Shown: one piece after another, positions 1 through 64,000 of the stretch
How positions within the stretch are numbered: position 1 is the first letter of the stretch
Layout: the number at the start of each line of letters is the position of its first letter
Assembly (NCBI GenBank): GCA_003599275.1
Contig: QZJG01000044.1
Span: forward strand, 1-64,000
Direction of reading: 5' to 3'
Source: Nitrospiraceae bacterium
GTDB taxonomy: Bacteria > Nitrospirota > Thermodesulfovibrionia > UBA6902
Length of the DNA stretch: 64,000 bases
Notes under the pieces: model-generated
Databases searched by the model: none
What the model was told of the DNA's origin: nothing
Seen by the model: the letters and a program-made list of their open reading frames with translations, nothing else
Made by a program: the position numbers and the translations under genes

Positions 1-1
1 C

Positions 2-313
2 ACAGGGAAAAATCCTCTGGGGAACAAAAGGGTGGGCCATTTACCGGGCTCAATAAATATTGATTCCTATGCCAACAATCTCAACCCGGATGAAACCTTT
101 AAATCAGCCGGCGATCTTAAGGCCGTCTATGAATCAAAGGGAATCACAAAAGATAAAGAGGTCATTGTATATTGTCAGGGAGGTGTACGCGCAGCTCAGA
201 CCTTCATCGCGCTTAAATACATTCTCGGTTATCCAAAGGTCAGGAACTATGTAGGTTCGATAGGGGAGTGGGCGCATAAACCGGAGCCGGCAAAATATCC
301 GCTTGAGAAATAA
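2..313 (+). CDS. rhodanese-like sulfurtransferase, 5'-truncated by window edge
   Basis: Frame is open from nt 2 (TGKNPLGNKRVGHLPGSINI...), upstream of the GTG used in the track. CQGGVRAAQ active-site loop and GHLPGSINI motif. Confidence 0.85.
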   Translation, partial: TGKNPLGNKRVGHLPGSINIDSYANNLNPDETFKSAGDLKAVYESKGITKDKEVIVYCQGGVRAAQTFIALKYILGYPKVRNYVGSIGEWAHKPEPAKYPLEK

Positions 314-317
314 ATGG

Positions 318-361
318 ACAGCGAGCATACTCCCTGCAGCTTGCTGCAGGGAATATCAATT
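318..361 (+). repeat. 44-nt hairpin element copy 1 (ACAGCGAGC-hairpin-ATCAATT)
   Basis: ACAGCGAGCATACTCCCTGCAGCTTGCTGCAGGGAATATCAATT. Matches an element of identical length at 1413-1456. Confidence 0.7.
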
Positions 362-384
362 ACATTTATAAAATCTTACAGGAG

Positions 385-666
385 GTGAAGGACGTGCAGA
401 AAAAGATTGCTATCGTGGTCAGGGACAGGCAGAGTGAGGCCCTGAGAATGGGAGTAGGCATGATCCTCGCAGATGATCTTGTCGGTGTATTTGTCATGGA
501 CAGGAAAGTCGAGGAAAGCGATGACAACTCGATGAACCTTGAGACTATGGTCGACATGGACGTAAAGGTTTACACGAATTTCAAAGGCAATGAAAACATC
601 GAATACCTCTCTACGGAAGAGGTAGCTCAAAAGCTCCTCGAATTCGATAATATATTGCCATATTAA
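385..666 (+). CDS. DsrE-like small protein (sulfur relay context); start may be GTG at 394
   Basis: 93 aa ORF, AGGAGGTGA upstream, sits between rhodanese and DsrH/DsrE-like ORFs. Confidence 0.6.
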   Translation: MKDVQKKIAIVVRDRQSEALRMGVGMILADDLVGVFVMDRKVEESDDNSMNLETMVDMDVKVYTNFKGNENIEYLSTEEVAQKLLEFDNILPY

Positions 667-735
667 GATACCGGCTGGACTTATCAGATTACGCTGTTTA
701 CCACCGGACATTTAATCAAAGGAGGCGGTTAGGGA

Positions 736-906
736 ATGAAGATTTTATATCTTTTGAGACAGGAGACCCCTGATGAAACTGTCAAAAAACTTATTGAAGA
801 ACATAAAAAGGCAAACGAAGTAACTGTAATAAACATCAACGAAAACAAAAACTACGACGGAATTGTGGACTTAATAGCATCAAGCGACAGGGTCATATCC
901 TGGTAA
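736..906 (+). CDS. short DsrH/TusB-like protein (56 aa), absent from ORF track
   Basis: ATG..TAA: MKILYLLRQETPDETVKKLIEEHKKANEVTVININENKNYDGIVDLIASSDRVISW. GGAGGCGG upstream. C-terminus resembles the ORF at 3817-4113 (YGDIVDLIFNEYDKTAWL). Confidence 0.65.
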   Translation: MKILYLLRQETPDETVKKLIEEHKKANEVTVININENKNYDGIVDLIASSDRVISW

Positions 907-947
907 ATGAATGACCCTTATCGCACGTCTGAAAGGAGATTATTAAA

Positions 948-1250
948 ATGAAGCTCGGCATTCTAATCACGACCGATAAACATCCCGATGCTGTCATCGG
1001 GATTACCAAATCCGCCTTATCAAAAGGCCATACCGTTACACTCTTCCACATGGATGGCGGCACAAAACTTCTGGGCCACCCTTCTTTTACCGCCCTTTGC
1101 TCGACTCAAGGCGTAAAGATGAGTTTCTGTGATCACAGCGCAAAAGGGCTCAATGTTTCTACGGAAGGTCTCCCAAGCGATATCGTATGCGGAAGCCAGT
1201 TTGACAACGCCAATATGAATCATGATTCTGACCGGGTAATTACGCTGTAA
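948..1250 (+). CDS. DsrE family protein
   Basis: MKLGILITTDKHPDAVIGITKSALSKGHTVTLFHMDGG; RBS GAAAGGAG. Confidence 0.7.
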   Translation: MKLGILITTDKHPDAVIGITKSALSKGHTVTLFHMDGGTKLLGHPSFTALCSTQGVKMSFCDHSAKGLNVSTEGLPSDIVCGSQFDNANMNHDSDRVITL

Positions 1251-1278
1251 TCCGGCATTCCAGTTTATTTTTACATCT

Positions 1279-1310
1279 AAAAATCCCCTCCTGAGACGAG
1301 GGGATTTTTT
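1279..1310 (+). terminator. Rho-independent terminator
   Basis: aaaaatcccctc-ctgagac-gaggggatttttt, downstream of the DsrE-like gene. Confidence 0.85.
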
Positions 1311-1412
1311 GTGTGACCATTAACCGGATTTACTGAACAAACTGTTTTTTTGAATTCCTGCAGGGTTGAAATTCCAAGGGAATTAATTTACTCTTAATGA
1401 GACCTTAAATGA

Positions 1413-1456
1413 ACAGCGAGCGATTCCCCGTGGTCTTGCCGCGGGGAAGATCAATT
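1413..1456 (+). repeat. 44-nt hairpin element copy 2, upstream of hfq
   Basis: ACAGCGAGCGATTCCCCGTGGTCTTGCCGCGGGGAAGATCAATT. Flanks conserved with 318-361, stem sequence changed but still able to pair. Confidence 0.7.
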
Positions 1457-1475
1457 TTCCCAAAGGAGACGCCCT

Positions 1476-1709
1476 ATGAGCAACGCAGAGCATAAGCTTC
1501 AGGACCAATACTTGAATCACGTAAGGAAAGAGAAAATTCCGGTCACGATATTTCTCCTGAACGGGGCACGTCTCAAGGGCACTATAAAAGGTTTTGACAA
1601 ATTCGTTGTTCTGCTTAAAAACGAAGTCCAACAGCTCGTCTACAAACATGCCATATCAAGCATTGTCCCTGAAAAAGATGTAAATATCAGGATCGAAAAT
1701 GCAGAGTGA
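1476..1709 (+). CDS. hfq: RNA chaperone Hfq
   Basis: [58 protein letters not shown]: Sm1/Sm2 motifs. Confidence 0.97.
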
Positions 1710-2125
1710 GGACCGATAGCTATATGGAAGCCGTTCCGGGAAATCCGTTCCTTACTGTTGATGCAATTATCGAAGTGGAAGGGGGGATAATACTTATCAG
1801 GCGGAAAAACCCCCCGCCCGGCTGGGCCATCCCCGGCGGTTTTGTTGATTACGGAGAAACCATCGAGGAAGCCGTTTGCCGCGAGGCAAAGGAAGAGACC
1901 GGCCTTGATATTAAAATTATAAGACAGTTTCATACATATTCAGACCCCAAAAGGGACCCCCGTCATCATACGGTTGCCACAATCTTCATTGCTACGGCCA
2001 CAGGTACACCGCAGGCAGGAGACGATGCAGAGGAAGCAGGCATTTTTACAAGAGACAGTCTACCTGAGAACATCGCCTTTGACCACCGGCAGATACTTGA
2101 AGATTATTTCAGCGGAAAGTATTAG
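1706..2125 (+). CDS. NUDIX hydrolase; start could be ATG at 1724
   Basis: [29 protein letters not shown] box; overlaps the hfq stop. Confidence 0.93.
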
Positions 2126-2440
2126 CTGATACCTAAATTGACCGATTTTATTGTGAAGTCACTATTTAATTAAAGTATTTTGAGAATATGTAATCACCTA
2201 ACAAGCGGGAATGACATCAATGTGTCATCATGGCTGTTTGTGGACTTTGACGTGACCGTGTGGAGCAATACGCGAAGCATAGATTTTTGAATATATATTT
2301 GGGTATAATTATCGAAACATAACGTATTGTATACCTGTTGCCGCCACTGTTAAGAAACTAAGAGGCTTTCAAAGACAAGAATGCTTTATTTCTGTATCAA
2401 GACCGGCCCGCAGATGATATGGAATGACGGCATAAGATAA

Positions 2441-2472
2441 CCCTGTAGCGAGTTACTGCAGGAAATTCAAAT
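2441..2472 (+). repeat. possible degenerate third hairpin element before ferredoxin
   Basis: CCCTGTAGCGAGTTACTGCAGGAAATTCAAAT; 7-bp stem CCTGTAG/CTGCAGG, about 15 nt before the AGGAGGTG RBS. Confidence 0.4.
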
Positions 2473-2488
2473 AGGAGGTGAATAGAGC

Positions 2489-2674
2489 ATGTATTTAGTT
2501 ACGGTTGATAATGACAAATGCGACGGTTGCGAAGAGTGTTCAAATATCTGCCCTTCAGAAGTTTTCAAGATTACTGACGGGAAATCAGATCCTCACCAGG
2601 CATCAGATTGCGCTTATTGCCTGAGTTGCGTCGAAGCCTGTCCTAACAGCGCAATTACAGTGACTGAGATGTAG
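2489..2674 (+). CDS. 4Fe-4S ferredoxin (two clusters)
   Basis: CDGCEECSNICPSEVF and CAYCLSCVEACPNSAI motifs; strong RBS. Confidence 0.92.
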   Translation: MYLVTVDNDKCDGCEECSNICPSEVFKITDGKSDPHQASDCAYCLSCVEACPNSAITVTEM

Positions 2675-2684
2675 TTTAAAAAGA

Positions 2685-2727
2685 ACCTAAAAAGGCGTTC
2701 CGTTTACCGGAACGCCTTTTTAGGTTT
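2685..2727. terminator. bidirectional terminator between convergent genes
   Basis: aacctaaaaaggcgttcc-gtttacc-ggaacgcctttttaggtt. Confidence 0.9.
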
Positions 2728-2748
2728 GCCTTCTTACTAAGTATCTAA

Positions 2749-3000
2749 TCAGGGTTTTTTGATGAAGATTTCCCAGTAACCCTTATCTTCGATTTTGACG
2801 AGTTCGAATTCAAATCCCTGTTTCTGACAATATTTGGGGATCGTATCCTCAGCAGATGCCGGGGCATCACAAAGCACTTTCAGTAAAGTGCCGCCCGGGG
2901 CTTTCTCCACGGTCTTCTTTGTTATTACGAGCGGATAAGGGCAAACTCTTCCCAATACGTCAAGGGTCTGTGTCGGTGTTTGAGACTTTAAATCAGACAT
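2749..3000 (-). CDS. TusA/SirA-like sulfur carrier protein
   Basis: LDVLGRVCPYPLVITKKTVEKAPGGTLLKVLCDAPASAEDTIPKYCQKQGFE; conserved CPxP. Confidence 0.92.
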   Translation of the reverse strand: MSDLKSQTPTQTLDVLGRVCPYPLVITKKTVEKAPGGTLLKVLCDAPASAEDTIPKYCQKQGFEFELVKIEDKGYWEIFIKKP

Positions 3001-3029
3001 GCTTTGTTTCCTCCAATAGTTCTTATTTT

Positions 3030-3443
3030 TTAAAAGAAAAGGAGATGGTTCACTCCTTCCATCATCTTTGTTATTTCTGCAAAGGGGACGACTTTTACTG
3101 TCATCTCTGCGCCGAATTCCTCGGCATTCAGCACAATGTCATTTTCAGTCAGACCGAACCTGTCAAGGTCTTCTTTACACACAAGAACATTCAGATCCAG
3201 GAGCAAGGCCATCTTTACATGTGTTTCAGTGCTTGTAAGCTTGTATAAATCCATCGCCTTCTGGTCTTTTTTGCAGTTTAAGACGCCGTCACCGACAAAG
3301 GCAATATCGGCCGTAACTATATCGCCGTCATTCAGATAAACTTCAACGCTCTGGCTCGCAATTGCATGTGTAAGCGCAAGCTTGGGATTTTCACTCTTGT
3401 ACGGCGGTCTCTGAACAATAAATCCGAGTTTAGTAGTTGCCAT
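3030..3443 (-). CDS. DsrE/F-like sulfur relay protein
   Basis: Position between tusA and other DsrE-family genes; VYLNDGDIVTADIAFVGDGVL, LLLDLNVLVCKEDL. Confidence 0.65.
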   Translation of the reverse strand: MATTKLGFIVQRPPYKSENPKLALTHAIASQSVEVYLNDGDIVTADIAFVGDGVLNCKKDQKAMDLYKLTSTETHVKMALLLDLNVLVCKEDLDRFGLTENDIVLNAEEFGAEMTVKVVPFAEITKMMEGVNHLLFF

Positions 3444-3445
3444 TA

Positions 3446-3805
3446 TTATTCACCTCCTATATGAAGGACCCTGTCGGCATCAAAAGCGCTTGCAAGGTAC
3501 CAGTCCATACTGTGTCTTTTAAAACCTTCTATTGTATGCTCTTTATGATATCCACGGGCTTCAGCGCAAGCCTCACATGCCGTTACAGTAAGACCTTTTT
3601 GCATAAGCTCCTGCAGCGGCTTTTCAAGATGAGAATAATCTTTAAATGCGCGCTGACCTTTAAGTGAGAGCATGGTTGCATTGCCTGAAACCCATAAATC
3701 AACCTTATGCCCCTTTTCCAGTGCCGTTCCCGCAAGCTTTACGGCAAAATCAAGGCTCATTGATCCGACGAGAGAAGAAAAACAGCCAATTGTAAATTTT
3801 CCCAT
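3446..3805 (-). CDS. DsrE family protein
   Basis: GCFSSLVGSMSLDFAVKLAGTALEKGHKVDLWVSGNA ... VTACEACAEARG. Confidence 0.75.
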   Translation of the reverse strand: MGKFTIGCFSSLVGSMSLDFAVKLAGTALEKGHKVDLWVSGNATMLSLKGQRAFKDYSHLEKPLQELMQKGLTVTACEACAEARGYHKEHTIEGFKRHSMDWYLASAFDADRVLHIGGE

Positions 3806-3816
3806 GATCTATCCTC

Positions 3817-4113
3817 CTATAACCAAGCGGTTTTATCGTATTCGTTAAAAATCAGGTCGACTATATCGCCGTAAGTGACGAGCTTAACATTGTCGGCTAC
3901 GTCCGAGTTGCCGAGACCCCTTGTATCAAGGTCATCCAGCAGCACATAATGATTTGCGGATTTCTTCAACAGGGATGAAGAATTTCCATTTTCCTTGACG
4001 GTTGCGTGATAAACGCCATTTTGTACAAAAATGATGCCGAGTTTTTCGGGGTTTAACCGTTCAAGAGTGTCCACGTTAACCCTGTAATCACTGACAAAAA
4101 CAGCTAATTTCAT
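3817..4113 (-). CDS. DsrH/TusB-like protein
   Basis: 98 aa, gene position after DsrE; FVQNGVYHATV ... DLDTRGL ... VTYGDIVDLIFNEYDKTAWL. Confidence 0.65.
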   Translation of the reverse strand: MKLAVFVSDYRVNVDTLERLNPEKLGIIFVQNGVYHATVKENGNSSSLLKKSANHYVLLDDLDTRGLGNSDVADNVKLVTYGDIVDLIFNEYDKTAWL

Positions 4114-4223
4114 ACGTTCCTCCTGAAGTGGAATTTTGGCAGATAAAAAGATTTATAATTCTATCGATTAGGCTGGTTTTTGTCAAGACGGAATGAGATT
4201 ATTAAATTTCTTTATTGAGGTCC

Positions 4224-4724
4224 TTAAAGTTTTCTTGTCCAGAATGTTTCAACAAGACCTACCTTCCAGGAATCATTTTCTTTTATAAGTTTCAAATTAG
4301 CAGGATTTTTTGACTTTTTATGTGTGATTATTATTTCTGCGTTCAGGCCGCTTAGAAAACCGATTTCCCAGTTACTCTCTTCAAGGATGATAGCTGGATG
4401 AAATGATTCGAGAAAGGCGTCCCAGTAATTATTAAACATGGCCCCCCGGTCGTCAAAATTTTTTATTACGTCTTCCTTTCTTGTACTGCCGCCCATTTTA
4501 TGATATGTCTTATAAACATCGTTTATAATTGTTCTCCGGGACTTTTCCGATAACAGCGCCCATGCGTTATTATAATCCCGAGTTTGCAGAGACAAAAAAA
4601 ATTTTTCAGCCGTTTCAAGTACCGATTCTATCTGTACGTTTTTATCTTCAGCAAATATTTCATCAGCATTGCATACGGCCACGCCAAGTAAAACCGGAAT
4701 GATCAATGATAATAATTTGTGCAT
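4224..4724 (-). CDS. secreted hypothetical protein
   Basis: N-terminal signal peptide MHKLLSLIIPVLLGVAVCNADEIFA; 166 aa. Confidence 0.6.
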   Translation of the reverse strand: MHKLLSLIIPVLLGVAVCNADEIFAEDKNVQIESVLETAEKFFLSLQTRDYNNAWALLSEKSRRTIINDVYKTYHKMGGSTRKEDVIKNFDDRGAMFNNYWDAFLESFHPAIILEESNWEIGFLSGLNAEIIITHKKSKNPANLKLIKENDSWKVGLVETFWTRKL

Positions 4725-4730
4725 AAAGAC

Positions 4731-4765
4731 TATAAAAAAAGGGCTGCGTAACAGCCCTTTTCAGA
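4731..4765 (-). terminator. Rho-independent terminator for the minus-strand export operon
   Basis: Minus strand ctgaaaagggctg-ttac-gcagcccttttttta. Confidence 0.85.
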
Positions 4766-4790
4766 TTAATATGGCGGTATCTTTTTATTC

Positions 4791-5255
4791 TTAGTGATGA
4801 TGAGTGGTCGTTGTCGTTCCTCCGTCGTCTCCTCCGGTGGCGGCTACTACGAGAGCAATAACACCGGCTGTGGCGGCGGCTCCGACAGCGACTGTCCCTG
4901 CTGTAATTCCTGCGCCTACGGCCAAGCCTGCGGTAGTGCCGGCCTCTGTTGCAGCTATCGCTGATGCGACTTCCGCGTATCCGGCTGCATCAAGGGCCGA
5001 TACAAGACTTGCCTTTTCAGCTACTACGTATCCGAGAATATTGCCTGCTTCATCTGCTACAGGCAAGGCCACCTGTGTGCCTGTGAGGGCCGGAGATGCC
5101 GCTCCCTCCACATAAGTTCCTCCTGCATTTGCCGCTATTTCCCTTGCTGCGGTTTCTGAAGGTATTCTCTGTGTCTGAGCAGAAGCCTGCGGTATCAAAA
5201 CAATATTGAACACAAGCAACGACATTGCAATAAATAACGCGGTAATTTTCTTCAT
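4791..5255 (-). CDS. YjbE-like secreted Ala/Gly/Thr-rich protein of exopolysaccharide operon
   Basis: Signal peptide; C-terminus GVIALVVAATGGDDGGTTTTTHHH resembles E. coli YjbE tail as recalled; adjacent to yjbH-like gene. Confidence 0.65.
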   Translation of the reverse strand: MKKITALFIAMSLLVFNIVLIPQASAQTQRIPSETAAREIAANAGGTYVEGAASPALTGTQVALPVADEAGNILGYVVAEKASLVSALDAAGYAEVASAIAATEAGTTAGLAVGAGITAGTVAVGAAATAGVIALVVAATGGDDGGTTTTTHHH

Positions 5256-5288
5256 GTTTCCTCCTTAATTAAATTTTAAGATTAATTA

Positions 5289-7355
5289 TTAATATAGCAT
5301 TTCATCATCTTTGTCAAGGAAAATTTTTGTATTTCTGCCTATGAAGTCAAACAAATTACGGTAATGCTCTATGTCTTGCCCTGTGTCCCTTGTCCAGGGA
5401 GATAAAAAGTAACTGTACGTTGTTCGCGAATCCGTGCCTTTAAATAACCTTATTGGGATGATAACGGCAATCCCTTTGTCATGGTAATCTCTGTTGAAAT
5501 CGTCTTCAAAGACTGAAGTGTCCGTATAAGTATACCATGTGCGAAGCACAACGCCGTTTATAAACTTCGACACTGTAAATCTGACGCCGTTGTCGCCGGC
5601 AAGAAAACGGCCGGCCTTAACGTCAAGCGCCAACTCCTGTTCTGGTATGTTGAGGCGCATATTTATGAATGCTGTTGTATAGACGTCTTTGACGTCGTCG
5701 GTTTTCAATTTAACAGGGTTGTCCGGCTCACGTTTTTTTACAGCGCTCCCGCTCAGGCCAAGAAGGATTCTGCCGTCAAGCACCGGCATCGCAACTTCCA
5801 TATCTACACCGGCATACTGGGCTTCGAGAATCCCTCCTGACACCTTTGCCAATATCCCCGGATAAACCTGTCCTGTCTGATTCAGCATCAACCTCTCAAG
5901 CACAATGTTTTCCTTTTTGTACTCAACGATGTCAGTCCTGACAGGGATAGAGAGGGGCTCGTTTGTAGTTGTAATATTATTGAGAGGAAATGCAGCGAGT
6001 CCGGTAACAAAGGATGCTCCTTGCCAGGGGTAATAACTGACCCAGCCAGAAGCGCCAAGCCTGTACCTGAAGAAACCGGAAGGGTCGTTTAAAAACGTTT
6101 CAAGGGAGGGCTTCCATCCGTAATTAAATGATTTTCTGAACGCGGTCTCCATGTCCGGGATGTCCCTGACAGCCGTTTTAAAATCCGACATACGGAGGAA
6201 TTCATCAAATGTCATTTTCTCCGCATAAAAATCGAGGAGATCTATCGTTGCAGTGGTGAATTCGACTACGGGGATTTCATTTTCCGTGAGAATTACATGT
6301 ATTCTTTTTACATTCTCGGGATTGATTCCGGCTATTAATTCAAGCACAATGCCGATGGCCCTGGTGCTATAAAAATACTTATCGTTCTGCGCCTTCACCC
6401 ACAACTCTTCATTAATAATCGCAACGCCTATGCCGCTGAAGCCGGAATTATGCAAGGCCCTTATCATTCTTTCATGGATCGGGTCCAGAGCGTCGGCAGT
6501 TTTTCCCTGATAAACCTGTTCATATATCGGGAGCAGAGGCTTTCCGATATCGAATGTCGTTGAGAAATTAACGCCGAATTTCTCGCCCCTCTGATAACTC
6601 AGATCAATTTCCGACCATTTTGTTGGTTTAAATCTGATGCCGACATTGTATTTGGAAGAAACCGGCCCGCTGAAATATTTCCCCTGTGCGGGGTCATTTG
6701 TCTGCTCATGATATTTTATCGGGCTGTATTCGACCATAAGGGCGTATTTCTCGGACGGAGCAAACTGTATCCCCCAGAAAAACTGTGAATCATTCAACCA
6801 TTCTCGCGGGCTGGTTACGATCTCCAATTCAAAACCGTCGGTTTGCCCGGCAAGAGGGCTCTTCCCAAACCTTCCGTTGCCGAAACCGAGCGTAAAATCG
6901 AACGGGTAGATCTGCTTGCTCGCCACGATATATTGAGAGGGATATATCCTGCTGCCGTGAGAATCCATCAACCCGAGCGCTATGGCAGGCATATACTTGC
7001 CTTCCGGAAGGAACCTGTATTTAAAATCTACGGCTTTGTCCTTGTAATCGCCATAACCTTCCGTTAAAGCGGGCACATCTGATATTTCCGTTATCCTGCC
7101 ATCTATCTCAAGACCTTTCAGTGGACTGACCGAGCTGTAATAATATCTGTAAGGCGATACCTGTCCTATCCCAAGACGGTAAGTATTTTCCCTTAATACT
7201 CTGGCCGTTGGTATCTCCATAAGGCCGCTGCCACCCCTGTTGGAAGGTCGAATGAAAGGACCATCGTCTGCAAATGACGGAAAAGCGCCGAATGTGAATA
7301 TGGAGGGAAGTACAATAAGGGCCAGAATAAAAGGAGGGACATTGAATTTGCGCAT
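5289..7355 (-). CDS. YjbH-like outer-membrane exopolysaccharide biosynthesis protein
   Basis: SNRGGSGLMEIPTARVLRENTYRLGIGQVSPYRYYYSSVSPLKGLEIDGRITEI ... FDFTLGFGNGRFG; adjacent to Wza-like gene. Confidence 0.85.
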   Translation of the reverse strand: MRKFNVPPFILALIVLPSIFTFGAFPSFADDGPFIRPSNRGGSGLMEIPTARVLRENTYRLGIGQVSPYRYYYSSVSPLKGLEIDGRITEISDVPALTEGYGDYKDKAVDFKYRFLPEGKYMPAIALGLMDSHGSRIYPSQYIVASKQIYPFDFTLGFGNGRFGKSPLAGQTDGFELEIVTSPREWLNDSQFFWGIQFAPSEKYALMVEYSPIKYHEQTNDPAQGKYFSGPVSSKYNVGIRFKPTKWSEIDLSYQRGEKFGVNFSTTFDIGKPLLPIYEQVYQGKTADALDPIHERMIRALHNSGFSGIGVAIINEELWVKAQNDKYFYSTRAIGIVLELIAGINPENVKRIHVILTENEIPVVEFTTATIDLLDFYAEKMTFDEFLRMSDFKTAVRDIPDMETAFRKSFNYGWKPSLETFLNDPSGFFRYRLGASGWVSYYPWQGASFVTGLAAFPLNNITTTNEPLSIPVRTDIVEYKKENIVLERLMLNQTGQVYPGILAKVSGGILEAQYAGVDMEVAMPVLDGRILLGLSGSAVKKREPDNPVKLKTDDVKDVYTTAFINMRLNIPEQELALDVKAGRFLAGDNGVRFTVSKFINGVVLRTWYTYTDTSVFEDDFNRDYHDKGIAVIIPIRLFKGTDSRTTYSYFLSPWTRDTGQDIEHYRNLFDFIGRNTKIFLDKDDEMLY

Positions 7356-7373
7356 TACAATTTCCCGCTTTTA

Positions 7374-9566
7374 TCAATAAGCCACAATGAGGACCCCTGC
7401 CGTCACTGCGATCTGGTAAAGAATCTGCGTCAGGTCTTTCGTATTTCTCAGCCAGGCAACGCGTTCCAGTTTCTCAGGCACCACGATGGTGTCTCCGGGA
7501 TCTATCCCTTTGTTCTCTTCAGTGTAAGACTCTATCTCCCATCTGGATTGTGAGTTGTTCCAGTTTAAAAAACCGTTGGACATTTTCCTGGCTGTGCCGT
7601 CCACTTTTAAAACATAGACGTTCCCCTCGTCTGCATATTTCGCATATCCGCCCGCCATATCTATATAATCTTTATAATCAAGTTTCCCGGAGTAAACAAA
7701 ACTGCTGCGGGACGTTACGGCGCCTGCAACATTAACAACATTGTTTCGCATTGGGATGGCAAGACTGTCTCCTTCTTCGAGCTCAATGTCGTATTCAGTG
7801 TTTTTCAATAGTCTGAGATGTGCAAGCTTTATCGACATCCTGCCGGTTGCAGACAACCTTTTCAGGGATTCAATAAACAGCCTTTTTTGCTCGCTCGCGG
7901 CTTTTATTGCAGTTACTTCTTCGGCACTCAATGAAGATGAAATATCCATCGACCCGGAAGCTATCAGTTCCCTTTCAAGCCTCTCCACCATTTCCGCAAG
8001 ACTTTTCTGCTGAAGCTCTTTGACGCTGTTTCTTGTAAATACAGCACCTTTCAGGTAGGCCCGGTCGGCAAATCCCCCTGCCCGCTCAATGAGAGAAGAT
8101 AGCCGTTCTCTTTTTTTAATCGTATACGTGCCCGGGAATTTTACCTCTCCGGACACGGTAACCGTCCTGTAGAGTTTCCAGTCCGGCACGGCACGGACAA
8201 AAAGGTAATCATTTACCGCCATCTGAATATTATGTTGAGGGTCTCCCTCCATGGCTTTAAAGACATCGACAGGCATTTGCACTGTAAGAGGCCCCGAAGG
8301 TGTGACCGTCACCCTGGTAAGCTCGGCTTCATTCGAAGCGAAGTAAAGGAGCCCGCCCGAAAGAGCTATTACATCCCGGACAGCAGTCATCCCGGGGGTT
8401 ATCCCGTAATTGCCCGGGTTTGCGACCGCACCGGCAAGGGTGGCGGTATTTTCCGTATCCGTTACGCTGAATATTTTTACAAGATCACCGTCATTGAGAA
8501 CAAAATTCTTGTCGGGTTTTTTATCGAGGTCAAATAAATCCCCCTCAAAAATGGTCCTGAACTGATGATCGGACACTCTCTGCACCTGAATGCGGCCCTT
8601 AAAAGCAACACTCGTCAAACCTCCGGCCATATGGATGAGATCAAGAAGCCTTGTCTCTCCCCTTAATTCATAAATGGCAGGGGTGTTCACATTGCCGGCT
8701 ATGCCAGCGAGCGGCCCGACCGGCGGGATGTATATTACATCTTCAGGCATCAGCCTGACATCTTTTGACTTGTCGCCTTTCAGAAGAAAATCATACATAT
8801 CAAAATGGACAACTGTCCTGCCTTCTCTTTTCAACTGGATATCACGCATCGTACCTGTCTTGCCCGGTCCGCCCGCGGCAAAAAAGGCATTGACAAGGGT
8901 AGAAAGCGATGAGACCGTATATGCGCCGGGATGCTCGGCATTTCCCACAGTATAAATCAGCATTGTTCTGAGAGACCCCATGCTCACATTCATCTCAAAC
9001 CCGGTATAATACTTTGAAAGCTCGTTTCGCAGGACGTCCTTTAGTTCGCTGAAGGTGAGACCGGTGACGCCGATTGCGCCGATCTTGGGCAAACTGATCT
9101 TGCCGTCCCTGTCTACCGCAACGTTCCAGTTCCCCTCTATTTTCCCCCATACTGATATCCTGATTTCGTCTCCGGGACCTATTACATAATCAGGTCCTAC
9201 GGGCACATTTGTTGAAGGCGCGAATGATGTGGATGTCCCCGTGAAAAGGTCATAGCCGAACTGCCTGATGTTCGTGGATATCTCGGACATGGACTGCCCG
9301 GAAATAAACTGTTCAAAAGCGGACACGGTTTTTTCAGACGGTTTTGGCTGAACAACAGACGCCTGCGGGGCAGCCTGCCCGGTTTTCCCCCGGACTTCTT
9401 CATGGACCGCAGGAGGTATTTGAGAAGGCAACTGCTGTATAACCGGCGATATGGCTTCCGGAGACACAGGTGCGGTCTTCACCTGCTGGGCGAAGACCGC
9501 ATTGATAAAAAAGATCGCAGGTAAAAGCAGTGAAATCAGAAAAGGGAGAAATGATGTTTTTTTCAT
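7374..9566 (-). CDS. Wza-type polysaccharide export protein with multiple SLBB domains
   Basis: YVIGPGDEIRISVWGKIEGNWNVAVDRDGKISLPKIGAIGVTGLTFSELKDVL plus several SLBB repeats. Confidence 0.93.
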   Translation of the reverse strand: MKKTSFLPFLISLLLPAIFFINAVFAQQVKTAPVSPEAISPVIQQLPSQIPPAVHEEVRGKTGQAAPQASVVQPKPSEKTVSAFEQFISGQSMSEISTNIRQFGYDLFTGTSTSFAPSTNVPVGPDYVIGPGDEIRISVWGKIEGNWNVAVDRDGKISLPKIGAIGVTGLTFSELKDVLRNELSKYYTGFEMNVSMGSLRTMLIYTVGNAEHPGAYTVSSLSTLVNAFFAAGGPGKTGTMRDIQLKREGRTVVHFDMYDFLLKGDKSKDVRLMPEDVIYIPPVGPLAGIAGNVNTPAIYELRGETRLLDLIHMAGGLTSVAFKGRIQVQRVSDHQFRTIFEGDLFDLDKKPDKNFVLNDGDLVKIFSVTDTENTATLAGAVANPGNYGITPGMTAVRDVIALSGGLLYFASNEAELTRVTVTPSGPLTVQMPVDVFKAMEGDPQHNIQMAVNDYLFVRAVPDWKLYRTVTVSGEVKFPGTYTIKKRERLSSLIERAGGFADRAYLKGAVFTRNSVKELQQKSLAEMVERLERELIASGSMDISSSLSAEEVTAIKAASEQKRLFIESLKRLSATGRMSIKLAHLRLLKNTEYDIELEEGDSLAIPMRNNVVNVAGAVTSRSSFVYSGKLDYKDYIDMAGGYAKYADEGNVYVLKVDGTARKMSNGFLNWNNSQSRWEIESYTEENKGIDPGDTIVVPEKLERVAWLRNTKDLTQILYQIAVTAGVLIVAY

Positions 9567-9694
9567 AATTGGTCCTTAGATAAGAAATTATGGTTCATTG
9601 TCTTGAGTCCATTCCAATACAAGGTTTATAAAAATAAAAGCATCCTATTGTAAAAAGGAAACATCTTTAATGCAACCTTGCTGAAATGGAGTTC

Positions 9695-10771
9695 TTATTT
9701 CCTGGCGGCGCTCAGTTTGATTATCCTGAGATTCTCTATGAAAACACCGACAAATGACATGAGAATACAAAGGACCAGAAACATCACCCACGAGTTGAGG
9801 GTGTAAAGCGCAAAAGCAAGCAAAGACAGCAGCGCCGAGAAGAGCCAGTAAGTCTTGACCACGCGTCCGGGGGCGATTCCCGACCTGATCATAAGGTGAT
9901 GCATGTGTGTCTTATCGGCCAGAAAGGGATGTTTATTTCTCCAGATTCTCAGCATCATTACCCGTATGGTATCGAAAATGGGGATCCCCAGAATGATCAC
10001 CGGCACCATCGGATCAACAGTGCCATTGCCCTGAGTAAGCATTATTGCATGGACCGCAAGAGAAAAACCGAGGAAGAGGCTTCCCGAATCACCCATGAAT
10101 ATCTTTGCCCTGGGATAGTTATATCTGAAAAGTCCGAGCGTACCGCCAAGGTTTATAACGCTGAGATAAAAAACGGTTTCATTCCCGTTTACGAGAGCAA
10201 ATGCAGCGAAGGTTGCGAATGCTATGGAAGAAATGCCGCATGCCAGGCCATTCAGCCCGTCGATCAAATTGATAGCGTTTACCACCCCGAATACCGCCAC
10301 GTATGTAAATGGAATACCGAAAATGCCGAGGTATATCTCTCCGAGACCGAACAGATCTCCCAGGCTTTTTACCCATATACCGGCGCCGAAAATAATAATT
10401 GAGGTGGCAACAAGCGAAAACCCCAGTTTTAATTTCCAGTGGGCCGTCCTGATATCATCAATGATCCCGAGTATTAACATTAATATGGACGAAATAATAT
10501 ATGACCAGATCGTTTTGTCAAAAGGACTTATAAAACATGAAACCAGGAGGATGCCGGACGCAATTGCAATGCCACCGAATTTGGGCGTCGGATGTGTATG
10601 GATATGCCTTTTCCCCGGCAGGGCCACTGCGCCGCTGCTGTATGCAATCTCCGTTACGAGCGGAACAAGCGCATATGAAATCACAAATGCAAATATAAAA
10701 AGTCCGTAAACAGGGATTGCGACATCGTTTGTAAGAGCTACCGAACCCGTTATAAAACTTAAAGCCTGCAT
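9695..10771 (-). CDS. MraY/WecA-family undecaprenyl-phosphate glycosyl-1-phosphate transferase
   Basis: TPKFGGIAI, GIIDDIRT, NAINLIDGLNGLACG, KIFMGDSGSLFLGF, DKTHMHHLM. Confidence 0.94.
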   Translation of the reverse strand: MQALSFITGSVALTNDVAIPVYGLFIFAFVISYALVPLVTEIAYSSGAVALPGKRHIHTHPTPKFGGIAIASGILLVSCFISPFDKTIWSYIISSILMLILGIIDDIRTAHWKLKLGFSLVATSIIIFGAGIWVKSLGDLFGLGEIYLGIFGIPFTYVAVFGVVNAINLIDGLNGLACGISSIAFATFAAFALVNGNETVFYLSVINLGGTLGLFRYNYPRAKIFMGDSGSLFLGFSLAVHAIMLTQGNGTVDPMVPVIILGIPIFDTIRVMMLRIWRNKHPFLADKTHMHHLMIRSGIAPGRVVKTYWLFSALLSLLAFALYTLNSWVMFLVLCILMSFVGVFIENLRIIKLSAARK

Positions 10772-11116
10772 TCTGACCCCCCTTTCTATATTCCTTATAC
10801 CCTGGCGAGCATTATATCATATTGCAAGCAGGCTCGTGCAATTAATTTTACTTAATTCGTTATTGACCTCTCTATCTGCAAGTACTAAAATACTTCCTGA
10901 AGAATTTTGGGGCAGACAGCAATTTTCCATTTTTCCATAACTATGGACTCTTAACTCTCGACTCGCTACTTTTGTAGCTGAGACGGCGGAGCAGTAGGGA
11001 AAATAGCTAACAAAGTTGCAGTGTTGTGTTGACCTTGTTTCCCAGTAGTTACTACAATATCTTATTATTTAGTAATGTATTGAAAATAATAATCTAAATT
11101 ACAGGAAGATACCACC

Positions 11117-11542
11117 ATGTCAATTCAGGAACTAATTGTAAAAGAACTGCAACAGCATGACGTTATTTTATTTGCGTTTCTTTTTGGTTCTTATGCGGAA
11201 GACCGCGCTACCGGTATAAGCGATATAGATGTGGGGATTTATACAAATAAGGCTGTAAGTTTGACGGATATCGGATTGATGACCGCACACCTTGAAAAGA
11301 TTTCCCGGAAGAAGACGGATTTATTGATTTTAAACTCCCTGTATAAAACAAAACCGGTCCTGGCCTTTGAAGTAATTGCAAAGGGCAGATTAATCTTTTG
11401 CAGAGACCATGAAACACTGACTGAGTTCAAAAAAAATGTGTTCCTGTATTTTATTGATACCAAACCATTACGAGACATGATAGACAGATCGTTCAGGAAA
11501 AGGCTGCAAAGCGGGCATTTCGGAGAAAGAAATTATGCTTGA
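11117..11542 (+). CDS. MntA-like minimal nucleotidyltransferase (antitoxin of HepT/MntA type)
   Basis: FLFGSYAEDRATGISDIDVGIYT: GSx10DxD motif. Confidence 0.85.
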   Translation: MSIQELIVKELQQHDVILFAFLFGSYAEDRATGISDIDVGIYTNKAVSLTDIGLMTAHLEKISRKKTDLLILNSLYKTKPVLAFEVIAKGRLIFCRDHETLTEFKKNVFLYFIDTKPLRDMIDRSFRKRLQSGHFGERNYA

Positions 11543-11637
11543 ACGGCTGAAATTGCTTGAAGGGAATATAAATGAGCTTGTGGCTTTAAGAAAGAAATAT
11601 ACTTTGGAAGATGTGCAGGCTGAAGGGTCAGTATAAG
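11536..11637 (+). pseudogene. truncated HepT toxin remnant (33 aa)
   Basis: ATGCTTGAACGG...: MLERLKLLEGNINELVALRKKYTLEDVQAEGSV*, overlaps mntA stop as in intact pairs, then runs into cysC-like sequence. Confidence 0.6.
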
Positions 11638-11811
11638 AAAGCAAGGGCGGGGATCATCACAAACTATACCGGCATCGATGCCCCATATGAAGAGCCGGAG
11701 AAGCCGGAATTGATAATTAATACGGAAAAGATTAAGCTTGAAAGCTCCGTTCAGCGGGTCCTTGGGCTTCTCGTGAAGAAAAATTTCATCGTATGCACTA
11801 CCGAACTGTAG
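11629..11811 (+). pseudogene. APS kinase (cysC) C-terminal fragment, copy 1
   Basis: GQYKKARAGIITNYTGIDAPYEEPEKPELIINTEK resembles the CysC GLYKKARAGEI..FTGIDDPYEPPENPEL region; no catalytic N-terminus. Confidence 0.7.
11643..11729 (+). repeat. direct repeat A, copy 1
   Basis: gggcggggatcatcacaaactataccggcatcgatgccccatatgaagagccggagaagccgga..., nearly identical at 12753-12839. Confidence 0.9.
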
Positions 11812-11825
11812 TTCTGTGGCTCTGA

Positions 11826-11877
11826 GGTGCTGACTTCTTTTTTTTCCCTTGTGACTGAGAGGGCGGAGCAGTGCCGG
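11826..11877 (+). repeat. direct repeat B, copy 1
   Basis: ggtgctgacttctttttttt-cccttgtgactgagagggcggagcagtgccgg, repeated at 13128-13179. Confidence 0.9.
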
Positions 11878-11973
11878 AAAATCTGCAGAATCGGTCAGCT
11901 AAGCAAGATTTAAGAGCGGTATCTCCCATTGATAAACAATTTTGGTATGTTAAAATAACTGAGAGGAGATTAG

Positions 11974-12281
11974 CGATGGTCAATCAGAAAATCATTTCAA
12001 ATATTTTGAAGCCTCTCGTAATATCAGGAGTTTATAAGGATGAAACGGTGGCTTTAAAAGGTATTGTTGCAGATTATATGCAACGGAGAATAGAAACATA
12101 CGTATCTGTCATAAAAAAAATGGAGTCTAAATATGGTAAAGATTTTGTTGCTGTAAGTAAAAAGATCAAAAAAAAGGCAACAATAGAAGTTGAAGACGAC
12201 TGGATGGAATGGAAGGCTGCAATAGTAATGAGTCAGGCATGGCATCAAGCATTAAAAAAACTCCTCAATAATGCTGCATAA
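11974..12281 (+). CDS. putative antitoxin partner (TumA-like) of DUF6516/TumE-type TA pair
   Basis: GAGAGGAG RBS before ATG; MVNQKIISNILKPLV...; overlaps the TumE-like gene. Confidence 0.55.
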
Positions 12282-12648
12282 ATTTGATATTTATAAAATA
12301 ATTGCAGCCCTCAGGAAAATTTCCATAGTATCAAATGTTGAGATATTACTTATTGATGAAATCGAACATCGTGGATTCTATAAACTGCGGGGTACTCTTG
12401 TTCCTTCCAAATTCAAGCTTGACATAAAATATATCAGCACAGAAAAAGATATCTTGTATTCATACCAGCTATATACAGACGAAGCGGTTGCGAGATGGGA
12501 TAACGAACCTCATTATCCCGGTTTTAATAACTATCCACATCATTTACATTATAAAGAAAATATTGGAGCATCCGTACTTTCTGGAAATCCGATACATGAT
12601 GTTAATAAGATATGCTCATTCGTTAAAGAAATAATAGGAAACATTTGA
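12271..12648 (+). CDS. TumE-like (DUF6516 family) toxin
   Basis: YSYQLYTDEAVARWDNEPHYPGFNNYPHHLHY: RWDN-PHxP-x-PHHxH signature. Confidence 0.7.
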   Translation: MLHKFDIYKIIAALRKISIVSNVEILLIDEIEHRGFYKLRGTLVPSKFKLDIKYISTEKDILYSYQLYTDEAVARWDNEPHYPGFNNYPHHLHYKENIGASVLSGNPIHDVNKICSFVKEIIGNI

Positions 12649-12752
12649 AATTTGTAAGCGATTTTTGCTGACCAGCTTGCAGGCTTGCTCGCGAAGGGCA
12701 GATCAAATGCATAACTGCAAGCCAGACCCTAAAATTTCAGAGAGAGACCCGA

Positions 12753-12839
12753 AAGGGCGGGGATCATCACAAACTATACCGGCATCGATGCCCCATATGA
12801 AGAGCCGGAGAAGCCGGATTTGATAATTGATACGGAAAA
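12753..12839 (+). repeat. direct repeat A, copy 2 (second cysC C-terminal fragment, continuing to about 12940)
   Basis: Near-identical to 11643-11729; downstream divergent text still reads as CysC C-terminus (LIIDTEKSDVIDSVKGIIEFLNK). Confidence 0.85.
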
Positions 12840-12939
12840 ATCGGATGTCATAGACTCAGTGAAGGGAATAATTGAATTTCTGAATAAAAGAAATTTTTTC
12901 CGTTATAACTCCGAGTCCCTTGAAAAGAGCCAATGGGGA

Positions 12940-13127
12940 TGACCGGCTTATTAATGAACTGTTTGATCAGGGATTCGCGTCTATGTGCTCGACGGTGATA
13001 ATGTCCGGCATGGTATTAACAGCAATCTCGGTTTCAGCCGCGATGACAGAAGAGAGAACCTGAGGCGGATTGCGGAACTTGCCGCTTTCATATCGCCTTA
13101 CAGAGAAGGCAGAGAGTATATCAGGGG
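12940..13127 (+). pseudogene. APS kinase (cysC) N-terminal/central fragment, frameshifted and internally deleted
   Basis: [13 protein letters not shown] [frameshift near 12980] [50 protein letters not shown]. Confidence 0.75.
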
Positions 13128-13179
13128 GGTGCTGACTTCTTTTTTTCCCCTTGTGACTGAGAGGGCGGAGCAGTGCCGG
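13128..13179 (+). repeat. direct repeat B, copy 2
   Basis: See 11826-11877. A shorter, more degenerate third copy is at about 10978-11005 (ctgagacggcggagcagtagggaaaat). Confidence 0.85.
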
Positions 13180-13251
13180 CGAGAATGAAGAAAATTCTTA
13201 ATCAAAAAAAATTTCGTCTATCTTATTCTGTTGCAATTTCTTGATAACTAA

Positions 13252-14076
13252 ATGAAAAAAATAGGATTCTTATATATAGCGTTCGGAATTAAATATATCA
13301 AAGAGGCAATTTTTTCTGCGAAGAGTCTCCGGAAATTTCATCCCGACGCATCTATCACAATTATTACTGACCGTCAGATTGATTCTGATTTGTTTAGCAA
13401 AGAAGTCATTAAACCCTCAAATAAGTCCTATGTGGATAAGATTAAATATATGCGGGAATCTCCATATGAAAAAACAATGTTTTTGGATACTGATACATAT
13501 ATTTGCGATAAAATTGGGTCTGTTTTTGGATTGCTGAAATATTTTGATGTTTGTATGGCCACCGAAATCGGCAGACCCCTTTTTAAAGATTTGCCTGAGG
13601 GGTTTGAAGATCATAAGGAATTTAACACCGGGGTCATTCTTTTTAACAATAACTCAAAAGTCCAGAAACTTTTTGAACTATGGGAAAAAACTTTTGAGAC
13701 GCGCAAACATTTAGATAGTCATGACCAGCCCAGTATGGCTATAGCACTTGCATATTCCGACGTCAAGTTTGGCGTCCTGCCTAACGAATATAATGTGAGA
13801 GCAATATATCCTGAAGTTTTGTCGAGAGAGGTTACAATAATTCATGCCAGACTTCGGGATTATCAAAAGACACTTAAAAAACTTAATAAGAATTCTGATA
13901 TGGCACGCAACTGGCTTCCTGCGAGCATGGAATGTATCCCAATATATGGAAATGCATTAACAAAGCTATGGCTGGGTATTAAATCAGTGTTGTCTCCGGC
14001 AGTTAATAAGGTAAGAAGCAAATTGGGTTTGCAAGGGGATCTGATTTTGCCCGGGAAAGGAAGATTTGAGGAATAA
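13252..14076 (+). CDS. nucleotide-diphospho-sugar glycosyltransferase (GT8-like)
   Basis: MFLDTDTYICD DxD-type motif, EFNTGVILFNNN, DQPSMAIAL. Confidence 0.75.
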   Translation: MKKIGFLYIAFGIKYIKEAIFSAKSLRKFHPDASITIITDRQIDSDLFSKEVIKPSNKSYVDKIKYMRESPYEKTMFLDTDTYICDKIGSVFGLLKYFDVCMATEIGRPLFKDLPEGFEDHKEFNTGVILFNNNSKVQKLFELWEKTFETRKHLDSHDQPSMAIALAYSDVKFGVLPNEYNVRAIYPEVLSREVTIIHARLRDYQKTLKKLNKNSDMARNWLPASMECIPIYGNALTKLWLGIKSVLSPAVNKVRSKLGLQGDLILPGKGRFEE

Positions 14077-14079
14077 GTT

Positions 14080-14856
14080 ATGACACTTAATGGTTTAAAG
14101 TACAGATTATATCTCTTAAAACAAATTTTATTTGGAAAGAATCTTCCTGTGCCGAAAGACGAACCTAACATTATCAATGGTTATTTCAATACTACTCCTG
14201 AATGGCTGCAATTCAATGCCCACGCAAACATATTCAGGTTACTTGATGATATTCATGTAGCAGAAGATTACAGGGCTGAAGCAGAAGAGCTGAAGTCGTT
14301 AACACGTTGTGACAAAGATCAAAACAGGAATATCTCTGAAATAGATGTGAATCATCTGCTATACAATCTGGTCAGACACATCAAACCAAAGAAGATCCTG
14401 GAAATAGGAGTATATGCGGGTACGGCCTCATGCCACATGTCGGCGGCGCAACATAAGTATATGAAAACTGCCGATATGTCACTTGTTGACATCAATCGTG
14501 AAAACCTGGAACAGACACGGAATAATCTGACTAAATTTAATCTAATGAAGGAAGTAAAATTTTTTGAAGGCGACAGTGAGGAATTGGCAGCATCAGGGAA
14601 AATCGAGGTTTGTGATTTTATTTTTTTGGACGCAGACCATACATTAAAAGGGGTCATGCGTGATGTAACATCATATTGGGGACTGTTAGCTGAAAACGGT
14701 ATTCTGGCGTTCCATGACAGTATCACATGGAACGGGGTGCGGACAGTTGTTAACCGGATCGCAAAATCTGAAAATCCGACATTTACATTTGCATCTTCCT
14801 TAGGCTGCGGAGTATCTATCGTGCTGAAGAAATCGAACAGTCCATTCCAGGACTGA
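14080..14856 (+). CDS. class I SAM-dependent O-methyltransferase
   Basis: ILEIGVYAGTASCHMSAA ... VCDFIFLDADHTLKGVMRDVTSYWGLLAENGILAFHD. Confidence 0.85.
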   Translation: MTLNGLKYRLYLLKQILFGKNLPVPKDEPNIINGYFNTTPEWLQFNAHANIFRLLDDIHVAEDYRAEAEELKSLTRCDKDQNRNISEIDVNHLLYNLVRHIKPKKILEIGVYAGTASCHMSAAQHKYMKTADMSLVDINRENLEQTRNNLTKFNLMKEVKFFEGDSEELAASGKIEVCDFIFLDADHTLKGVMRDVTSYWGLLAENGILAFHDSITWNGVRTVVNRIAKSENPTFTFASSLGCGVSIVLKKSNSPFQD

Positions 14857-14877
14857 AAAGAAATTAATAAAGACAAT

Positions 14878-15738
14878 ATGCGATTTACAGCTAATATGAA
14901 AAATGATCTTTTATTTACATACGCTAATTGGGGAGATGTCAGATCTGCAGATTTCGTTAATCTAATAAGTGAATTAGGTAAATTGGGCGCGCTTGCCGGA
15001 CAGCATACGTCAAAGGACGGCGCAGGAAGATTGCAGCATTTTACACTGAAACTATGGGAAACCCCGTTTATAGCGATACAAGTACAAAATATACGTTCAG
15101 CCGGCTTGCGTATTCTTGATATCGGTTCAGGCCTGAGCCCGCTGCCTGCTCATCTCCAGTCGCTTGGGCACAGCGTCACCGCCGTCGATAATAATGCTTG
15201 GAATCTATGGGAGAAGGGCGCGGGATGGATGAAATCCATATACCGGACCGGAGCGGAATATGTTGAACTTTCGAATCTTCGCGACATCACCCGGTTTGAC
15301 AAACACAGTTTCGACGTGATTACTTCATGCAGTGTAATAGAGCATTTTGATGAGGAGACATTCAGGATATTCCGTGAAGTATTGAAACATGCGGCAAACC
15401 CCGAAGGCCAGATAATATTAACTTATGATTTTGATATAGCAATATGGGGAGCGGTTTCAAAAGACAGGGACATGCTGGATATAATAAAAGCTGGCAGGCT
15501 AATGGAAAATCTCTTTGGTGAGGGGCCGGTCTCCCAACAGCTCATCGCTAAAACCATGAAACTGCAAAACAGAATAAAACTGGCGTACCCTCTGTTTCTT
15601 GCATCAAGAAGTCATCTTTTCAAGCTGTACAGAAAATTAAAGAAGACGGGCCCGATGTTCAACAATCTCGGCACCAGCTTACGTGAAGTAACATCTTCGA
15701 TAGGCATTTCCTGCCCTATTTCCTGCTTGATAAAATAA
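14878..15738 (+). CDS. class I SAM-dependent methyltransferase
   Basis: LRILDIGSGLSPLPAHLQSLGHSVTAVDNNAWN ... FDVITSCSVIEHF. Confidence 0.85.
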   Translation: MRFTANMKNDLLFTYANWGDVRSADFVNLISELGKLGALAGQHTSKDGAGRLQHFTLKLWETPFIAIQVQNIRSAGLRILDIGSGLSPLPAHLQSLGHSVTAVDNNAWNLWEKGAGWMKSIYRTGAEYVELSNLRDITRFDKHSFDVITSCSVIEHFDEETFRIFREVLKHAANPEGQIILTYDFDIAIWGAVSKDRDMLDIIKAGRLMENLFGEGPVSQQLIAKTMKLQNRIKLAYPLFLASRSHLFKLYRKLKKTGPMFNNLGTSLREVTSSIGISCPISCLIK

Positions 15739-15766
15739 AACTTCCTGCATTAACTGCAATATAAGA

Positions 15767-17209
15767 ATGTCCAATATAGAGAAGAACGTTACCAGCGGGT
15801 TCCTGTGGATAAACCTTTCGCGTTATGTCAGTACATTTATCAATTTTGCAGGCGGTATTTATCTGGCGCGACAGATTGACCCTGTATATTTCGGGCAGCA
15901 GGGGCTTGCATTTGCTTACTTATCCATTATATTTGTCCTGGGGCAGTTTGGCCAGGAATATGACATTATAAGGAGCAGCGAGGACGAAGTAGAAAAAGTG
16001 GCTGGAACGCATATGTCAATACGTATCGGCCTAATAGCATTAGTCGGTTTGAGTCTTCTGGTTATTTATTTGTTCAGGGTCCCTCTTGGCCTTGACAATG
16101 TGTATATTTATCTGTTCGCGCTTTACTTATCACAAAGTCCGTCGGAGATAATCAGCATTTACGGCTTAATAATGAGCAGGGAAATGCTTTTTAAAAGGTT
16201 GGCCTTTATTGACCTGACGTCTTCCGTGATTTCAATGACTACTGCATGTATCCTGGCTTATTACGACGTGAAAGTTTGGGCGCTCGTGTGGTTGCTGATG
16301 GCCCAACATATTTCCACGATGATATTGAATTTTATTTTATGTCCCAGAAGATTTTGTCCAAAATTTGATAAGAAAACAGCATTGAAATCTTTCCACTACG
16401 GCAAACATGTTTTCCTGTATAGATTGTTTTCTCGCTCATATGCAAAATTGGATGATGTGGCCGTTGGCTCTCTTGTCAATCAAACAGCTCTGGGGTTTTA
16501 TCAGCGTGCATATGGCCTTTCAGGCTACCTGCAACAGCTATTATTTGCCGGGATAACTGCTGTGACAGGACCGTACTTTGGAAAGATATCGGCTGACAGT
16601 GAGGGCCTTGGGAAGAAATTTCAGTTCGTTGGCAATCTTATTGTCCGTGTCGCGATAAGTGGATATTGCGCGATAGCCATTGTCCTTCCTGAATTAATCG
16701 AAATATTGTACGGTAAAAAATGGCTGCCTACAGTGCCCTTATTCAGGTTATTGCTCCCTTTTGCAATAGTTCAGAGCATCAGTATGTATCTCGTAAACAC
16801 ACAGCTTGTCAGAGGGGAATCCTCTGCTGTCTCTCGTTCAAGTTTTGCTGCACTGATTGTCCTGCTGATATTTATGTTTCCTCTTCTGCACTTTTACAAA
16901 GCGGCCGGTGTCGCCATTGCTGTTGACATTAGCGCTATTGTAAGCATGGCGTTGTTGCTGTGGTACATGCGCGCTATAATGGACTTCAGCATAAGAAAGC
17001 TCTTCGCGGCGCCACTGATTGCTGCGTCAGCAGGTATTATTTGCTGGTTGTTCCTGTCTTCCTATTTTATCGTGTCCGGTAATCTGATAATGAAACTGGT
17101 AACAAACCTGTCGATATTTGGTATATCCTATTTGGCCATCCTGATTTTAGTGGACTACGCTTACTTAAGGGACGTTTGTTACCTGTTCAAGAATAGGCTG
17201 CTAACATAA
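15767..17209 (+). CDS. Wzx-like oligosaccharide flippase
   Basis: 480 aa polytopic; KNVTSGFLWINLSRYVSTFINFAGGIYLARQIDPVYFGQQGLAFAY ... ALGFYQRAYGLSGY. Confidence 0.9.
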   Translation: MSNIEKNVTSGFLWINLSRYVSTFINFAGGIYLARQIDPVYFGQQGLAFAYLSIIFVLGQFGQEYDIIRSSEDEVEKVAGTHMSIRIGLIALVGLSLLVIYLFRVPLGLDNVYIYLFALYLSQSPSEIISIYGLIMSREMLFKRLAFIDLTSSVISMTTACILAYYDVKVWALVWLLMAQHISTMILNFILCPRRFCPKFDKKTALKSFHYGKHVFLYRLFSRSYAKLDDVAVGSLVNQTALGFYQRAYGLSGYLQQLLFAGITAVTGPYFGKISADSEGLGKKFQFVGNLIVRVAISGYCAIAIVLPELIEILYGKKWLPTVPLFRLLLPFAIVQSISMYLVNTQLVRGESSAVSRSSFAALIVLLIFMFPLLHFYKAAGVAIAVDISAIVSMALLLWYMRAIMDFSIRKLFAAPLIAASAGIICWLFLSSYFIVSGNLIMKLVTNLSIFGISYLAILILVDYAYLRDVCYLFKNRLLT

Positions 17210-17216
17210 ACATAAA

Positions 17217-17313
17217 TGAAAATTTTTCTGGCGGTTGCTCAATGTCTCATGGTGGACTAATGTAAGCATGAAACGTGCGTTGGAGAAGTCAGGGCATCAG
17301 CAGGGGAATTTAA
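17217..17313 (+). pseudogene. 5' remnant of a glycosyltransferase homologous to the 27524-28549 gene
   Basis: WWTNVSMKRALEKSGHQQGN, out of frame with the upstream ATG, vs PWSTNVSMKQTFEKMGHSVEEFN at 27524. Confidence 0.6.
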
Positions 17314-19020
17314 TTGCTGGAAATGACAAACGATTATAAAAAAAACAGGATCGCAATTATGCTGCTTATCTTGATAGTGGCGCTTGGTTTCTTTTTCAGG
17401 GTTATTTATGTATTAAATCATTTTTCACAGGATGATGAAGCGATTCACTTATTAAACCGTCTGGATGAATATCAGAAGATGGAATATTTTATTAATATAG
17501 GGCATGTCAATGAAAGGCCGCTGAATGATAGTTCGAAATATATAAAGCTGTTTCCAAACAGTCCATATTCTTATGAATTCATAATTACCCCTGAAATGAT
17601 AAATGGCAATCCTGTCTTATATTCTTTGAAGACAGCATACCAGATGACATATGCGCCTTTTTACAGCTTTATGGCCGGTTTTATTATCAACGACAACGCC
17701 CCCTATGAGAAAAGATTAATGCAATTGAGATTCCCCAATTTAATTTTCTCTGTTCTATCGCTTATTTTGTTTGCGCTTCTGATGTATAGGTTGGATGCAG
17801 GCTTAATATCGGGGCTGACGCCGGCATCATTGCTGAGCGTTGCAATTATGCCGAATGTCTATGCTTCACAGGGCATCCCATATGGTTTTTTAATATTTCT
17901 CATAATACTCCAGTTATTATTTATCCAGCATATTGAATCCCGTGGAAATATTAATTTGAGGGAAGCTGTTCTTGCAGGTTTATTGTCAGTCGTAACCGGT
18001 TATTCCCACTGGATGATGTTTTTGCCTAACGTAATGTTTTACCTCTCTCTGCTTGCAATCTTGATTTTTAACAAGAAAATCAATAAGGAGAAAATCATTC
18101 AATTGGTCATATCATTTACGTCCTACATGGTTATCATGATGCCCGGGATTTTCCTGTTTGTCCTGAAAAGAGCTGGAGAGGCAGCTAACAGAAAAGATTT
18201 TTACCCTATTGAAATTAATACGGATTTGCCGTTCAATCTGACTAACCGTCTTTTTTTAATAATTAAATCGAATTTAAGCATCTTGCCTGAAGAATATTTA
18301 TTGAATACAATATTAATATACGTCCTTATTGGGATTATTTTGGTTGGCGTTATGGGTATGTTTTTTCGTGGGTGTGCAAAAACAAAATTTACATTGTTTT
18401 ATTCAATCGGTGTCATCAGTCTGTATTGCGTTGCAAGTTTTATGAAATTGGTGCCTTTGACGCCGACACGCCATACGATATTTTTTATTCCCCTGTTGCT
18501 TTATATGATAAGTAGCGGAATCGGCCATATGAAATATGTATGGGGAAATCATCGACAGAAGCTGGAATATGGTGTGTATTTTATTACAGCAGTGATAATT
18601 TTAACCGCCTTGGTCAACTTTCCTGATAGTTACAGAGACAGAACGAAAAAGATTAATAATATTACGATTCAGGCAATAGAAGATATGGCTGTAAAATATA
18701 AAGCTCAATGCGTGGTTGTTTTAAACTCGACAGAAGCGTTCCTTGCACTCAGAGAAAAAATAAAAATACCTGTCAGATTTTATTCTCCCCCCAATGATTA
18801 TGGGGATTTGGAGGAGTTCGATTCGTTATTGTTTGTAAGCACCACAAAAAAATTAGCCTCTGACAACAAAGATTTTCTATCTTTAGTAAAAAGTCTGGAT
18901 TCAAATTTTATAATTTCCCGGGAAATTGCTGATGAAGGAATATCAATGGACGTAGTCTCGGAGTTTAATCTTACGCATGTATTCAATCACTTTTATGTAT
19001 CTTTTGTTCATCGCTTATAA
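17314..19020 (+). CDS. membrane glycosyltransferase (GT39/ArnT-like)
   Basis: 568 aa polytopic with acidic motif SQDDEAIHLL in the first loop. Confidence 0.65.
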   Translation: MLEMTNDYKKNRIAIMLLILIVALGFFFRVIYVLNHFSQDDEAIHLLNRLDEYQKMEYFINIGHVNERPLNDSSKYIKLFPNSPYSYEFIITPEMINGNPVLYSLKTAYQMTYAPFYSFMAGFIINDNAPYEKRLMQLRFPNLIFSVLSLILFALLMYRLDAGLISGLTPASLLSVAIMPNVYASQGIPYGFLIFLIILQLLFIQHIESRGNINLREAVLAGLLSVVTGYSHWMMFLPNVMFYLSLLAILIFNKKINKEKIIQLVISFTSYMVIMMPGIFLFVLKRAGEAANRKDFYPIEINTDLPFNLTNRLFLIIKSNLSILPEEYLLNTILIYVLIGIILVGVMGMFFRGCAKTKFTLFYSIGVISLYCVASFMKLVPLTPTRHTIFFIPLLLYMISSGIGHMKYVWGNHRQKLEYGVYFITAVIILTALVNFPDSYRDRTKKINNITIQAIEDMAVKYKAQCVVVLNSTEAFLALREKIKIPVRFYSPPNDYGDLEEFDSLLFVSTTKKLASDNKDFLSLVKSLDSNFIISREIADEGISMDVVSEFNLTHVFNHFYVSFVHRL

Positions 19021-19045
19021 ATTGCTTCAGATTGTTTCTGGCATC

Positions 19046-19066
19046 ATTCCCGGGGAAGCGGGAATC
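19046..19066. repeat. short palindromic repeat (ATTCCC..GGGAAT type)
   Basis: tcattcccggggaagcgggaat in the intergenic region. Confidence 0.5.
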
Positions 19067-19118
19067 AAGACGCCATCTCCTCGGCCTCTACTAAGAAAAA
19101 GCAAGGCAGCATGAAACG

Positions 19119-21239
19119 ATGTTGAACAGGCAGATTATTAAACACAATATCAGGGCGCTGCTGGCTACACGGCATGGTATGTTTTTCCTGCTGGTTCTGA
19201 TGATAAAGGTGATCGCAGCTGTTCTTGTCAAACCGGAACTGAATACCCAATGGTTTATTCCTTTCATAAAAAGTTTTGTTAATTCAGGTTATCAGAATCC
19301 GTGGGACACCTTTTTGTCTGCAAACGGCTCTGTTAAAGCATTTCCTTACGGAACAGGCATGTTGCTGATCTTTGCGGGGCCTTTTAGTTTGAAAGCCCTG
19401 GTTGCGGGCGTTTCGTCAGATGTTATAAGCAGGATGGATGTCTTCCTTTTCAAACTTCCTCTCATCGCAGCTGACATAGGGATTCTTTATGTGCTTGTCC
19501 GGATATTACAGCTCGACGCGTGGAAATCCATATTCATTTACTGGTGTTCTCCCGTTGTTTTTTATATAATCTACGTCCACGGCCAGCTCGACGTTATTCC
19601 AATGATGCTTATGTTCGCATCAATCGTAACGCTGATTAATAACAGATACTTGCCCTCCGCGCTAATTCTGGGATTTGGTCTGGCCAGCAAAGAGAATCTT
19701 TTTTTTGCCGTTCCTTTTTTTCTTGTTTACATCTTCAGAAAAGAGAATGACTGGATAAAGGCCGGAGTCTATTTATTAATAGCGGCCGCAGCCTATGGCT
19801 TATTGATCGGCGTTGTGTTTTTTTCACATGGTTACCAGTTAATGGTTCTCGGAGCAGAAGAACGCACATGGGTCATGTTGAGCAAAATAACTGTCGGGAA
19901 TTTCCAAATTTATCTGGTTCCTCTTGCTGTTGCCTTTCTCTATCTGAAATTCAGCCGTTACAATAAGGTCAATAACGAAATTTTAATAATGTATATCGGC
20001 ATTGGATTTACCATCCTCCTGCTGTTGATCCCTTCCAGCGCGCCCGGATGGTATATGTGGCTTGTCCCGTTTATCTGTTATTATTTCCTGAGCATGCGCA
20101 GGTCTCACAACTTCTTGCTTTTTCTATTTTCAGGACTGTTTTTCTCTTTCTTTCTTCTGAAAGTTCCTTATCCCTTGAATATGATAGACCCGAATCTCAA
20201 GAGCGTTTTTCAAAATCTTACGGATGGCCTCCTTTCCGATTCGCAGATGAAAATATTGATCGATCTCAATTTTACCTTTTTGCAGGGGACCATCGCTTAT
20301 ATCGCATTCAACATGTATGTGCACGGCGTTAGAAGCAACAGGATATATAAAGAAAGAAAGACCCCTATAATAATGGGCATAAGCGGCAACAGCGGGGCAG
20401 GGAAAGATACCCTCTGTAATTCGTTGAAGGGCCTTCTAGGCAATGATAATATCCTTCAGGCGGACGGGGACGACCATCACAGATGGGAGCGGGGGCATCA
20501 CATGTGGAAGGCATACACTCATTTACACCCGAAGGCGAACGATCTGTTTCTTCAGTTCGACAATACCAGGTCTCTTAAAAGCGGAATGAGCGTTTCACGG
20601 AGGTTCTATAATCATGAAACCGGGACTTTTACAGAGCCCCAACCGGTAAGAGCCAGCAAGTATATCTTTATAAGCGGACTGCATTCATTTTATCTCCGGA
20701 ATATGCGGGAACTCATCGACATAAAAATCTTTCTTGATACCGAGGAGCAGTTAAGAAATCTTTGGAAGCTCAAGCGTGACTCCGAACAGAGGGGACATTC
20801 CAAAGAAAGGGTACTGGAAAGCATAAAGGCAAGGGAAGAAGATGGATCAAAATACATCGAACCGCAGAAAGAATTTGCAGACCTGCTCATCTGTTATGAG
20901 CCGTGCCGCCCTCCCGACGGCTATGGAATCAGTAATACAATTGAGCTGAAAGTGAGTTTTTGCCTCGACAACAGCATCAATCTTGAAGGCCTGGCAGTCG
21001 GACTGGGAGCGCTTCCGTCTTTAAAAGTCATCCACAGCTACGACGACATGAACAGGCAGTCCCTTTCGGTGCAAGGTGAAATATTTCCCAAGCAGTTGAG
21101 GGAAATCGCCTTACAGACGATACCGAATCTCGATGAAATAATCATACCTCAGGCCCGATTTGAAGAAGGCCTGAAAGGCATCGTCCAGATCATGGTCCTT
21201 TGCATGATTAGCCACGTTAAAACATACGACAAGCTATGA
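19119..21239 (+). CDS. fusion: GT-C membrane glycosyltransferase plus C-terminal uridine kinase-like P-loop kinase
   Basis: N-terminal polytopic part (YVHGQLDVIPMML, GLASKENLFF); then GISGNSGAGKDTLCNSL Walker A, LQADGDDHHRWERG, SRRFYNHETGTF, FISGLHSFYL. Confidence 0.8.
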   Translation: MLNRQIIKHNIRALLATRHGMFFLLVLMIKVIAAVLVKPELNTQWFIPFIKSFVNSGYQNPWDTFLSANGSVKAFPYGTGMLLIFAGPFSLKALVAGVSSDVISRMDVFLFKLPLIAADIGILYVLVRILQLDAWKSIFIYWCSPVVFYIIYVHGQLDVIPMMLMFASIVTLINNRYLPSALILGFGLASKENLFFAVPFFLVYIFRKENDWIKAGVYLLIAAAAYGLLIGVVFFSHGYQLMVLGAEERTWVMLSKITVGNFQIYLVPLAVAFLYLKFSRYNKVNNEILIMYIGIGFTILLLLIPSSAPGWYMWLVPFICYYFLSMRRSHNFLLFLFSGLFFSFFLLKVPYPLNMIDPNLKSVFQNLTDGLLSDSQMKILIDLNFTFLQGTIAYIAFNMYVHGVRSNRIYKERKTPIIMGISGNSGAGKDTLCNSLKGLLGNDNILQADGDDHHRWERGHHMWKAYTHLHPKANDLFLQFDNTRSLKSGMSVSRRFYNHETGTFTEPQPVRASKYIFISGLHSFYLRNMRELIDIKIFLDTEEQLRNLWKLKRDSEQRGHSKERVLESIKAREEDGSKYIEPQKEFADLLICYEPCRPPDGYGISNTIELKVSFCLDNSINLEGLAVGLGALPSLKVIHSYDDMNRQSLSVQGEIFPKQLREIALQTIPNLDEIIIPQARFEEGLKGIVQIMVLCMISHVKTYDKL

Positions 21240-22003
21240 TGAAGGAATTAAAGCTCCCTGAGGCCATCCTGCTTGACATGGATAATTCAATATACGAATA
21301 CAGGCCTTGCCACGAAGCGGCACTGGCGAAAGTAGAGTCAATTTTGAAAGAAGCTGTTTGTATGGAGCCCGCGGTCTTCCGCGAGAAATACATGGACGCC
21401 CGCAAACAGATCCATTCCAGACTCAGGAATACCGCTTCATCACATAACAGGCTTCTTTATTTCCAGCGTCTCCTGGAACTGGGAGGGCATGGGATGAAAA
21501 TAGGCCTTGCCTCCCGTCTTTATGAAATTTACTGGGAAACATTCATGAACAATATAAGAATATTTGAAGGCGTGTTCAATTTTCTGGAACATGCGAGGAT
21601 GATGAATATCCCTGTCGTCCTCGTAACTGATTTGACAGCGGACATACAGTTCAGGAAGATCACGAGGCTGGGACTGGAGAATGCGGTTGATGCTGTTGTG
21701 ACTTCAGAAGAAGCCGGGGCTGAGAAACCCTCAAGGGAAATTTTTGAGCTGGCACTTAAAAAAACCGGCTGTGCTGGAAAGATGATATGGATGATCGGCG
21801 ACAGCCTGACAAAAGATATAGCCGGCGGAAAGGCGATAGGCGCGGTCACGTTTCTGAGAGTGCAGGACGGAGAATCTCCGTGCCTTTCCGGTATAAATCC
21901 GGACATAGTATTTAAATCATTTCATGAGCTGACCTGTATCCTTGCCGGATGTGAAGCGCGCAGCCTTACATGTCGGCAACCATTGAAAGAGGGTTTGCCA
22001 TGA
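21236..22003 (+). CDS. HAD superfamily hydrolase
   Basis: AILLDMDNSIYEYRP, VVLVTDLTADIQ, EKPSREIFELALKK, MIWMIGDSLTKDIAGGKAIGA. Confidence 0.9.
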   Translation: MMKELKLPEAILLDMDNSIYEYRPCHEAALAKVESILKEAVCMEPAVFREKYMDARKQIHSRLRNTASSHNRLLYFQRLLELGGHGMKIGLASRLYEIYWETFMNNIRIFEGVFNFLEHARMMNIPVVLVTDLTADIQFRKITRLGLENAVDAVVTSEEAGAEKPSREIFELALKKTGCAGKMIWMIGDSLTKDIAGGKAIGAVTFLRVQDGESPCLSGINPDIVFKSFHELTCILAGCEARSLTCRQPLKEGLP

Positions 22004-23172
22004 AGAAAGACATGAATGAACTCATTCGCATGTCCAGGTTTTATGGCGAGAACACCGACATGATACAGGCAGGCGGAGGCAACACCTCATTTAAGGCCGG
22101 TGACGTCATGTGTGTGAAGGCATCGGGAAAAAACCTGAAGGAAGTTCAAAGCGAAGAAGATTTTGTGACAGTTGATTTGGTCGGGATAGGGTCTATATTG
22201 GCGGATAACACGCTGTCCGGGTTGGACGACAATGAAAGAGATGTAATTATAAGTACAAAGCTTCTTGCCGCAAGGACTGAAGCCACTGTCAATCGCCCAT
22301 CGATAGAGACTTTTCTGCACGCACTTATTGACAGAAAGTTCGTGGTGCACACTCACCCGGTATATGTTAATGCCATGACATGTTCTGCAGACGGACATGA
22401 GATTGCTTTAAAGCTTTTCAGCAGATCGGATTATGTATGGATACCATACAAGAAACCGGGATATCCGGTAGCGTGTGTCCTCGATGAAGCGATATCAGGG
22501 CATTACACGGAGTTCGGGACCAGGCCGGTCCTTGTATTCATGCAGAATCACGGCCTCATCGCGGCAGGAGACAGTTTTGAGGAGATAAACGGCCTGACTG
22601 AAAAAACGATCAGTCCGATAAGGGAATATTTCAGCGGGTATGATGCGCCGGATAAGGATGCTGAAATAAATACTGTGAACGGGAAAATAATGACCGTCCT
22701 TGAAAAGGCTTTAAACGAGCGTTTGCCCGGTGCAGGGTCCGATCTGAAATGGAGCCGATGTCCCTACGTAACTATGCTTTCCAAAGGCAATCTGAAAAAC
22801 ATAGCCTTAAGCGGGGCATTTTCTCCTGATCATATCGTGTACTGTGGGGAAGAGCCCTTGCTGCTTGGCGCTGAAGATTCTTTAAAGGCAGTGTCCGGCA
22901 AGGTCTCGGATTTCACTGAAAGACTGGGGTATGGACCGAGATACTTCATTGTGTCCGGGGAAGGGGTTATCATCCTCGGCAGCAATGAAAGGGAGATTGC
23001 CGCAAGGGAGGAAATATTGCGGACACATATAAAGACGCTTATGCTTGTGCTTCGCAAAAGCCGTCCCGTTTTTCTTGGCGGGGATGAATGCAGATATCTT
23101 GCGCACTGGGAGTCCGAGAAATTCAGGCAGAAGCTGCTGAAAAAAGCCGGCAGCGATGAGGCAAGGAGATAA
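22000..23172 (+). CDS. class II aldolase/adducin family protein (track start 21970)
   Basis: IQAGGGNTSFKAGDVMCVKASGKNLKEV, SIETFLHALIDRKFVVHTHPVYVNAMTCS, FMQNHGLIAAG. Confidence 0.88.
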   Translation: MKKDMNELIRMSRFYGENTDMIQAGGGNTSFKAGDVMCVKASGKNLKEVQSEEDFVTVDLVGIGSILADNTLSGLDDNERDVIISTKLLAARTEATVNRPSIETFLHALIDRKFVVHTHPVYVNAMTCSADGHEIALKLFSRSDYVWIPYKKPGYPVACVLDEAISGHYTEFGTRPVLVFMQNHGLIAAGDSFEEINGLTEKTISPIREYFSGYDAPDKDAEINTVNGKIMTVLEKALNERLPGAGSDLKWSRCPYVTMLSKGNLKNIALSGAFSPDHIVYCGEEPLLLGAEDSLKAVSGKVSDFTERLGYGPRYFIVSGEGVIILGSNEREIAAREEILRTHIKTLMLVLRKSRPVFLGGDECRYLAHWESEKFRQKLLKKAGSDEARR

Positions 23173-23176
23173 CTAA

Positions 23177-23956
23177 TTGAAGATCGTCATTCCAATGTCG
23201 GGGACCGGGCAGCGTTTTCTGAAAGCGGGATACAAAGACATAAAACCGCTTATACCCGTTGACGGCAAACCGGTTATCGAACATGTCATCGGAATGTTTC
23301 CAGGGGAAAAGGATTTTATATTCATCTGCAATAAAGAACATATTGAAACAACAAACATAACGGATGTCCTGCAGCGGATAACGCCTTCCGGCACAATTGT
23401 TCCGATAGCTCCGCATAAACTGGGGCCGGTGCATGCTGTCCTTCAGGCAGCAGAATTGATTTGCGATGACGGGCCTGTTCTGGTCAACTACTGTGATTTT
23501 TCGGCCTGGTGGGACTATCATGATTTCAAGGCAGCAGTCGCGCGCAATCAATGTGACGGTTGCGTGCCTGCTTATACGGGGTTCCATCCGCATCTTCTTG
23601 CGGGCGGCTTTTATGCGGGAATGAATGTTGACGCTCAAAACAATATGATTGAGATCAGGGAGAAGTATTCTTTTACGGAAAATAAAATGGATTCATTTCA
23701 TTCCTCGGGAAGTTACTATTTCAGGAAAGGGGCTTTCGTAAAAAAATATTTCCGGATGCTCATGGACAAGGACATAAATATCAACGGGGAATATTATGTG
23801 AGCATGGTCTATCAGCTCATGAAAGAAGATGATCTTAATATTTATGTTTATAATCTGGAGCATTTTCTGCAATGGGGGACGCCTGAAGACCTCGAAGAAT
23901 ATGTCTACTGGTCCGAGTATTTCAGAGAAAAACAGAGGGCGGGGATTTTGATATGA
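23177..23956 (+). CDS. sugar nucleotidyltransferase (NTP-transferase fold), paralogue 1
   Basis: MKIVIPMSGTGQRFLKAGYKDIKPLIPVDGKPVIEHV; LQWGTPEDLEEY. Confidence 0.88.
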   Translation: MKIVIPMSGTGQRFLKAGYKDIKPLIPVDGKPVIEHVIGMFPGEKDFIFICNKEHIETTNITDVLQRITPSGTIVPIAPHKLGPVHAVLQAAELICDDGPVLVNYCDFSAWWDYHDFKAAVARNQCDGCVPAYTGFHPHLLAGGFYAGMNVDAQNNMIEIREKYSFTENKMDSFHSSGSYYFRKGAFVKKYFRMLMDKDININGEYYVSMVYQLMKEDDLNIYVYNLEHFLQWGTPEDLEEYVYWSEYFREKQRAGILI

Positions 23957-24729
23957 CCAACCTGATACCGATGGCCGGAGCAGGCGCGAGATTTTCCGCC
24001 GAAGGATATCAAGACCCTAAGCCGCTTATTGAGGTGTCCGGCAAGCCGATGATAATACAGGCCTGCAATTCACTCCCCCCGGCAGACCGCTGGATTTTTG
24101 TATGCCGGAAGGAACATATAGAAAACTATCATATCGACAGCGTTCTGAAGAGATCGATCACCGGCAGCGAAATCATTACGGTTGATTATCTGACGGATGG
24201 GCAGGCAAGCACCTGTCTGCTTGCTGAACACCTTCTGGACAGGAAGGGACCGCTCCTTATAGGCCCGTGCGACAACGGCATGACATGGAATAGGGGAATG
24301 TATGATTCGCTGATGATGAATCCTGAAGTTGATGCTTTAATATGGACGTTCAGAAACAACGTGACCGTTAAAAGGAATCCGAAGATGTACGGATGGGTGG
24401 CTGTCGATAAGGACAACAATGCGTTGAAGGTCTCATGCAAGATACCCATAAGCGACAACCCGGTCAAAGACCACGCGATTGTCGGGACTTTTTATTTCCG
24501 GAAGGCGGGATATTTTATCGATGGTGCGAAAAGGATGATCGACAAGGACCGCAGGATCAACAATGAGTTCTACGTCGATGAGGCAATGAACGAACTCATT
24601 GAAGCCGGGATGAAAGTGAAGGTCTTTGAAATCGATAAATACATCTGCTGGGGCACTCCCAATGATCTGAGAGTTTATCAGTACTGGGAGAGCTATTTCA
24701 GGAAATTGCTCGTTCATGGTCAATTATGA
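23953..24729 (+). CDS. sugar nucleotidyltransferase (NTP-transferase fold), paralogue 2
   Basis: MTNLIPMAGAGARFSAEGYQDPKPLIEVSGKPMIIQA; ICWGTPNDLRVY. Confidence 0.88.
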   Translation: MTNLIPMAGAGARFSAEGYQDPKPLIEVSGKPMIIQACNSLPPADRWIFVCRKEHIENYHIDSVLKRSITGSEIITVDYLTDGQASTCLLAEHLLDRKGPLLIGPCDNGMTWNRGMYDSLMMNPEVDALIWTFRNNVTVKRNPKMYGWVAVDKDNNALKVSCKIPISDNPVKDHAIVGTFYFRKAGYFIDGAKRMIDKDRRINNEFYVDEAMNELIEAGMKVKVFEIDKYICWGTPNDLRVYQYWESYFRKLLVHGQL

Positions 24730-24757
24730 ATTTAAACTGTTAAAGGGGGGGAATTGC

Positions 24758-25471
24758 ATGGGTGTAGATTCGATACTTGGGAAGATGTATTTTTTGCAGA
24801 ACATGGTGATAGACGTTCTTTCAAGTGTCCATCCTTCGATTGAACATAATATCACGAAGATACAGGCGTTAAAGAAGGCATTTTTCCATTGTTCACTTGA
24901 GAAACTTGAAGGGGATTATATGGAATACGGCGTGTTTGAGGGCACCTCTTTCATTTCAGCCTTTATGAACGATTACAGGATCAACAAGTCCCGCACCAAC
25001 CGGAAATATATAGGATTTGATTCTTTTGAGGGGTTTAAATTCAGTGAAGATATCGATAAACATCCTTTTTTCAGGGAAGGAGATTTCAAGAGCAGTTATG
25101 ACTTCGTGCAGAAGCGCGTGAGTAAAAAACTGAAAGACCGCGCTGAATTCCGTCTGATAAAAGGCTACCTCGAAGATACGCTGAAAGATAAGACCCCCAT
25201 GGATTTCGGGGTTGAAAAGATCGCGGTATCATTGATCGACTGCGACCTGCATGTCCCGGCGAGGATGGCCCTGAACTTCATGAAGGGTTCCCTGCAGGAA
25301 GGCTCGATAATCATCCTTGATGATTATTTTGCGTATAAAGGGAGCATGGAAAAAGGAGTAGCAGGCGCCTTTGAGCTTTTCAAGGACGCGAACAGACACA
25401 TTGAGTTCAGAAGGATGTTTGACTACGGGTACGGCGGTGCCGGTTTCATCGTATCAAAGATACATAAATAA
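24758..25471 (+). CDS. TylF/MycF-like O-methyltransferase (track start 24716)
   Basis: YGVFEGTSFISAFM, IGFDSFEGF, SLIDCDLHVPARMALNFMKGSLQEGSIIILDDYF; AAAGGGGGGG RBS. Confidence 0.8.
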   Translation: MGVDSILGKMYFLQNMVIDVLSSVHPSIEHNITKIQALKKAFFHCSLEKLEGDYMEYGVFEGTSFISAFMNDYRINKSRTNRKYIGFDSFEGFKFSEDIDKHPFFREGDFKSSYDFVQKRVSKKLKDRAEFRLIKGYLEDTLKDKTPMDFGVEKIAVSLIDCDLHVPARMALNFMKGSLQEGSIIILDDYFAYKGSMEKGVAGAFELFKDANRHIEFRRMFDYGYGGAGFIVSKIHK

Positions 25472-25489
25472 ATTATTGTTGTTGAATAT

Positions 25490-26200
25490 ATGCTTGAAAC
25501 GAAACTTTCCGTAATCGTGCCCTGCTACAATGAAGAAAAAAACATCCCTCTTATGCTGGACCGTTTCGGAAAGGTCATAAAACGGAAAGATATCGAAGTG
25601 ATTTTGGTAAATAACGGGTCCATGGACAATTCGCAGCATGTTATGGAATCCCTGCTGCCCGGTCATCCTTTTGCGCGTATATGCAAAGTGGAAAAAAACC
25701 AGGGCTACGGGTTCGGGATACTCTCCGGCCTTCGTTCGGCAAAGAGTGAATATCTTGCGTGGACGCATGCCGACATGCAGACGGACCCGAGTGACGTCGT
25801 CAGGGCGCTGGAGATTGTCGAATCATCCGCTGGTCCGCGTAACATGTATGTAAAAGGCAGAAGGCAGGGGCGTCCTCCTGCGGATGTTTTTTTTACCTGG
25901 GGGATGGGGGTGTTTGAGTCTGTGTGTCTCGGTGTTTCACTAAGTGACATTAATGCACAACCAAATGTTTTCCATCGTTCTTTTTATGAATTATGGAAAG
26001 ACCCCCCCTATGACTTTTCTCTTGATTTGTATGCTTTTTATATGGCGCGAAAGAATGGCTTTAAAGTAATACGTTTTCCGGTTTTATTCCCTAATCGGAT
26101 TCACGGTCACTCCCACTGGAATTTTGGATTGAAATCAAAATGGAAGTTCATCAAGAGGACCCTCGATTTCAGCATTAAATTAAAAAAGAGACTGAAATAG
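25490..26200 (+). CDS. GT2 family glycosyltransferase
   Basis: LSVIVPCYNEEKNIPLMLDRF ... YLAWTHADMQTDPSDV. Confidence 0.92.
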   Translation: MLETKLSVIVPCYNEEKNIPLMLDRFGKVIKRKDIEVILVNNGSMDNSQHVMESLLPGHPFARICKVEKNQGYGFGILSGLRSAKSEYLAWTHADMQTDPSDVVRALEIVESSAGPRNMYVKGRRQGRPPADVFFTWGMGVFESVCLGVSLSDINAQPNVFHRSFYELWKDPPYDFSLDLYAFYMARKNGFKVIRFPVLFPNRIHGHSHWNFGLKSKWKFIKRTLDFSIKLKKRLK

Positions 26201-26794
26201 ATGCAGGTAATTGTCCATAGAAGAAATACGATCGACGAATTAAGGTCAACGCCTGCCAGGTATGGAGTGGAGGTGGATATCAGGAGCTATGGTGATCATT
26301 TAATAGTTCACCATAATCCGTTCACTGATGCTGTTGATTTTGAGGAATGGATCAAGTTTTATGACCATAAGATATTGATACTGAATATTAAGGAAGAAGG
26401 AATAGAAGAGCATGTAAAAGATATTATGATATCCCATGGAATTAAAGATTTCTTTTTCCTGGACCTGTCATTTCCGTTCTTGGTGAAGATGGTAAATTCC
26501 GGTGAGAAACGGGTCGCGCTTCGGTTTTCTGAATATGAATCAATAGAAACAGTGCTTACATTTGCACACAAAGCCGACTGGGTATGGATTGATACATTCT
26601 CAAGGCTTCCGCTTGACCCGCAATCATATGCACTTCTTAGGAAGCATGATTTTAAGTTGTGTCTGGTGTGCCCCGAGCGGTGGAACAGACCTGATGACAT
26701 AAGGAGATATAAAGACTATCTTTCAGATAAGCAAATGTATCTGGATGCAGTAATGGCTACGCCGGAATTTGTTGATTTATGGGAGTCAAATTAA
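26201..26794 (+). CDS. glycerophosphodiester phosphodiesterase-like TIM-barrel protein
   Basis: VIVHRRNTIDELRSTPARYGVEVDIRSYGDHLIVHHNPF: short GDPD-like H-R...E-D...HH-P pattern. Confidence 0.65.
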   Translation: MQVIVHRRNTIDELRSTPARYGVEVDIRSYGDHLIVHHNPFTDAVDFEEWIKFYDHKILILNIKEEGIEEHVKDIMISHGIKDFFFLDLSFPFLVKMVNSGEKRVALRFSEYESIETVLTFAHKADWVWIDTFSRLPLDPQSYALLRKHDFKLCLVCPERWNRPDDIRRYKDYLSDKQMYLDAVMATPEFVDLWESN

Positions 26795-26853
26795 CCAAGT
26801 TAAGTTTGTACCAAACCCGGGGCGGATTGCTTAAAAGGGAGATTAAAGGTTAG

Positions 26854-27480
26854 ATGAGCAAAAATCAGTACGTACAATATGGCTGTGGAATGTCTGCGCA
26901 TAGAGGCTGGAGAAATTTTGACGCTTCGCCAACATTACGGTTTGAACGCTTGCCAATAATAGGGAATGTGTATACTAAAAACAAATCACGTTTCCCGGAA
27001 AATGTTGAATACGGGGACATCGTTAAAGGGCTTCCGATTACCTACAACTCATGCAGGGCGGTTTATTGTTCACATGTTCTTGAGCATCTATCGCTGGAAG
27101 ATTTTAGAAAAGCATTGCAGAACACGCATCGAATACTGGAAAAAGGCGGGATATTTCGTATTGTTTTACCCGATTTAGAACATTCGGTAAAGAAATATTT
27201 AAAGGACCCATCTCATGAGGCGGCAATAACATTTATGAAAGAAACCTATCTTGGATACGAAAAAAGAAATCGTGGCCTGAAAGGATTTATTTTTTCATGG
27301 CTTGGCAATAGTCAGCATCTTTGGATGTGGGACCATAAATCCATTGAGCATGAACTCGGTGAAGCAGGTTTTCTTGAAATAAGAAGAGCAAACTATGGGG
27401 ACTCATCAGAGCCAACGTTTATGGAAGTTGAAGATAAAGAAAGATGGGACAATTGTCTGGGAATGGAATGCAGGAAATAA
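26854..27480 (+). CDS. SAM-dependent methyltransferase
   Basis: GCGMSAHRGWRNFDASPTLR, AVYCSHVLEHLSLEDFRKALQNTHRILEKGGIFRIVLPD. Confidence 0.85.
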   Translation: MSKNQYVQYGCGMSAHRGWRNFDASPTLRFERLPIIGNVYTKNKSRFPENVEYGDIVKGLPITYNSCRAVYCSHVLEHLSLEDFRKALQNTHRILEKGGIFRIVLPDLEHSVKKYLKDPSHEAAITFMKETYLGYEKRNRGLKGFIFSWLGNSQHLWMWDHKSIEHELGEAGFLEIRRANYGDSSEPTFMEVEDKERWDNCLGMECRK

Positions 27481-27523
27481 TGTATAAGAAGTCTGAAGCA
27501 TACAGACGTGGAAACTGTCCGGC

Positions 27524-28549
27524 ATGAATGTCCTTATAATTGGTGTCCTCGACGTCCCTTGGTCGACCAATGTAAGCATGAAACAGACGTTCGAAAAAAT
27601 GGGCCATTCCGTCGAAGAGTTTAATTACAGGACGGTTGAAGCGAAATACAGGAAGGCCTGCTTTCTGACAAACACGCTTCCTGACAGGTGGCTGGACAAG
27701 GCATTAAGTCTCCTGAGGAGTGGCAGGCTGTCTTTCAGCAGTACATTATATTACAGGCGCAGTGGGCGTAGAGAGATGAATCAATTATTGCTTGATACAG
27801 TGAAAAGGAAATCTTTTGACCTCGTGCTTTTCAGCAAAACAGATACGGTGGATTATACTGTCCTGACAGAAGTAAATAAATATGCGCCGACCTGGTACTT
27901 TTTCATGGACGCAATGGATCAGGCGCTTCGCATCAATGCTGTGGCATACGCGTTGCGGACATCATTTGCCAGTGCAACTTTTTCGGACGTAACTAATTAT
28001 TTCAGAGAAGCAGGAGCAAATGCTCACTGGATTACCCAGGGAGTCGATACCGAGTTTTTTAGACCCAAAGAAGTACCGAAAATCTATGATGTTGTATTTG
28101 CGGGAACAAAGACCACAGGCCGCTTGCGTCATATTAATGCCCTCAGAAATGCCGGTATTTCCGTGATATGTTTTGGAGAAGGATGGGAGAATAAACCTGT
28201 TTATCAGGATGAGCTTGTAGATATATACCGGAAAAGCCGCATTGTCCTTAACTTCTGCCGTCCCGGAACAGGTTTTTCAATTCGGGTATTTCAGGTCATG
28301 GGGACAGGGGCTTTTATGCTGAGTGAATATTGCCCGGACCTTGAACGATTTTTTAAAAAGGAGGAGCATCTGGACTGGTTTAAGGATGAAAAAGAGCTGA
28401 CGGAAATAATAAAGGATTATCTTGCCGATGAAGAGGCGGTCAGGAGAATCGCGAAAAGCGGTTGCGCGCATGTCCACAGAAATTACTCTTGGGAATCCGT
28501 CATGCGGAAGATTATCGACATTTCAGAAGATGAGCGGTCTTCAGTATAG
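27524..28549 (+). CDS. CgeB-like / GT1-family glycosyltransferase
   Basis: FVFAGTKTTGRLRHINAL-type region, IVLNFCRPGTGFSIRVFQVMGTGAFMLSEYCPDLERFFK. Confidence 0.8.
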   Translation: MNVLIIGVLDVPWSTNVSMKQTFEKMGHSVEEFNYRTVEAKYRKACFLTNTLPDRWLDKALSLLRSGRLSFSSTLYYRRSGRREMNQLLLDTVKRKSFDLVLFSKTDTVDYTVLTEVNKYAPTWYFFMDAMDQALRINAVAYALRTSFASATFSDVTNYFREAGANAHWITQGVDTEFFRPKEVPKIYDVVFAGTKTTGRLRHINALRNAGISVICFGEGWENKPVYQDELVDIYRKSRIVLNFCRPGTGFSIRVFQVMGTGAFMLSEYCPDLERFFKKEEHLDWFKDEKELTEIIKDYLADEEAVRRIAKSGCAHVHRNYSWESVMRKIIDISEDERSSV

Positions 28550-28590
28550 AATAAAGAACAGACCGAATAACAGAACAGAAGATGGTTTGT

Positions 28591-28620
28591 TGCGGAAGGC
28601 ACCCTTAATTGCCTTCTGCA
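28591..28620. other. stem-loop at the end of the GC-richer operon segment
   Basis: TGCGGAAGGCA-cccttaa-TTGCCTTCTGCA; no obvious U tract. Confidence 0.4.
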
Positions 28621-28832
28621 CGCTGTACCCATTAAAAAAAGATGAAGACATTAGATAACTTAGGCCGAAGGCTACAGTCATAATACACAATACAAGAGAT
28701 GCTCTTCCATTCAGCGCTTGAAAAATTTTGGGGAACTTCCGAATACTTGTTCTTGATAATTATTAAAGATAAGACCAGCATCGTAAATAAAACAAACGGA
28801 GAAGACAACAATATATCCCTCAAAAAATTATC

Positions 28833-29726
28833 ATGAAAACTGTTATTTCAAACAAATATGTTATATCTGGAACCTTTGGAGATGCTTTTATTGCATTTTG
28901 TAAGTTATATAAATTAAGAGGAGAAGGTTTTAACGACAATATCAAGCTAATACATTTAAGCGCTCACCCTGAAGTACGTCCCTTTATTAATAAGCTTTTT
29001 AATTTATTAGATAATGTAGTGATAGAAGAATTTATATTTGTTAAATCAGGTAAAGAAGTTGAAGAGTTTATCAATCACAGTAAATTGCCTTCGATAAATT
29101 CTTTAGCAATTAATAATAAATCTGTAGTTACTGATGAAATAAGAGATCCTGAATATTTAACAATGGAACCTTATCCCAATATTAATATAGAACCAAGAGT
29201 AGTTAACAATAATTTCAAAATAGGAATACAACTGCATAGCGGCAAGAAAGGGAGTAATTTTAAAGGTTTTTCTTTGTCTTGGTTAGAAGAATTATTAAAT
29301 TTAACCAACAAAAATAATTGTGAAATATATCTTTTAGGTACTGGGGCCGGTTATTCTATTAACAAAATCAACTCATTATGTAACAGTCTTAATATTAGTA
29401 ATTTAATTGGGAAAACAGATTATGAAGATTGGTTATCATATATAATGTCAATGAATTTTTTTATAACAGGTGAGGGATTTTCAGCTTTTTTTGCAATGTC
29501 ACAAAAAGTAAAATCATTAATATTTTATTCAGATTATCAGATAATTGGACGTATTCATCCATTATGGAAAAAAGAAAATATTATCTTAAGTGCTGGCTGG
29601 GAAACTTTTGAAGAAAAGATTAAGAACAAATTTTGCAGACATTTTCTTAATCGCAATCAATTATTAAGACCTTTGAAACCATCTCAGGTATGGTCATTAA
29701 TTTATACTTATTATCTATCTGAGTAG
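28833..29726 (+). CDS. GT9-like glycosyltransferase (AT-rich island)
   Basis: IGIQLHSGKKGSNFKGFSLSWLEELLNL ... EIYLLGTGAGY ... NFFITGEGFSAFFAMS. Confidence 0.55.
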   Translation: MKTVISNKYVISGTFGDAFIAFCKLYKLRGEGFNDNIKLIHLSAHPEVRPFINKLFNLLDNVVIEEFIFVKSGKEVEEFINHSKLPSINSLAINNKSVVTDEIRDPEYLTMEPYPNINIEPRVVNNNFKIGIQLHSGKKGSNFKGFSLSWLEELLNLTNKNNCEIYLLGTGAGYSINKINSLCNSLNISNLIGKTDYEDWLSYIMSMNFFITGEGFSAFFAMSQKVKSLIFYSDYQIIGRIHPLWKKENIILSAGWETFEEKIKNKFCRHFLNRNQLLRPLKPSQVWSLIYTYYLSE

Positions 29727-29727
29727 C

Positions 29728-30831
29728 TTGATTAATAAAACCAAAATACATTTTTATGGGAGATACAATCTTGCGGATTTAAGCAGTGTATTTAATATCC
29801 TGAAAGATATAAATGAGTATGAGACAACTTATGATTTTTATAAAGACAGAAAATCTTTTCCTTATTACTCCTTACCTGATTCAGTTAATTTTATTTTAAG
29901 TGAAAACAATGGTCCTGATTATTGTAGAGGGAAGAATATTGATATCAGCCATGGTTACGGTCCTGTTGTAGGATTTAGCAAAGATAAAAACTCATGTAAT
30001 AATTTAATTAATAATTTTTTTTCAATTTGTGTTTATGGTAAATTCCAAAAAGATATTTTACTTGATATCGGATATCCAGAGGAAAAAATAATCATTTTTG
30101 GTATGCCGTATTCGATTGATCTGCTAAAAAAAACCGATGTTGATGATAGAAATAAATTTCTTTTATCAAAAGGATTAAATCCTGAAAATAAAACATTATT
30201 ATATGCACCAACCTGGAACCAGTGGTTTCCTAATAATATTACTGAAAAAGTATTGTTTAAATTTTTTAATATAAAAGAAACTACACGTCACTTTTTTGAA
30301 TTATGGTGGCAAGATGGGAAAGAATACATCCGTGTTGAAAAACTATGTAAGTTTTGTATGGAAAACGGCATAAATTTTATTGTTAGAATGCATGAAAGAC
30401 AACGTTATGATAAAGATTGGTTGGAAGTGTATTCTAATATTTTTGATAAATACAATGTAACGCGACACTATATGGATGATGATATCAACAGTTTACAGTA
30501 TCTCAAATATTCTGATGTTTTGTTGGGAGATATATCTACTATTAATACATATTATTATGTAATGAATAAGCCGGTTGTTCATCTTAATAGAGGAAAACCA
30601 TTTAATCATAAACTAAAAACAATTATATCATCAATGGATATCAAAGATAGACCAGGGTATATAGTTGATGACTTTGAAGAAATGCTTGAAGCGATAAAGG
30701 ATTCATTTCAACATCCGGACAGATTTGAAAAACAGAGAACCTTAACCGTAAAGAAGTATATAGATTTCACTGGTGATGAATGTATTGATGTGATAAAAAA
30801 AGAATTTAAAAGAATTTTTCAACTGAAATAA
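29728..30831 (+). CDS. CDP-glycerol glycerophosphotransferase-like protein (TagB/TagF family); TTG start
   Basis: DIGYPEEKIIIFGMPYSIDLL, KTLLYAPTWNQW, FIVRMHERQ, YSDVLLGDISTINTYYYVMNKPVVHLN. Confidence 0.78.
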   Translation: MINKTKIHFYGRYNLADLSSVFNILKDINEYETTYDFYKDRKSFPYYSLPDSVNFILSENNGPDYCRGKNIDISHGYGPVVGFSKDKNSCNNLINNFFSICVYGKFQKDILLDIGYPEEKIIIFGMPYSIDLLKKTDVDDRNKFLLSKGLNPENKTLLYAPTWNQWFPNNITEKVLFKFFNIKETTRHFFELWWQDGKEYIRVEKLCKFCMENGINFIVRMHERQRYDKDWLEVYSNIFDKYNVTRHYMDDDINSLQYLKYSDVLLGDISTINTYYYVMNKPVVHLNRGKPFNHKLKTIISSMDIKDRPGYIVDDFEEMLEAIKDSFQHPDRFEKQRTLTVKKYIDFTGDECIDVIKKEFKRIFQLK

Positions 30832-30858
30832 CAAAAAAAATATTTGTATTATAAATAT

Positions 30859-31590
30859 ATGTTTCTGAATAGAATGATTAATATAACAAAAAACATTATT
30901 ATCAAAACAACTAAACCAAATATTTCAAAAAATAAATTTCTTGAATTAATTGATTCTATACATAATTATCAACCAATACCGGAAATTTTGTTCAAAGATA
31001 AAGAGACAATTAAGTACCTGAATTGGCGAAATTGTCAAACATCGAGAAATTGCTACGATAGAAATAAATTAATTAATTTTCAGGACAAAAGAGTATTAGA
31101 TATTGGATGTAATACAGGCTTTTATGCTTGGGTCAACAACAATAAATTTAAATCGTATGTTGGGATAGATTATGATAAAAAATGTATAGAAATAACAAAA
31201 TTGATATTAAAAAAGACATATTTTCAAAATATTGATTTTATATCTAATGATATTGTTGATTATTTTGATAAGATAAAAATAGATTATGATATTTGTCTTT
31301 TCTTTTCAATATATCATCATATGATGTATGAATTGGGTATTGATAAATCAAGAGAAATAGTTAATCATATCAGTAAAAAATGTAAAGTAATGTATTTTGA
31401 TATGGGACAAAAAAATGAATCTACTAATTATGATAGAAAGCAATGGTATGATTTATTGCCTGATAATATCTCACCAGAGACTTACATCAAAGAAGAGATA
31501 ATCAATAATACTATGTATAATAATGCAGAAATAGTAGGAAAAACACAAATAGGCAATTCTGAGAGATTATTATTTAAATTTTCCAAGTAA
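30859..31590 (+). CDS. SAM-dependent methyltransferase (track start TTG 30844)
   Basis: KRVLDIGCNTGFYAWVNNNKFKSYVGIDYDKKCIE. Confidence 0.82.
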   Translation: MFLNRMINITKNIIIKTTKPNISKNKFLELIDSIHNYQPIPEILFKDKETIKYLNWRNCQTSRNCYDRNKLINFQDKRVLDIGCNTGFYAWVNNNKFKSYVGIDYDKKCIEITKLILKKTYFQNIDFISNDIVDYFDKIKIDYDICLFFSIYHHMMYELGIDKSREIVNHISKKCKVMYFDMGQKNESTNYDRKQWYDLLPDNISPETYIKEEIINNTMYNNAEIVGKTQIGNSERLLFKFSK

Positions 31591-31763
31591 ATTAGAAAAT
31601 TCTTAGCATCTACTTTCAAGTAGCATTACATCTTCTGTTTTTTACTAAAAACGAGTTTTGAGGAGCATCTTTTATTGGTATTCATTTGTTAAATAAGATC
31701 TTAATCTCTATTAAACATAATGCGATAAATATATTAACCTTTGAAATAAAGAAGAGGTAATAA

Positions 31764-32195
31764 ATGAATAATTACGAGGAAATAACTTATGATAATACAC
31801 TCATGGCAATAATTATTAGAGACAATTTTACATGCACTCAAACCAAATTCTTTAGCGTTCCCGAGTTTTCCCAGCAAGTGGGATATATAGTTTATAATAG
31901 AGGCGGTGTTATCAAAGCTCATTTTCATAAAGAAGTCAAAAGAAGCATTGTTTTTACCCAGGAAGTTTTGTTTATTAGAAAGGGAAAATTAATTATTAAT
32001 TTCTATACGGCAGACAAGAAGGTTATAACTTCGCGAGAATTATTAAAAGGTGACGTAGTATTCTTATGCCGAGGCGGCCATGGATTCGAAATGATTGAAG
32101 ATACGGAGATATTAGAGGTGAAGCAAGGACCTTACTCCGGAGTTGACGATGATAAAGAAAAATTTGAAGGAGTTGAAAATGATACCGGTAAATGA
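31764..32195 (+). CDS. cupin-fold protein (possible sugar isomerase/epimerase accessory)
   Basis: GGVIKAHFHKEVKRSI, VLFIRKGKLIINFY, LLKGDVVFLCRGGHGFEM. Confidence 0.65.
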   Translation: MNNYEEITYDNTLMAIIIRDNFTCTQTKFFSVPEFSQQVGYIVYNRGGVIKAHFHKEVKRSIVFTQEVLFIRKGKLIINFYTADKKVITSRELLKGDVVFLCRGGHGFEMIEDTEILEVKQGPYSGVDDDKEKFEGVENDTGK

Positions 32196-33291
32196 GCCTG
32201 CCATAGGGGAAAAAGAAATTGAATATGTAGTGGATTGCTTAAAGACGGGTTGGATTTCTTCAACGGGTAAGTATATTGAAGAATTTGAAAAAAAGTGCGC
32301 TGATTATTGTGGTATGCAGTATGGTATTGCTGTTTCAAATGGAACAGTCGCTTTAGAAACAGCAATAAAGAGTCTTGGATTGACACCTGAAGATGAAATT
32401 ATCTTGCCAACTTTTACTATTATTTCATGTGCCTTGGCTATTATTAATAACAAGTGTAAGCCTGTACTTGTTGATTCAGAGCCAAGAACCTGGACAATTG
32501 ATGTAAATAAAATTGAAAAAAAAATAACATCAAAAACTAAAGCAATAATGCCGGTGCATATATATGGACATCCATGTGATATGGACAAGATATGGGACAT
32601 TGCAAAAAAATATGGATTAGTAATTATTGAAGATGCTGCTGAAGCACATGGCGCTGAATATAAAGGGGAAAAGTGTGGCGGATTAGGCGAAATAAGTTGC
32701 TTTAGCTTTTATGCAAATAAAATTATTACAACCGGTGAAGGCGGGATGGTTCTTACTAATAATGAAGAATATGCTCAAAAAGCAAGATCATTAAGAAATT
32801 TATGTTTTAGAGAGGATAGAAGATTTTATCATACAGAACTCGGCAGTAATTTTAGGCTGACTAACGTGCAAGCAGCTATTGGACTGGCACAGATCGAAAA
32901 AATAGATAAACTTATTGAGAAAAAAAGATGGATGGGCAGTAAATACAATGAGTATTTAAATGATATTTCCGGTATTACACTTCCAGTCGAGGAAGCATGG
33001 GCTAAGAATGTTTATTGGATGTATGGGATAGTTTTGGATAATAATAAAGATATTGACGCAACAGAGCTTGCAAGAAGATTAAAGAAAGAAGGAGTTGATA
33101 CACGGCCTTTTTTCCTTGGCATGCATGAACAGCCTGCTTTTCATCGTATGGGCTTGTTTATTGATGAGCACTTTCCAGTGGCAGAGAATATTTCAAGACA
33201 GGGTTTATACCTTCCATCCGGCTTGACAATTACTGAAAAACAAATTCAAGAAGTAAGTAATTTGGTTAGGAGGTGTTTAGCTCATCAATAA
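32180..33291 (+). CDS. DegT/DnrJ/EryC1/StrS PLP-dependent sugar aminotransferase (perosamine synthase-like); track start 32143
   Basis: MIPVNEPAIGEKEIEYVVDCLKTGWISSTGKYIEEFE ... IIEDAAEAHGAEY ... SFYANKIITTGEGGMVLTN. Confidence 0.93.
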
Positions 33292-33295
33292 TATA

Positions 33296-34321
33296 TTGAA
33301 AGTATCATTCATTATGCCTCAAGGTGTAACTGATTATTATGGAGAAAGTGCGTTTATGTTAATGCATAAACGCACAAAATTTAAAAGCATAGTAGATGCT
33401 TATGATGATTCGGTCGATATAATATTCAACACCTGTTTTTTTGATTATAATCAGTCTAACCTGAATTTAATATTCAAAAAAACATATAAAGATAACAGGC
33501 TGATATACGAAAAAAAATATCCTGACAAAATTTATATAAATTATTTTTGGGATATACCTTTTTGGCGCGCAAAGGATAGTACTGTAAAAAGGAAGTATTT
33601 TATATTTAAAGAACCCTCTTGGGAAGAACGATATATCGCCTTTTTAAGGTCCGGTAATATATTATTATCTTCTTCAGATCATACTAAAAATCAGGTGGTT
33701 GATTTTTACGGCATAGAGTCAAAGGTTTTATATATGTATTTTCCAAATATTGATATTGATCAAATCAAATATGATGGCAAGAAAAAAAATCAAATAATAT
33801 GCGTTGGACGAATAGAACGATTTAAACGCTCTGACGTTTTAATCAAGGCAATGAGTCTACTTGAAAATCCGCCTGAATTATTGTTGATAGGTAAGGGTTC
33901 GGAAAGGGATGCTTGTTTGAAATTAGCAGATAAATTAGGTATTAAAGTCAGATCCCCCGGATGGCTGGATAGAGTATCAACTATTAGAGAAATTAAATCT
34001 TCCATTATGTCTGTCAGTCCATCGATCATGGAAGGCAATTGCGGATGGTGCCCATGCGAAGCGGCATGGGCCGGAATTCCGGCCGTCATGGCTGATATCC
34101 CTGAAACTCAGGAATTTTTCAAGAATACAGGTCTATATTTTAAGAAAGATGATCCTAAATCATTGGCTGAGCAAATAAGATCAGTATTAAATAAGACCCA
34201 GGCCGAAAGAGATGACCTGGCAAGAGAGCAAAAGGAACAAATATCGTTTTATACCGTAGATGAAGGTATTGAACGACTTGAAAGATTTCTTGAAGATGTA
34301 TCAGAAAAATATTTAAGGTAA
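33296..34321 (+). CDS. GT4 family glycosyltransferase
   Basis: KNQIICVGRIERFKRSDVLIKAM ... SIMEGNCGWCPCEAAWAGIPAVMADIPE. Confidence 0.85.
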   Translation: MKVSFIMPQGVTDYYGESAFMLMHKRTKFKSIVDAYDDSVDIIFNTCFFDYNQSNLNLIFKKTYKDNRLIYEKKYPDKIYINYFWDIPFWRAKDSTVKRKYFIFKEPSWEERYIAFLRSGNILLSSSDHTKNQVVDFYGIESKVLYMYFPNIDIDQIKYDGKKKNQIICVGRIERFKRSDVLIKAMSLLENPPELLLIGKGSERDACLKLADKLGIKVRSPGWLDRVSTIREIKSSIMSVSPSIMEGNCGWCPCEAAWAGIPAVMADIPETQEFFKNTGLYFKKDDPKSLAEQIRSVLNKTQAERDDLAREQKEQISFYTVDEGIERLERFLEDVSEKYLR

Positions 34322-34334
34322 TTGCACTACAATA

Positions 34335-34955
34335 ATGGAAGTTTATAAATATGATATTGGATGCGGTAAATACCCGGAATCCGGTTACATAGGTGTTGAC
34401 CCGTTCTTAGGTAATAGTTTTTGGGACTTGAACTCGGTTCACAAGATTGAAGAACTGAGATTTATACATTCTATATATATGCTTAATAATAATTTCAAAA
34501 GAAAAGAAGATATGGATTTTCATGAAATAAGAAGAGAATTGCGTAAATATATGTACGGCAATATATCAATTTTTGAATTAAATGAAAGAATATTCGGGAA
34601 AGATAATTTTATTAATTACTATACGCAATTGAAAATAAAATTAAAGTATTTAGTTGACAAAATGAGTTGGGGCGGAAAAATTGTTATTGAGCAACCGGTA
34701 ATAGATAAAATGGTGAAAAGACATCATGGTATTGTAAAGGAGCTTTATAGGATTGTGAGATATAACGTAACTTCTGAAAAAGAGGGGATCACAGCAGAAT
34801 TTTTCAGAACACATAATTTTATGACTTGCGATAAGGATATCCTGGTTGATTTATTGAAATCTGTTGATATGAAAGATATTTTTGTGAGAGACGGAATATT
34901 GGATGGATCTATTCATGTGAAAGAAAATAGTATAGTAGTAAGAGGAACTAAATAA
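34335..34955 (+). CDS. methyltransferase-like / hypothetical protein
   Basis: YKYDIGCGKYPESGYIGVDPFLG resembles a SAM motif I start; the rest is weak. Confidence 0.5.
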   Translation: MEVYKYDIGCGKYPESGYIGVDPFLGNSFWDLNSVHKIEELRFIHSIYMLNNNFKRKEDMDFHEIRRELRKYMYGNISIFELNERIFGKDNFINYYTQLKIKLKYLVDKMSWGGKIVIEQPVIDKMVKRHHGIVKELYRIVRYNVTSEKEGITAEFFRTHNFMTCDKDILVDLLKSVDMKDIFVRDGILDGSIHVKENSIVVRGTK

Positions 34956-35098
34956 AATATTTTTATAACATACCTGAACGCTTGCGTCTTTTGGCAATAG
35001 GGATACTGAATTTTTCCCGTGATAAGTGATAATCAGACGATCTTCCTGCAGAGTTTCCGTAGTAATTAATTGAGTTGCATATGACAGCAAAATAATTT

Positions 35099-37015
35099 AT
35101 GTGCGGCATCGTTGGCACCATAGGCTTGCCTGAAGGAGTAAGCCGTGAACTTCTCCCCAAAATGCTTCACCGGATATCTTATCGTGGTCCTGATGACGAG
35201 GGATTCTGGTATGGTGATTTCTGCGCTTTCGGACACAGAAGATTAAGCATCCTGGATCTTTCAAAAGATGGCCATCAACCAATGGTCAATAAAATTACCG
35301 GGGATATTATCACTTATAATGGTGAAATTTATAATTATATTGAACTACGTAGCGAACTACAGAGCAAAGGAATTCAATTCACGAGCAGAACTGATACGGA
35401 AGTTATTTTGTGGGCATATCGAACATGGGGTGAAGAATGTCTGGGCCGCTTTGCAGGGATGTTTGCATTTGCTTTATACGATGCTCAAAGAAAATCGGTC
35501 TGGTTAGTAAGAGACCGTTTCGGCATTAAGCCCTTATATTATTCACGGGTAGGCAACGGAGTGTTTTTTTCCTCGGAGATCAAGTCAATTGTATTTGAAT
35601 CCGGTCTGGCATATGAGGCAAACCCGGTTGCATTAAAGTCTTTTGCCGGCAGGCGAATGCTTGATTTTAGTTGCGAAACTTTTTTTAGAGGGGTTTACCA
35701 GATAGAACCCGGCAACCATATACGGGTGGACTGCATGGAAACAGGGCGTGACCTTTTAACACAGCAGAGGTATTATCGTATTGAGGACAAGATAAAACCT
35801 GAATATCATTCACATCGGCTCTCCGTTGACACAATTGCCGAATTGCTTAAAGAATCAGTCCGCCTGCATCTTCGTTCGGATGTTCCGGTAGGGACGACAC
35901 TCTCCGGAGGGCTTGATTCATCGGCAATTACTGTTCTTGCCCATAAGAAGAGTGATAAAAGATTGCACCATATTTTTTCTTCCATTCCCGTGATATCAAC
36001 GCCTGAGACGGACCTCATACCGGAAGTGATGAAACTGGTAGATGCCCGGCATCACACTGACTCACCTCACGGTGAGAATTTTTTTCAGGATCTGATGCAG
36101 CTTGTTTATCACCAGGATGAGCCTTTCGCTGATGGTTCGATGTATGCCCATTTCCGGTTAATGCGATTGTGCCGGGAAAATAACATCCCGGTAATACTTA
36201 CCGGTCAGGGGGGAGATGAATTGTTTTGCGGTTATTATCATCACCTGTATGTTTTTCTGGGGAGCTTGTTGAAAGCAGGTAATTTCGCATCCTGGTTTAA
36301 AATGTCAGGAAAAATGCGGGATTGGTATAATAATTCGTTTAGTGAATTAGCTTTGTTCTCACTTCGTCATGCGTTACCACCGTCTTTTAAAAATTATCTG
36401 ATCAATATTCGCAGAGATGACGGCGTGCGTATTCTCAGCAAAGATATAAGATCTGCTGAGATCCCTGAAGATACAGCCTATAGCGGGATTGGCTTTTATT
36501 ATCACGGATACTTAAATGCGTTAATGAGATGGACCCTTTCCGGGTTTCTGCATTATGAGGACAGGAACTCAATGGCCTTTGGCATAGAATCAAGGGTCCC
36601 TTTTTTAGATCACAGATTAGTCGAGGCTGTAATCTCTGTGCCGCCTGAAATCCATTTCCAGATGGGGTGTACTAAGAGCTTACTTCGCGAAGCAATGCAA
36701 GGGACATTACCGGAGAGTGTACGTATGCAGAGGGTGAAATACGGGTTCCCGTCCATGCTCTCAGACTGGTTGTTGCAGCATTCTGATCTTGTAAAGCAAT
36801 GGCTTGAGGAATGGATTGACAATGTCCCCGTCCTGAATAAAAAAGAGGTCTTTAAAATGTTTCATAATTTTCTGGCATCGGGGGGTAAAAAATCATTAAA
36901 CCCTCTCTGGAGGGCCATTGTGATATTGCTTTGGTACCGGATATTTATAACAAAACAAATTTCCACTACGCCGGTATCACTATCATATCAGGCAAAAGAA
37001 CCTGATTATTCGTAA
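35099..37015 (+). CDS. asparagine synthase (glutamine-hydrolysing), polysaccharide-cluster type
   Basis: MCGIVGTIGLPEGVSRELLPKMLHRISYRGPDDEGFW; SGGLDSSAITVLA. Confidence 0.95.
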   Translation: MCGIVGTIGLPEGVSRELLPKMLHRISYRGPDDEGFWYGDFCAFGHRRLSILDLSKDGHQPMVNKITGDIITYNGEIYNYIELRSELQSKGIQFTSRTDTEVILWAYRTWGEECLGRFAGMFAFALYDAQRKSVWLVRDRFGIKPLYYSRVGNGVFFSSEIKSIVFESGLAYEANPVALKSFAGRRMLDFSCETFFRGVYQIEPGNHIRVDCMETGRDLLTQQRYYRIEDKIKPEYHSHRLSVDTIAELLKESVRLHLRSDVPVGTTLSGGLDSSAITVLAHKKSDKRLHHIFSSIPVISTPETDLIPEVMKLVDARHHTDSPHGENFFQDLMQLVYHQDEPFADGSMYAHFRLMRLCRENNIPVILTGQGGDELFCGYYHHLYVFLGSLLKAGNFASWFKMSGKMRDWYNNSFSELALFSLRHALPPSFKNYLINIRRDDGVRILSKDIRSAEIPEDTAYSGIGFYYHGYLNALMRWTLSGFLHYEDRNSMAFGIESRVPFLDHRLVEAVISVPPEIHFQMGCTKSLLREAMQGTLPESVRMQRVKYGFPSMLSDWLLQHSDLVKQWLEEWIDNVPVLNKKEVFKMFHNFLASGGKKSLNPLWRAIVILLWYRIFITKQISTTPVSLSYQAKEPDYS

Positions 37016-37017
37016 TA

Positions 37018-38085
37018 ATGAAAGAACAATTAAGAGAATTTAATTATCTAAGGACCATCGCGACTATTTCCATTATTGGAATTCATGCCTCTGGGCCATG
37101 GAGATATACAGACGCATTAGACAAATATGGCTTTATATGGAATGAAACTATGCGCTATGCTATTCCCCTTTTTTTAATTATCTCAGGTTTTTTATTGTTT
37201 AATGGTAACAATAAAGACGGGTTTTCGTATCTTGAATACTACAGGAAAAGATTTTCAAGAATAGTGGTACCTTACATATTATGGACAATATTTTATTTTG
37301 TTTATGATAATAAAAATAATTTAATGGAATTATGGGAATTCAAAGTCAGGTCAATCGTTAGATTGATTCGCATGTTGTGTGTGGGTTATGGGCATCTTTA
37401 TTTTATCGTTATTATTTTACAGATGTACATATTATTCCCTGTTTTAATAAAACTGATAAGAAGGTATCCTAAGGCTGTTTTATCAGCGGCATTCCTAATG
37501 ACTTTCTACTTGCAAACAGCAGAGTATTTAAATCTTTATCAGATAGAAATATTCTGGATGTTCGATCATAGATTCTATCAAAACATGTTTCCTACCTGGA
37601 TATTCTATTTTGCGTTTGGCATGTATGCCTCAGCTAATATACCAACAATAACAAAAATAGCATCTAACTATAGAATTGAGTTGTTCATAATCTGGATAAC
37701 AAGTTTGATTATATTGCTATTAGATAGTGAATTTTCAAGAGCATTTACAACATCAATAAAACCAACTGTATTGCTTTACGCTATAACCAGTTTTCTTTTT
37801 TTCTATTCTATCTCAATATCTTTCCATGTGATTACAAACCCAGCCGGCAAATTTGCCGACTGGGTTTCCTCACAATCGTACATTATTTATCTGAGTCATC
37901 TGTTTTTCATAAGAGAAATTAGAATGTTGACAAATAACGATAATTGGAATAGTCTTTTGGGAATGACTGCTTTGTTTTTTCTTACTCTCATCAGTTGTCT
38001 TTTATTCGCGTACATTATTAGCCTTCGATCTGTTGCTCCTTGGTTGGGAGGAACAAATATCTGGCGTTCTGAAAAACAATCCTGA
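37018..38085 (+). CDS. integral membrane acyltransferase (acyltransferase 3 family)
   Basis: REFNYLRTIATISIIGIHASGPWRY ... RFSRIVVPYILWTIFYFVYD; polytopic. Confidence 0.88.
   Translation: MKEQLREFNYLRTIATISIIGIHASGPWRYTDALDKYGFIWNETMRYAIPLFLIISGFLLFNGNNKDGFSYLEYYRKRFSRIVVPYILWTIFYFVYDNKNNLMELWEFKVRSIVRLIRMLCVGYGHLYFIVIILQMYILFPVLIKLIRRYPKAVLSAAFLMTFYLQTAEYLNLYQIEIFWMFDHRFYQNMFPTWIFYFAFGMYASANIPTITKIASNYRIELFIIWITSLIILLLDSEFSRAFTTSIKPTVLLYAITSFLFFYSISISFHVITNPAGKFADWVSSQSYIIYLSHLFFIREIRMLTNNDNWNSLLGMTALFFLTLISCLLFAYIISLRSVAPWLGGTNIWRSEKQS
37836..37867. repeat. 32-bp near-perfect palindrome inside the acyltransferase CDS
   Basis: AAACCCAGCCGGCAAATTTGCCGACTGGGTTT, 16-nt arms with one mismatch and no spacer. 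Confidence 0.8.
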
Positions 38086-38188
38086 GCCGCTCTATCTGGA
38101 TTTCATGCATTTAAATCACAGAGGCATCCAGATTATCGCAAAAAAGATATTTGATGATCTGCTTAATGCAAGCTCCGCGAGCAACTGA
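38084..38188 (+). pseudogene. C-terminal remnant of an SGNH/GDSL hydrolase
   Basis: EPLYLDFMHLNHRGIQIIAKKIFDDLLNASSASN*: block V DxxHLNxxG motif; starts at the acyltransferase stop with no start codon. Confidence 0.6.
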
Positions 38189-38217
38189 GATGGCATAACT
38201 TCCAGGATGATTCTTAT

Positions 38218-39426
38218 ATGCGCAACATTCGTGTTTTAGTATACATATCTGTGTTCCTCCTATGGATGGAAGGTATTCCTTTTCTTTCCAAATACTCATC
38301 CATGACTGTATTTGGGAGAGAGTTATACTGGAATGATATTGTCTTTGGTCTATTATTTTCCTGGTCACTTGCCAATCTGAATATTGTAGTTAAATATCTT
38401 AGAAACAACAACCAGTATCAGCAAACAATATTCCTGTTTATGCTGTGGGGAGCAGTACCGCTGTTACACGGGTGGCTTAATGATAACGGAAATCTGTTCT
38501 CTGACCTCAGATTGTTTGCATGGGGACTTTTCGGGATTGTTGGGCCCTTGGGGTTTAAATCATTTCAACAGTTTAATAAATTTCTAAAATTTTATTTGTT
38601 CCTTCACACGATCCGTCTGTTTTACTTTTTTATCGTCTTAATTACTGCGTTTAATTTGATTGGAAAGTTCATTGACGGACGATTTGATAACATAGCATGT
38701 ACTATCCTGATCACTGGAATTGCAATCTTTACAAAAACAAAGACACGATATGAAAAATTTCTTTACTACATAGTGCTCCCTGTTTCTCTGTTTATAGTTA
38801 TAACTGATTATACCCGTACCATATATCTTGAATATCTGATCAGCATCGTTATGTTTATAATTTTTGGGAAGAAGATACGCGGGTTTAAATTAAGACGATT
38901 TTATAAATATATTACATATGGTGGAGTTGCTGTTGTCCTGATGATATTGCCGTTATCAGCAGGAATAGTAGAAAAAGTTCAGGAACGATTCGGGTCGATT
39001 GCGGAATATCAAATGGATGGGAGTGCAATGGCGCGTATCATAGCATGGGACATAAGCATTGGCAAACTTCAACAAAGTCCATTATTCGGATTCGGATCTG
39101 GGGTGGATGTTGGCGTACATTTTCCGGGATTAATACGCCCCATGACTCCTCATAATGCATATGTACAGATTGCCATGTGGGGAGGGATCAGCACGGTATT
39201 GGTTTTTTTAATAATACAGGGATTAATTATCAGGCGTGGTATTAAGGAAAGCATTCGCGCATCTAATCCACACGTCGCATTCCTTCTGCTGACCTGCAGT
39301 ATTATGGCAACAGGATTCTTATTTGCGTCAAATTTTACGCCTACGGGGGGGAATGGCTATTTTCACTTCTGGTATTATGCTACATTGGTACTGATACCCT
39401 TAAGACTCAGTAAAATGTCTCAGTAG
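38218..39426 (+). CDS. O-antigen ligase/polymerase (Wzy/WaaL-like)
   Basis: 402 aa polytopic; SPLFGFGSGVDVGVHFPGLIRPMTPHNAYVQIAMWGGI: G..PHN motif. Confidence 0.85.
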   Translation: MRNIRVLVYISVFLLWMEGIPFLSKYSSMTVFGRELYWNDIVFGLLFSWSLANLNIVVKYLRNNNQYQQTIFLFMLWGAVPLLHGWLNDNGNLFSDLRLFAWGLFGIVGPLGFKSFQQFNKFLKFYLFLHTIRLFYFFIVLITAFNLIGKFIDGRFDNIACTILITGIAIFTKTKTRYEKFLYYIVLPVSLFIVITDYTRTIYLEYLISIVMFIIFGKKIRGFKLRRFYKYITYGGVAVVLMILPLSAGIVEKVQERFGSIAEYQMDGSAMARIIAWDISIGKLQQSPLFGFGSGVDVGVHFPGLIRPMTPHNAYVQIAMWGGISTVLVFLIIQGLIIRRGIKESIRASNPHVAFLLLTCSIMATGFLFASNFTPTGGNGYFHFWYYATLVLIPLRLSKMSQ

Positions 39427-39436
39427 CTTTAATACA

Positions 39437-40477
39437 ATGAAAATTCTCATAATCTTTTTTTCCGGTATCGGCAATTTTATCCTGTTCACTCCAACCTTGC
39501 GGGCTATACGCAACAAATATCCACATGCTGAGATAACTCTGTTAGTGAAGCAAAAAGTTGTTTTAGATATTATTCAGGAAGAAGGTCTTATTGACAATGT
39601 TGTTCACTATCCCCAAACAAATTCTCCTATAAAGAACATTCTTGTTCAAACGTCACTAATGCTGACTTTGAGAGCCAAAAACTACGACCTCGTTATTACG
39701 AACTTTGACGCGCAGGGATGGAAGCTATCCCTATTAGTTATGATGACCGATGGGAAAATCAATATCGGCTACAAGACCGGCAGGTGGTATGACAAATGTT
39801 ACGATACCCTGCTTACATATGATAAAAGAGTTCATGAAGTAGACAGGCATTTAAAAATTGCTGATTCACTTGGTGCGGATATTACAGATAACGTCCCGAT
39901 AATTTCCGTGAAAGATGAGGACAGGGAGTTTGCAAAAACGATTATTTCTCGGGATGGTTCTCCGCTCATTGGAATGCATCCCGGCTCAAGTGAATATCTA
40001 TGGAGAAAAAGATGGATGTCTGAAAGATTTGCCGCGCTTGCAGACCGTCTCTCGGAGAGATACGGAGCGAAGATACTTATTCTGGGCGGGAAGGATGAGG
40101 TTAAGCTTTCAGAAAAAATATCAATTCTTATGCACACTGCAAAACCACTTATCCTGGCAGGTAAGACGACCATCGGACAGGTTGCCGCACTGATTGAACA
40201 ATGTACCTTATTTATAAGCAATGACAGCGGACTTATGCACGTTGCTGCGGCGGTTAGGACCCCGGTAGTTGCCATCTTCGGTCCTACTGATCCGGTAAAA
40301 AACTCACCTTGCGGTGTTGGCCATACAATAGTAAGAAGCGGCATCCCGTGCAGTCCCTGCTTAACTTACGACAAGGATGGATGCAAGAGCCCGGAGTGCC
40401 TTGAAGCTGTCACGGTTGAGGGTGTGGTAGGTGTCGTTGAAAATAAATTAATGTCTTTGGGGTTTGTAAATAAATGA
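39437..40477 (+). CDS. GT9 family (ADP-heptose:LPS heptosyltransferase-like) glycosyltransferase
   Basis: ILIIFFSGIGNFILFTPTLRAIRNKYPHAEITLLV ... FISNDSGLMHVAAAVRTPVVAIFGPTDPVKNSP. Confidence 0.92.
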   Translation: MKILIIFFSGIGNFILFTPTLRAIRNKYPHAEITLLVKQKVVLDIIQEEGLIDNVVHYPQTNSPIKNILVQTSLMLTLRAKNYDLVITNFDAQGWKLSLLVMMTDGKINIGYKTGRWYDKCYDTLLTYDKRVHEVDRHLKIADSLGADITDNVPIISVKDEDREFAKTIISRDGSPLIGMHPGSSEYLWRKRWMSERFAALADRLSERYGAKILILGGKDEVKLSEKISILMHTAKPLILAGKTTIGQVAALIEQCTLFISNDSGLMHVAAAVRTPVVAIFGPTDPVKNSPCGVGHTIVRSGIPCSPCLTYDKDGCKSPECLEAVTVEGVVGVVENKLMSLGFVNK

Positions 40478-41190
40478 ACGAAAAAGAGCTTTATGAAAGG
40501 CAGTATGGGGAAAAGAAAATAAGCAGTGTCAATTCCTTCCCCCTGCTGCGAATGGTTTTGAAAAGATTTGATCTGCACAGGGAGGACCTTGCAATAAGTC
40601 TTCTTGATGGTGGTGAAAAGATGTTGGATGTTGGCTGTGGGAACGGTTCTCTTGTGTTTAAGGCAAGGGGCAAGTTTAAGGAAGTATTCGGAATAGATAT
40701 TTCGCCGTCAAGGATTGAAGAGGCAAAGATCAATGCAGTGAGGCAGTTCAGAAATCTTGATGGCATGTCTTTTTCATCCTGTAATATCAATGAAAAGATA
40801 GATTTTCCGGATAACATGTTTGACGCCGCAACAAGTATTGCGGTTATCGAACATGTCTTTGATCCTTATTTTGTCATCGGGGAAATACGCCGAGTTTTGA
40901 GACCCGGAGGAATATTTATAGGAGAGGTTCCCAATATTGCTTATATAAGACAAAGGATTCATCTTCTTTGCGGAAAATTGCCGGTTACCTCATCCCCTTA
41001 TAACTGGAAAGAGATAGGTTGGGACGGAGGGCATCTACATTATTTCACAAAAAAGACTTTTTGCAGATTGATTGAGGAATCTGGTTTCCGGATATTAGAA
41101 GTCAGCGGTAGCGGATTGTTGGCACAGTTCAGAAACTTTTATCCTTCTTTACTAACCGGCGATATTTGTGTGAAAGCACAGAAGTGTTAG
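40474..41190 (+). CDS. class I SAM-dependent methyltransferase
   Basis: MLDVGCGNGSLVFKARGKFKEVFGIDISPSRIEEAK ... AATSIAVIEHVFDP. Confidence 0.9.
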   Translation: MNEKELYERQYGEKKISSVNSFPLLRMVLKRFDLHREDLAISLLDGGEKMLDVGCGNGSLVFKARGKFKEVFGIDISPSRIEEAKINAVRQFRNLDGMSFSSCNINEKIDFPDNMFDAATSIAVIEHVFDPYFVIGEIRRVLRPGGIFIGEVPNIAYIRQRIHLLCGKLPVTSSPYNWKEIGWDGGHLHYFTKKTFCRLIEESGFRILEVSGSGLLAQFRNFYPSLLTGDICVKAQKC

Positions 41191-42323
41191 AGAATAAAAA
41201 AATAGTTGTTCTACACAACATAATCGCACCCTACAAGACATTATTATTTAATGCGTTATATGATATCTTCCCTGATCTGAAAGTGCTGTATATTTCAAAA
41301 ACTGAAAACAGGAGAGAATGGGATATAAAAACTGACGAGTTGAAGTTTCCACACGAAATTATGTTTGAGTCTCCGTTGGATGAAGTGCCTGCTGTTTCGT
41401 TGTTTAGATATACGTGGACCAGTTTAAATGTGTTGAATCCAGATGTACTTATAATTGACGGGTACATTTATGCATCCTCATGGGCGGGGCTTTTCTGGGC
41501 AAAGGTCAATAAAAGAAAGGTAATACTATGGTCATCCTCCAATGAGGACGATCACGATAGAATGTTTTACAAGGAATCGGTAAAAAAGTTCTTTGTTAAG
41601 AAATGTGATGCTTATAATGTCTATGGGACAAAGAGCAGAGCATATCTTCAAAAACTTGGCGCAAACAGTAATAAGCTTACCATCGTAGGCAATAATACAG
41701 ACAATGCATTTTATTACAGTGAGACGATGAAGCTGAGAAATGATAGAGCGGCTTTATGTAAAAAACTTAATGTTCCTGGAAAAAATTTCCTCTATATCGG
41801 CAGGTTTTCATCGGAGAAAAATATTTTACATCTTCTCGATGCTTATAGAAGAATAGCGGAGAGAAATAACAAGTGGGGATTGATTTTAGTCGGAAGCGGT
41901 CCTCAGAAAAAAGAAATCGAGGATTATACACAGAAGCACAGGATTAAGAATGTTTCCCTGCCTGGCTTTAAACAGAAAATTGATATCCCGGAATATCTTG
42001 CTCTAAGTGATGTTTTCATTCTCCCGAGCAGATCAGAACCGTGGGGTATTGTGGTAAATGAAGCGATGGCTGCCGGCTTGCCTGTTTTAGTATCTAAGAA
42101 ATGTGGTTGCTATCCAGATCTGGTTAAGGATGGTGAGAATGGCTTTGCCTTTGATCCCTTTGATAAAGACGAGTTGTTCAATTTGATGAAGAAAATCGTT
42201 GAAGGCAAAACAGATATTGAGGAAATGGGCAGGCGATCACTGGAAATTGTCAGTAACTTTACTCCTGAAAAGGCAGCGGGAATAATATCGGGAACCATCA
42301 GATGTGCATTAAATGAAGTATAA
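41184..42323 (+). CDS. GT4 family glycosyltransferase (track start 41166)
   Basis: NFLYIGRFSSEKNILHLLDAY ... DVFILPSRSEPWGIVVNEAMAAGLPVLVSKKCG. Confidence 0.92.
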   Translation: MLENKKIVVLHNIIAPYKTLLFNALYDIFPDLKVLYISKTENRREWDIKTDELKFPHEIMFESPLDEVPAVSLFRYTWTSLNVLNPDVLIIDGYIYASSWAGLFWAKVNKRKVILWSSSNEDDHDRMFYKESVKKFFVKKCDAYNVYGTKSRAYLQKLGANSNKLTIVGNNTDNAFYYSETMKLRNDRAALCKKLNVPGKNFLYIGRFSSEKNILHLLDAYRRIAERNNKWGLILVGSGPQKKEIEDYTQKHRIKNVSLPGFKQKIDIPEYLALSDVFILPSRSEPWGIVVNEAMAAGLPVLVSKKCGCYPDLVKDGENGFAFDPFDKDELFNLMKKIVEGKTDIEEMGRRSLEIVSNFTPEKAAGIISGTIRCALNEV

Positions 42324-42329
42324 GCAGAA

Positions 42330-43190
42330 ATGTTAAAGAAAATTGCCAGGTTTATTTGCTGTCCCGATGATGGTTCAGCTATAACTCTCAAAGATGGATT
42401 TTGGGAATGTCTCACCTGTAAAAGAAAGTCCAAAATTCTTGCTGACAATTTTTTAGAAATATTACCCTCTGTTTTCCCTGCGTGGGATTTGAAAGACAAT
42501 GAGCCCCAAAAATCCGGAGATATGTATCAGCAGGAGTTTAATCGGGAGTTTTCCTGGGAAGCATCAGGTGGGTGGGGTGATCTGAGCTATGCACCTCCGG
42601 GAACCAGCGGTTTTTATAAAAGCGAGATGGAGAAAATCCGTGAGCTTCTTAATCCTGCATCCAATGCGATTGCAATCGATGTTTCAGGAGCGGTCGGTAA
42701 CTATTCCCGGTCTTTGTCCGATAAAGTGGCAACAATGGTTAATTGTGATCTGCACGCACCTTCCATAATAACAGCACATAACCGAAGAGCAGATAATATG
42801 GTGTGTATCCGGACTCCTTACCTGAAATTGCCGTTTGTTCAAAATACCTTTGATTATGCAATTTGTACCGACACGCTGATCAGGGGATGGAATCATGAGG
42901 TCAAGTTGTTGAAAGAAATCCTGCGAGTATTGAAACCAGGGGGGAAAGCAATAGTTGATTTCCACAACCGGAAGTGGTTTGCTAAAAATAGGGACATCTG
43001 CGCATATGCACTCTCTGATGTGAAACGGGTACTTGCGGAAGCAAGTATCGGTCATTATTCTGTTTATCCTTTTGGATATGTCCCCCTCAGGATTGTTCCA
43101 TCTGAATTCATTTACAGCATATTGGACAATATAGCCGGGATTTTCCTTCCGTGTAAACGTCATATTGTTATATTTACCAAAGTCGACTAA
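42330..43190 (+). CDS. methyltransferase with Trm112-like N-terminal zinc-ribbon-type segment
   Basis: FICCPDDGSAITLKDGFWECLTCKRKSKILADNFLEILP then IAIDVSGAVGNYSRSL.. ILRVLKPGGKAIVDF. Confidence 0.82.
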   Translation: MLKKIARFICCPDDGSAITLKDGFWECLTCKRKSKILADNFLEILPSVFPAWDLKDNEPQKSGDMYQQEFNREFSWEASGGWGDLSYAPPGTSGFYKSEMEKIRELLNPASNAIAIDVSGAVGNYSRSLSDKVATMVNCDLHAPSIITAHNRRADNMVCIRTPYLKLPFVQNTFDYAICTDTLIRGWNHEVKLLKEILRVLKPGGKAIVDFHNRKWFAKNRDICAYALSDVKRVLAEASIGHYSVYPFGYVPLRIVPSEFIYSILDNIAGIFLPCKRHIVIFTKVD

Positions 43191-44002
43191 TGCCGGGCTT
43201 AGAGACCAAGCAGATTATTAAAAGGTATACGGGCAAATTTATAACAGCCTTCAGTCTCAATAAATCAACGAAACTGTCAGTTATTTTAAACTATCATTCC
43301 GTCCATCCAACTCATAATTTTGCTACAACGCCAAATGACTTTTTACAGCAAATGGAGTATCTGGTGGCCAACTTTACCATGGTCTCTCTGCCGGACTTTT
43401 ATAAATTGCGTATTGCAGGCAAATCTCTTCCTGACAGACTGGCAATAATTACTTTCGATGACGGATATGAGGATAACTACACCTATGCATTCCCTGTCTT
43501 AAAACAATTCGGGATAAAGGCTACTGTCTTCCTGACAACAGGATTTATTAACGGAGAAGTTGATATCACTGAAAAAGATGGTACGTATCAGGACTTGAAG
43601 GCATTAACATGGGAGCAGGTAAGAGAGATGAGGGGAGATGGTATATCATTCGGCGCTCATACTCATACCCATCCGATATTGACGGAAATATCTTTGGACC
43701 AAGCTGAAGGAGAAATTTCCCGCTCAAAGAAAATCCTGGAGGAGAAATTAGGGGAACCGGCAGGACTTTTTGCCTACCCTTTTGGCCAGCCAAAAACATT
43801 TAATCGCAATATAATAGATCTTCTGAAAAAACATGGTTTTAAATCAGCCTGTTCCACTCTCTGGGGATGCAATAACAGCAATGTGGATATTTTTTCACTG
43901 AATAGAATTCGAATAGATGCCTGCGATACATTCCACGACTTCAAGGAAAAAGTTAATGGAAAGTGGGAATTTATAAAATGGATACAGGCGCTGAGAGGGT
44001 AA
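43190..44002 (+). CDS. polysaccharide deacetylase (NodB homology)
   Basis: LAIITFDDGYEDNYTYAFPVLKQFGIKATVFLTTGFI ... SFGAHTHTHPIL. Confidence 0.92.
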   Translation: MPGLETKQIIKRYTGKFITAFSLNKSTKLSVILNYHSVHPTHNFATTPNDFLQQMEYLVANFTMVSLPDFYKLRIAGKSLPDRLAIITFDDGYEDNYTYAFPVLKQFGIKATVFLTTGFINGEVDITEKDGTYQDLKALTWEQVREMRGDGISFGAHTHTHPILTEISLDQAEGEISRSKKILEEKLGEPAGLFAYPFGQPKTFNRNIIDLLKKHGFKSACSTLWGCNNSNVDIFSLNRIRIDACDTFHDFKEKVNGKWEFIKWIQALRG

Positions 44003-44012
44003 ATAATATAGC

Positions 44013-45170
44013 ATGACAAAGAGAAAATCAATACTATGTATTGTACCTCTCCCCCCGCCGGTTACCGGCGCTGCGCTCGCGTCTGAGACTGTGATCAATT
44101 TTCTGAAACATCATCATGACGTAACTGTTGTTCCATATCAGAGGGGGAATTTGGTAAGCGGCAAATTTTCTTTAAATCAGTTAATCAAAAGTATTATTAT
44201 CGGGATAAAATTAAAATTCATAAGGAAAAAGTATGACAGCGTATATCTTGTTAACTCATCATCATTATGGGGAAATAAGCGTGATATTTTTTTCCTGCTG
44301 ATGATGGGGAAAGATTTAAGGCGGAAAACGGTTTTGCACCGCCACGGCGCAAATTTTGCCAAATATATAAATGAAGCGTCGTTCCCGGTAAGATTTTTAA
44401 ATAAAAAAATGCTTGGTGAGGTCAAAAACGCCATTGTCCTCGGTGAAACTCTCAGTGATATATTTGACGGATATATTCAGAAAGACAAAATTAAAATTGT
44501 TAATAACTTTTACAGCTCTGCTCTGCTCATTCCCGATGGAAGATTCAAAGCAAAATACAACGATATTAATAAAGTATCTATTTTATTTTTAAGTAATTTG
44601 ATCAAAGAAAAAGGTTACAAATTGCTGCTTGACGTATTCTTGTCTCTTCCCAATGATATCGCGAATAGAGCAGAGATTCATTTTGCAGGCGAGATATTCT
44701 CAGCTAAAGAAAAAGCATGTTTTCTGGATAGACTCAGAGGAAGGACCAATATTTTTTATCACGGGCCTGTAACAGGCAAAAAAAAGCAGGAATTATTATG
44801 GGATGCCCACATTTTTTGCCTCCCAACGGTTTATAAGTTTGAAGGACAGCCGATTGCCCTGCTTGAGTCATATGTATCGGGATGCATAGCGCTTATAACC
44901 CAAAATGGAGGGATAAAAGATATATTTGTCGATAGCAAAAACGGATTGGCTTTGGATGTTTCTTTCAATATAGATCTGCCAAAGGTAATAGAGAGAACGA
45001 GAAGAGAACTGGATAAAAAACTAAGAGTACTAATAATGGATATAAATAAATATAAGCATATAGCTGATTTCAATCGGGGAGAGGCTATGAATAAATATAC
45101 AGAGGTATCATATTGCAGGAATGTTGAGAAGATACTTATTGGCGAGAATGAAGTACAGATGGAGAGTTAA
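44013..45170 (+). CDS. GT4 family glycosyltransferase
   Basis: LCIVPLPPPVTGAALASETVINFL ... VSILFLSNLIKEKGYKLLLDVF ... FCLPTVYKFEGQPIALLESYVSG. Confidence 0.88.
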   Translation: MTKRKSILCIVPLPPPVTGAALASETVINFLKHHHDVTVVPYQRGNLVSGKFSLNQLIKSIIIGIKLKFIRKKYDSVYLVNSSSLWGNKRDIFFLLMMGKDLRRKTVLHRHGANFAKYINEASFPVRFLNKKMLGEVKNAIVLGETLSDIFDGYIQKDKIKIVNNFYSSALLIPDGRFKAKYNDINKVSILFLSNLIKEKGYKLLLDVFLSLPNDIANRAEIHFAGEIFSAKEKACFLDRLRGRTNIFYHGPVTGKKKQELLWDAHIFCLPTVYKFEGQPIALLESYVSGCIALITQNGGIKDIFVDSKNGLALDVSFNIDLPKVIERTRRELDKKLRVLIMDINKYKHIADFNRGEAMNKYTEVSYCRNVEKILIGENEVQMES

Positions 45171-45923
45171 ATGAAAGTCTCCATCATCACAGCAGCCTTT
45201 AACAATTGTGACACTGTTGAAGATTCCATCCGGAGTGTAATAAACCAGAAATATGAAAATATCGAATATATAGTAGTTGACGGCGGCTCGTCGGACGGCA
45301 CGGTTGAAATTGTAAAGGAATACCAGGGTAAAATCGCAAAGTGGATAAGTGAAAGCGATAAAGGCATCTATCATGCGCTGAATAAGGGACTGAAAATGTC
45401 CACAGGTGACATCATCGGTTTTCTTCATGCTGACGACTTATACGCTAACGACATGGTTATTGATTGGGTAGTTTCCCGTATTGTTAATTGTGATACTGAA
45501 GGCTGCTATGGTGACCTCCTGTATGTTAATAAAAAAAACACTGATAAAATAGTCCGATACTGGAAATCCCGTCCTTACAGTGAGGGGTTATTTCAGAACG
45601 GATGGATGCCGCCGCATCCGACATTTTTTGTAAGGAAAGAAGTATATGAAAGACATGGCTTCTTCAATACTGATTTTAAAATTGCATCTGATTATGAACT
45701 GATGCTGAGATTCATTGAGAAGAACAAAATTTCCACTCATTACATTCCTGAGGTTCTTGTTAAAATGAGGGCGGGCGGGACAAGTAACGGGAGCCTGAAA
45801 AATTTGTTCATTAAAAGCTCTGAAGATTACAAGGCCTGGAAGGTGAATAATCTTGATGGCGGGCTCTATACTATTTTGTTGAAAAACCTCTCCAAGCTAC
45901 CGCAGTTTTTTAAAAGAGGTTAA
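45171..45923 (+). CDS. GT2 family glycosyltransferase
   Basis: MKVSIITAAFNNCDTVEDSIRSVINQKYENIEYIVVDGGSSDGTVEIV ... ISESDKGIYHALNKGLKMSTGDIIGFLHADD. Confidence 0.94.
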   Translation: MKVSIITAAFNNCDTVEDSIRSVINQKYENIEYIVVDGGSSDGTVEIVKEYQGKIAKWISESDKGIYHALNKGLKMSTGDIIGFLHADDLYANDMVIDWVVSRIVNCDTEGCYGDLLYVNKKNTDKIVRYWKSRPYSEGLFQNGWMPPHPTFFVRKEVYERHGFFNTDFKIASDYELMLRFIEKNKISTHYIPEVLVKMRAGGTSNGSLKNLFIKSSEDYKAWKVNNLDGGLYTILLKNLSKLPQFFKRG

Positions 45924-46058
45924 AGATTGATTAAAGGGTATGAGATAGGGATTATGGGATAGGGAATAAGGGGTAAAAGGCAGGTTAAAAATACAAAAGA
46001 AGGAGGGGGCATGCATTGGAAGGAGTTGGAGGTTTTGAAGAAGGCAGATGCTTTACGG

Positions 46059-46130
46059 AGTCTCGACTTTCATGCATCATATTGCATTATAGTCTTGACT
46101 TTTATGCAGTCCTATGCAAAATAGTCTTTA
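46059..46130 (+). promoter_or_regulatory. two tandem 32-nt repeats plus partial third copy abutting the AAA gene start (operator-like)
   Basis: AGTCTCGACTTTCATGCATCATATTGCATTAT / AGTCTTGACTTTTATGCAGTCCTATGCAAAAT / AGTCTTTA(TG); each 32-mer has two TGCA sites. Confidence 0.65.
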
Positions 46131-47251
46131 TGAAACGTGGTATTGAGGATAACATAAAAAAAGACTTAGCTCAGAAGCTGGTCCTTTTGAGCGGACCCCG
46201 CCAGGTTGGCAAGACGACTTTATCCAGAGCGCTTTATCCCGGCAGCTCCGAATATTTCAACATGGACAATGTGGAGCATCGCCTCCTTATTCAAAAACAG
46301 GCATGGCGACGTGATTGCGATCTTGTGATATTTGATGAACTTCATAAAGTGCGAAAATGGAAGAACTGGATCAAAGGGATTTATGATACCGAAGGGGTGA
46401 GGCCGCGCCTTCTGGTAACCGGATCAGCCCGGCTTGACATCTACCGGAAGGGGGGGGATTCAATGGCTGGCAGATTTTATTCATACAGGCTGCATCCCTT
46501 TTCTGTGGCTGAGGTCAAAGAAAAGTATGCGGCTGATGCGGCACTTGAACATATCATGAGGTTTGGAGGATTCCCCGAACCCTTCCTTAAAGGGAGCGAG
46601 GAGGAAGCAAAACGCTGGCGTCGTTCTCATGTGGACCGCATCCTACGCGAAGATTTGCTGGATGTTGCGTCAGTCAGGAACCTCAGAAGCATGGAAACGC
46701 TGGTAGAGCTGCTGCGCAATTCGGTCGGGAGCACGGTCTCTTATGAATCCCTGTCGCGGGACCTGCAGGTTTCTCCGCATACGGTGAAATTGTGGATCGG
46801 CATTCTGGAAAGCCTTTATATCCTTTTCGTAGTAACGCCATATCACCGCAACATCGGCAGGAGCCTGATCAAGCAGCCGAAGATCTATTTTTATGATACA
46901 GGTTTTGTAAAAGAAGATGAGGGCGCCCGGTTTGAGAATGCCGTTGCATGCGCTCTGCTGAAGCGGCTCCATTTTTTTGAGGATACGGGAGGGGAGAAGT
47001 GCGCTCTTCACTATGTGAGGGACAAGGAAAAAAGGGAAGTGGATTTCCTGACGGTGCGGGATGGGAGACCGGAGCAGCTTATCGAGGCCAAACTGGCGGA
47101 TACCGGGATTGCCTCCCTGAAGCATTTTTCCGGATATTTTACAAAAAAAACAAAAACGTTTCTTCTTGTAAAGAATTTGAAGAGGGAGTTGTTTCTTGAC
47201 GGCGTCTATATCAAAAAGGCTGGCAGTTGGTTAGAGGGACTTGAGGCATAG
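46130..47251 (+). CDS. AAA_14/DUF4143 ATP-binding protein (track start 46016)
   Basis: LVLLSGPRQVGKTTLSRALYPGSSEYFNMDN ... LVIFDELHKVRKWKNWIKGIYD ... VDFLTVRDGRPEQLIEAK. Confidence 0.92.
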   Translation: MKRGIEDNIKKDLAQKLVLLSGPRQVGKTTLSRALYPGSSEYFNMDNVEHRLLIQKQAWRRDCDLVIFDELHKVRKWKNWIKGIYDTEGVRPRLLVTGSARLDIYRKGGDSMAGRFYSYRLHPFSVAEVKEKYAADAALEHIMRFGGFPEPFLKGSEEEAKRWRRSHVDRILREDLLDVASVRNLRSMETLVELLRNSVGSTVSYESLSRDLQVSPHTVKLWIGILESLYILFVVTPYHRNIGRSLIKQPKIYFYDTGFVKEDEGARFENAVACALLKRLHFFEDTGGEKCALHYVRDKEKREVDFLTVRDGRPEQLIEAKLADTGIASLKHFSGYFTKKTKTFLLVKNLKRELFLDGVYIKKAGSWLEGLEA

Positions 47252-47396
47252 TCATAACAGGCGAAAATATTTTATCTTAAACAAAAGAAAAACTTGTTGA
47301 AAAAATCCGGTTACCTAAAAAACAGTTCTTGAAATAATCGACTATCAGAAAGGGACAGCGGAGGTGGTCGAACTAATGAACAGGATTAAAGGAGAT

Positions 47397-48626
47397 TTAG
47401 CGATTTCTTTTAAACGACAGGTATCTCTTCAATGTCTTAAATCTTTCCCTGCTTTCTGCGCTTACCGACTGCTGTTTTTCAAGGAATTCCAGAATAAACG
47501 CCAGGACCATGGAAAATAAAAAACTTGAGGCGGTAGACGTCAATACCCGCTTTCTTCTCTCCGGGCCGGCCTTTTCCTTCGAGGGATATGCCTTTTCTAT
47601 CACCTGAATGAGCGCCGGATCTCCCGCTTCTTCTATTCTCGCTGCCTCATATTGCTTCATCATAAGTTCATAAAGCGTTTCGTTGAATTTCAAATCTCTC
47701 ATCTTTCTGACATAGTCTGTTCCAACCGAAGGCATCCTGCCTGTCGTCATGAGCGAGTCAGGGCTGTTCCCACCTTTTTGTTCAAGTTTTGCCAGTTCAG
47801 TTTTTAGTCCCTTTATTGTCTCTGCTATTCTTTGCAGATCAGGATTATTTAAAGTGGAGTAAGATTTCATCACGCTTAATTCCACCTCCCTGGCGGCTAT
47901 TTCAGCCCTCAGGTTTGCAATGCCTTGAATCACCGCGCCTGCCTGCGCTTCAACTTTGACGACCCCTGTCTTTTCCTGGAATTCTCTCATTGCCTCTTCT
48001 GATTTGATAAGGTCTTCTTTTACCTTCTTCAATTGCTCTTCAAAAAAAAGTCTTTTCCGGGATGCCTGGGTGACAGCGATATCTTTGAGAAAAACTTGAA
48101 GCGCTTCAACAAAGGCGTTTGCCATATCAGCAGCTTTTACAGGGTCCTTGTCTTTCGTGGAAATCATTAGGATACGGGAGGTCTGCACTCCCAACACTCC
48201 TGTTGAATTTTTCGGGAGAACAAAGTCGGTAGTCACGGACGATTTAAGCATGTCGTGCATGTCCTTTTTAGTCACAGCATTTTTGTAATGCTCGATTAAT
48301 TTAAATCGGTCTATAATCCTGTCTAACACCGGACCGCTATAGAGAAGTTGGGTATAAAGCTGAGGCTCAATACCCGGGCCGGAGAACGAACTTCCACCGG
48401 CATATTCGCCTATCATGCGTATCCACATCGGCTCTCTCCCTCCCTGGGGCAAAAGTATGGTTGTCCTTCCCCAATATATTGTGGGAAGGGAAAAAGCATA
48501 GATGCTTGTTACTAATGCGACCGACAGCGTTATCCCAAGTATCAGCTTCTTCCTCTTTGCGAGGACTATGAAATAGTCGAGCAGGTGGATCTCTTTATCT
48601 TCGTCAGCTTCTTTGTCTAATTCCAT
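47397..48626 (-). CDS. Wzz/GNVR chain-length determinant protein
   Basis: EIHLLDYFIVLAKRKKLILGITLSVALVTSIYAFSLP, YWGRTTILLPQG; C-terminal TM; coiled coil. Confidence 0.88.
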   Translation of the reverse strand: MELDKEADEDKEIHLLDYFIVLAKRKKLILGITLSVALVTSIYAFSLPTIYWGRTTILLPQGGREPMWIRMIGEYAGGSSFSGPGIEPQLYTQLLYSGPVLDRIIDRFKLIEHYKNAVTKKDMHDMLKSSVTTDFVLPKNSTGVLGVQTSRILMISTKDKDPVKAADMANAFVEALQVFLKDIAVTQASRKRLFFEEQLKKVKEDLIKSEEAMREFQEKTGVVKVEAQAGAVIQGIANLRAEIAAREVELSVMKSYSTLNNPDLQRIAETIKGLKTELAKLEQKGGNSPDSLMTTGRMPSVGTDYVRKMRDLKFNETLYELMMKQYEAARIEEAGDPALIQVIEKAYPSKEKAGPERRKRVLTSTASSFLFSMVLAFILEFLEKQQSVSAESRERFKTLKRYLSFKRNR

Positions 48627-48770
48627 ATCTCTTTTGGACTTTTCTCCCTAAGACTCATTTACTCTTTATAAGAGGGGCGGTTTTATTATCAGGTTTTGTC
48701 AATATTAAAAAAGATTCCAATTCATTGTCAATGTTATGCTGAATTCAGGTCTAAAAAAGTCTTTATACTT

Positions 48771-49187
48771 CTATAAACACCCCGCTATTATTTCAGAAAA
48801 GTAATTAAGGTCTTTAAGATTATTCCGTATTATTTCGTAAACAATGCCGTAGTCAATTTTCCAATACATGTGGACGAGCAGGTTGCGGAAACGGGCTGTT
48901 TTCTGCAATCTTTCTGATAAATCTGCAGGAATAATCCCAGCATCCGACAGAATCGCAAAACATTCGGCATATTCTTCAGGAACTTTCTTCAGGCGTTTTG
49001 CAGCCACGTGGTAGCATAAGTTCAGAGCTGCTTCTATAGCTACCAATAATCTGTAAGAGGCAATATCCTGTTCATCACTGTCATTCAGAAACGCTTCTTT
49101 TGTTTTTATGGCAATCTTTTCAAGGCGGGTTACAGACTCCTCTATTTCCTGACAACGGGTACGTATAAGCTCCGCATTAAGGCTCAT
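48771..49187 (-). CDS. HepT-like toxin (HEPN, DUF86)
   Basis: RFRNLLVHMYWKIDYGIVYEII: HEPN RxxxxHxY-type motif. Confidence 0.88.
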   Translation of the reverse strand: MSLNAELIRTRCQEIEESVTRLEKIAIKTKEAFLNDSDEQDIASYRLLVAIEAALNLCYHVAAKRLKKVPEEYAECFAILSDAGIIPADLSERLQKTARFRNLLVHMYWKIDYGIVYEIIRNNLKDLNYFSEIIAGCL

Positions 49188-49618
49188 GCGGCAAATGCCT
49201 CCCTGATGTTTTTATGTATCAAAGGTTTTATATCCAGATACCTCCTTACAATATTTTCTACAAATTGCACGCGTGCATTTTCATCCTGCTCTGATATCAG
49301 ACGTCCCTGGACCACATGGAATGCAAAAGATACAGGCGCAAAGTTCATAACACGTACATCGGTGCGAATTTTCAATGTGTTGCCAAGCATAAAGGAAAAT
49401 TCAAGGGCGTAAGAAGAAGCCTCTTCTTTTTTTATACCTGATACATAAACACCAACATCGATGTCGTGTAAAGGGATGTCTTCGTTAAATGAGCCATGGA
49501 CATATGCGAAAACAACCTCTTTTCGGTTTTCCATGAAGTTGGCAAGATATGCCATGATTTGCTGCTTTTCTTCCCGGGATAAACGATACACTTTCTTTTT
49601 TATGTTATCTATGTTCAT
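49184..49618 (-). CDS. MntA-like nucleotidyltransferase antitoxin (track start 49708)
   Basis: VFAYVHGSFNEDIPLHDIDVGVYV: GSx10DxD motif; overlaps hepT. Confidence 0.87.
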   Translation of the reverse strand: MNIDNIKKKVYRLSREEKQQIMAYLANFMENRKEVVFAYVHGSFNEDIPLHDIDVGVYVSGIKKEEASSYALEFSFMLGNTLKIRTDVRVMNFAPVSFAFHVVQGRLISEQDENARVQFVENIVRRYLDIKPLIHKNIREAFAA

Positions 49619-49721
49619 GGAATATGCTTTGTTCCGGTCCCTGATCCAAAGAAGCAAAAATATTATGAGGTAGAATACATTTAAAAGCAAGCGGGATTTA
49701 CCAGGCACATATATCCATATA

Positions 49722-50063
49722 TCACTCTATCACAAAGAGCGGTTCTTCGATTGATTCGCTCCGGCATATGGGGCACCTGCCGGGCCTCTTGAGCCTCTCT
49801 CTTTTCCTGAATACAAAGCCGCACCTTCTGCATTCTGCGGGTGTGATGTTCAATGAATGTCCGCTGTGGCCGACAGTCATTTGAATGTGCTGCAGGTGTT
49901 CGTATACTTCTTTCTCTGATATCCTCACAATTCCCGACAATTCTTTGGCGGAAAGTGTTTTACCCATGAGTGCCGATATTATGTTATGCCGTATCGTCTC
50001 TTGCCTGTCCGCAGGCACAAACGGCCCTTTCATTCTCTTTTTCACATTCAGTCCCTCGTCCAC
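49722..50063 (-). CDS. HTH plus Zn-ribbon transcriptional regulator (COG3357-like)
   Basis: ALMGKTLSAKELSGIVRISEKEVYEHLQHI then CRRCGFVFRKRERLKRPGRCPICRSE. Confidence 0.85.
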   Translation of the reverse strand: MDEGLNVKKRMKGPFVPADRQETIRHNIISALMGKTLSAKELSGIVRISEKEVYEHLQHIQMTVGHSGHSLNITPAECRRCGFVFRKRERLKRPGRCPICRSESIEEPLFVIE

Positions 50064-50304
50064 TTCTGTCCTGTATCCCCCTGTTTCATCAGCAGCCGCA
50101 TAAAATCCTTAGTAATCTCTGTCTCCCGATAAATAAGCTCCCTGTGCCTTGAGATAATTTTATTAAGAAGAACCGGACCATATTTATAAATTATATCTTT
50201 TATCCCCACAATTTTTAGAAAAATTCCAACTGTCAGACTACTTAACAATTTCAGCTAAAACTGCACTGAAAAGAAAGATCCTTTCAGCAGTTTGCACCAT
50301 TTTG

Positions 50305-50403
50305 ATGCTGGTAGCCATGCTTGCATTGACCGGATGCGGAGGCAGTGGGGGAGGCAGCGGAAGCAGTAGTGGAAGCGGCGCCATAAGCGGGAGCGGTAAT
50401 TAA
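50305..50403 (+). CDS. possible very short Gly/Ser-rich lipoprotein (32 aa)
   Basis: MLVAMLALTGCGGSGGGSGSSSGSGAISGSGN*: lipobox LTGC. Confidence 0.35.
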   Translation: MLVAMLALTGCGGSGGGSGSSSGSGAISGSGN

Positions 50404-50434
50404 GAAACAACTTACGATGAACAAAGGGGGAAAT

Positions 50435-52078
50435 ATGAATAAATTCAAAGCATGCGTTGTCTGTTCCATTCTGATCGCGGCATTAACGTTTGTCACCGTC
50501 AATGCTTATGCGGCCTTAACACCGGGAGAAACTTATACAGTCGTCATGTCCAAAGTGAACAGTAACGGGTCTGTTACGGACGTCGGCAGCACCACCGCCC
50601 TTGCCGATGCGGACGGAAAGATATCCTTCAGTTTCTCCAGCGTGCCGACCAGTCCCGACACTTTCTTCCTTGTCATTACCGTGAAGGACTCATTGAATGA
50701 AGTAGTGCGCAGGTCCTTTGTCCCTGCCCCGCCGGAAAACGGTACAGGCCAGTTAGGGGCCAATGACCTTTCAACAACACAAACCGATATGATACTTGAG
50801 ACATTGTTCTCAGCCGGCACGGACGATCCGATCGTGGTGGCATACGGACTGATCCTGACAAGAACCCCGGGATTGATCGATTCGGATATCCAAAATATCG
50901 CAATACTTGGTAAGCTTGCCATTATGAACGGCTTCGAGACTTCTCTGACAGAAAATGGGGTTTCCGCGTCACAACTTCAGACCTTCAAGGAAAAAATAGT
51001 TTACAACCAGCCGAACAAGGACCTCAGCAACTTCACTGCCCTTCTTAAAAGCGCAGTTGACAACCCGGACCAGGCATCGGATGACATGGGTAAGGCCGCG
51101 GGAATGATTGCCGATATATTTATAGATGCGGCAATTGCAGCCGACATTGACCTCAGCCTGATTCAGGCGGCACACGATGCAGCAGGCGATGTCGTGGGTA
51201 CTAATTCTGAAGCCATCGTTGCTTTTGCCGCGATCAGCGACGGCACCAGCAGCGTTATCGACGCTGCAATGAGCAGCTTTTTTATAAGGATCGGCGCGGT
51301 AAAAGTCAAAACAAGCTATACAAATGCCCTTAACATACTTGATGCAAGTGATGACCAGATTACCAGTTTTAATACTGCTGTCCAGACACTCGTGACAACA
51401 ATGGAAGAGCTTGACAAAGACTATTCCCAATATTTCATGAACCCCCTCACCATGACAGACGAAATCAAGACGGCAATGAATAATGCCTACCAGACTGCGT
51501 TTCAGACCTTTCAGGGCGCTATAGCTGACAGTGATGCAAATATAGCGCAGATGAGAACGAATATTGTAACAGCCCTGAACGCGGCATATGGATCGAGCAT
51601 GACCGTGGACGATTTGGCAGACGTCGGCACGTACAGGGACATGGATGAAGCTGAGATAAACTGGCCGATCCCGCAGGTCGTTGCAGTAAATAAAATAGCG
51701 TCAATAATTCTGGCAGGGGGAAATCTGGTGTATGACCGCGACGCCGTGGCAACAGATTATCCGGTCCCTGACAACATGGACTGGCTGAATATGGGAAGCG
51801 GCACACGCACTGATTATGAAGAGATGGGAATGCCGGCTTCGTTCGCAGCCCTGATGGGAATGCAGGAAGACGTGATGATTGCCGAGCATACAAAGTGGTC
51901 GCTTTGGGAGGGAGGAGAACCGACCAGGGAACAGCAGGAGACGGCAAAGCTGGCTTACCATGATAATATGGAGTTGATCACAGAGGGCCTGAGCGGCACC
52001 ACGGATGGGTCTACTCCAATCAGCGGCGAGGTATTGAAGGCGCTGGTCAAGATGATGGAGCATCCTGAATTGAACTAA
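50435..52078 (+). CDS. secreted hypothetical protein (547 aa; track start 50417)
   Basis: Signal peptide MNKFKACVVCSILIAALTFVTVNAYA; AAAGGGGG RBS. Confidence 0.7.
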   Translation: MNKFKACVVCSILIAALTFVTVNAYAALTPGETYTVVMSKVNSNGSVTDVGSTTALADADGKISFSFSSVPTSPDTFFLVITVKDSLNEVVRRSFVPAPPENGTGQLGANDLSTTQTDMILETLFSAGTDDPIVVAYGLILTRTPGLIDSDIQNIAILGKLAIMNGFETSLTENGVSASQLQTFKEKIVYNQPNKDLSNFTALLKSAVDNPDQASDDMGKAAGMIADIFIDAAIAADIDLSLIQAAHDAAGDVVGTNSEAIVAFAAISDGTSSVIDAAMSSFFIRIGAVKVKTSYTNALNILDASDDQITSFNTAVQTLVTTMEELDKDYSQYFMNPLTMTDEIKTAMNNAYQTAFQTFQGAIADSDANIAQMRTNIVTALNAAYGSSMTVDDLADVGTYRDMDEAEINWPIPQVVAVNKIASIILAGGNLVYDRDAVATDYPVPDNMDWLNMGSGTRTDYEEMGMPASFAALMGMQEDVMIAEHTKWSLWEGGEPTREQQETAKLAYHDNMELITEGLSGTTDGSTPISGEVLKALVKMMEHPELN

Positions 52079-52151
52079 GAACCTGAGGAGGGATTCGGGG
52101 ACCGGCGGGGTTTGCCTTTTCCCGGATTCCTCTTCGAAGAAACTGCTGTAA

Positions 52152-52188
52152 AAAGAAAGGGGCACGGTATACCGTGCCCCTTTCGCAT
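52152..52188. terminator. bidirectional terminator hairpin
   Basis: aaaggggcacggtataccgtgcccctttc between convergent genes. Confidence 0.8.
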
Positions 52189-52211
52189 TTCTGAAATTAA
52201 AAATAGAAAAA

Positions 52212-52586
52212 TTACTTTGTAACAGGTGCCGCCGGTGTCTCCGGCTGCTGCGCTTCACCCTGTGCCGGCGCTGCCGGTTTTTCCTGCAAAGGACCTGTGG
52301 CATCCGTAACGGGTTTTTCAGCGGCCTTTCCCGCAGGAACGGAAGACATGACAGAGCCTCTCTTTGTGGATATGATTGCGAGGGTAAGGGACGTCAGCAT
52401 AAAGGCAATTGCCGCAACCGTCGTGATTTTACTCAGCACTGTAGCGGCCCCCCTGCTTCCGAAAAGGGTCTGACTCGAACCGCCGAAGGCCGCTCCCATC
52501 TCAGCGCCTTTGCTGCTCTGGATAAGGATTACAAAAATCAGAAAAAGACATACTATTAAATGAAGAATGACTAAAAATGTAAACAT
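52212..52586 (-). CDS. secG: preprotein translocase subunit SecG
   Basis: CLFLIFVILIQSSKGAEMGAAFGGSSQTLFGSRGAATVLSKIT. Confidence 0.95.
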   Translation of the reverse strand: MFTFLVILHLIVCLFLIFVILIQSSKGAEMGAAFGGSSQTLFGSRGAATVLSKITTVAAIAFMLTSLTLAIISTKRGSVMSSVPAGKAAEKPVTDATGPLQEKPAAPAQGEAQQPETPAAPVTK

Positions 52587-52620
52587 ATTTTAATTTCCCT
52601 TCCCGTGGTTAAATTCCCGA

Positions 52621-53361
52621 TTACCTGGCGCCTGTCACTATTTTTGCAAAACTGTCGGGCTTAAGGCTTGCGCCCCCGACAAGGCCGCCATCAACATCAG
52701 GCTCGGACATAAGTGATGCAACATTCTCCGGGGTCACACTGCCTCCATAAAGTATCCTTATGGAATCAGCGCTCTCTTTATTTTTTCTCAGCCAGCCTCT
52801 TATGAAAGAATGCGCCTCATTGGCCTGCTCTTTTGTGGCGGTCCTGCCTGTGCCTATGGCCCAGATAGGCTCATATGCAATGGTAATCCCATCGAGGGTC
52901 AAATCCTTAAGAGAACCTGAAAGCTGCCCGTCCAATACCCCGAAGGTCCTGTTTTCTTCTCTTTCTTTCAGAGATTCCCCTATGCAGAGGATTACTTCAA
53001 GCCCGTTTTTCCGGGCGGTCCCGATCTTTTTATTTACAACTTCATCGGTCTCATGAAAATATTGCCTTCTTTCCGAATGCCCTATGATTACACAGGAACA
53101 TCCTGACGCAAGGAGCATTGCGGGAGAAATCTCCCCGGTAAATGCGCCTTTCTCCTCGTAAAATACGTTTTGCGCGGCGAGTTTGACGCCGGTGCCCGTG
53201 AGGAGTCCCGATGCCGCGCTTAAAGAAGTAAAAGGCGGGGCTATAATTATATCGACGTCAGTGACGTCTTTGACCAACGGGAGGAATGCACGGATAAACT
53301 CCTCGGTTTCCCCGATGGTCTTGTTCATCTTCCAGTTTGCGGATATAAGCGGCTTACGCAT
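52621..53361 (-). CDS. tpiA: triosephosphate isomerase
   Basis: MRKPLISANWKMNKT, IIGHSERRQYF, IAYEPIWAIGTGRTA, ILYGGSVTPENV. Confidence 0.98.
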   Translation of the reverse strand: MRKPLISANWKMNKTIGETEEFIRAFLPLVKDVTDVDIIIAPPFTSLSAASGLLTGTGVKLAAQNVFYEEKGAFTGEISPAMLLASGCSCVIIGHSERRQYFHETDEVVNKKIGTARKNGLEVILCIGESLKEREENRTFGVLDGQLSGSLKDLTLDGITIAYEPIWAIGTGRTATKEQANEAHSFIRGWLRKNKESADSIRILYGGSVTPENVASLMSEPDVDGGLVGGASLKPDSFAKIVTGAR

Positions 53362-53474
53362 AGAGAATAATTTAGTTGAATTCAGGAGCTAAAGTCAAGG
53401 AGCCCCCGGAGACACTGTCAAGCCGGAATGTCCCGTGGGTCCATTAATGCCCTGCGGCAGGACACTGAAAAGCA

Positions 53475-53564
53475 TGGCGGAGAGGCAGGGATTCGAACCC
53501 TGGGTGAGGTTGCCCCCACAACGGTTTTCGAGACCGCCCCATTCAACCGCTCTGGCACCTCTCC
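53475..53564 (-). tRNA. tRNA-Ser, anticodon CGA, with encoded CCA
   Basis: Minus strand GGAGAGGTGCCAGAGCGGTTGAATGGGGCGGTCTCGAAAACCGT...GGGTTCGAATCCCTGCCTCTCCGCCA; long variable arm, 7-bp acceptor. Confidence 0.95.
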
Positions 53565-53636
53565 ATTTTCAGAGTTTAGAGTCAAGAGTTATGAGTTAAG
53601 AAACAGTTTATTCTGCTTAACCCAGAACTCATTACT

Positions 53637-54089
53637 CTACTGAGCGGTCCTTAATTGTACAAAAAACCTCTTCAGAATGTCTGCACACTCCTTTTCAAGT
53701 ATCCCTGATTTTACATTTACCCTGTGATTGAGCGAATGATCATACGCTAACTGATACCGGCTTGTTACAGCTCCAAACCTTTCATCCCTGCAGCCGTAAA
53801 CGAGTCTTCCAAGCCGCGCATTTACCATGGCCCCGGCGCACATCACGCACGGTTCTTTGGTTACGTACAGCGTTGCTTCAGTGAGCCGCCAGTTTCCGGT
53901 CTTTGCCGCAGCTTCCCGTATAGCGCTTAATTCCGCATGCGCCGTTGGATCATTGGTGGATTCTTTTTTGTTATGTGTCGAGGCAACCACTTCATTATTA
54001 ATGACGAGCACTGCTCCCACAGGCACTTCGTTTTCGGCCAACGCCTTCTCCGCCTCTTTGAGGGCAAGGCGCATAAAATATTCATCCAT
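53637..54089 (-). CDS. tadA: tRNA-specific adenosine deaminase TadA (track start 54263)
   Basis: MDEYFMRLALKEAEKALAENEVPVGAVLV, TAHAELSAIREAA, PCVMCAGAMVNARLGRLVYGC. Confidence 0.93.
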   Translation of the reverse strand: MDEYFMRLALKEAEKALAENEVPVGAVLVINNEVVASTHNKKESTNDPTAHAELSAIREAAAKTGNWRLTEATLYVTKEPCVMCAGAMVNARLGRLVYGCRDERFGAVTSRYQLAYDHSLNHRVNVKSGILEKECADILKRFFVQLRTAQ

Positions 54090-54228
54090 CTTTATTTTCC
54101 CCGGGGAAGCAGATGGGGCAATACAATTCCCCTCTGTCAAGGTCGCAGATATGGCCGCATCCGTTACAGCAGATGCACTCTCCATCCGGCCTGTTACAAA
54201 CCTTGCAAACATCATTATCGTTTTCCAT
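54082..54228 (-). CDS. 48-aa Cys-rich zinc-ribbon-like small protein, overlaps tadA start
   Basis: MENDNDVCKVCNRPDGECICCNGCGHICDLDRGELYCPICFPGENKDG*: repeated CxxC pairs; in a different frame from the extended tadA ORF. Confidence 0.7.
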   Translation of the reverse strand: MENDNDVCKVCNRPDGECICCNGCGHICDLDRGELYCPICFPGENKDG

Positions 54229-54362
54229 TGCAGTAGATAAGTTAACTCAGCGACTTTTCCCAAATCAAGCTGAGTCGTCCCGAACGGGCTCCCTCAAGAC
54301 CGCATCTGATATGGCCGAAATATTTATAATAATCTCATTTGTTGTGTTAAAATGATGCATTC

Positions 54363-55727
54363 TTGATGCCGAGGAGATACTGTTTGGGAAAGGCCGCAGC
54401 GGTCAGCTTTGAAGGTGACGTCGTCAGGATCGTCCACGCCTCGTTAAAAGGCAGGAGCATCTCTGTTGAAAAAACGGAAACAGTTACCGACGGGGACTTC
54501 GATAATTATCTCCGGAGGGAAAAGACCAAAGAATTCATTGTGACGTGTGAATTCAGGGAATCCTACCAGGACGTCATATCCACCCCCGTAGTAAAACAGC
54601 AGTACCTTGAGAAAATTGTGGAGTCGGAAATAAGGAAGACCGCAGCTCAGAAGGATTTCTCTTTCATATACACCGTCATAGGAGAGAAGGTCATTGAAAA
54701 TAAAAAGGTACTGGAGGTCTTCTACTACGCAGTAACCAAAGAAGCGCTTAAAGCTGTTGCGGACAGATTCTACAATAACGGTAAACTTGTGAAGGCGGTA
54801 TATCCATCCGTATTTTCCGCTGCCGCCCTGTTTGATAATGCAACGACCGGCGAGGCCCAAATGGGACTGTTCGGGGCCGGCAAGGGGCGGACCGTCTTTT
54901 TCACAAAAAAGGGCGCGGTCCATTTCATAAGAAATTATGAATCCTTTGAGGCCGAGTTCTCGGATTTTGACATCCAGAATATCAATATGACCATCAGCTA
55001 TTGCTTCCAGAATTTCAGGACCAGCCCTTCATCGGTTTTCCTCATGGGTGACCTGTCGGGACCGTTTGATGTCAATACCATGCCTACATCACCGCTGGCC
55101 TGTCTTTCGGCGGCTGACTATTCAGGATGCGACAGGGAGACGTTTAATCAGTTTGTCCTGCCAGTGGCCTCTTTTCTTGCGTCCCCCAAAGCCAATATCC
55201 TCTGCCGGGATTTCAAAAACGTATATGTCCTTAAAAACTATATGGTATGGTCATTCAGGGTCTTTATGGCGTTGGCCGCACTCTGCATCGGGTTTATAAT
55301 TTTCGTGTCAGGGGACGTAATTGAAAAGAGGGCGTTGATAAGTCCGGAAAAGAGAGGCCGGGCGGACCTCGATAGTATCTATGCGGAATTCATCGCGAAG
55401 AATGCGAAGATGACGGAGTTCATGCCCCTTGTTGATTTTTTAAATAAACCTGTTCCCGATTTCCGGAAACTCCTCATCGGGCTTGCAGGAACAGATATGG
55501 GTCAATTAAGACTTGATTCGATAAAGGTCACGGCAAAGGAGGAGAATTCTTTTTCAGTAAACCTGGACGGCTCGGCTTCGGTCGATACTTATTCCGGAAT
55601 GCAGGGTCTGATGACCGATTTTACCGGGGCGCTCGGCAGGATACCGGAAATCAAAATTGAAAATAAAACGGTCAATCTCGAGAAAAAAACCTTTACAATT
55701 GAGATGAGTTATAATACTGCGCAATGA
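54363..55727 (+). CDS. PilM/MshI-like pilus assembly protein
   Basis: Actin-like N-terminal part and single TM; first gene of the pilus operon. Confidence 0.65.
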   Translation: MMPRRYCLGKAAAVSFEGDVVRIVHASLKGRSISVEKTETVTDGDFDNYLRREKTKEFIVTCEFRESYQDVISTPVVKQQYLEKIVESEIRKTAAQKDFSFIYTVIGEKVIENKKVLEVFYYAVTKEALKAVADRFYNNGKLVKAVYPSVFSAAALFDNATTGEAQMGLFGAGKGRTVFFTKKGAVHFIRNYESFEAEFSDFDIQNINMTISYCFQNFRTSPSSVFLMGDLSGPFDVNTMPTSPLACLSAADYSGCDRETFNQFVLPVASFLASPKANILCRDFKNVYVLKNYMVWSFRVFMALAALCIGFIIFVSGDVIEKRALISPEKRGRADLDSIYAEFIAKNAKMTEFMPLVDFLNKPVPDFRKLLIGLAGTDMGQLRLDSIKVTAKEENSFSVNLDGSASVDTYSGMQGLMTDFTGALGRIPEIKIENKTVNLEKKTFTIEMSYNTAQ

Positions 55728-56257
55728 AATATTTTCATTACCTGAAAACCGGTTTCCCCCTGTATATTGCAGGCGGCGCCATCCTCGGTATCGCTATTTC
55801 AGTCCTGGTAATAATCCACCGTTATGACAGACACCTGTCCGTCACGCTCGATACGATGAAAAACATCGGGACCAGGAAAGAAGAGATCAAAAAACAGATA
55901 CATGATATGGATTCGCTGACCGGATATTTAAGAGATAAATTCGGCATAACTTCGATCGATATAAATCCTGAAAGCCTGGTGCTGAAGGCCCTCGATGAGA
56001 TGAAAAATAATTTTAAAGAGGCGACAATTACCGCAGCCGCCTTTGAAGAAGCGGACGGCGTTAAAAAGCTTCCGGTTGAAATCAAGTCCCCCGTGCAAAA
56101 CTACAAAGCGATCACGGACATTGTCGGCTATGTAGAATCCTTCAGGCTGCCCCGGTACAGTGTCCGGAGCATCTCCGTATCAAAAGAACAGGCAGGCGGG
56201 GTAATTCTCAACATACAGGGAGAATTCGTTGCGCCGCTCATCACCGCAGGAGGATGA
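55724..56257 (+). CDS. PilN/PilO (MshJ)-like inner-membrane protein
   Basis: Single N-terminal TM plus coiled coil; operon position. Confidence 0.6.
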   Translation: MKYFHYLKTGFPLYIAGGAILGIAISVLVIIHRYDRHLSVTLDTMKNIGTRKEEIKKQIHDMDSLTGYLRDKFGITSIDINPESLVLKALDEMKNNFKEATITAAAFEEADGVKKLPVEIKSPVQNYKAITDIVGYVESFRLPRYSVRSISVSKEQAGGVILNIQGEFVAPLITAGG

Positions 56258-56263
56258 AGGAGC

Positions 56264-56713
56264 ATGGAAAATAAAACGAAGATATTGCTTGCCTTTCCTT
56301 TCGCCTTCATCCTGGTACTTGCGGCTGCGGCAGGATATGTGCCTTTCAGCGGGGCTTTTTCAGAGACCGAAAACAGCATGCTGGGCTTCACTCCGACAGA
56401 CCTTTCGATAAAAGAAAAGGGGCCCGTCCTCATAAGCGGTGAATTGAAAAGTCCCATAGACTTTAACGGTCATGGCGCCGGAGAGGAGGTCCCGGCTGCA
56501 AAGGCCGGGGTTTTGCCTGCGCGGGAAGACCGGGTTGAAGCAAATCTGTCCCTCACGGTAATAAGCGGCGACAGGAAGACAGCGGTCATAAACGGCATCC
56601 CTGTCAAGGAAGGAGACATCGTCAACGGCATGAAGATAGCCAGGATTGAGCCCGGCAGGGTTTTATTGAAAAACAAAACAACCCAGTGGTTAATTATGGA
56701 GAGGGAAAAATGA
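56264..56713 (+). CDS. PilP/MshK-like protein
   Basis: TAVINGIPVKEGDIVNGMKIARIEPGRVLLKNKTTQWLI: GspC/PilP HR-like domain. Confidence 0.65.
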   Translation: MENKTKILLAFPFAFILVLAAAAGYVPFSGAFSETENSMLGFTPTDLSIKEKGPVLISGELKSPIDFNGHGAGEEVPAAKAGVLPAREDRVEANLSLTVISGDRKTAVINGIPVKEGDIVNGMKIARIEPGRVLLKNKTTQWLIMEREK

Positions 56714-58254
56714 AACATATGCGCCGACTTTTTTTCAGTGCCATGTGCCCTGTATTCTGTGCCCTGCTTTTTGTCTCCTGCGCATCCACCCAGCAGACAA
56801 AAGAAGCTGATAAGAAAACTGAAAGCCTGCTGTCTGCCCCGGAGACGAAGCCGCAAGATGTCCCGCCGGGGCTCCCCGGGCCGAAGGCGCCTGAGTTCGT
56901 TCCGGTCCGGGAGGGCAGCTCGCCTCTTCAAACCAGGACTGTGTCTATAGCAGCGAGAAACATGCCGCTGAGAGACGTGCTCTATATTATCGCAGAGACC
57001 GCAAGCCTCAATATCGTCATGGAACGGGATGTAAATCCCGAACTGCCGGTCACCATGACATTAAATAAAATCAGCGTTGAAGACGCCCTCAATATCATTT
57101 TCGACTCCGTAGATTATTTTTACTCCATCAGAGACGATATACTCACTGTTAAGGCGACCGGCACCGAGATATTCGAGATCGGCCATCCCAATGTGATACA
57201 GGAATACAGTATGAACGTAGGCGGCGACATCCTCAGCGGGACTTCTTCTGTAGGGACAGGGGCCGCTGCCGTCAGCGGCGATGTATCGATCAAGTCCGCT
57301 TCGGACGCCCCATCGTTTCAATTCTGGGACGCCATGGACAAGACACTGGGCACGTTTCTTAAAGCAGAGAAGGCCGACAAAACAGTGCAGCCGAATTATA
57401 TCATCAACAGGATGGCCGGCACCATTATGGTTACGGCGGCCAGGAAAGACCTTAATAAGGTCAGAGATTACCTGACCAGATTAAAAGAGGTTTTGAACAG
57501 ACAGGTCCTCATAGAGGCGCGCATCGTTGAGGTGCAATTGTCGGAGGGGTTGAAGTACGGGATCGACTGGAATGCCGTTATCAAGGGGGTCGGCCTGAGT
57601 GCGACAGTCAATACGGGAACTACGGGGTTTTCCTCTATAGTCGACAGCAGCGGGCCCGCCTTTCAGTTCAGCGTCACTGGAAGCGACAATCTGTCGCTTC
57701 TGCTGAAGGCATTGAAGGAGCAGGGAGATGTAAAGACGCTCTCAAACCCGAGAATAAATATTATGAACGGCCAGACCGCCCTTTTGAGCGTCGGCAGGAA
57801 CACAAGCTTCATATCGAAGGTTGAAACCACCACAACCACGTCTGCGGGCTCGGCGCCGACGACCACTTTTTCCGTGGAAACAAACAGCGTGCTCTCCGGC
57901 ATCATGTTCGGCCTTGTGCCGTATATCAGCAGCGACGGAGAGATAACACTGACAATAACCCCGATAGTCACCAACCTCATAAGCCTCGAGGCAAAGACCA
58001 TAGGGGCATCGGGCAATTCAGTGGAGATAAAACTCCCCACCGTAGACCTGAGGGAGATGAGCACTACCATCAAGGTGCTTGGAGACCAGGTCGTCGTCAT
58101 AGGGGGACTTATAAGTAAGAGAGACAGCGCCGATGAGAACAGGATACCGTTAATTGGCGATATCCCCGGCATTGGGTGGTTTTTTAAGAGCGTGGACAAA
58201 TCCGAAGAACAGACGGAGCTTGTGATAATGCTGATACCGAGATTGACGAGCTGA
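56710..58254 (+). CDS. secretin (MshL/PilQ/GspD family); track start 56686
   Basis: Lipobox VSCAS, IPLIGDIPGIGWFFKSVDKSEEQTELVIMLIPRL, VLIEARIVEVQLSEGLKYGIDW. Confidence 0.93.
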   Translation: MKHMRRLFFSAMCPVFCALLFVSCASTQQTKEADKKTESLLSAPETKPQDVPPGLPGPKAPEFVPVREGSSPLQTRTVSIAARNMPLRDVLYIIAETASLNIVMERDVNPELPVTMTLNKISVEDALNIIFDSVDYFYSIRDDILTVKATGTEIFEIGHPNVIQEYSMNVGGDILSGTSSVGTGAAAVSGDVSIKSASDAPSFQFWDAMDKTLGTFLKAEKADKTVQPNYIINRMAGTIMVTAARKDLNKVRDYLTRLKEVLNRQVLIEARIVEVQLSEGLKYGIDWNAVIKGVGLSATVNTGTTGFSSIVDSSGPAFQFSVTGSDNLSLLLKALKEQGDVKTLSNPRINIMNGQTALLSVGRNTSFISKVETTTTTSAGSAPTTTFSVETNSVLSGIMFGLVPYISSDGEITLTITPIVTNLISLEAKTIGASGNSVEIKLPTVDLREMSTTIKVLGDQVVVIGGLISKRDSADENRIPLIGDIPGIGWFFKSVDKSEEQTELVIMLIPRLTS

Positions 58255-58273
58255 GCCGGCTGACATAATTAAA

Positions 58274-59938
58274 ATGCAGAACCAGACGAAAATGAAACTC
58301 GGCGAGGTCCTGATAGAAAAGGGGCTTTTGACCGGAGAGAGACTGAAACTCGCGCTCGCCCAGCAAAAAATAACAGGCTCTCTCCTGGGGGAGACCCTCG
58401 TTAAACTCGCCTTCGTATCATCCAGCGAGATCGCCAGGACCCTCGCTGATCAGGCCGGGATCCCCTTCATTGACCTGTCCGAATATATAGTCTCTGAAGA
58501 TGCCATCCGTCTTGTACCCAAAGCAGTCGCTGAAAAGGCGGGGTTTATCCCCTTGCGTTTGAACAACGGCGCCATAGAAATAGGCGTCACCAACCCTTCA
58601 AACATAACTGCAATCGACACGGCGTCGAGGCTCACGGGCATGAAGCCTGTTGTCTTTATGATCGACAACAAAGGGTTTTACGAAACACTGGAGCGGTCTT
58701 ACTTCTTTCTCGAAAACCCCATACAGCAGAACATCAACGCGGCGATCAATGAAATCAGGTCTTCAGCGGCGCTCCCTGTAGTCACAGTAGCCGAGCTGGC
58801 GCAGAATCTCATATTTGAAGGAATAAGGCGGAAGGCCACTGATATTCATATAAGCCCTGCCATTGAGACAATTAACGTATTTTACAGGGTGGACGGGGTC
58901 CAGCAATATGGTTTCTATATTCCAAAGGCCGCGCAGCCCGGCATTATATCGAAGATCAAGGTGATGTCCATGCTTGATATATCGGAGCAGAGGCTGCCCC
59001 AGGACGGCTCTTTTTCAATGACCTTTTTAAATACAAAATATGAGATGCGCATATCAACGATGCCGACCATTTACGGCGAGAACGTTGTTATAAGGGTGCT
59101 GGCGGGGACAGGGCAGCTGCTCAGAATAGATTCGCTCGGGTTTGACCCCGGAAACACAAAAAATCTGCGCATGCTTTTCCAGAAGCCTTACGGGATCATC
59201 CTGATCACAGGCCCCACCGGCAGCGGAAAGACAACAACCCTGTACGCTGCGCTCAGGGAGGTGGACCTGATTGAAAGGAACGTCCTTACCGTTGAAGACC
59301 CCGTTGAGTATAAGCTGAGCTTTGTTAAGCAGACAGCGGTCAATCTGAAGGCGGGATATGATTTTGCCATTGCAGGAAAGACTTTTATGAGGCAGGACCC
59401 CGATGTCATGCTGCTTGGCGAGATAAGAGATGAAGAGACCGCAAGGATTGCCGTGAGGGCGTCGATCACGGGACATCTCGTTTTGTCCACGCTCCATACA
59501 AATGACGCGGTCACGTCCATTCCCAGGCTTATTGATTTCAACATCGACAGGTTCATGCTGTCTTCCTCGCTTATGGCCGTGATCGCACAGAGGCTTGTCA
59601 GAAAGCTCTGCAATCACTGCAAAGAAGAACACCCGGTGTCAAACGACGAGCTGCAATTGTTAGGCCTCCGGGATGACGCGGGCACTGAGCTGAAAACAGC
59701 ATACAGGGCAAAGGGCTGCAGCATGTGCAATCATACGGGCTATGCAGGCAGGACGGTTGTGGGCGAGATCCTGATTGTCAACGATGAGATCAAAGAGCTT
59801 GTCGCGGTGGGGGCGTCTCTGACAAAGATAAAAGAGACGGCACTAAAGAACGGCATGGTCACATTGAAAATGGCAGGCCTGCAAAAGGTCAAACAGCATA
59901 TTACGAGCATAGATGAGGTTGTGAGGCTGATAGATTAA
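58274..59938 (+). CDS. type II/IV secretion ATPase (GspE/PilB/MshE)
   Basis: GIILITGPTGSGKTTTLYAALREVD, DPDVMLLGEIRDEETARIAVRASITGHLVLSTLHTNDA; CxxC Zn site. Confidence 0.96.
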   Translation: MQNQTKMKLGEVLIEKGLLTGERLKLALAQQKITGSLLGETLVKLAFVSSSEIARTLADQAGIPFIDLSEYIVSEDAIRLVPKAVAEKAGFIPLRLNNGAIEIGVTNPSNITAIDTASRLTGMKPVVFMIDNKGFYETLERSYFFLENPIQQNINAAINEIRSSAALPVVTVAELAQNLIFEGIRRKATDIHISPAIETINVFYRVDGVQQYGFYIPKAAQPGIISKIKVMSMLDISEQRLPQDGSFSMTFLNTKYEMRISTMPTIYGENVVIRVLAGTGQLLRIDSLGFDPGNTKNLRMLFQKPYGIILITGPTGSGKTTTLYAALREVDLIERNVLTVEDPVEYKLSFVKQTAVNLKAGYDFAIAGKTFMRQDPDVMLLGEIRDEETARIAVRASITGHLVLSTLHTNDAVTSIPRLIDFNIDRFMLSSSLMAVIAQRLVRKLCNHCKEEHPVSNDELQLLGLRDDAGTELKTAYRAKGCSMCNHTGYAGRTVVGEILIVNDEIKELVAVGASLTKIKETALKNGMVTLKMAGLQKVKQHITSIDEVVRLID

Positions 59939-61155
59939 TGCCGATTTTTGCTTACAAGGCGATAAACAGCGACGGCGAGGTAATAAGGGGCACCGTAGAG
60001 GACGGCGACATTGATCTGGCTTACAATAATATTTCATCATCCGGCTATCATATTTTAAAGATACGGAAGTCCGGCGGCCTTTCCGACATTTATCTCAAAA
60101 AGTCCAGATCGTGGGGAATAAAGACCGCTTCCGTAATTGAATTCTCGAGCAACCTTTCAGTGATGCTGAGGGCGGGGGTGCCGCTTGTGACCTCTCTGGG
60201 CGATATCGCTGCAACGACCGACAACGAGCGGTTTAAGGCGAGACTCCTTGATGTTAAAAGGACCATTGAGCTGGGTTCGAGTTTTTCAGCTGCCCTTTCA
60301 GCCCACAGGGACGTGTTCCCCCAAATCTTTGTAAACCTGATCGCGGTCGGGGAAGAGACGGGGCGACTGGATGAAAGCCTCTCCGACGTAGCCATCCACC
60401 TTCAGCGGATGGAGGACCTGAAAAACGCTATAATCAGGGCGCTGATGTACCCGGCGTTTGCCCTTTTGGGAACGGCGGGTGCCCTTTTGTTCTGGCTTGT
60501 TTATGTGCTTCCCAAAATGACCGAGCTTTTTACTACCATGGATGTCAAGCTGCCGGTGCTGACGATTGCGCTCATGGCCGCGAGCAGCTTCAGCCAGAAA
60601 TACTGGTATGCCTTCATCATCGCTCCGTTCGCCATATATGCTGTCTTTAACATACTTTCCCGAAAGGAAGCTGTAAAATATTATCTCGATGCGGCCCAGT
60701 TGAAGGTCCCTGTCGTGAAGCTCCTCGTGTCCAACAAGCTGCTTGCCTTATTTTCGGAACAGTTGAGGATACTGGTTTCGGCGGGCGTTACTATCGACAG
60801 GTCTTTCGATATCATGATGCAGGTAATAGACCATTCTCTTTTCAGAAAGGCCCTCGCCGACATAAAAGAAAGCATCCTGATCGGGGGCAGGATCAGTGAC
60901 GGGTTAAAAGAACATCCCTCACTGTTTCCCAATCTTGTGGTAAGGATGATTACCATAGGTGAAACAACCGGGAATCTCACAGAGCAGCTCAATTACCTGT
61001 CCGAGTATTTTCTCCGGAGGCTCGATGACATTTCACAGAAAATGGGCAAGATGATAGAGCCGATAATCATCGGTCTCATAGGGGCGATTTTTCTCGTGAT
61101 CATACTCGGCCTGATGGCCCCGATATACGACCTCATCTCGGGGATAGGCAAATAG
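59938..61155 (+). CDS. PilC/GspF/MshG inner-membrane platform protein
   Basis: MPIFAYKAINSDGEVIRGTVEDGD; two T2SSF domains. Confidence 0.95.
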   Translation: MPIFAYKAINSDGEVIRGTVEDGDIDLAYNNISSSGYHILKIRKSGGLSDIYLKKSRSWGIKTASVIEFSSNLSVMLRAGVPLVTSLGDIAATTDNERFKARLLDVKRTIELGSSFSAALSAHRDVFPQIFVNLIAVGEETGRLDESLSDVAIHLQRMEDLKNAIIRALMYPAFALLGTAGALLFWLVYVLPKMTELFTTMDVKLPVLTIALMAASSFSQKYWYAFIIAPFAIYAVFNILSRKEAVKYYLDAAQLKVPVVKLLVSNKLLALFSEQLRILVSAGVTIDRSFDIMMQVIDHSLFRKALADIKESILIGGRISDGLKEHPSLFPNLVVRMITIGETTGNLTEQLNYLSEYFLRRLDDISQKMGKMIEPIIIGLIGAIFLVIILGLMAPIYDLISGIGK

Positions 61156-61157
61156 CC

Positions 61158-62462
61158 ATGGACTTTTTGAACTTTTTCGGCCTCAGGGAAGACCCTTTCA
61201 AATTAACACCGGACCCCGCATATTTTTATCCTTCCACAACCCATAACGAGGGGCTTCTGCTCCTGGATTACTCGATAGAGCAGAAAGAGGGCTTTACAAC
61301 GGTAATCGGGGACCCCGGAAGCGGGAAGACGACCCTCCTCAATGTGTTCCTTGAGAAATGGAAAACAAGGGCTGAGATAGCGATCATTCTGACGCCGAGA
61401 TTGTCCCCGGAGGAATTTCTGGTTTCTGTGCTTGAGGACCTGAAGATAGGCCTGAAGCGCAAAAACAAAAATGAAATCATCAAGGCATTCAGGGACTTCA
61501 TGATAGAGAGGTCCTCTGAGGGAAAACGGGTCATCATAATTGTGGACGAGGCCCAAAACCTTCCCGACGATACGCTTGAGGAGCTGAGGCTTCTTTCAAA
61601 CCTTGAGACCGACAAGGACAAGCTCCTGCAGATAATACTGTTAGGACAGCCCGAGCTTGAGGCAAAGCTGACCTCCGTCAGGCTGCGGCAGCTTAATCAG
61701 AGGATAACGACACGTATACATCTGAGGCATTTCAATCCCGCTGAGACGCTCGATTACATCAATTACAGGACCATCAAGGCAGGCAAGCAAAATCTGCAGA
61801 TAGACAGGAAGGCTGCAGGGATGGCTAACAGGCTTTCAAAGGGCGTTCCCCGGCTGATAAACATGCTGATATCCCGCGCATTAATGGCTGCCTACCTTGA
61901 GGAGAGCAACGTCCTCCTTTCGAGGCATATAAATCATGCGGCGAAAAGCCTGGACCACAGCGAAATGAAACCGTACCGCCGGTCCGGATTGACCGCTCTC
62001 TCAGCCGTTGTTGTCTCTGCCTTTCTAATTATCGGAGCGGTATATCTTTCCATGCAGCATATAAAAGCAAAAACCCCCTCAGTACCTCAAAAGGCAGGAC
62101 CTCAAAGGACGGACACCGGCAAATCTGCCCAGCCGCCGTCAACGGCCGCTGTTTCCGAAAGGCCTGCCGACAGCACAGAAGTCAAAACTGTTGACGCCGG
62201 GCAGGCCTCCTTCAAACTTGTATCCGTCAAGGTCGATATCGCCAATGTCAGGGAAAAGCCGGAGCTTGATTCGACAACAGTAGTAAGGCTGTCAAAAGAC
62301 AGCCAGCTTCCGGCCTTCGGGGAATATGTGGATGACCGCAATGTTAAGTGGTTTCAGGTTTCCTATCGGGGCGGGAAACACTGGATATCGGAAGAGGTCG
62401 CCGAGGAAGTCGATTTAAGCGGAGGCCGTCTCCCCGATGCTCCCGCTGACAAAGCGGAGTAG
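61158..62462 (+). CDS. ExeA/MshM-like AAA ATPase with C-terminal SH3-like domain
   Basis: FFGLREDPFKLTPDPAYFYPSTTHNEGLLLLDYSIEQKEGFTTVIGDPGSGKTTLL; C-terminal VKVDIANVREKPELDSTTVVRL...WFQVSYRGGKHWI. Confidence 0.92.
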   Translation: MDFLNFFGLREDPFKLTPDPAYFYPSTTHNEGLLLLDYSIEQKEGFTTVIGDPGSGKTTLLNVFLEKWKTRAEIAIILTPRLSPEEFLVSVLEDLKIGLKRKNKNEIIKAFRDFMIERSSEGKRVIIIVDEAQNLPDDTLEELRLLSNLETDKDKLLQIILLGQPELEAKLTSVRLRQLNQRITTRIHLRHFNPAETLDYINYRTIKAGKQNLQIDRKAAGMANRLSKGVPRLINMLISRALMAAYLEESNVLLSRHINHAAKSLDHSEMKPYRRSGLTALSAVVVSAFLIIGAVYLSMQHIKAKTPSVPQKAGPQRTDTGKSAQPPSTAAVSERPADSTEVKTVDAGQASFKLVSVKVDIANVREKPELDSTTVVRLSKDSQLPAFGEYVDDRNVKWFQVSYRGGKHWISEEVAEEVDLSGGRLPDAPADKAE

Positions 62463-62472
62463 CTTTACCGCA

Positions 62473-63444
62473 ATGTCTGTGCAGAATATCATCATTAATG
62501 AAATCCTCATAGAGAAAAGTCGTTTTTCGCCCGGGAGGTTCCTTTTTGGATTGTCCGCCCCCGGGTCCGTTCCCGAAGAAAGCTCTTACAGGCGTCTGGG
62601 TACAATCCATCCCATTATTGTTTGCAGGGACATGAGCGGACAGGTCCACCTCATTGACGGGGCAAAGAGGATATATTTTGCGGGACTTCGGCAGCCCGGC
62701 ATCAGCGCGATAGTCCTGACGGACGCGACGCCGGTCACGGACATTATATCGCTTATACAGTGCGACAAAAGAAATGAGATTGACCAGAGCGTTATAAATA
62801 AAGTCATGTTTATCTGTTTCGCCCTGTCTCTGGGTGCGCCGGAATCCTGGGTGCTGGAATCACTCTGCGTCCCTTTAGGTTTCAGGCCTTACAACGACTT
62901 TCTGAAAGACTGCGGGCGCATAAATAATTTACCTGAAGAATTAAGACGCTTCTGTCACGAAAAGAAATTCTCTCTGAAACAGATACTCAATCTTACCCAT
63001 TATCCTGAAGATGTCCTCTCACAGTTGATGTCGTGGAAGGCGATGCTGCAATTGACCGCCTCCATACTGGATGAGATGGCCTCAAGCCTGAAAGATTATT
63101 TAATATCTCATGACAAGGGGATGGGGGACTTTCTTTCAGAGCCTGAGGTCCATGAGATCATGGGGTCTCCCCTGGGCCACAGGGAAAGGACGGAGAGGCT
63201 GCGGAGTTTTATCCATAAGAAGCGTTTCCCCGTCCTGTCGGAAACCAATAAAAGGATCGAAGGGAAAGTAGCCCAACTGTATTTGCCGAAGAACATTTCA
63301 CTCGACTGGGACAGGACCCTCGAAAATAAAAACCTCGATATCACCCTTCATGTTCAGGACATTGAAAAGCTGAAAGACCTGCTGGACGTGCTGAATTCAG
63401 ATGCGATGAAGGAAGCAGTCAAGGGGATGCTGGATGAGCTTTAA
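62473..63444 (+). CDS. ParB/Spo0J-like nuclease-domain protein (track start 62437)
   Basis: RRLGTIHPIIVCRDMSGQVHLIDGAKRIYFAGLRQPGISAIVLTDAT. Confidence 0.65.
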   Translation: MSVQNIIINEILIEKSRFSPGRFLFGLSAPGSVPEESSYRRLGTIHPIIVCRDMSGQVHLIDGAKRIYFAGLRQPGISAIVLTDATPVTDIISLIQCDKRNEIDQSVINKVMFICFALSLGAPESWVLESLCVPLGFRPYNDFLKDCGRINNLPEELRRFCHEKKFSLKQILNLTHYPEDVLSQLMSWKAMLQLTASILDEMASSLKDYLISHDKGMGDFLSEPEVHEIMGSPLGHRERTERLRSFIHKKRFPVLSETNKRIEGKVAQLYLPKNISLDWDRTLENKNLDITLHVQDIEKLKDLLDVLNSDAMKEAVKGMLDEL

Positions 63445-63449
63445 ACGGC

Positions 63450-64000
63450 ATGATGAAAGTTAAGATTCATTACAGGGACGGAAAAACAGAGGTCCGGCCC
63501 ATTCTGAAACGCGGCGAGGCCATGGGCACATGCGCCACATTCAGCAAAAAATATATCTGCTGCCATGTACACGTATTGAGGTCCGTCCATAACTGTCCCT
63601 TTGAATGCTCCTACTGTTTCCTCCAAAACTATATGAACAACGGCGCGACCAGGACCGTGGCAGATGTCCCCGCCCTTATGGATGAGGTCAAGGAAAAGAT
63701 CAATGCCGGACCATGGAGGCTCTTCCGCATCGGGACGTGGGAGCTTGGAGACAGCCTTGCCCTGGAATATGAAACGGGACAGGCCGCGAAACTCATACGG
63801 GAATTCGCGACTCTCAAAAATGCCGTACTTGAGCTAAAGACAAAATCAGGCTGCGTTGATACGATACTGAACATTGACCACGGAGGGAAAACTGTCGTCT
63901 CATGGTCTTTAAATACGTCCCATATCATAAAAACCGAGGAGCACAGGACCGCTTCGCTTGAAGAGCGTCTTGAGGCCATGCATAAAGCGGCGGACGCCGG
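63450..64000 (+). CDS. radical SAM protein, spore photoproduct lyase-like family, 3'-truncated by window edge
   Basis: MMKVKIHYRDGK...SVHNCPFECSYCFLQNYMNNG: CxxxCxxC cluster motif; frame open to window end. Confidence 0.85.
   Translation, partial: MMKVKIHYRDGKTEVRPILKRGEAMGTCATFSKKYICCHVHVLRSVHNCPFECSYCFLQNYMNNGATRTVADVPALMDEVKEKINAGPWRLFRIGTWELGDSLALEYETGQAAKLIREFATLKNAVLELKTKSGCVDTILNIDHGGKTVVSWSLNTSHIIKTEEHRTASLEERLEAMHKAADA

What the first reader, a model, noticed from the sequence alone, without database searches (positions are those of the whole stretch)
19119..24729. Candidate undescribed pathway: kinase fusion, HAD phosphatase, class II aldolase and twin nucleotidyltransferases
Five tightly packed, mostly overlapping genes encode: kinase-GT fusion, HAD hydrolase, class II aldolase, nucleotidyltransferase 1 and 2. 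Knowledge: class II aldolases make or cleave short ketose/aldose phosphates, HAD enzymes dephosphorylate sugar phosphates, and NTP-transferases activate sugars or polyols. Inference: the set could build an unusual nucleotide-activated short-chain sugar or polyol for the surface polysaccharide.
Basis: inference. Interest (0 to 1): 0.7.

Follow-up and report, generated by a model that had tools for sequence, protein, structure and literature searches.

The report
Mobile surface-sugar cassette with phosphoribulokinase-like kinase
Bacteria from about a dozen phyla, and plasmids including one in E. coli, share an apparently undescribed set of seven enzyme units that looks like a self-contained kit for making an unusual short-chain sugar and adding it to the cell surface, but the sugar itself is not yet known.

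Summary
Profile searches show a conserved cassette: [GT-C membrane transferase fused to a phosphoribulokinase(PRK)-like kinase] – HAD phosphatase – class II aldolase – nucleotidyltransferase 1 + 2 (one fused protein almost everywhere, split here) – GtrB-like GT2 – GDPD-fold protein, often with GtrA. It occurs in three other Nitrospirota genomes, in 28 named loci from about a dozen phyla, and on plasmids of E. coli, Azospirillum and Hirschia. The window therefore also contains cassette members at 25490-26794. Components show strongly correlated divergence. The kinase keeps every literature-mapped PRK/Ru5P residue checked (30/30) but has lost PRK's 'EGLH' glutamate (30/30). The HAD's best model is RuBP 5-phosphatase, below cutoff. 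The aldolase keeps all zinc ligands. No Rubisco was found in this 89%-complete genome. Best reading: a three-component periplasmic glycosylation system carrying its own donor pathway, starting from a pentulose phosphate, with an aldolase step and NDP activation. The product is inferred, not shown; aldolase direction and the GDPD and second NTP steps are open. No description was found in the paper library searched.

The parts
19119..21239 (+). GT-C-like membrane transferase (res. ~1-410) fused to PRK-like kinase (res. ~411-706)
   Evidence: PF00485 1e-35 at 418-593; NCBIfam PRK07429 phosphoribulokinase 190 bits (cutoff 236); PDB best hits are PRKs. About 10 TM, K/R-rich C-terminal loop, invariant D119/D158 in 23 relatives (crude). 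Fusion present in all 28 loci and 3 plasmids.
21236..22003 (+). HAD-IA phosphatase
   Evidence: Best model NF053830 RuBP 5-phosphatase 181 bits (cutoff 330), next 104; all 18 cassette HADs match it; catalytic D14, D16, T134, K164, D189 invariant in 18.
22000..23172 (+). class II (zinc) aldolase with ~180-residue C-terminal extension; longest ORF starts 21970, start at 22000 preferred
   Evidence: PF00596; E113, H127, H129, H194 invariant in 19/19 plus 4/4 Myxococcales; AlphaFold model pLDDT 86, Foldseek best 3m4r, then FucA.
23177..23956 (+). nucleotidyltransferase 1 (N half of the usual NTP1::NTP2 fusion)
   Evidence: GxGxRF...KPL motif, D107, E162-K163 invariant in 23; PDB profile best 4evw, then GlmU.
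23953..24729 (+). nucleotidyltransferase 2 (C half of the usual fusion)
   Evidence: GxGxRF...PKPL, D105, K161, D207 invariant in 22; PDB profile best 4evw, then GlmU.
25490..26200 (+). GT2, DPM1/GtrB-like polyprenyl-phosphate glycosyltransferase candidate (HADxQTDP motif)
   Evidence: PF00535 1e-20; 42-65% identity across 20 cassette loci; follows NTP1::NTP2 in 22 loci; GtrA between them in several.
26201..26794 (+). GDPD-fold (glycerophosphodiester phosphodiesterase-like) small TIM barrel, 197 aa
   Evidence: H6-R7, E24-x-D26, H38-D39, K64 (nearly) invariant in 21; AlphaFold pLDDT 94, Foldseek top hits all GDPD; directly after GT2 in 18 loci.
17314..19020 (+). multi-spanning membrane protein, probable second membrane glycosyltransferase; optional associate
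   Evidence: Homologues lie directly beside cassette genes in L030 (Omnitrophota) and L040 (Nitrospirota).
24716..25471 (+). TylF-like methyltransferase inserted between NTP2 and GT2; not part of the conserved core
   Evidence: PF05711 3e-14; not found as a conserved neighbour in other loci.

Best explanation
A self-contained, horizontally mobile glycosylation cassette that both makes and transfers an unusual sugar. Inferred order: (1) the PRK-like kinase phosphorylates C1 of a pentulose 5-phosphate (Ru5P or a close relative) to a 1,5-bisphosphate; (2) the HAD removes the distal phosphate, leaving a 1-phosphate; (3) the zinc aldolase acts reversibly at the C3-C4 bond (DHAP plus a glycolaldehyde-type aldehyde), so reshaping or shortening the carbon skeleton; (4) NTP1::NTP2 activate one or two intermediates as NDP-X; (5) GT2 moves X to undecaprenyl phosphate, GtrA (where present) flips it, and the GT-C domain transfers it to a glycan outside the membrane. 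Shown here: cassette, families, order, active sites, shared history. Inferred: substrates, order of steps 3-4, the product, and the role of the GDPD-fold protein.
For: Ordered cassette in other Nitrospirota and about a dozen phyla and on three plasmids, stand-alone in E. coli. Pairwise Mantel correlations of component distances r=0.64-0.91, all p=0.001. Kinase: D, H, R, Y, H, K, R of the PRK base/Ru5P/ATP site conserved in 30/30 with the spacing of M. hungatei PRK (H55, R59, Y98, H100, K151, R154; PMC5241800), so the substrate probably carries a terminal phosphate. HAD best model is RuBP 5-phosphatase in the window and matches all 18. Aldolase zinc site intact. NTP1::NTP2 plus a class II aldolase recur without the kinase in two cyanophages, whose hosts have PRK (host PRK from general knowledge). 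No Rubisco in own genome. GT-C/GT2/GtrA trio matches three-component systems (PMC11127046).
Against: PRK's EGLH glutamate is S/A/C/V in 30/30, so the kinase may not be a Ru5P kinase. HAD and aldolase scores are below curated cutoffs. Aldolase is absent locally in L023 and L030, HAD in L025 and the Myxococcales loci, so neither is strictly required there. A ketose 1-phosphate is not an anomeric phosphate, which fits a GtrB-like GT2 poorly. GDPD and the second NTP domain have no assigned step. No biochemistry exists.
Confidence: 0.55

Rival explanations
1. Aldose-first (heptose-like) route: the kinase makes an aldose 1,5-bisphosphate (ribose or another pentose), the HAD removes the 5-phosphate, and the NTP makes a true NDP-pentofuranose, as HldE/GmhB/HddC do for heptose; the aldolase is an auxiliary or epimerising step.
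For: Kinase-HAD-nucleotidyltransferase logic; GT2 of the GtrB type wants an anomeric NDP-sugar; pentofuranoses are known cargo of three-component systems (PMC11127046).
Against: The kinase active site is that of PRK, which acts on an open-chain ketose C1-OH; the aldolase would be superfluous yet is present in nearly all loci; known pentofuranose systems use PRPP plus a UbiA-type synthase, not seen here.
Confidence: 0.2
2. Catabolic or supply route only: PRK, RuBP phosphatase and ketose-1-phosphate aldolase convert Ru5P to DHAP and glycolaldehyde, as in the haloarchaeal non-carboxylating pentose bisphosphate pathway, and glycolaldehyde or DHAP feeds the activated unit.
For: Three enzyme families in gene order match that chemistry (PMC9700705); HAD best model is the haloarchaeal RuBP 5-phosphatase.
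Against: The haloarchaeal aldolase is a short FucA, not this type; no glycolaldehyde reductase or R15P isomerase travels with the cassette; always linked to NTP, GT2 and GT-C.
Confidence: 0.1
3. Polyol-phosphate or phosphodiester decoration: NTPs make CDP-glycerol-like or CDP-polyol donors and the GDPD-like protein edits the diester, so that the cassette adds a phospho-polyol rather than a glycosyl unit.
For: GDPD fold and metal-site residues; a C1-phosphate made by a PRK-type kinase is a primary alcohol phosphate; GDPD-HAD-NTP-NTP quartets recur elsewhere.
Against: No reductase or TagF-like transferase is conserved with the cassette; GT2 and GtrA point to Und-P-glycosyl chemistry.
Confidence: 0.1
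4. Chance assembly of unrelated genes in an O-antigen region.
For: The window region is rich in glycosyltransferase and methyltransferase genes.
Against: Conserved order, universal GT-C::kinase fusion, plasmid-borne stand-alone copies, correlated divergence.
Confidence: 0.01

Closest known systems
Three-component extracytoplasmic glycosylation systems (GtrABC; Citrobacter youngae pentofuranose system, GT136; PMC11127046)
   Same: Und-P sugar synthase, flippase and GT-C transferase module; GtrA and GtrB-like GT2 adjacent; GT-C with Und-P donor logic.
   Different: Carries its own donor biosynthesis, with kinase fused to the GT-C; no PRPP/UbiA-type synthase seen; product unknown.
Phosphoribulokinase (archaeal/cyanobacterial type; PMC5241800)
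   Same: All tested catalytic and Ru5P/ATP-binding residues with identical spacing.
   Different: Glu of EGLH replaced by S/A/C/V; fused to a membrane GT; genome has no Rubisco detected.
Haloarchaeal non-carboxylating pentose bisphosphate pathway (RuBP phosphatase, Ru1P aldolase; PMC9700705)
   Same: Bisphosphate to 1-phosphate to aldolase enzyme classes; HAD nearest to its RuBP 5-phosphatase.
   Different: Aldolase of another subfamily; starts with a PRK-like kinase; tied to nucleotidyltransferases and glycosyltransferases.
ADP/GDP-heptose pathway (HldE or HddA, GmhB, HddC)
   Same: Kinase, HAD, nucleotidyltransferase logic.
   Different: Different kinase and nucleotidyltransferase families; extra aldolase and GDPD; comparison rests on general knowledge.
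RhaD-ADH/YuxG-type N-terminal aldolase domains and 3m4r
   Same: Closest aldolase relatives.
   Different: No dehydrogenase domain; about 180-residue C-terminal extension without a structural match; scores far below cutoffs.

Membership tests
Phosphoribulokinase | Catalytic Asp, His45/55, Arg49/59, Tyr98, His100, Lys165/151, Arg168/154 | tested here: met
   30/30 kinases, same spacing as MhPRK.
Phosphoribulokinase | Glu of the EGLH segment (EG present in 6gve and 9qko) | tested here: not met
   S, A, C or V in 30/30.
Phosphoribulokinase | Curated score (NF005655, 236 bits) | tested here: not met
   190 bits.
Phosphoribulokinase | Ru5P kinase activity | not testable with these tools
   Needs purified protein.
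RuBP 5-phosphatase (NF053830) | Score above 330 bits | tested here: not met
   181 bits, yet the best model by 76 bits for the window protein.
HAD-IA phosphatase | DxD, T, K, D catalytic motifs | tested here: met
   18/18.
Zn-dependent class II aldolase | Glu plus three His metal ligands and fold | tested here: met
   23/23; Foldseek to FucA-type aldolases.
Rhamnulose/fuculose-1-phosphate aldolase (catabolic) | Curated RhaD/FucA model scores, catabolic neighbours | tested here: not met
   82 bits against cutoff 568 for TIGR02632; neighbours are GTs and NTPs.
Three-component (Gtr-type) glycosylation system | GtrB-like GT2 plus GT-C in one operon | tested here: met
   GT-C assignment by topology and sequence only.
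Three-component (Gtr-type) glycosylation system | GtrA-type or other flippase | tested here: inconclusive
   GtrA beside GT2 or NTP in 5 loci and 3 plasmids; none in the window cassette.
GDPD family | GDPD TIM-barrel fold with HR/ExD/HD metal site | tested here: met
   no Pfam hit, activity untested.
Haloarchaeal non-carboxylating pentose bisphosphate pathway | R15P isomerase and glycolaldehyde reductase partners | tested here: not met
   No such conserved neighbours; genome-wide search not run.

The most novel reading that the evidence does not exclude
Ribulose-1,5-bisphosphate (or a pentulose bisphosphate) used outside CO2 fixation and nucleoside salvage: a PRK derivative fused to a membrane glycosyltransferase starts a new nucleotide-sugar pathway, which yields a previously unknown short ketose-derived glycan unit exported by a self-contained, horizontally transferred cassette.
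Probability: 0.35. Interest if true: 0.85.

Novelty: new variant of a known kind. Interest (0 to 1): 0.62.

Why it matters
If right, it adds a new entry point (pentulose phosphate through a PRK-like kinase) to bacterial nucleotide-sugar metabolism, and a three-component glycosylation system that brings its own donor. It also exposes a possible misannotation: these genes are labelled 'phosphoribulokinase' or 'uridine kinase', which could be mistaken for Calvin-cycle capacity. The cassette sits on an E. coli plasmid from a stool isolate and in the cultured bacteria Fusibacter bizertensis, Azospirillum brasilense and Hirschia baltica, so it can be tested directly.

Tried and rejected
Rhamnulose/fuculose catabolism: rejected on scores and context. 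Calvin-cycle role: no Rubisco large subunit in the 88.6%-complete genome. Aldolase elsewhere in the genome that lacks it locally (G131): only a RhaD-ADH-type aldolase was found; HAD not searched. Full-text searches for the gene combination found no description. The PDB profile search gave nothing for the GDPD-like protein; only fold comparison placed it. Pfam gave nothing meaningful for it or for the GT-C half. Cyanophage S-SM2 and Bellamy islands were read for a clue to the sugar: they share only NTP1::NTP2 and a shorter class II aldolase, so the product stays open. Myxococcales aldolases first looked degenerate by score but keep all metal ligands.
Full report
OBSERVATION. The ORFs at 19119-21239, 21236-22003, 21970-23172, 23177-23956 and 23953-24729 are all present on the + strand. 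Pfam and NCBIfam give: PRK/uridine kinase family at residues 418-593 of the first protein, HAD, Aldolase_II, and two nucleotidyltransferases, the second weakly. The first ~400 residues of protein 1 have no Pfam match; hydropathy gives about ten transmembrane helices, a long loop after helix 1, two invariant Asp (D119, D158) and a K/R-rich C-terminal end that fits a cytoplasmic kinase (crude method). The aldolase probably starts at the ATG at 22000, which gives a 4-nt ATGA overlap with the HAD gene.

CONSERVATION. Searching the order and class showed the kinase domain in only a few genomes: G007, G131 and G143 besides the window. G007 and G143 have GT-C::kinase-HAD-aldolase-NTP with both nucleotidyltransferases fused in one 529-531 aa protein, and both also carry a GT2 and a ~197-aa protein homologous to window 25490-26200 and 26201-26794. 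In the class sample the fused kinase occurs in 4 genomes, and the 197-aa protein and NTP1 in those same 4 plus G041; by simple counting, finding all 4 among 5 of 229 has a chance of about 5e-8. A scan of 84,980 species' contigs with the kinase alignment gave 38 loci; 28 of them (L023-L050) hold the GT-C::kinase, 27 with at least one further cassette member. Record titles name Nitrospirota, Clostridia, Cloacimonadota, UBP17, Bacteroidetes, Omnitrophota, Obscuribacterales and other Cyanobacteriota, Gastranaerophilales, Myxococcales, Oligoflexia, other Proteobacteria and Actinobacteria. Pair counts: aldolase-NTP 25, kinase-HAD 22, NTP-GT2 22, HAD-aldolase 20, GT2-GDPD 18, mostly overlapping or a few bases apart. 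Component distance matrices correlate (21 pairs, r 0.64-0.91, p 0.001 each). Some of that correlation is expected from shared species descent, but the patchy distribution (7 of 396 phylum genomes, two of them stand-alone kinases) makes transfer as a unit the likelier cause.

MOBILITY. Full sets lie on an E. coli IncR plasmid with an IS26 copy nearby (NTP1::NTP2, GtrA, GT2, GDPD, GT-C::kinase, HAD, aldolase, membrane protein), found in 2 of 5,426 E. coli genomes, both on plasmids, and on plasmids of Azospirillum brasilense and Hirschia baltica.

WHAT THE ENZYMES ARE. Kinase: nearest solved relatives are phosphoribulokinases. In 27 cassette kinases plus the three plasmid ones, positions D35, H38, R42, Y81, H83, K134 and R137 are invariant, with exactly the spacing of the M. 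hungatei residues reported to bind Ru5P and ATP (PMC5241800). The Glu of PRK's EGLH segment is never present. So the substrate very likely carries a terminal phosphate, but identity with Ru5P is not shown. HAD: the best curated model for the window protein is haloarchaeal RuBP 5-phosphatase, and all 18 match it, below the cutoff. Aldolase: zinc site complete in 23, class II fold, nearest 3m4r and then FucA types. NTPs: both halves keep signature and metal Asp; nearest solved 4evw and GlmU. GDPD-like: model pLDDT 94 with GDPD structures on top. GT2: DPM1/GtrB-type motif HADxQTDP; GtrA next to it in five loci and on the plasmids.

MECHANISM. GtrA-GT2-GT-C is the composition of three-component periplasmic glycosylation systems (PMC11127046). 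Here the GT-C is fused to the kinase, and the operon also encodes phosphatase, aldolase and two nucleotidyltransferases, so it most likely makes its own donor. The three carbon-handling enzymes agree on a ketose 1-phosphate: PRK-type C1 phosphorylation, distal dephosphorylation, and a ketose-1-phosphate type aldolase, the same chemistry as the haloarchaeal pathway in PMC9700705. The genome has no Rubisco detected, so a bisphosphate would not serve CO2 fixation. Two cyanophages carry NTP1::NTP2 (48% identical) with a class II aldolase but no such kinase; their hosts have PRK (general knowledge), which fits but does not prove a PRK product as input.

LIMITS. A ketose 1-phosphate is not an anomeric phosphate, so the GT2 chemistry is unexplained unless the skeleton is changed first; that is why an aldose (heptose-like) rival is kept at 0.2. 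The aldolase is missing in L023 and L030 and the HAD in L025 and Myxococcales, so each may be replaceable. GDPD and the second NTP have no assigned step. No biochemical data exist, and the literature check covers only the open-access library (ten searches).

VERDICT.

Noticed in passing
L043:5577-5586 and L044:10581-10590: Both Gastranaerophilales kinases are frameshifted at a run of ten C inside the kinase domain; possible phase variation of a surface-glycan gene, or an assembly error.
   Followed up: partly
L076:10641-13791 (G041, same genus) and P. aeruginosa plasmid NZ_CP017294.1 114837-117670: A related quartet of GDPD-like protein, HAD (other subfamily) and two nucleotidyltransferases without PRK-like kinase or aldolase; probably a wider undescribed module family.
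   Followed up: partly
L080:10001-13309 (Synechococcus phage S-SM2) and L085:8001-11303 (phage Bellamy): NTP1::NTP2 48% identical to the cassette enzyme, followed by another gene and a short class II aldolase, in phage sugar islands.
   Followed up: partly
L077:6022-14984 (E. coli plasmid NZ_CP145712.1): Complete cassette on an IncR plasmid from a human stool isolate, also in a bullfrog isolate, with an IS26 copy nearby.
   Followed up: partly
G165:C1:608876-609412 and G166:C1:901147-901683: Stand-alone ~295-aa PRK-like kinases in two related genomes, one with an in-frame TAA.
   Followed up: no
window 12271-12648: TumE-like toxin domain (PF20126, 8e-12) upstream of the polysaccharide region.
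   Followed up: no
window 29728-30831: CDP-glycerol glycerophosphotransferase-like protein (PF04464, 3e-12) in the same polysaccharide region.
   Followed up: no
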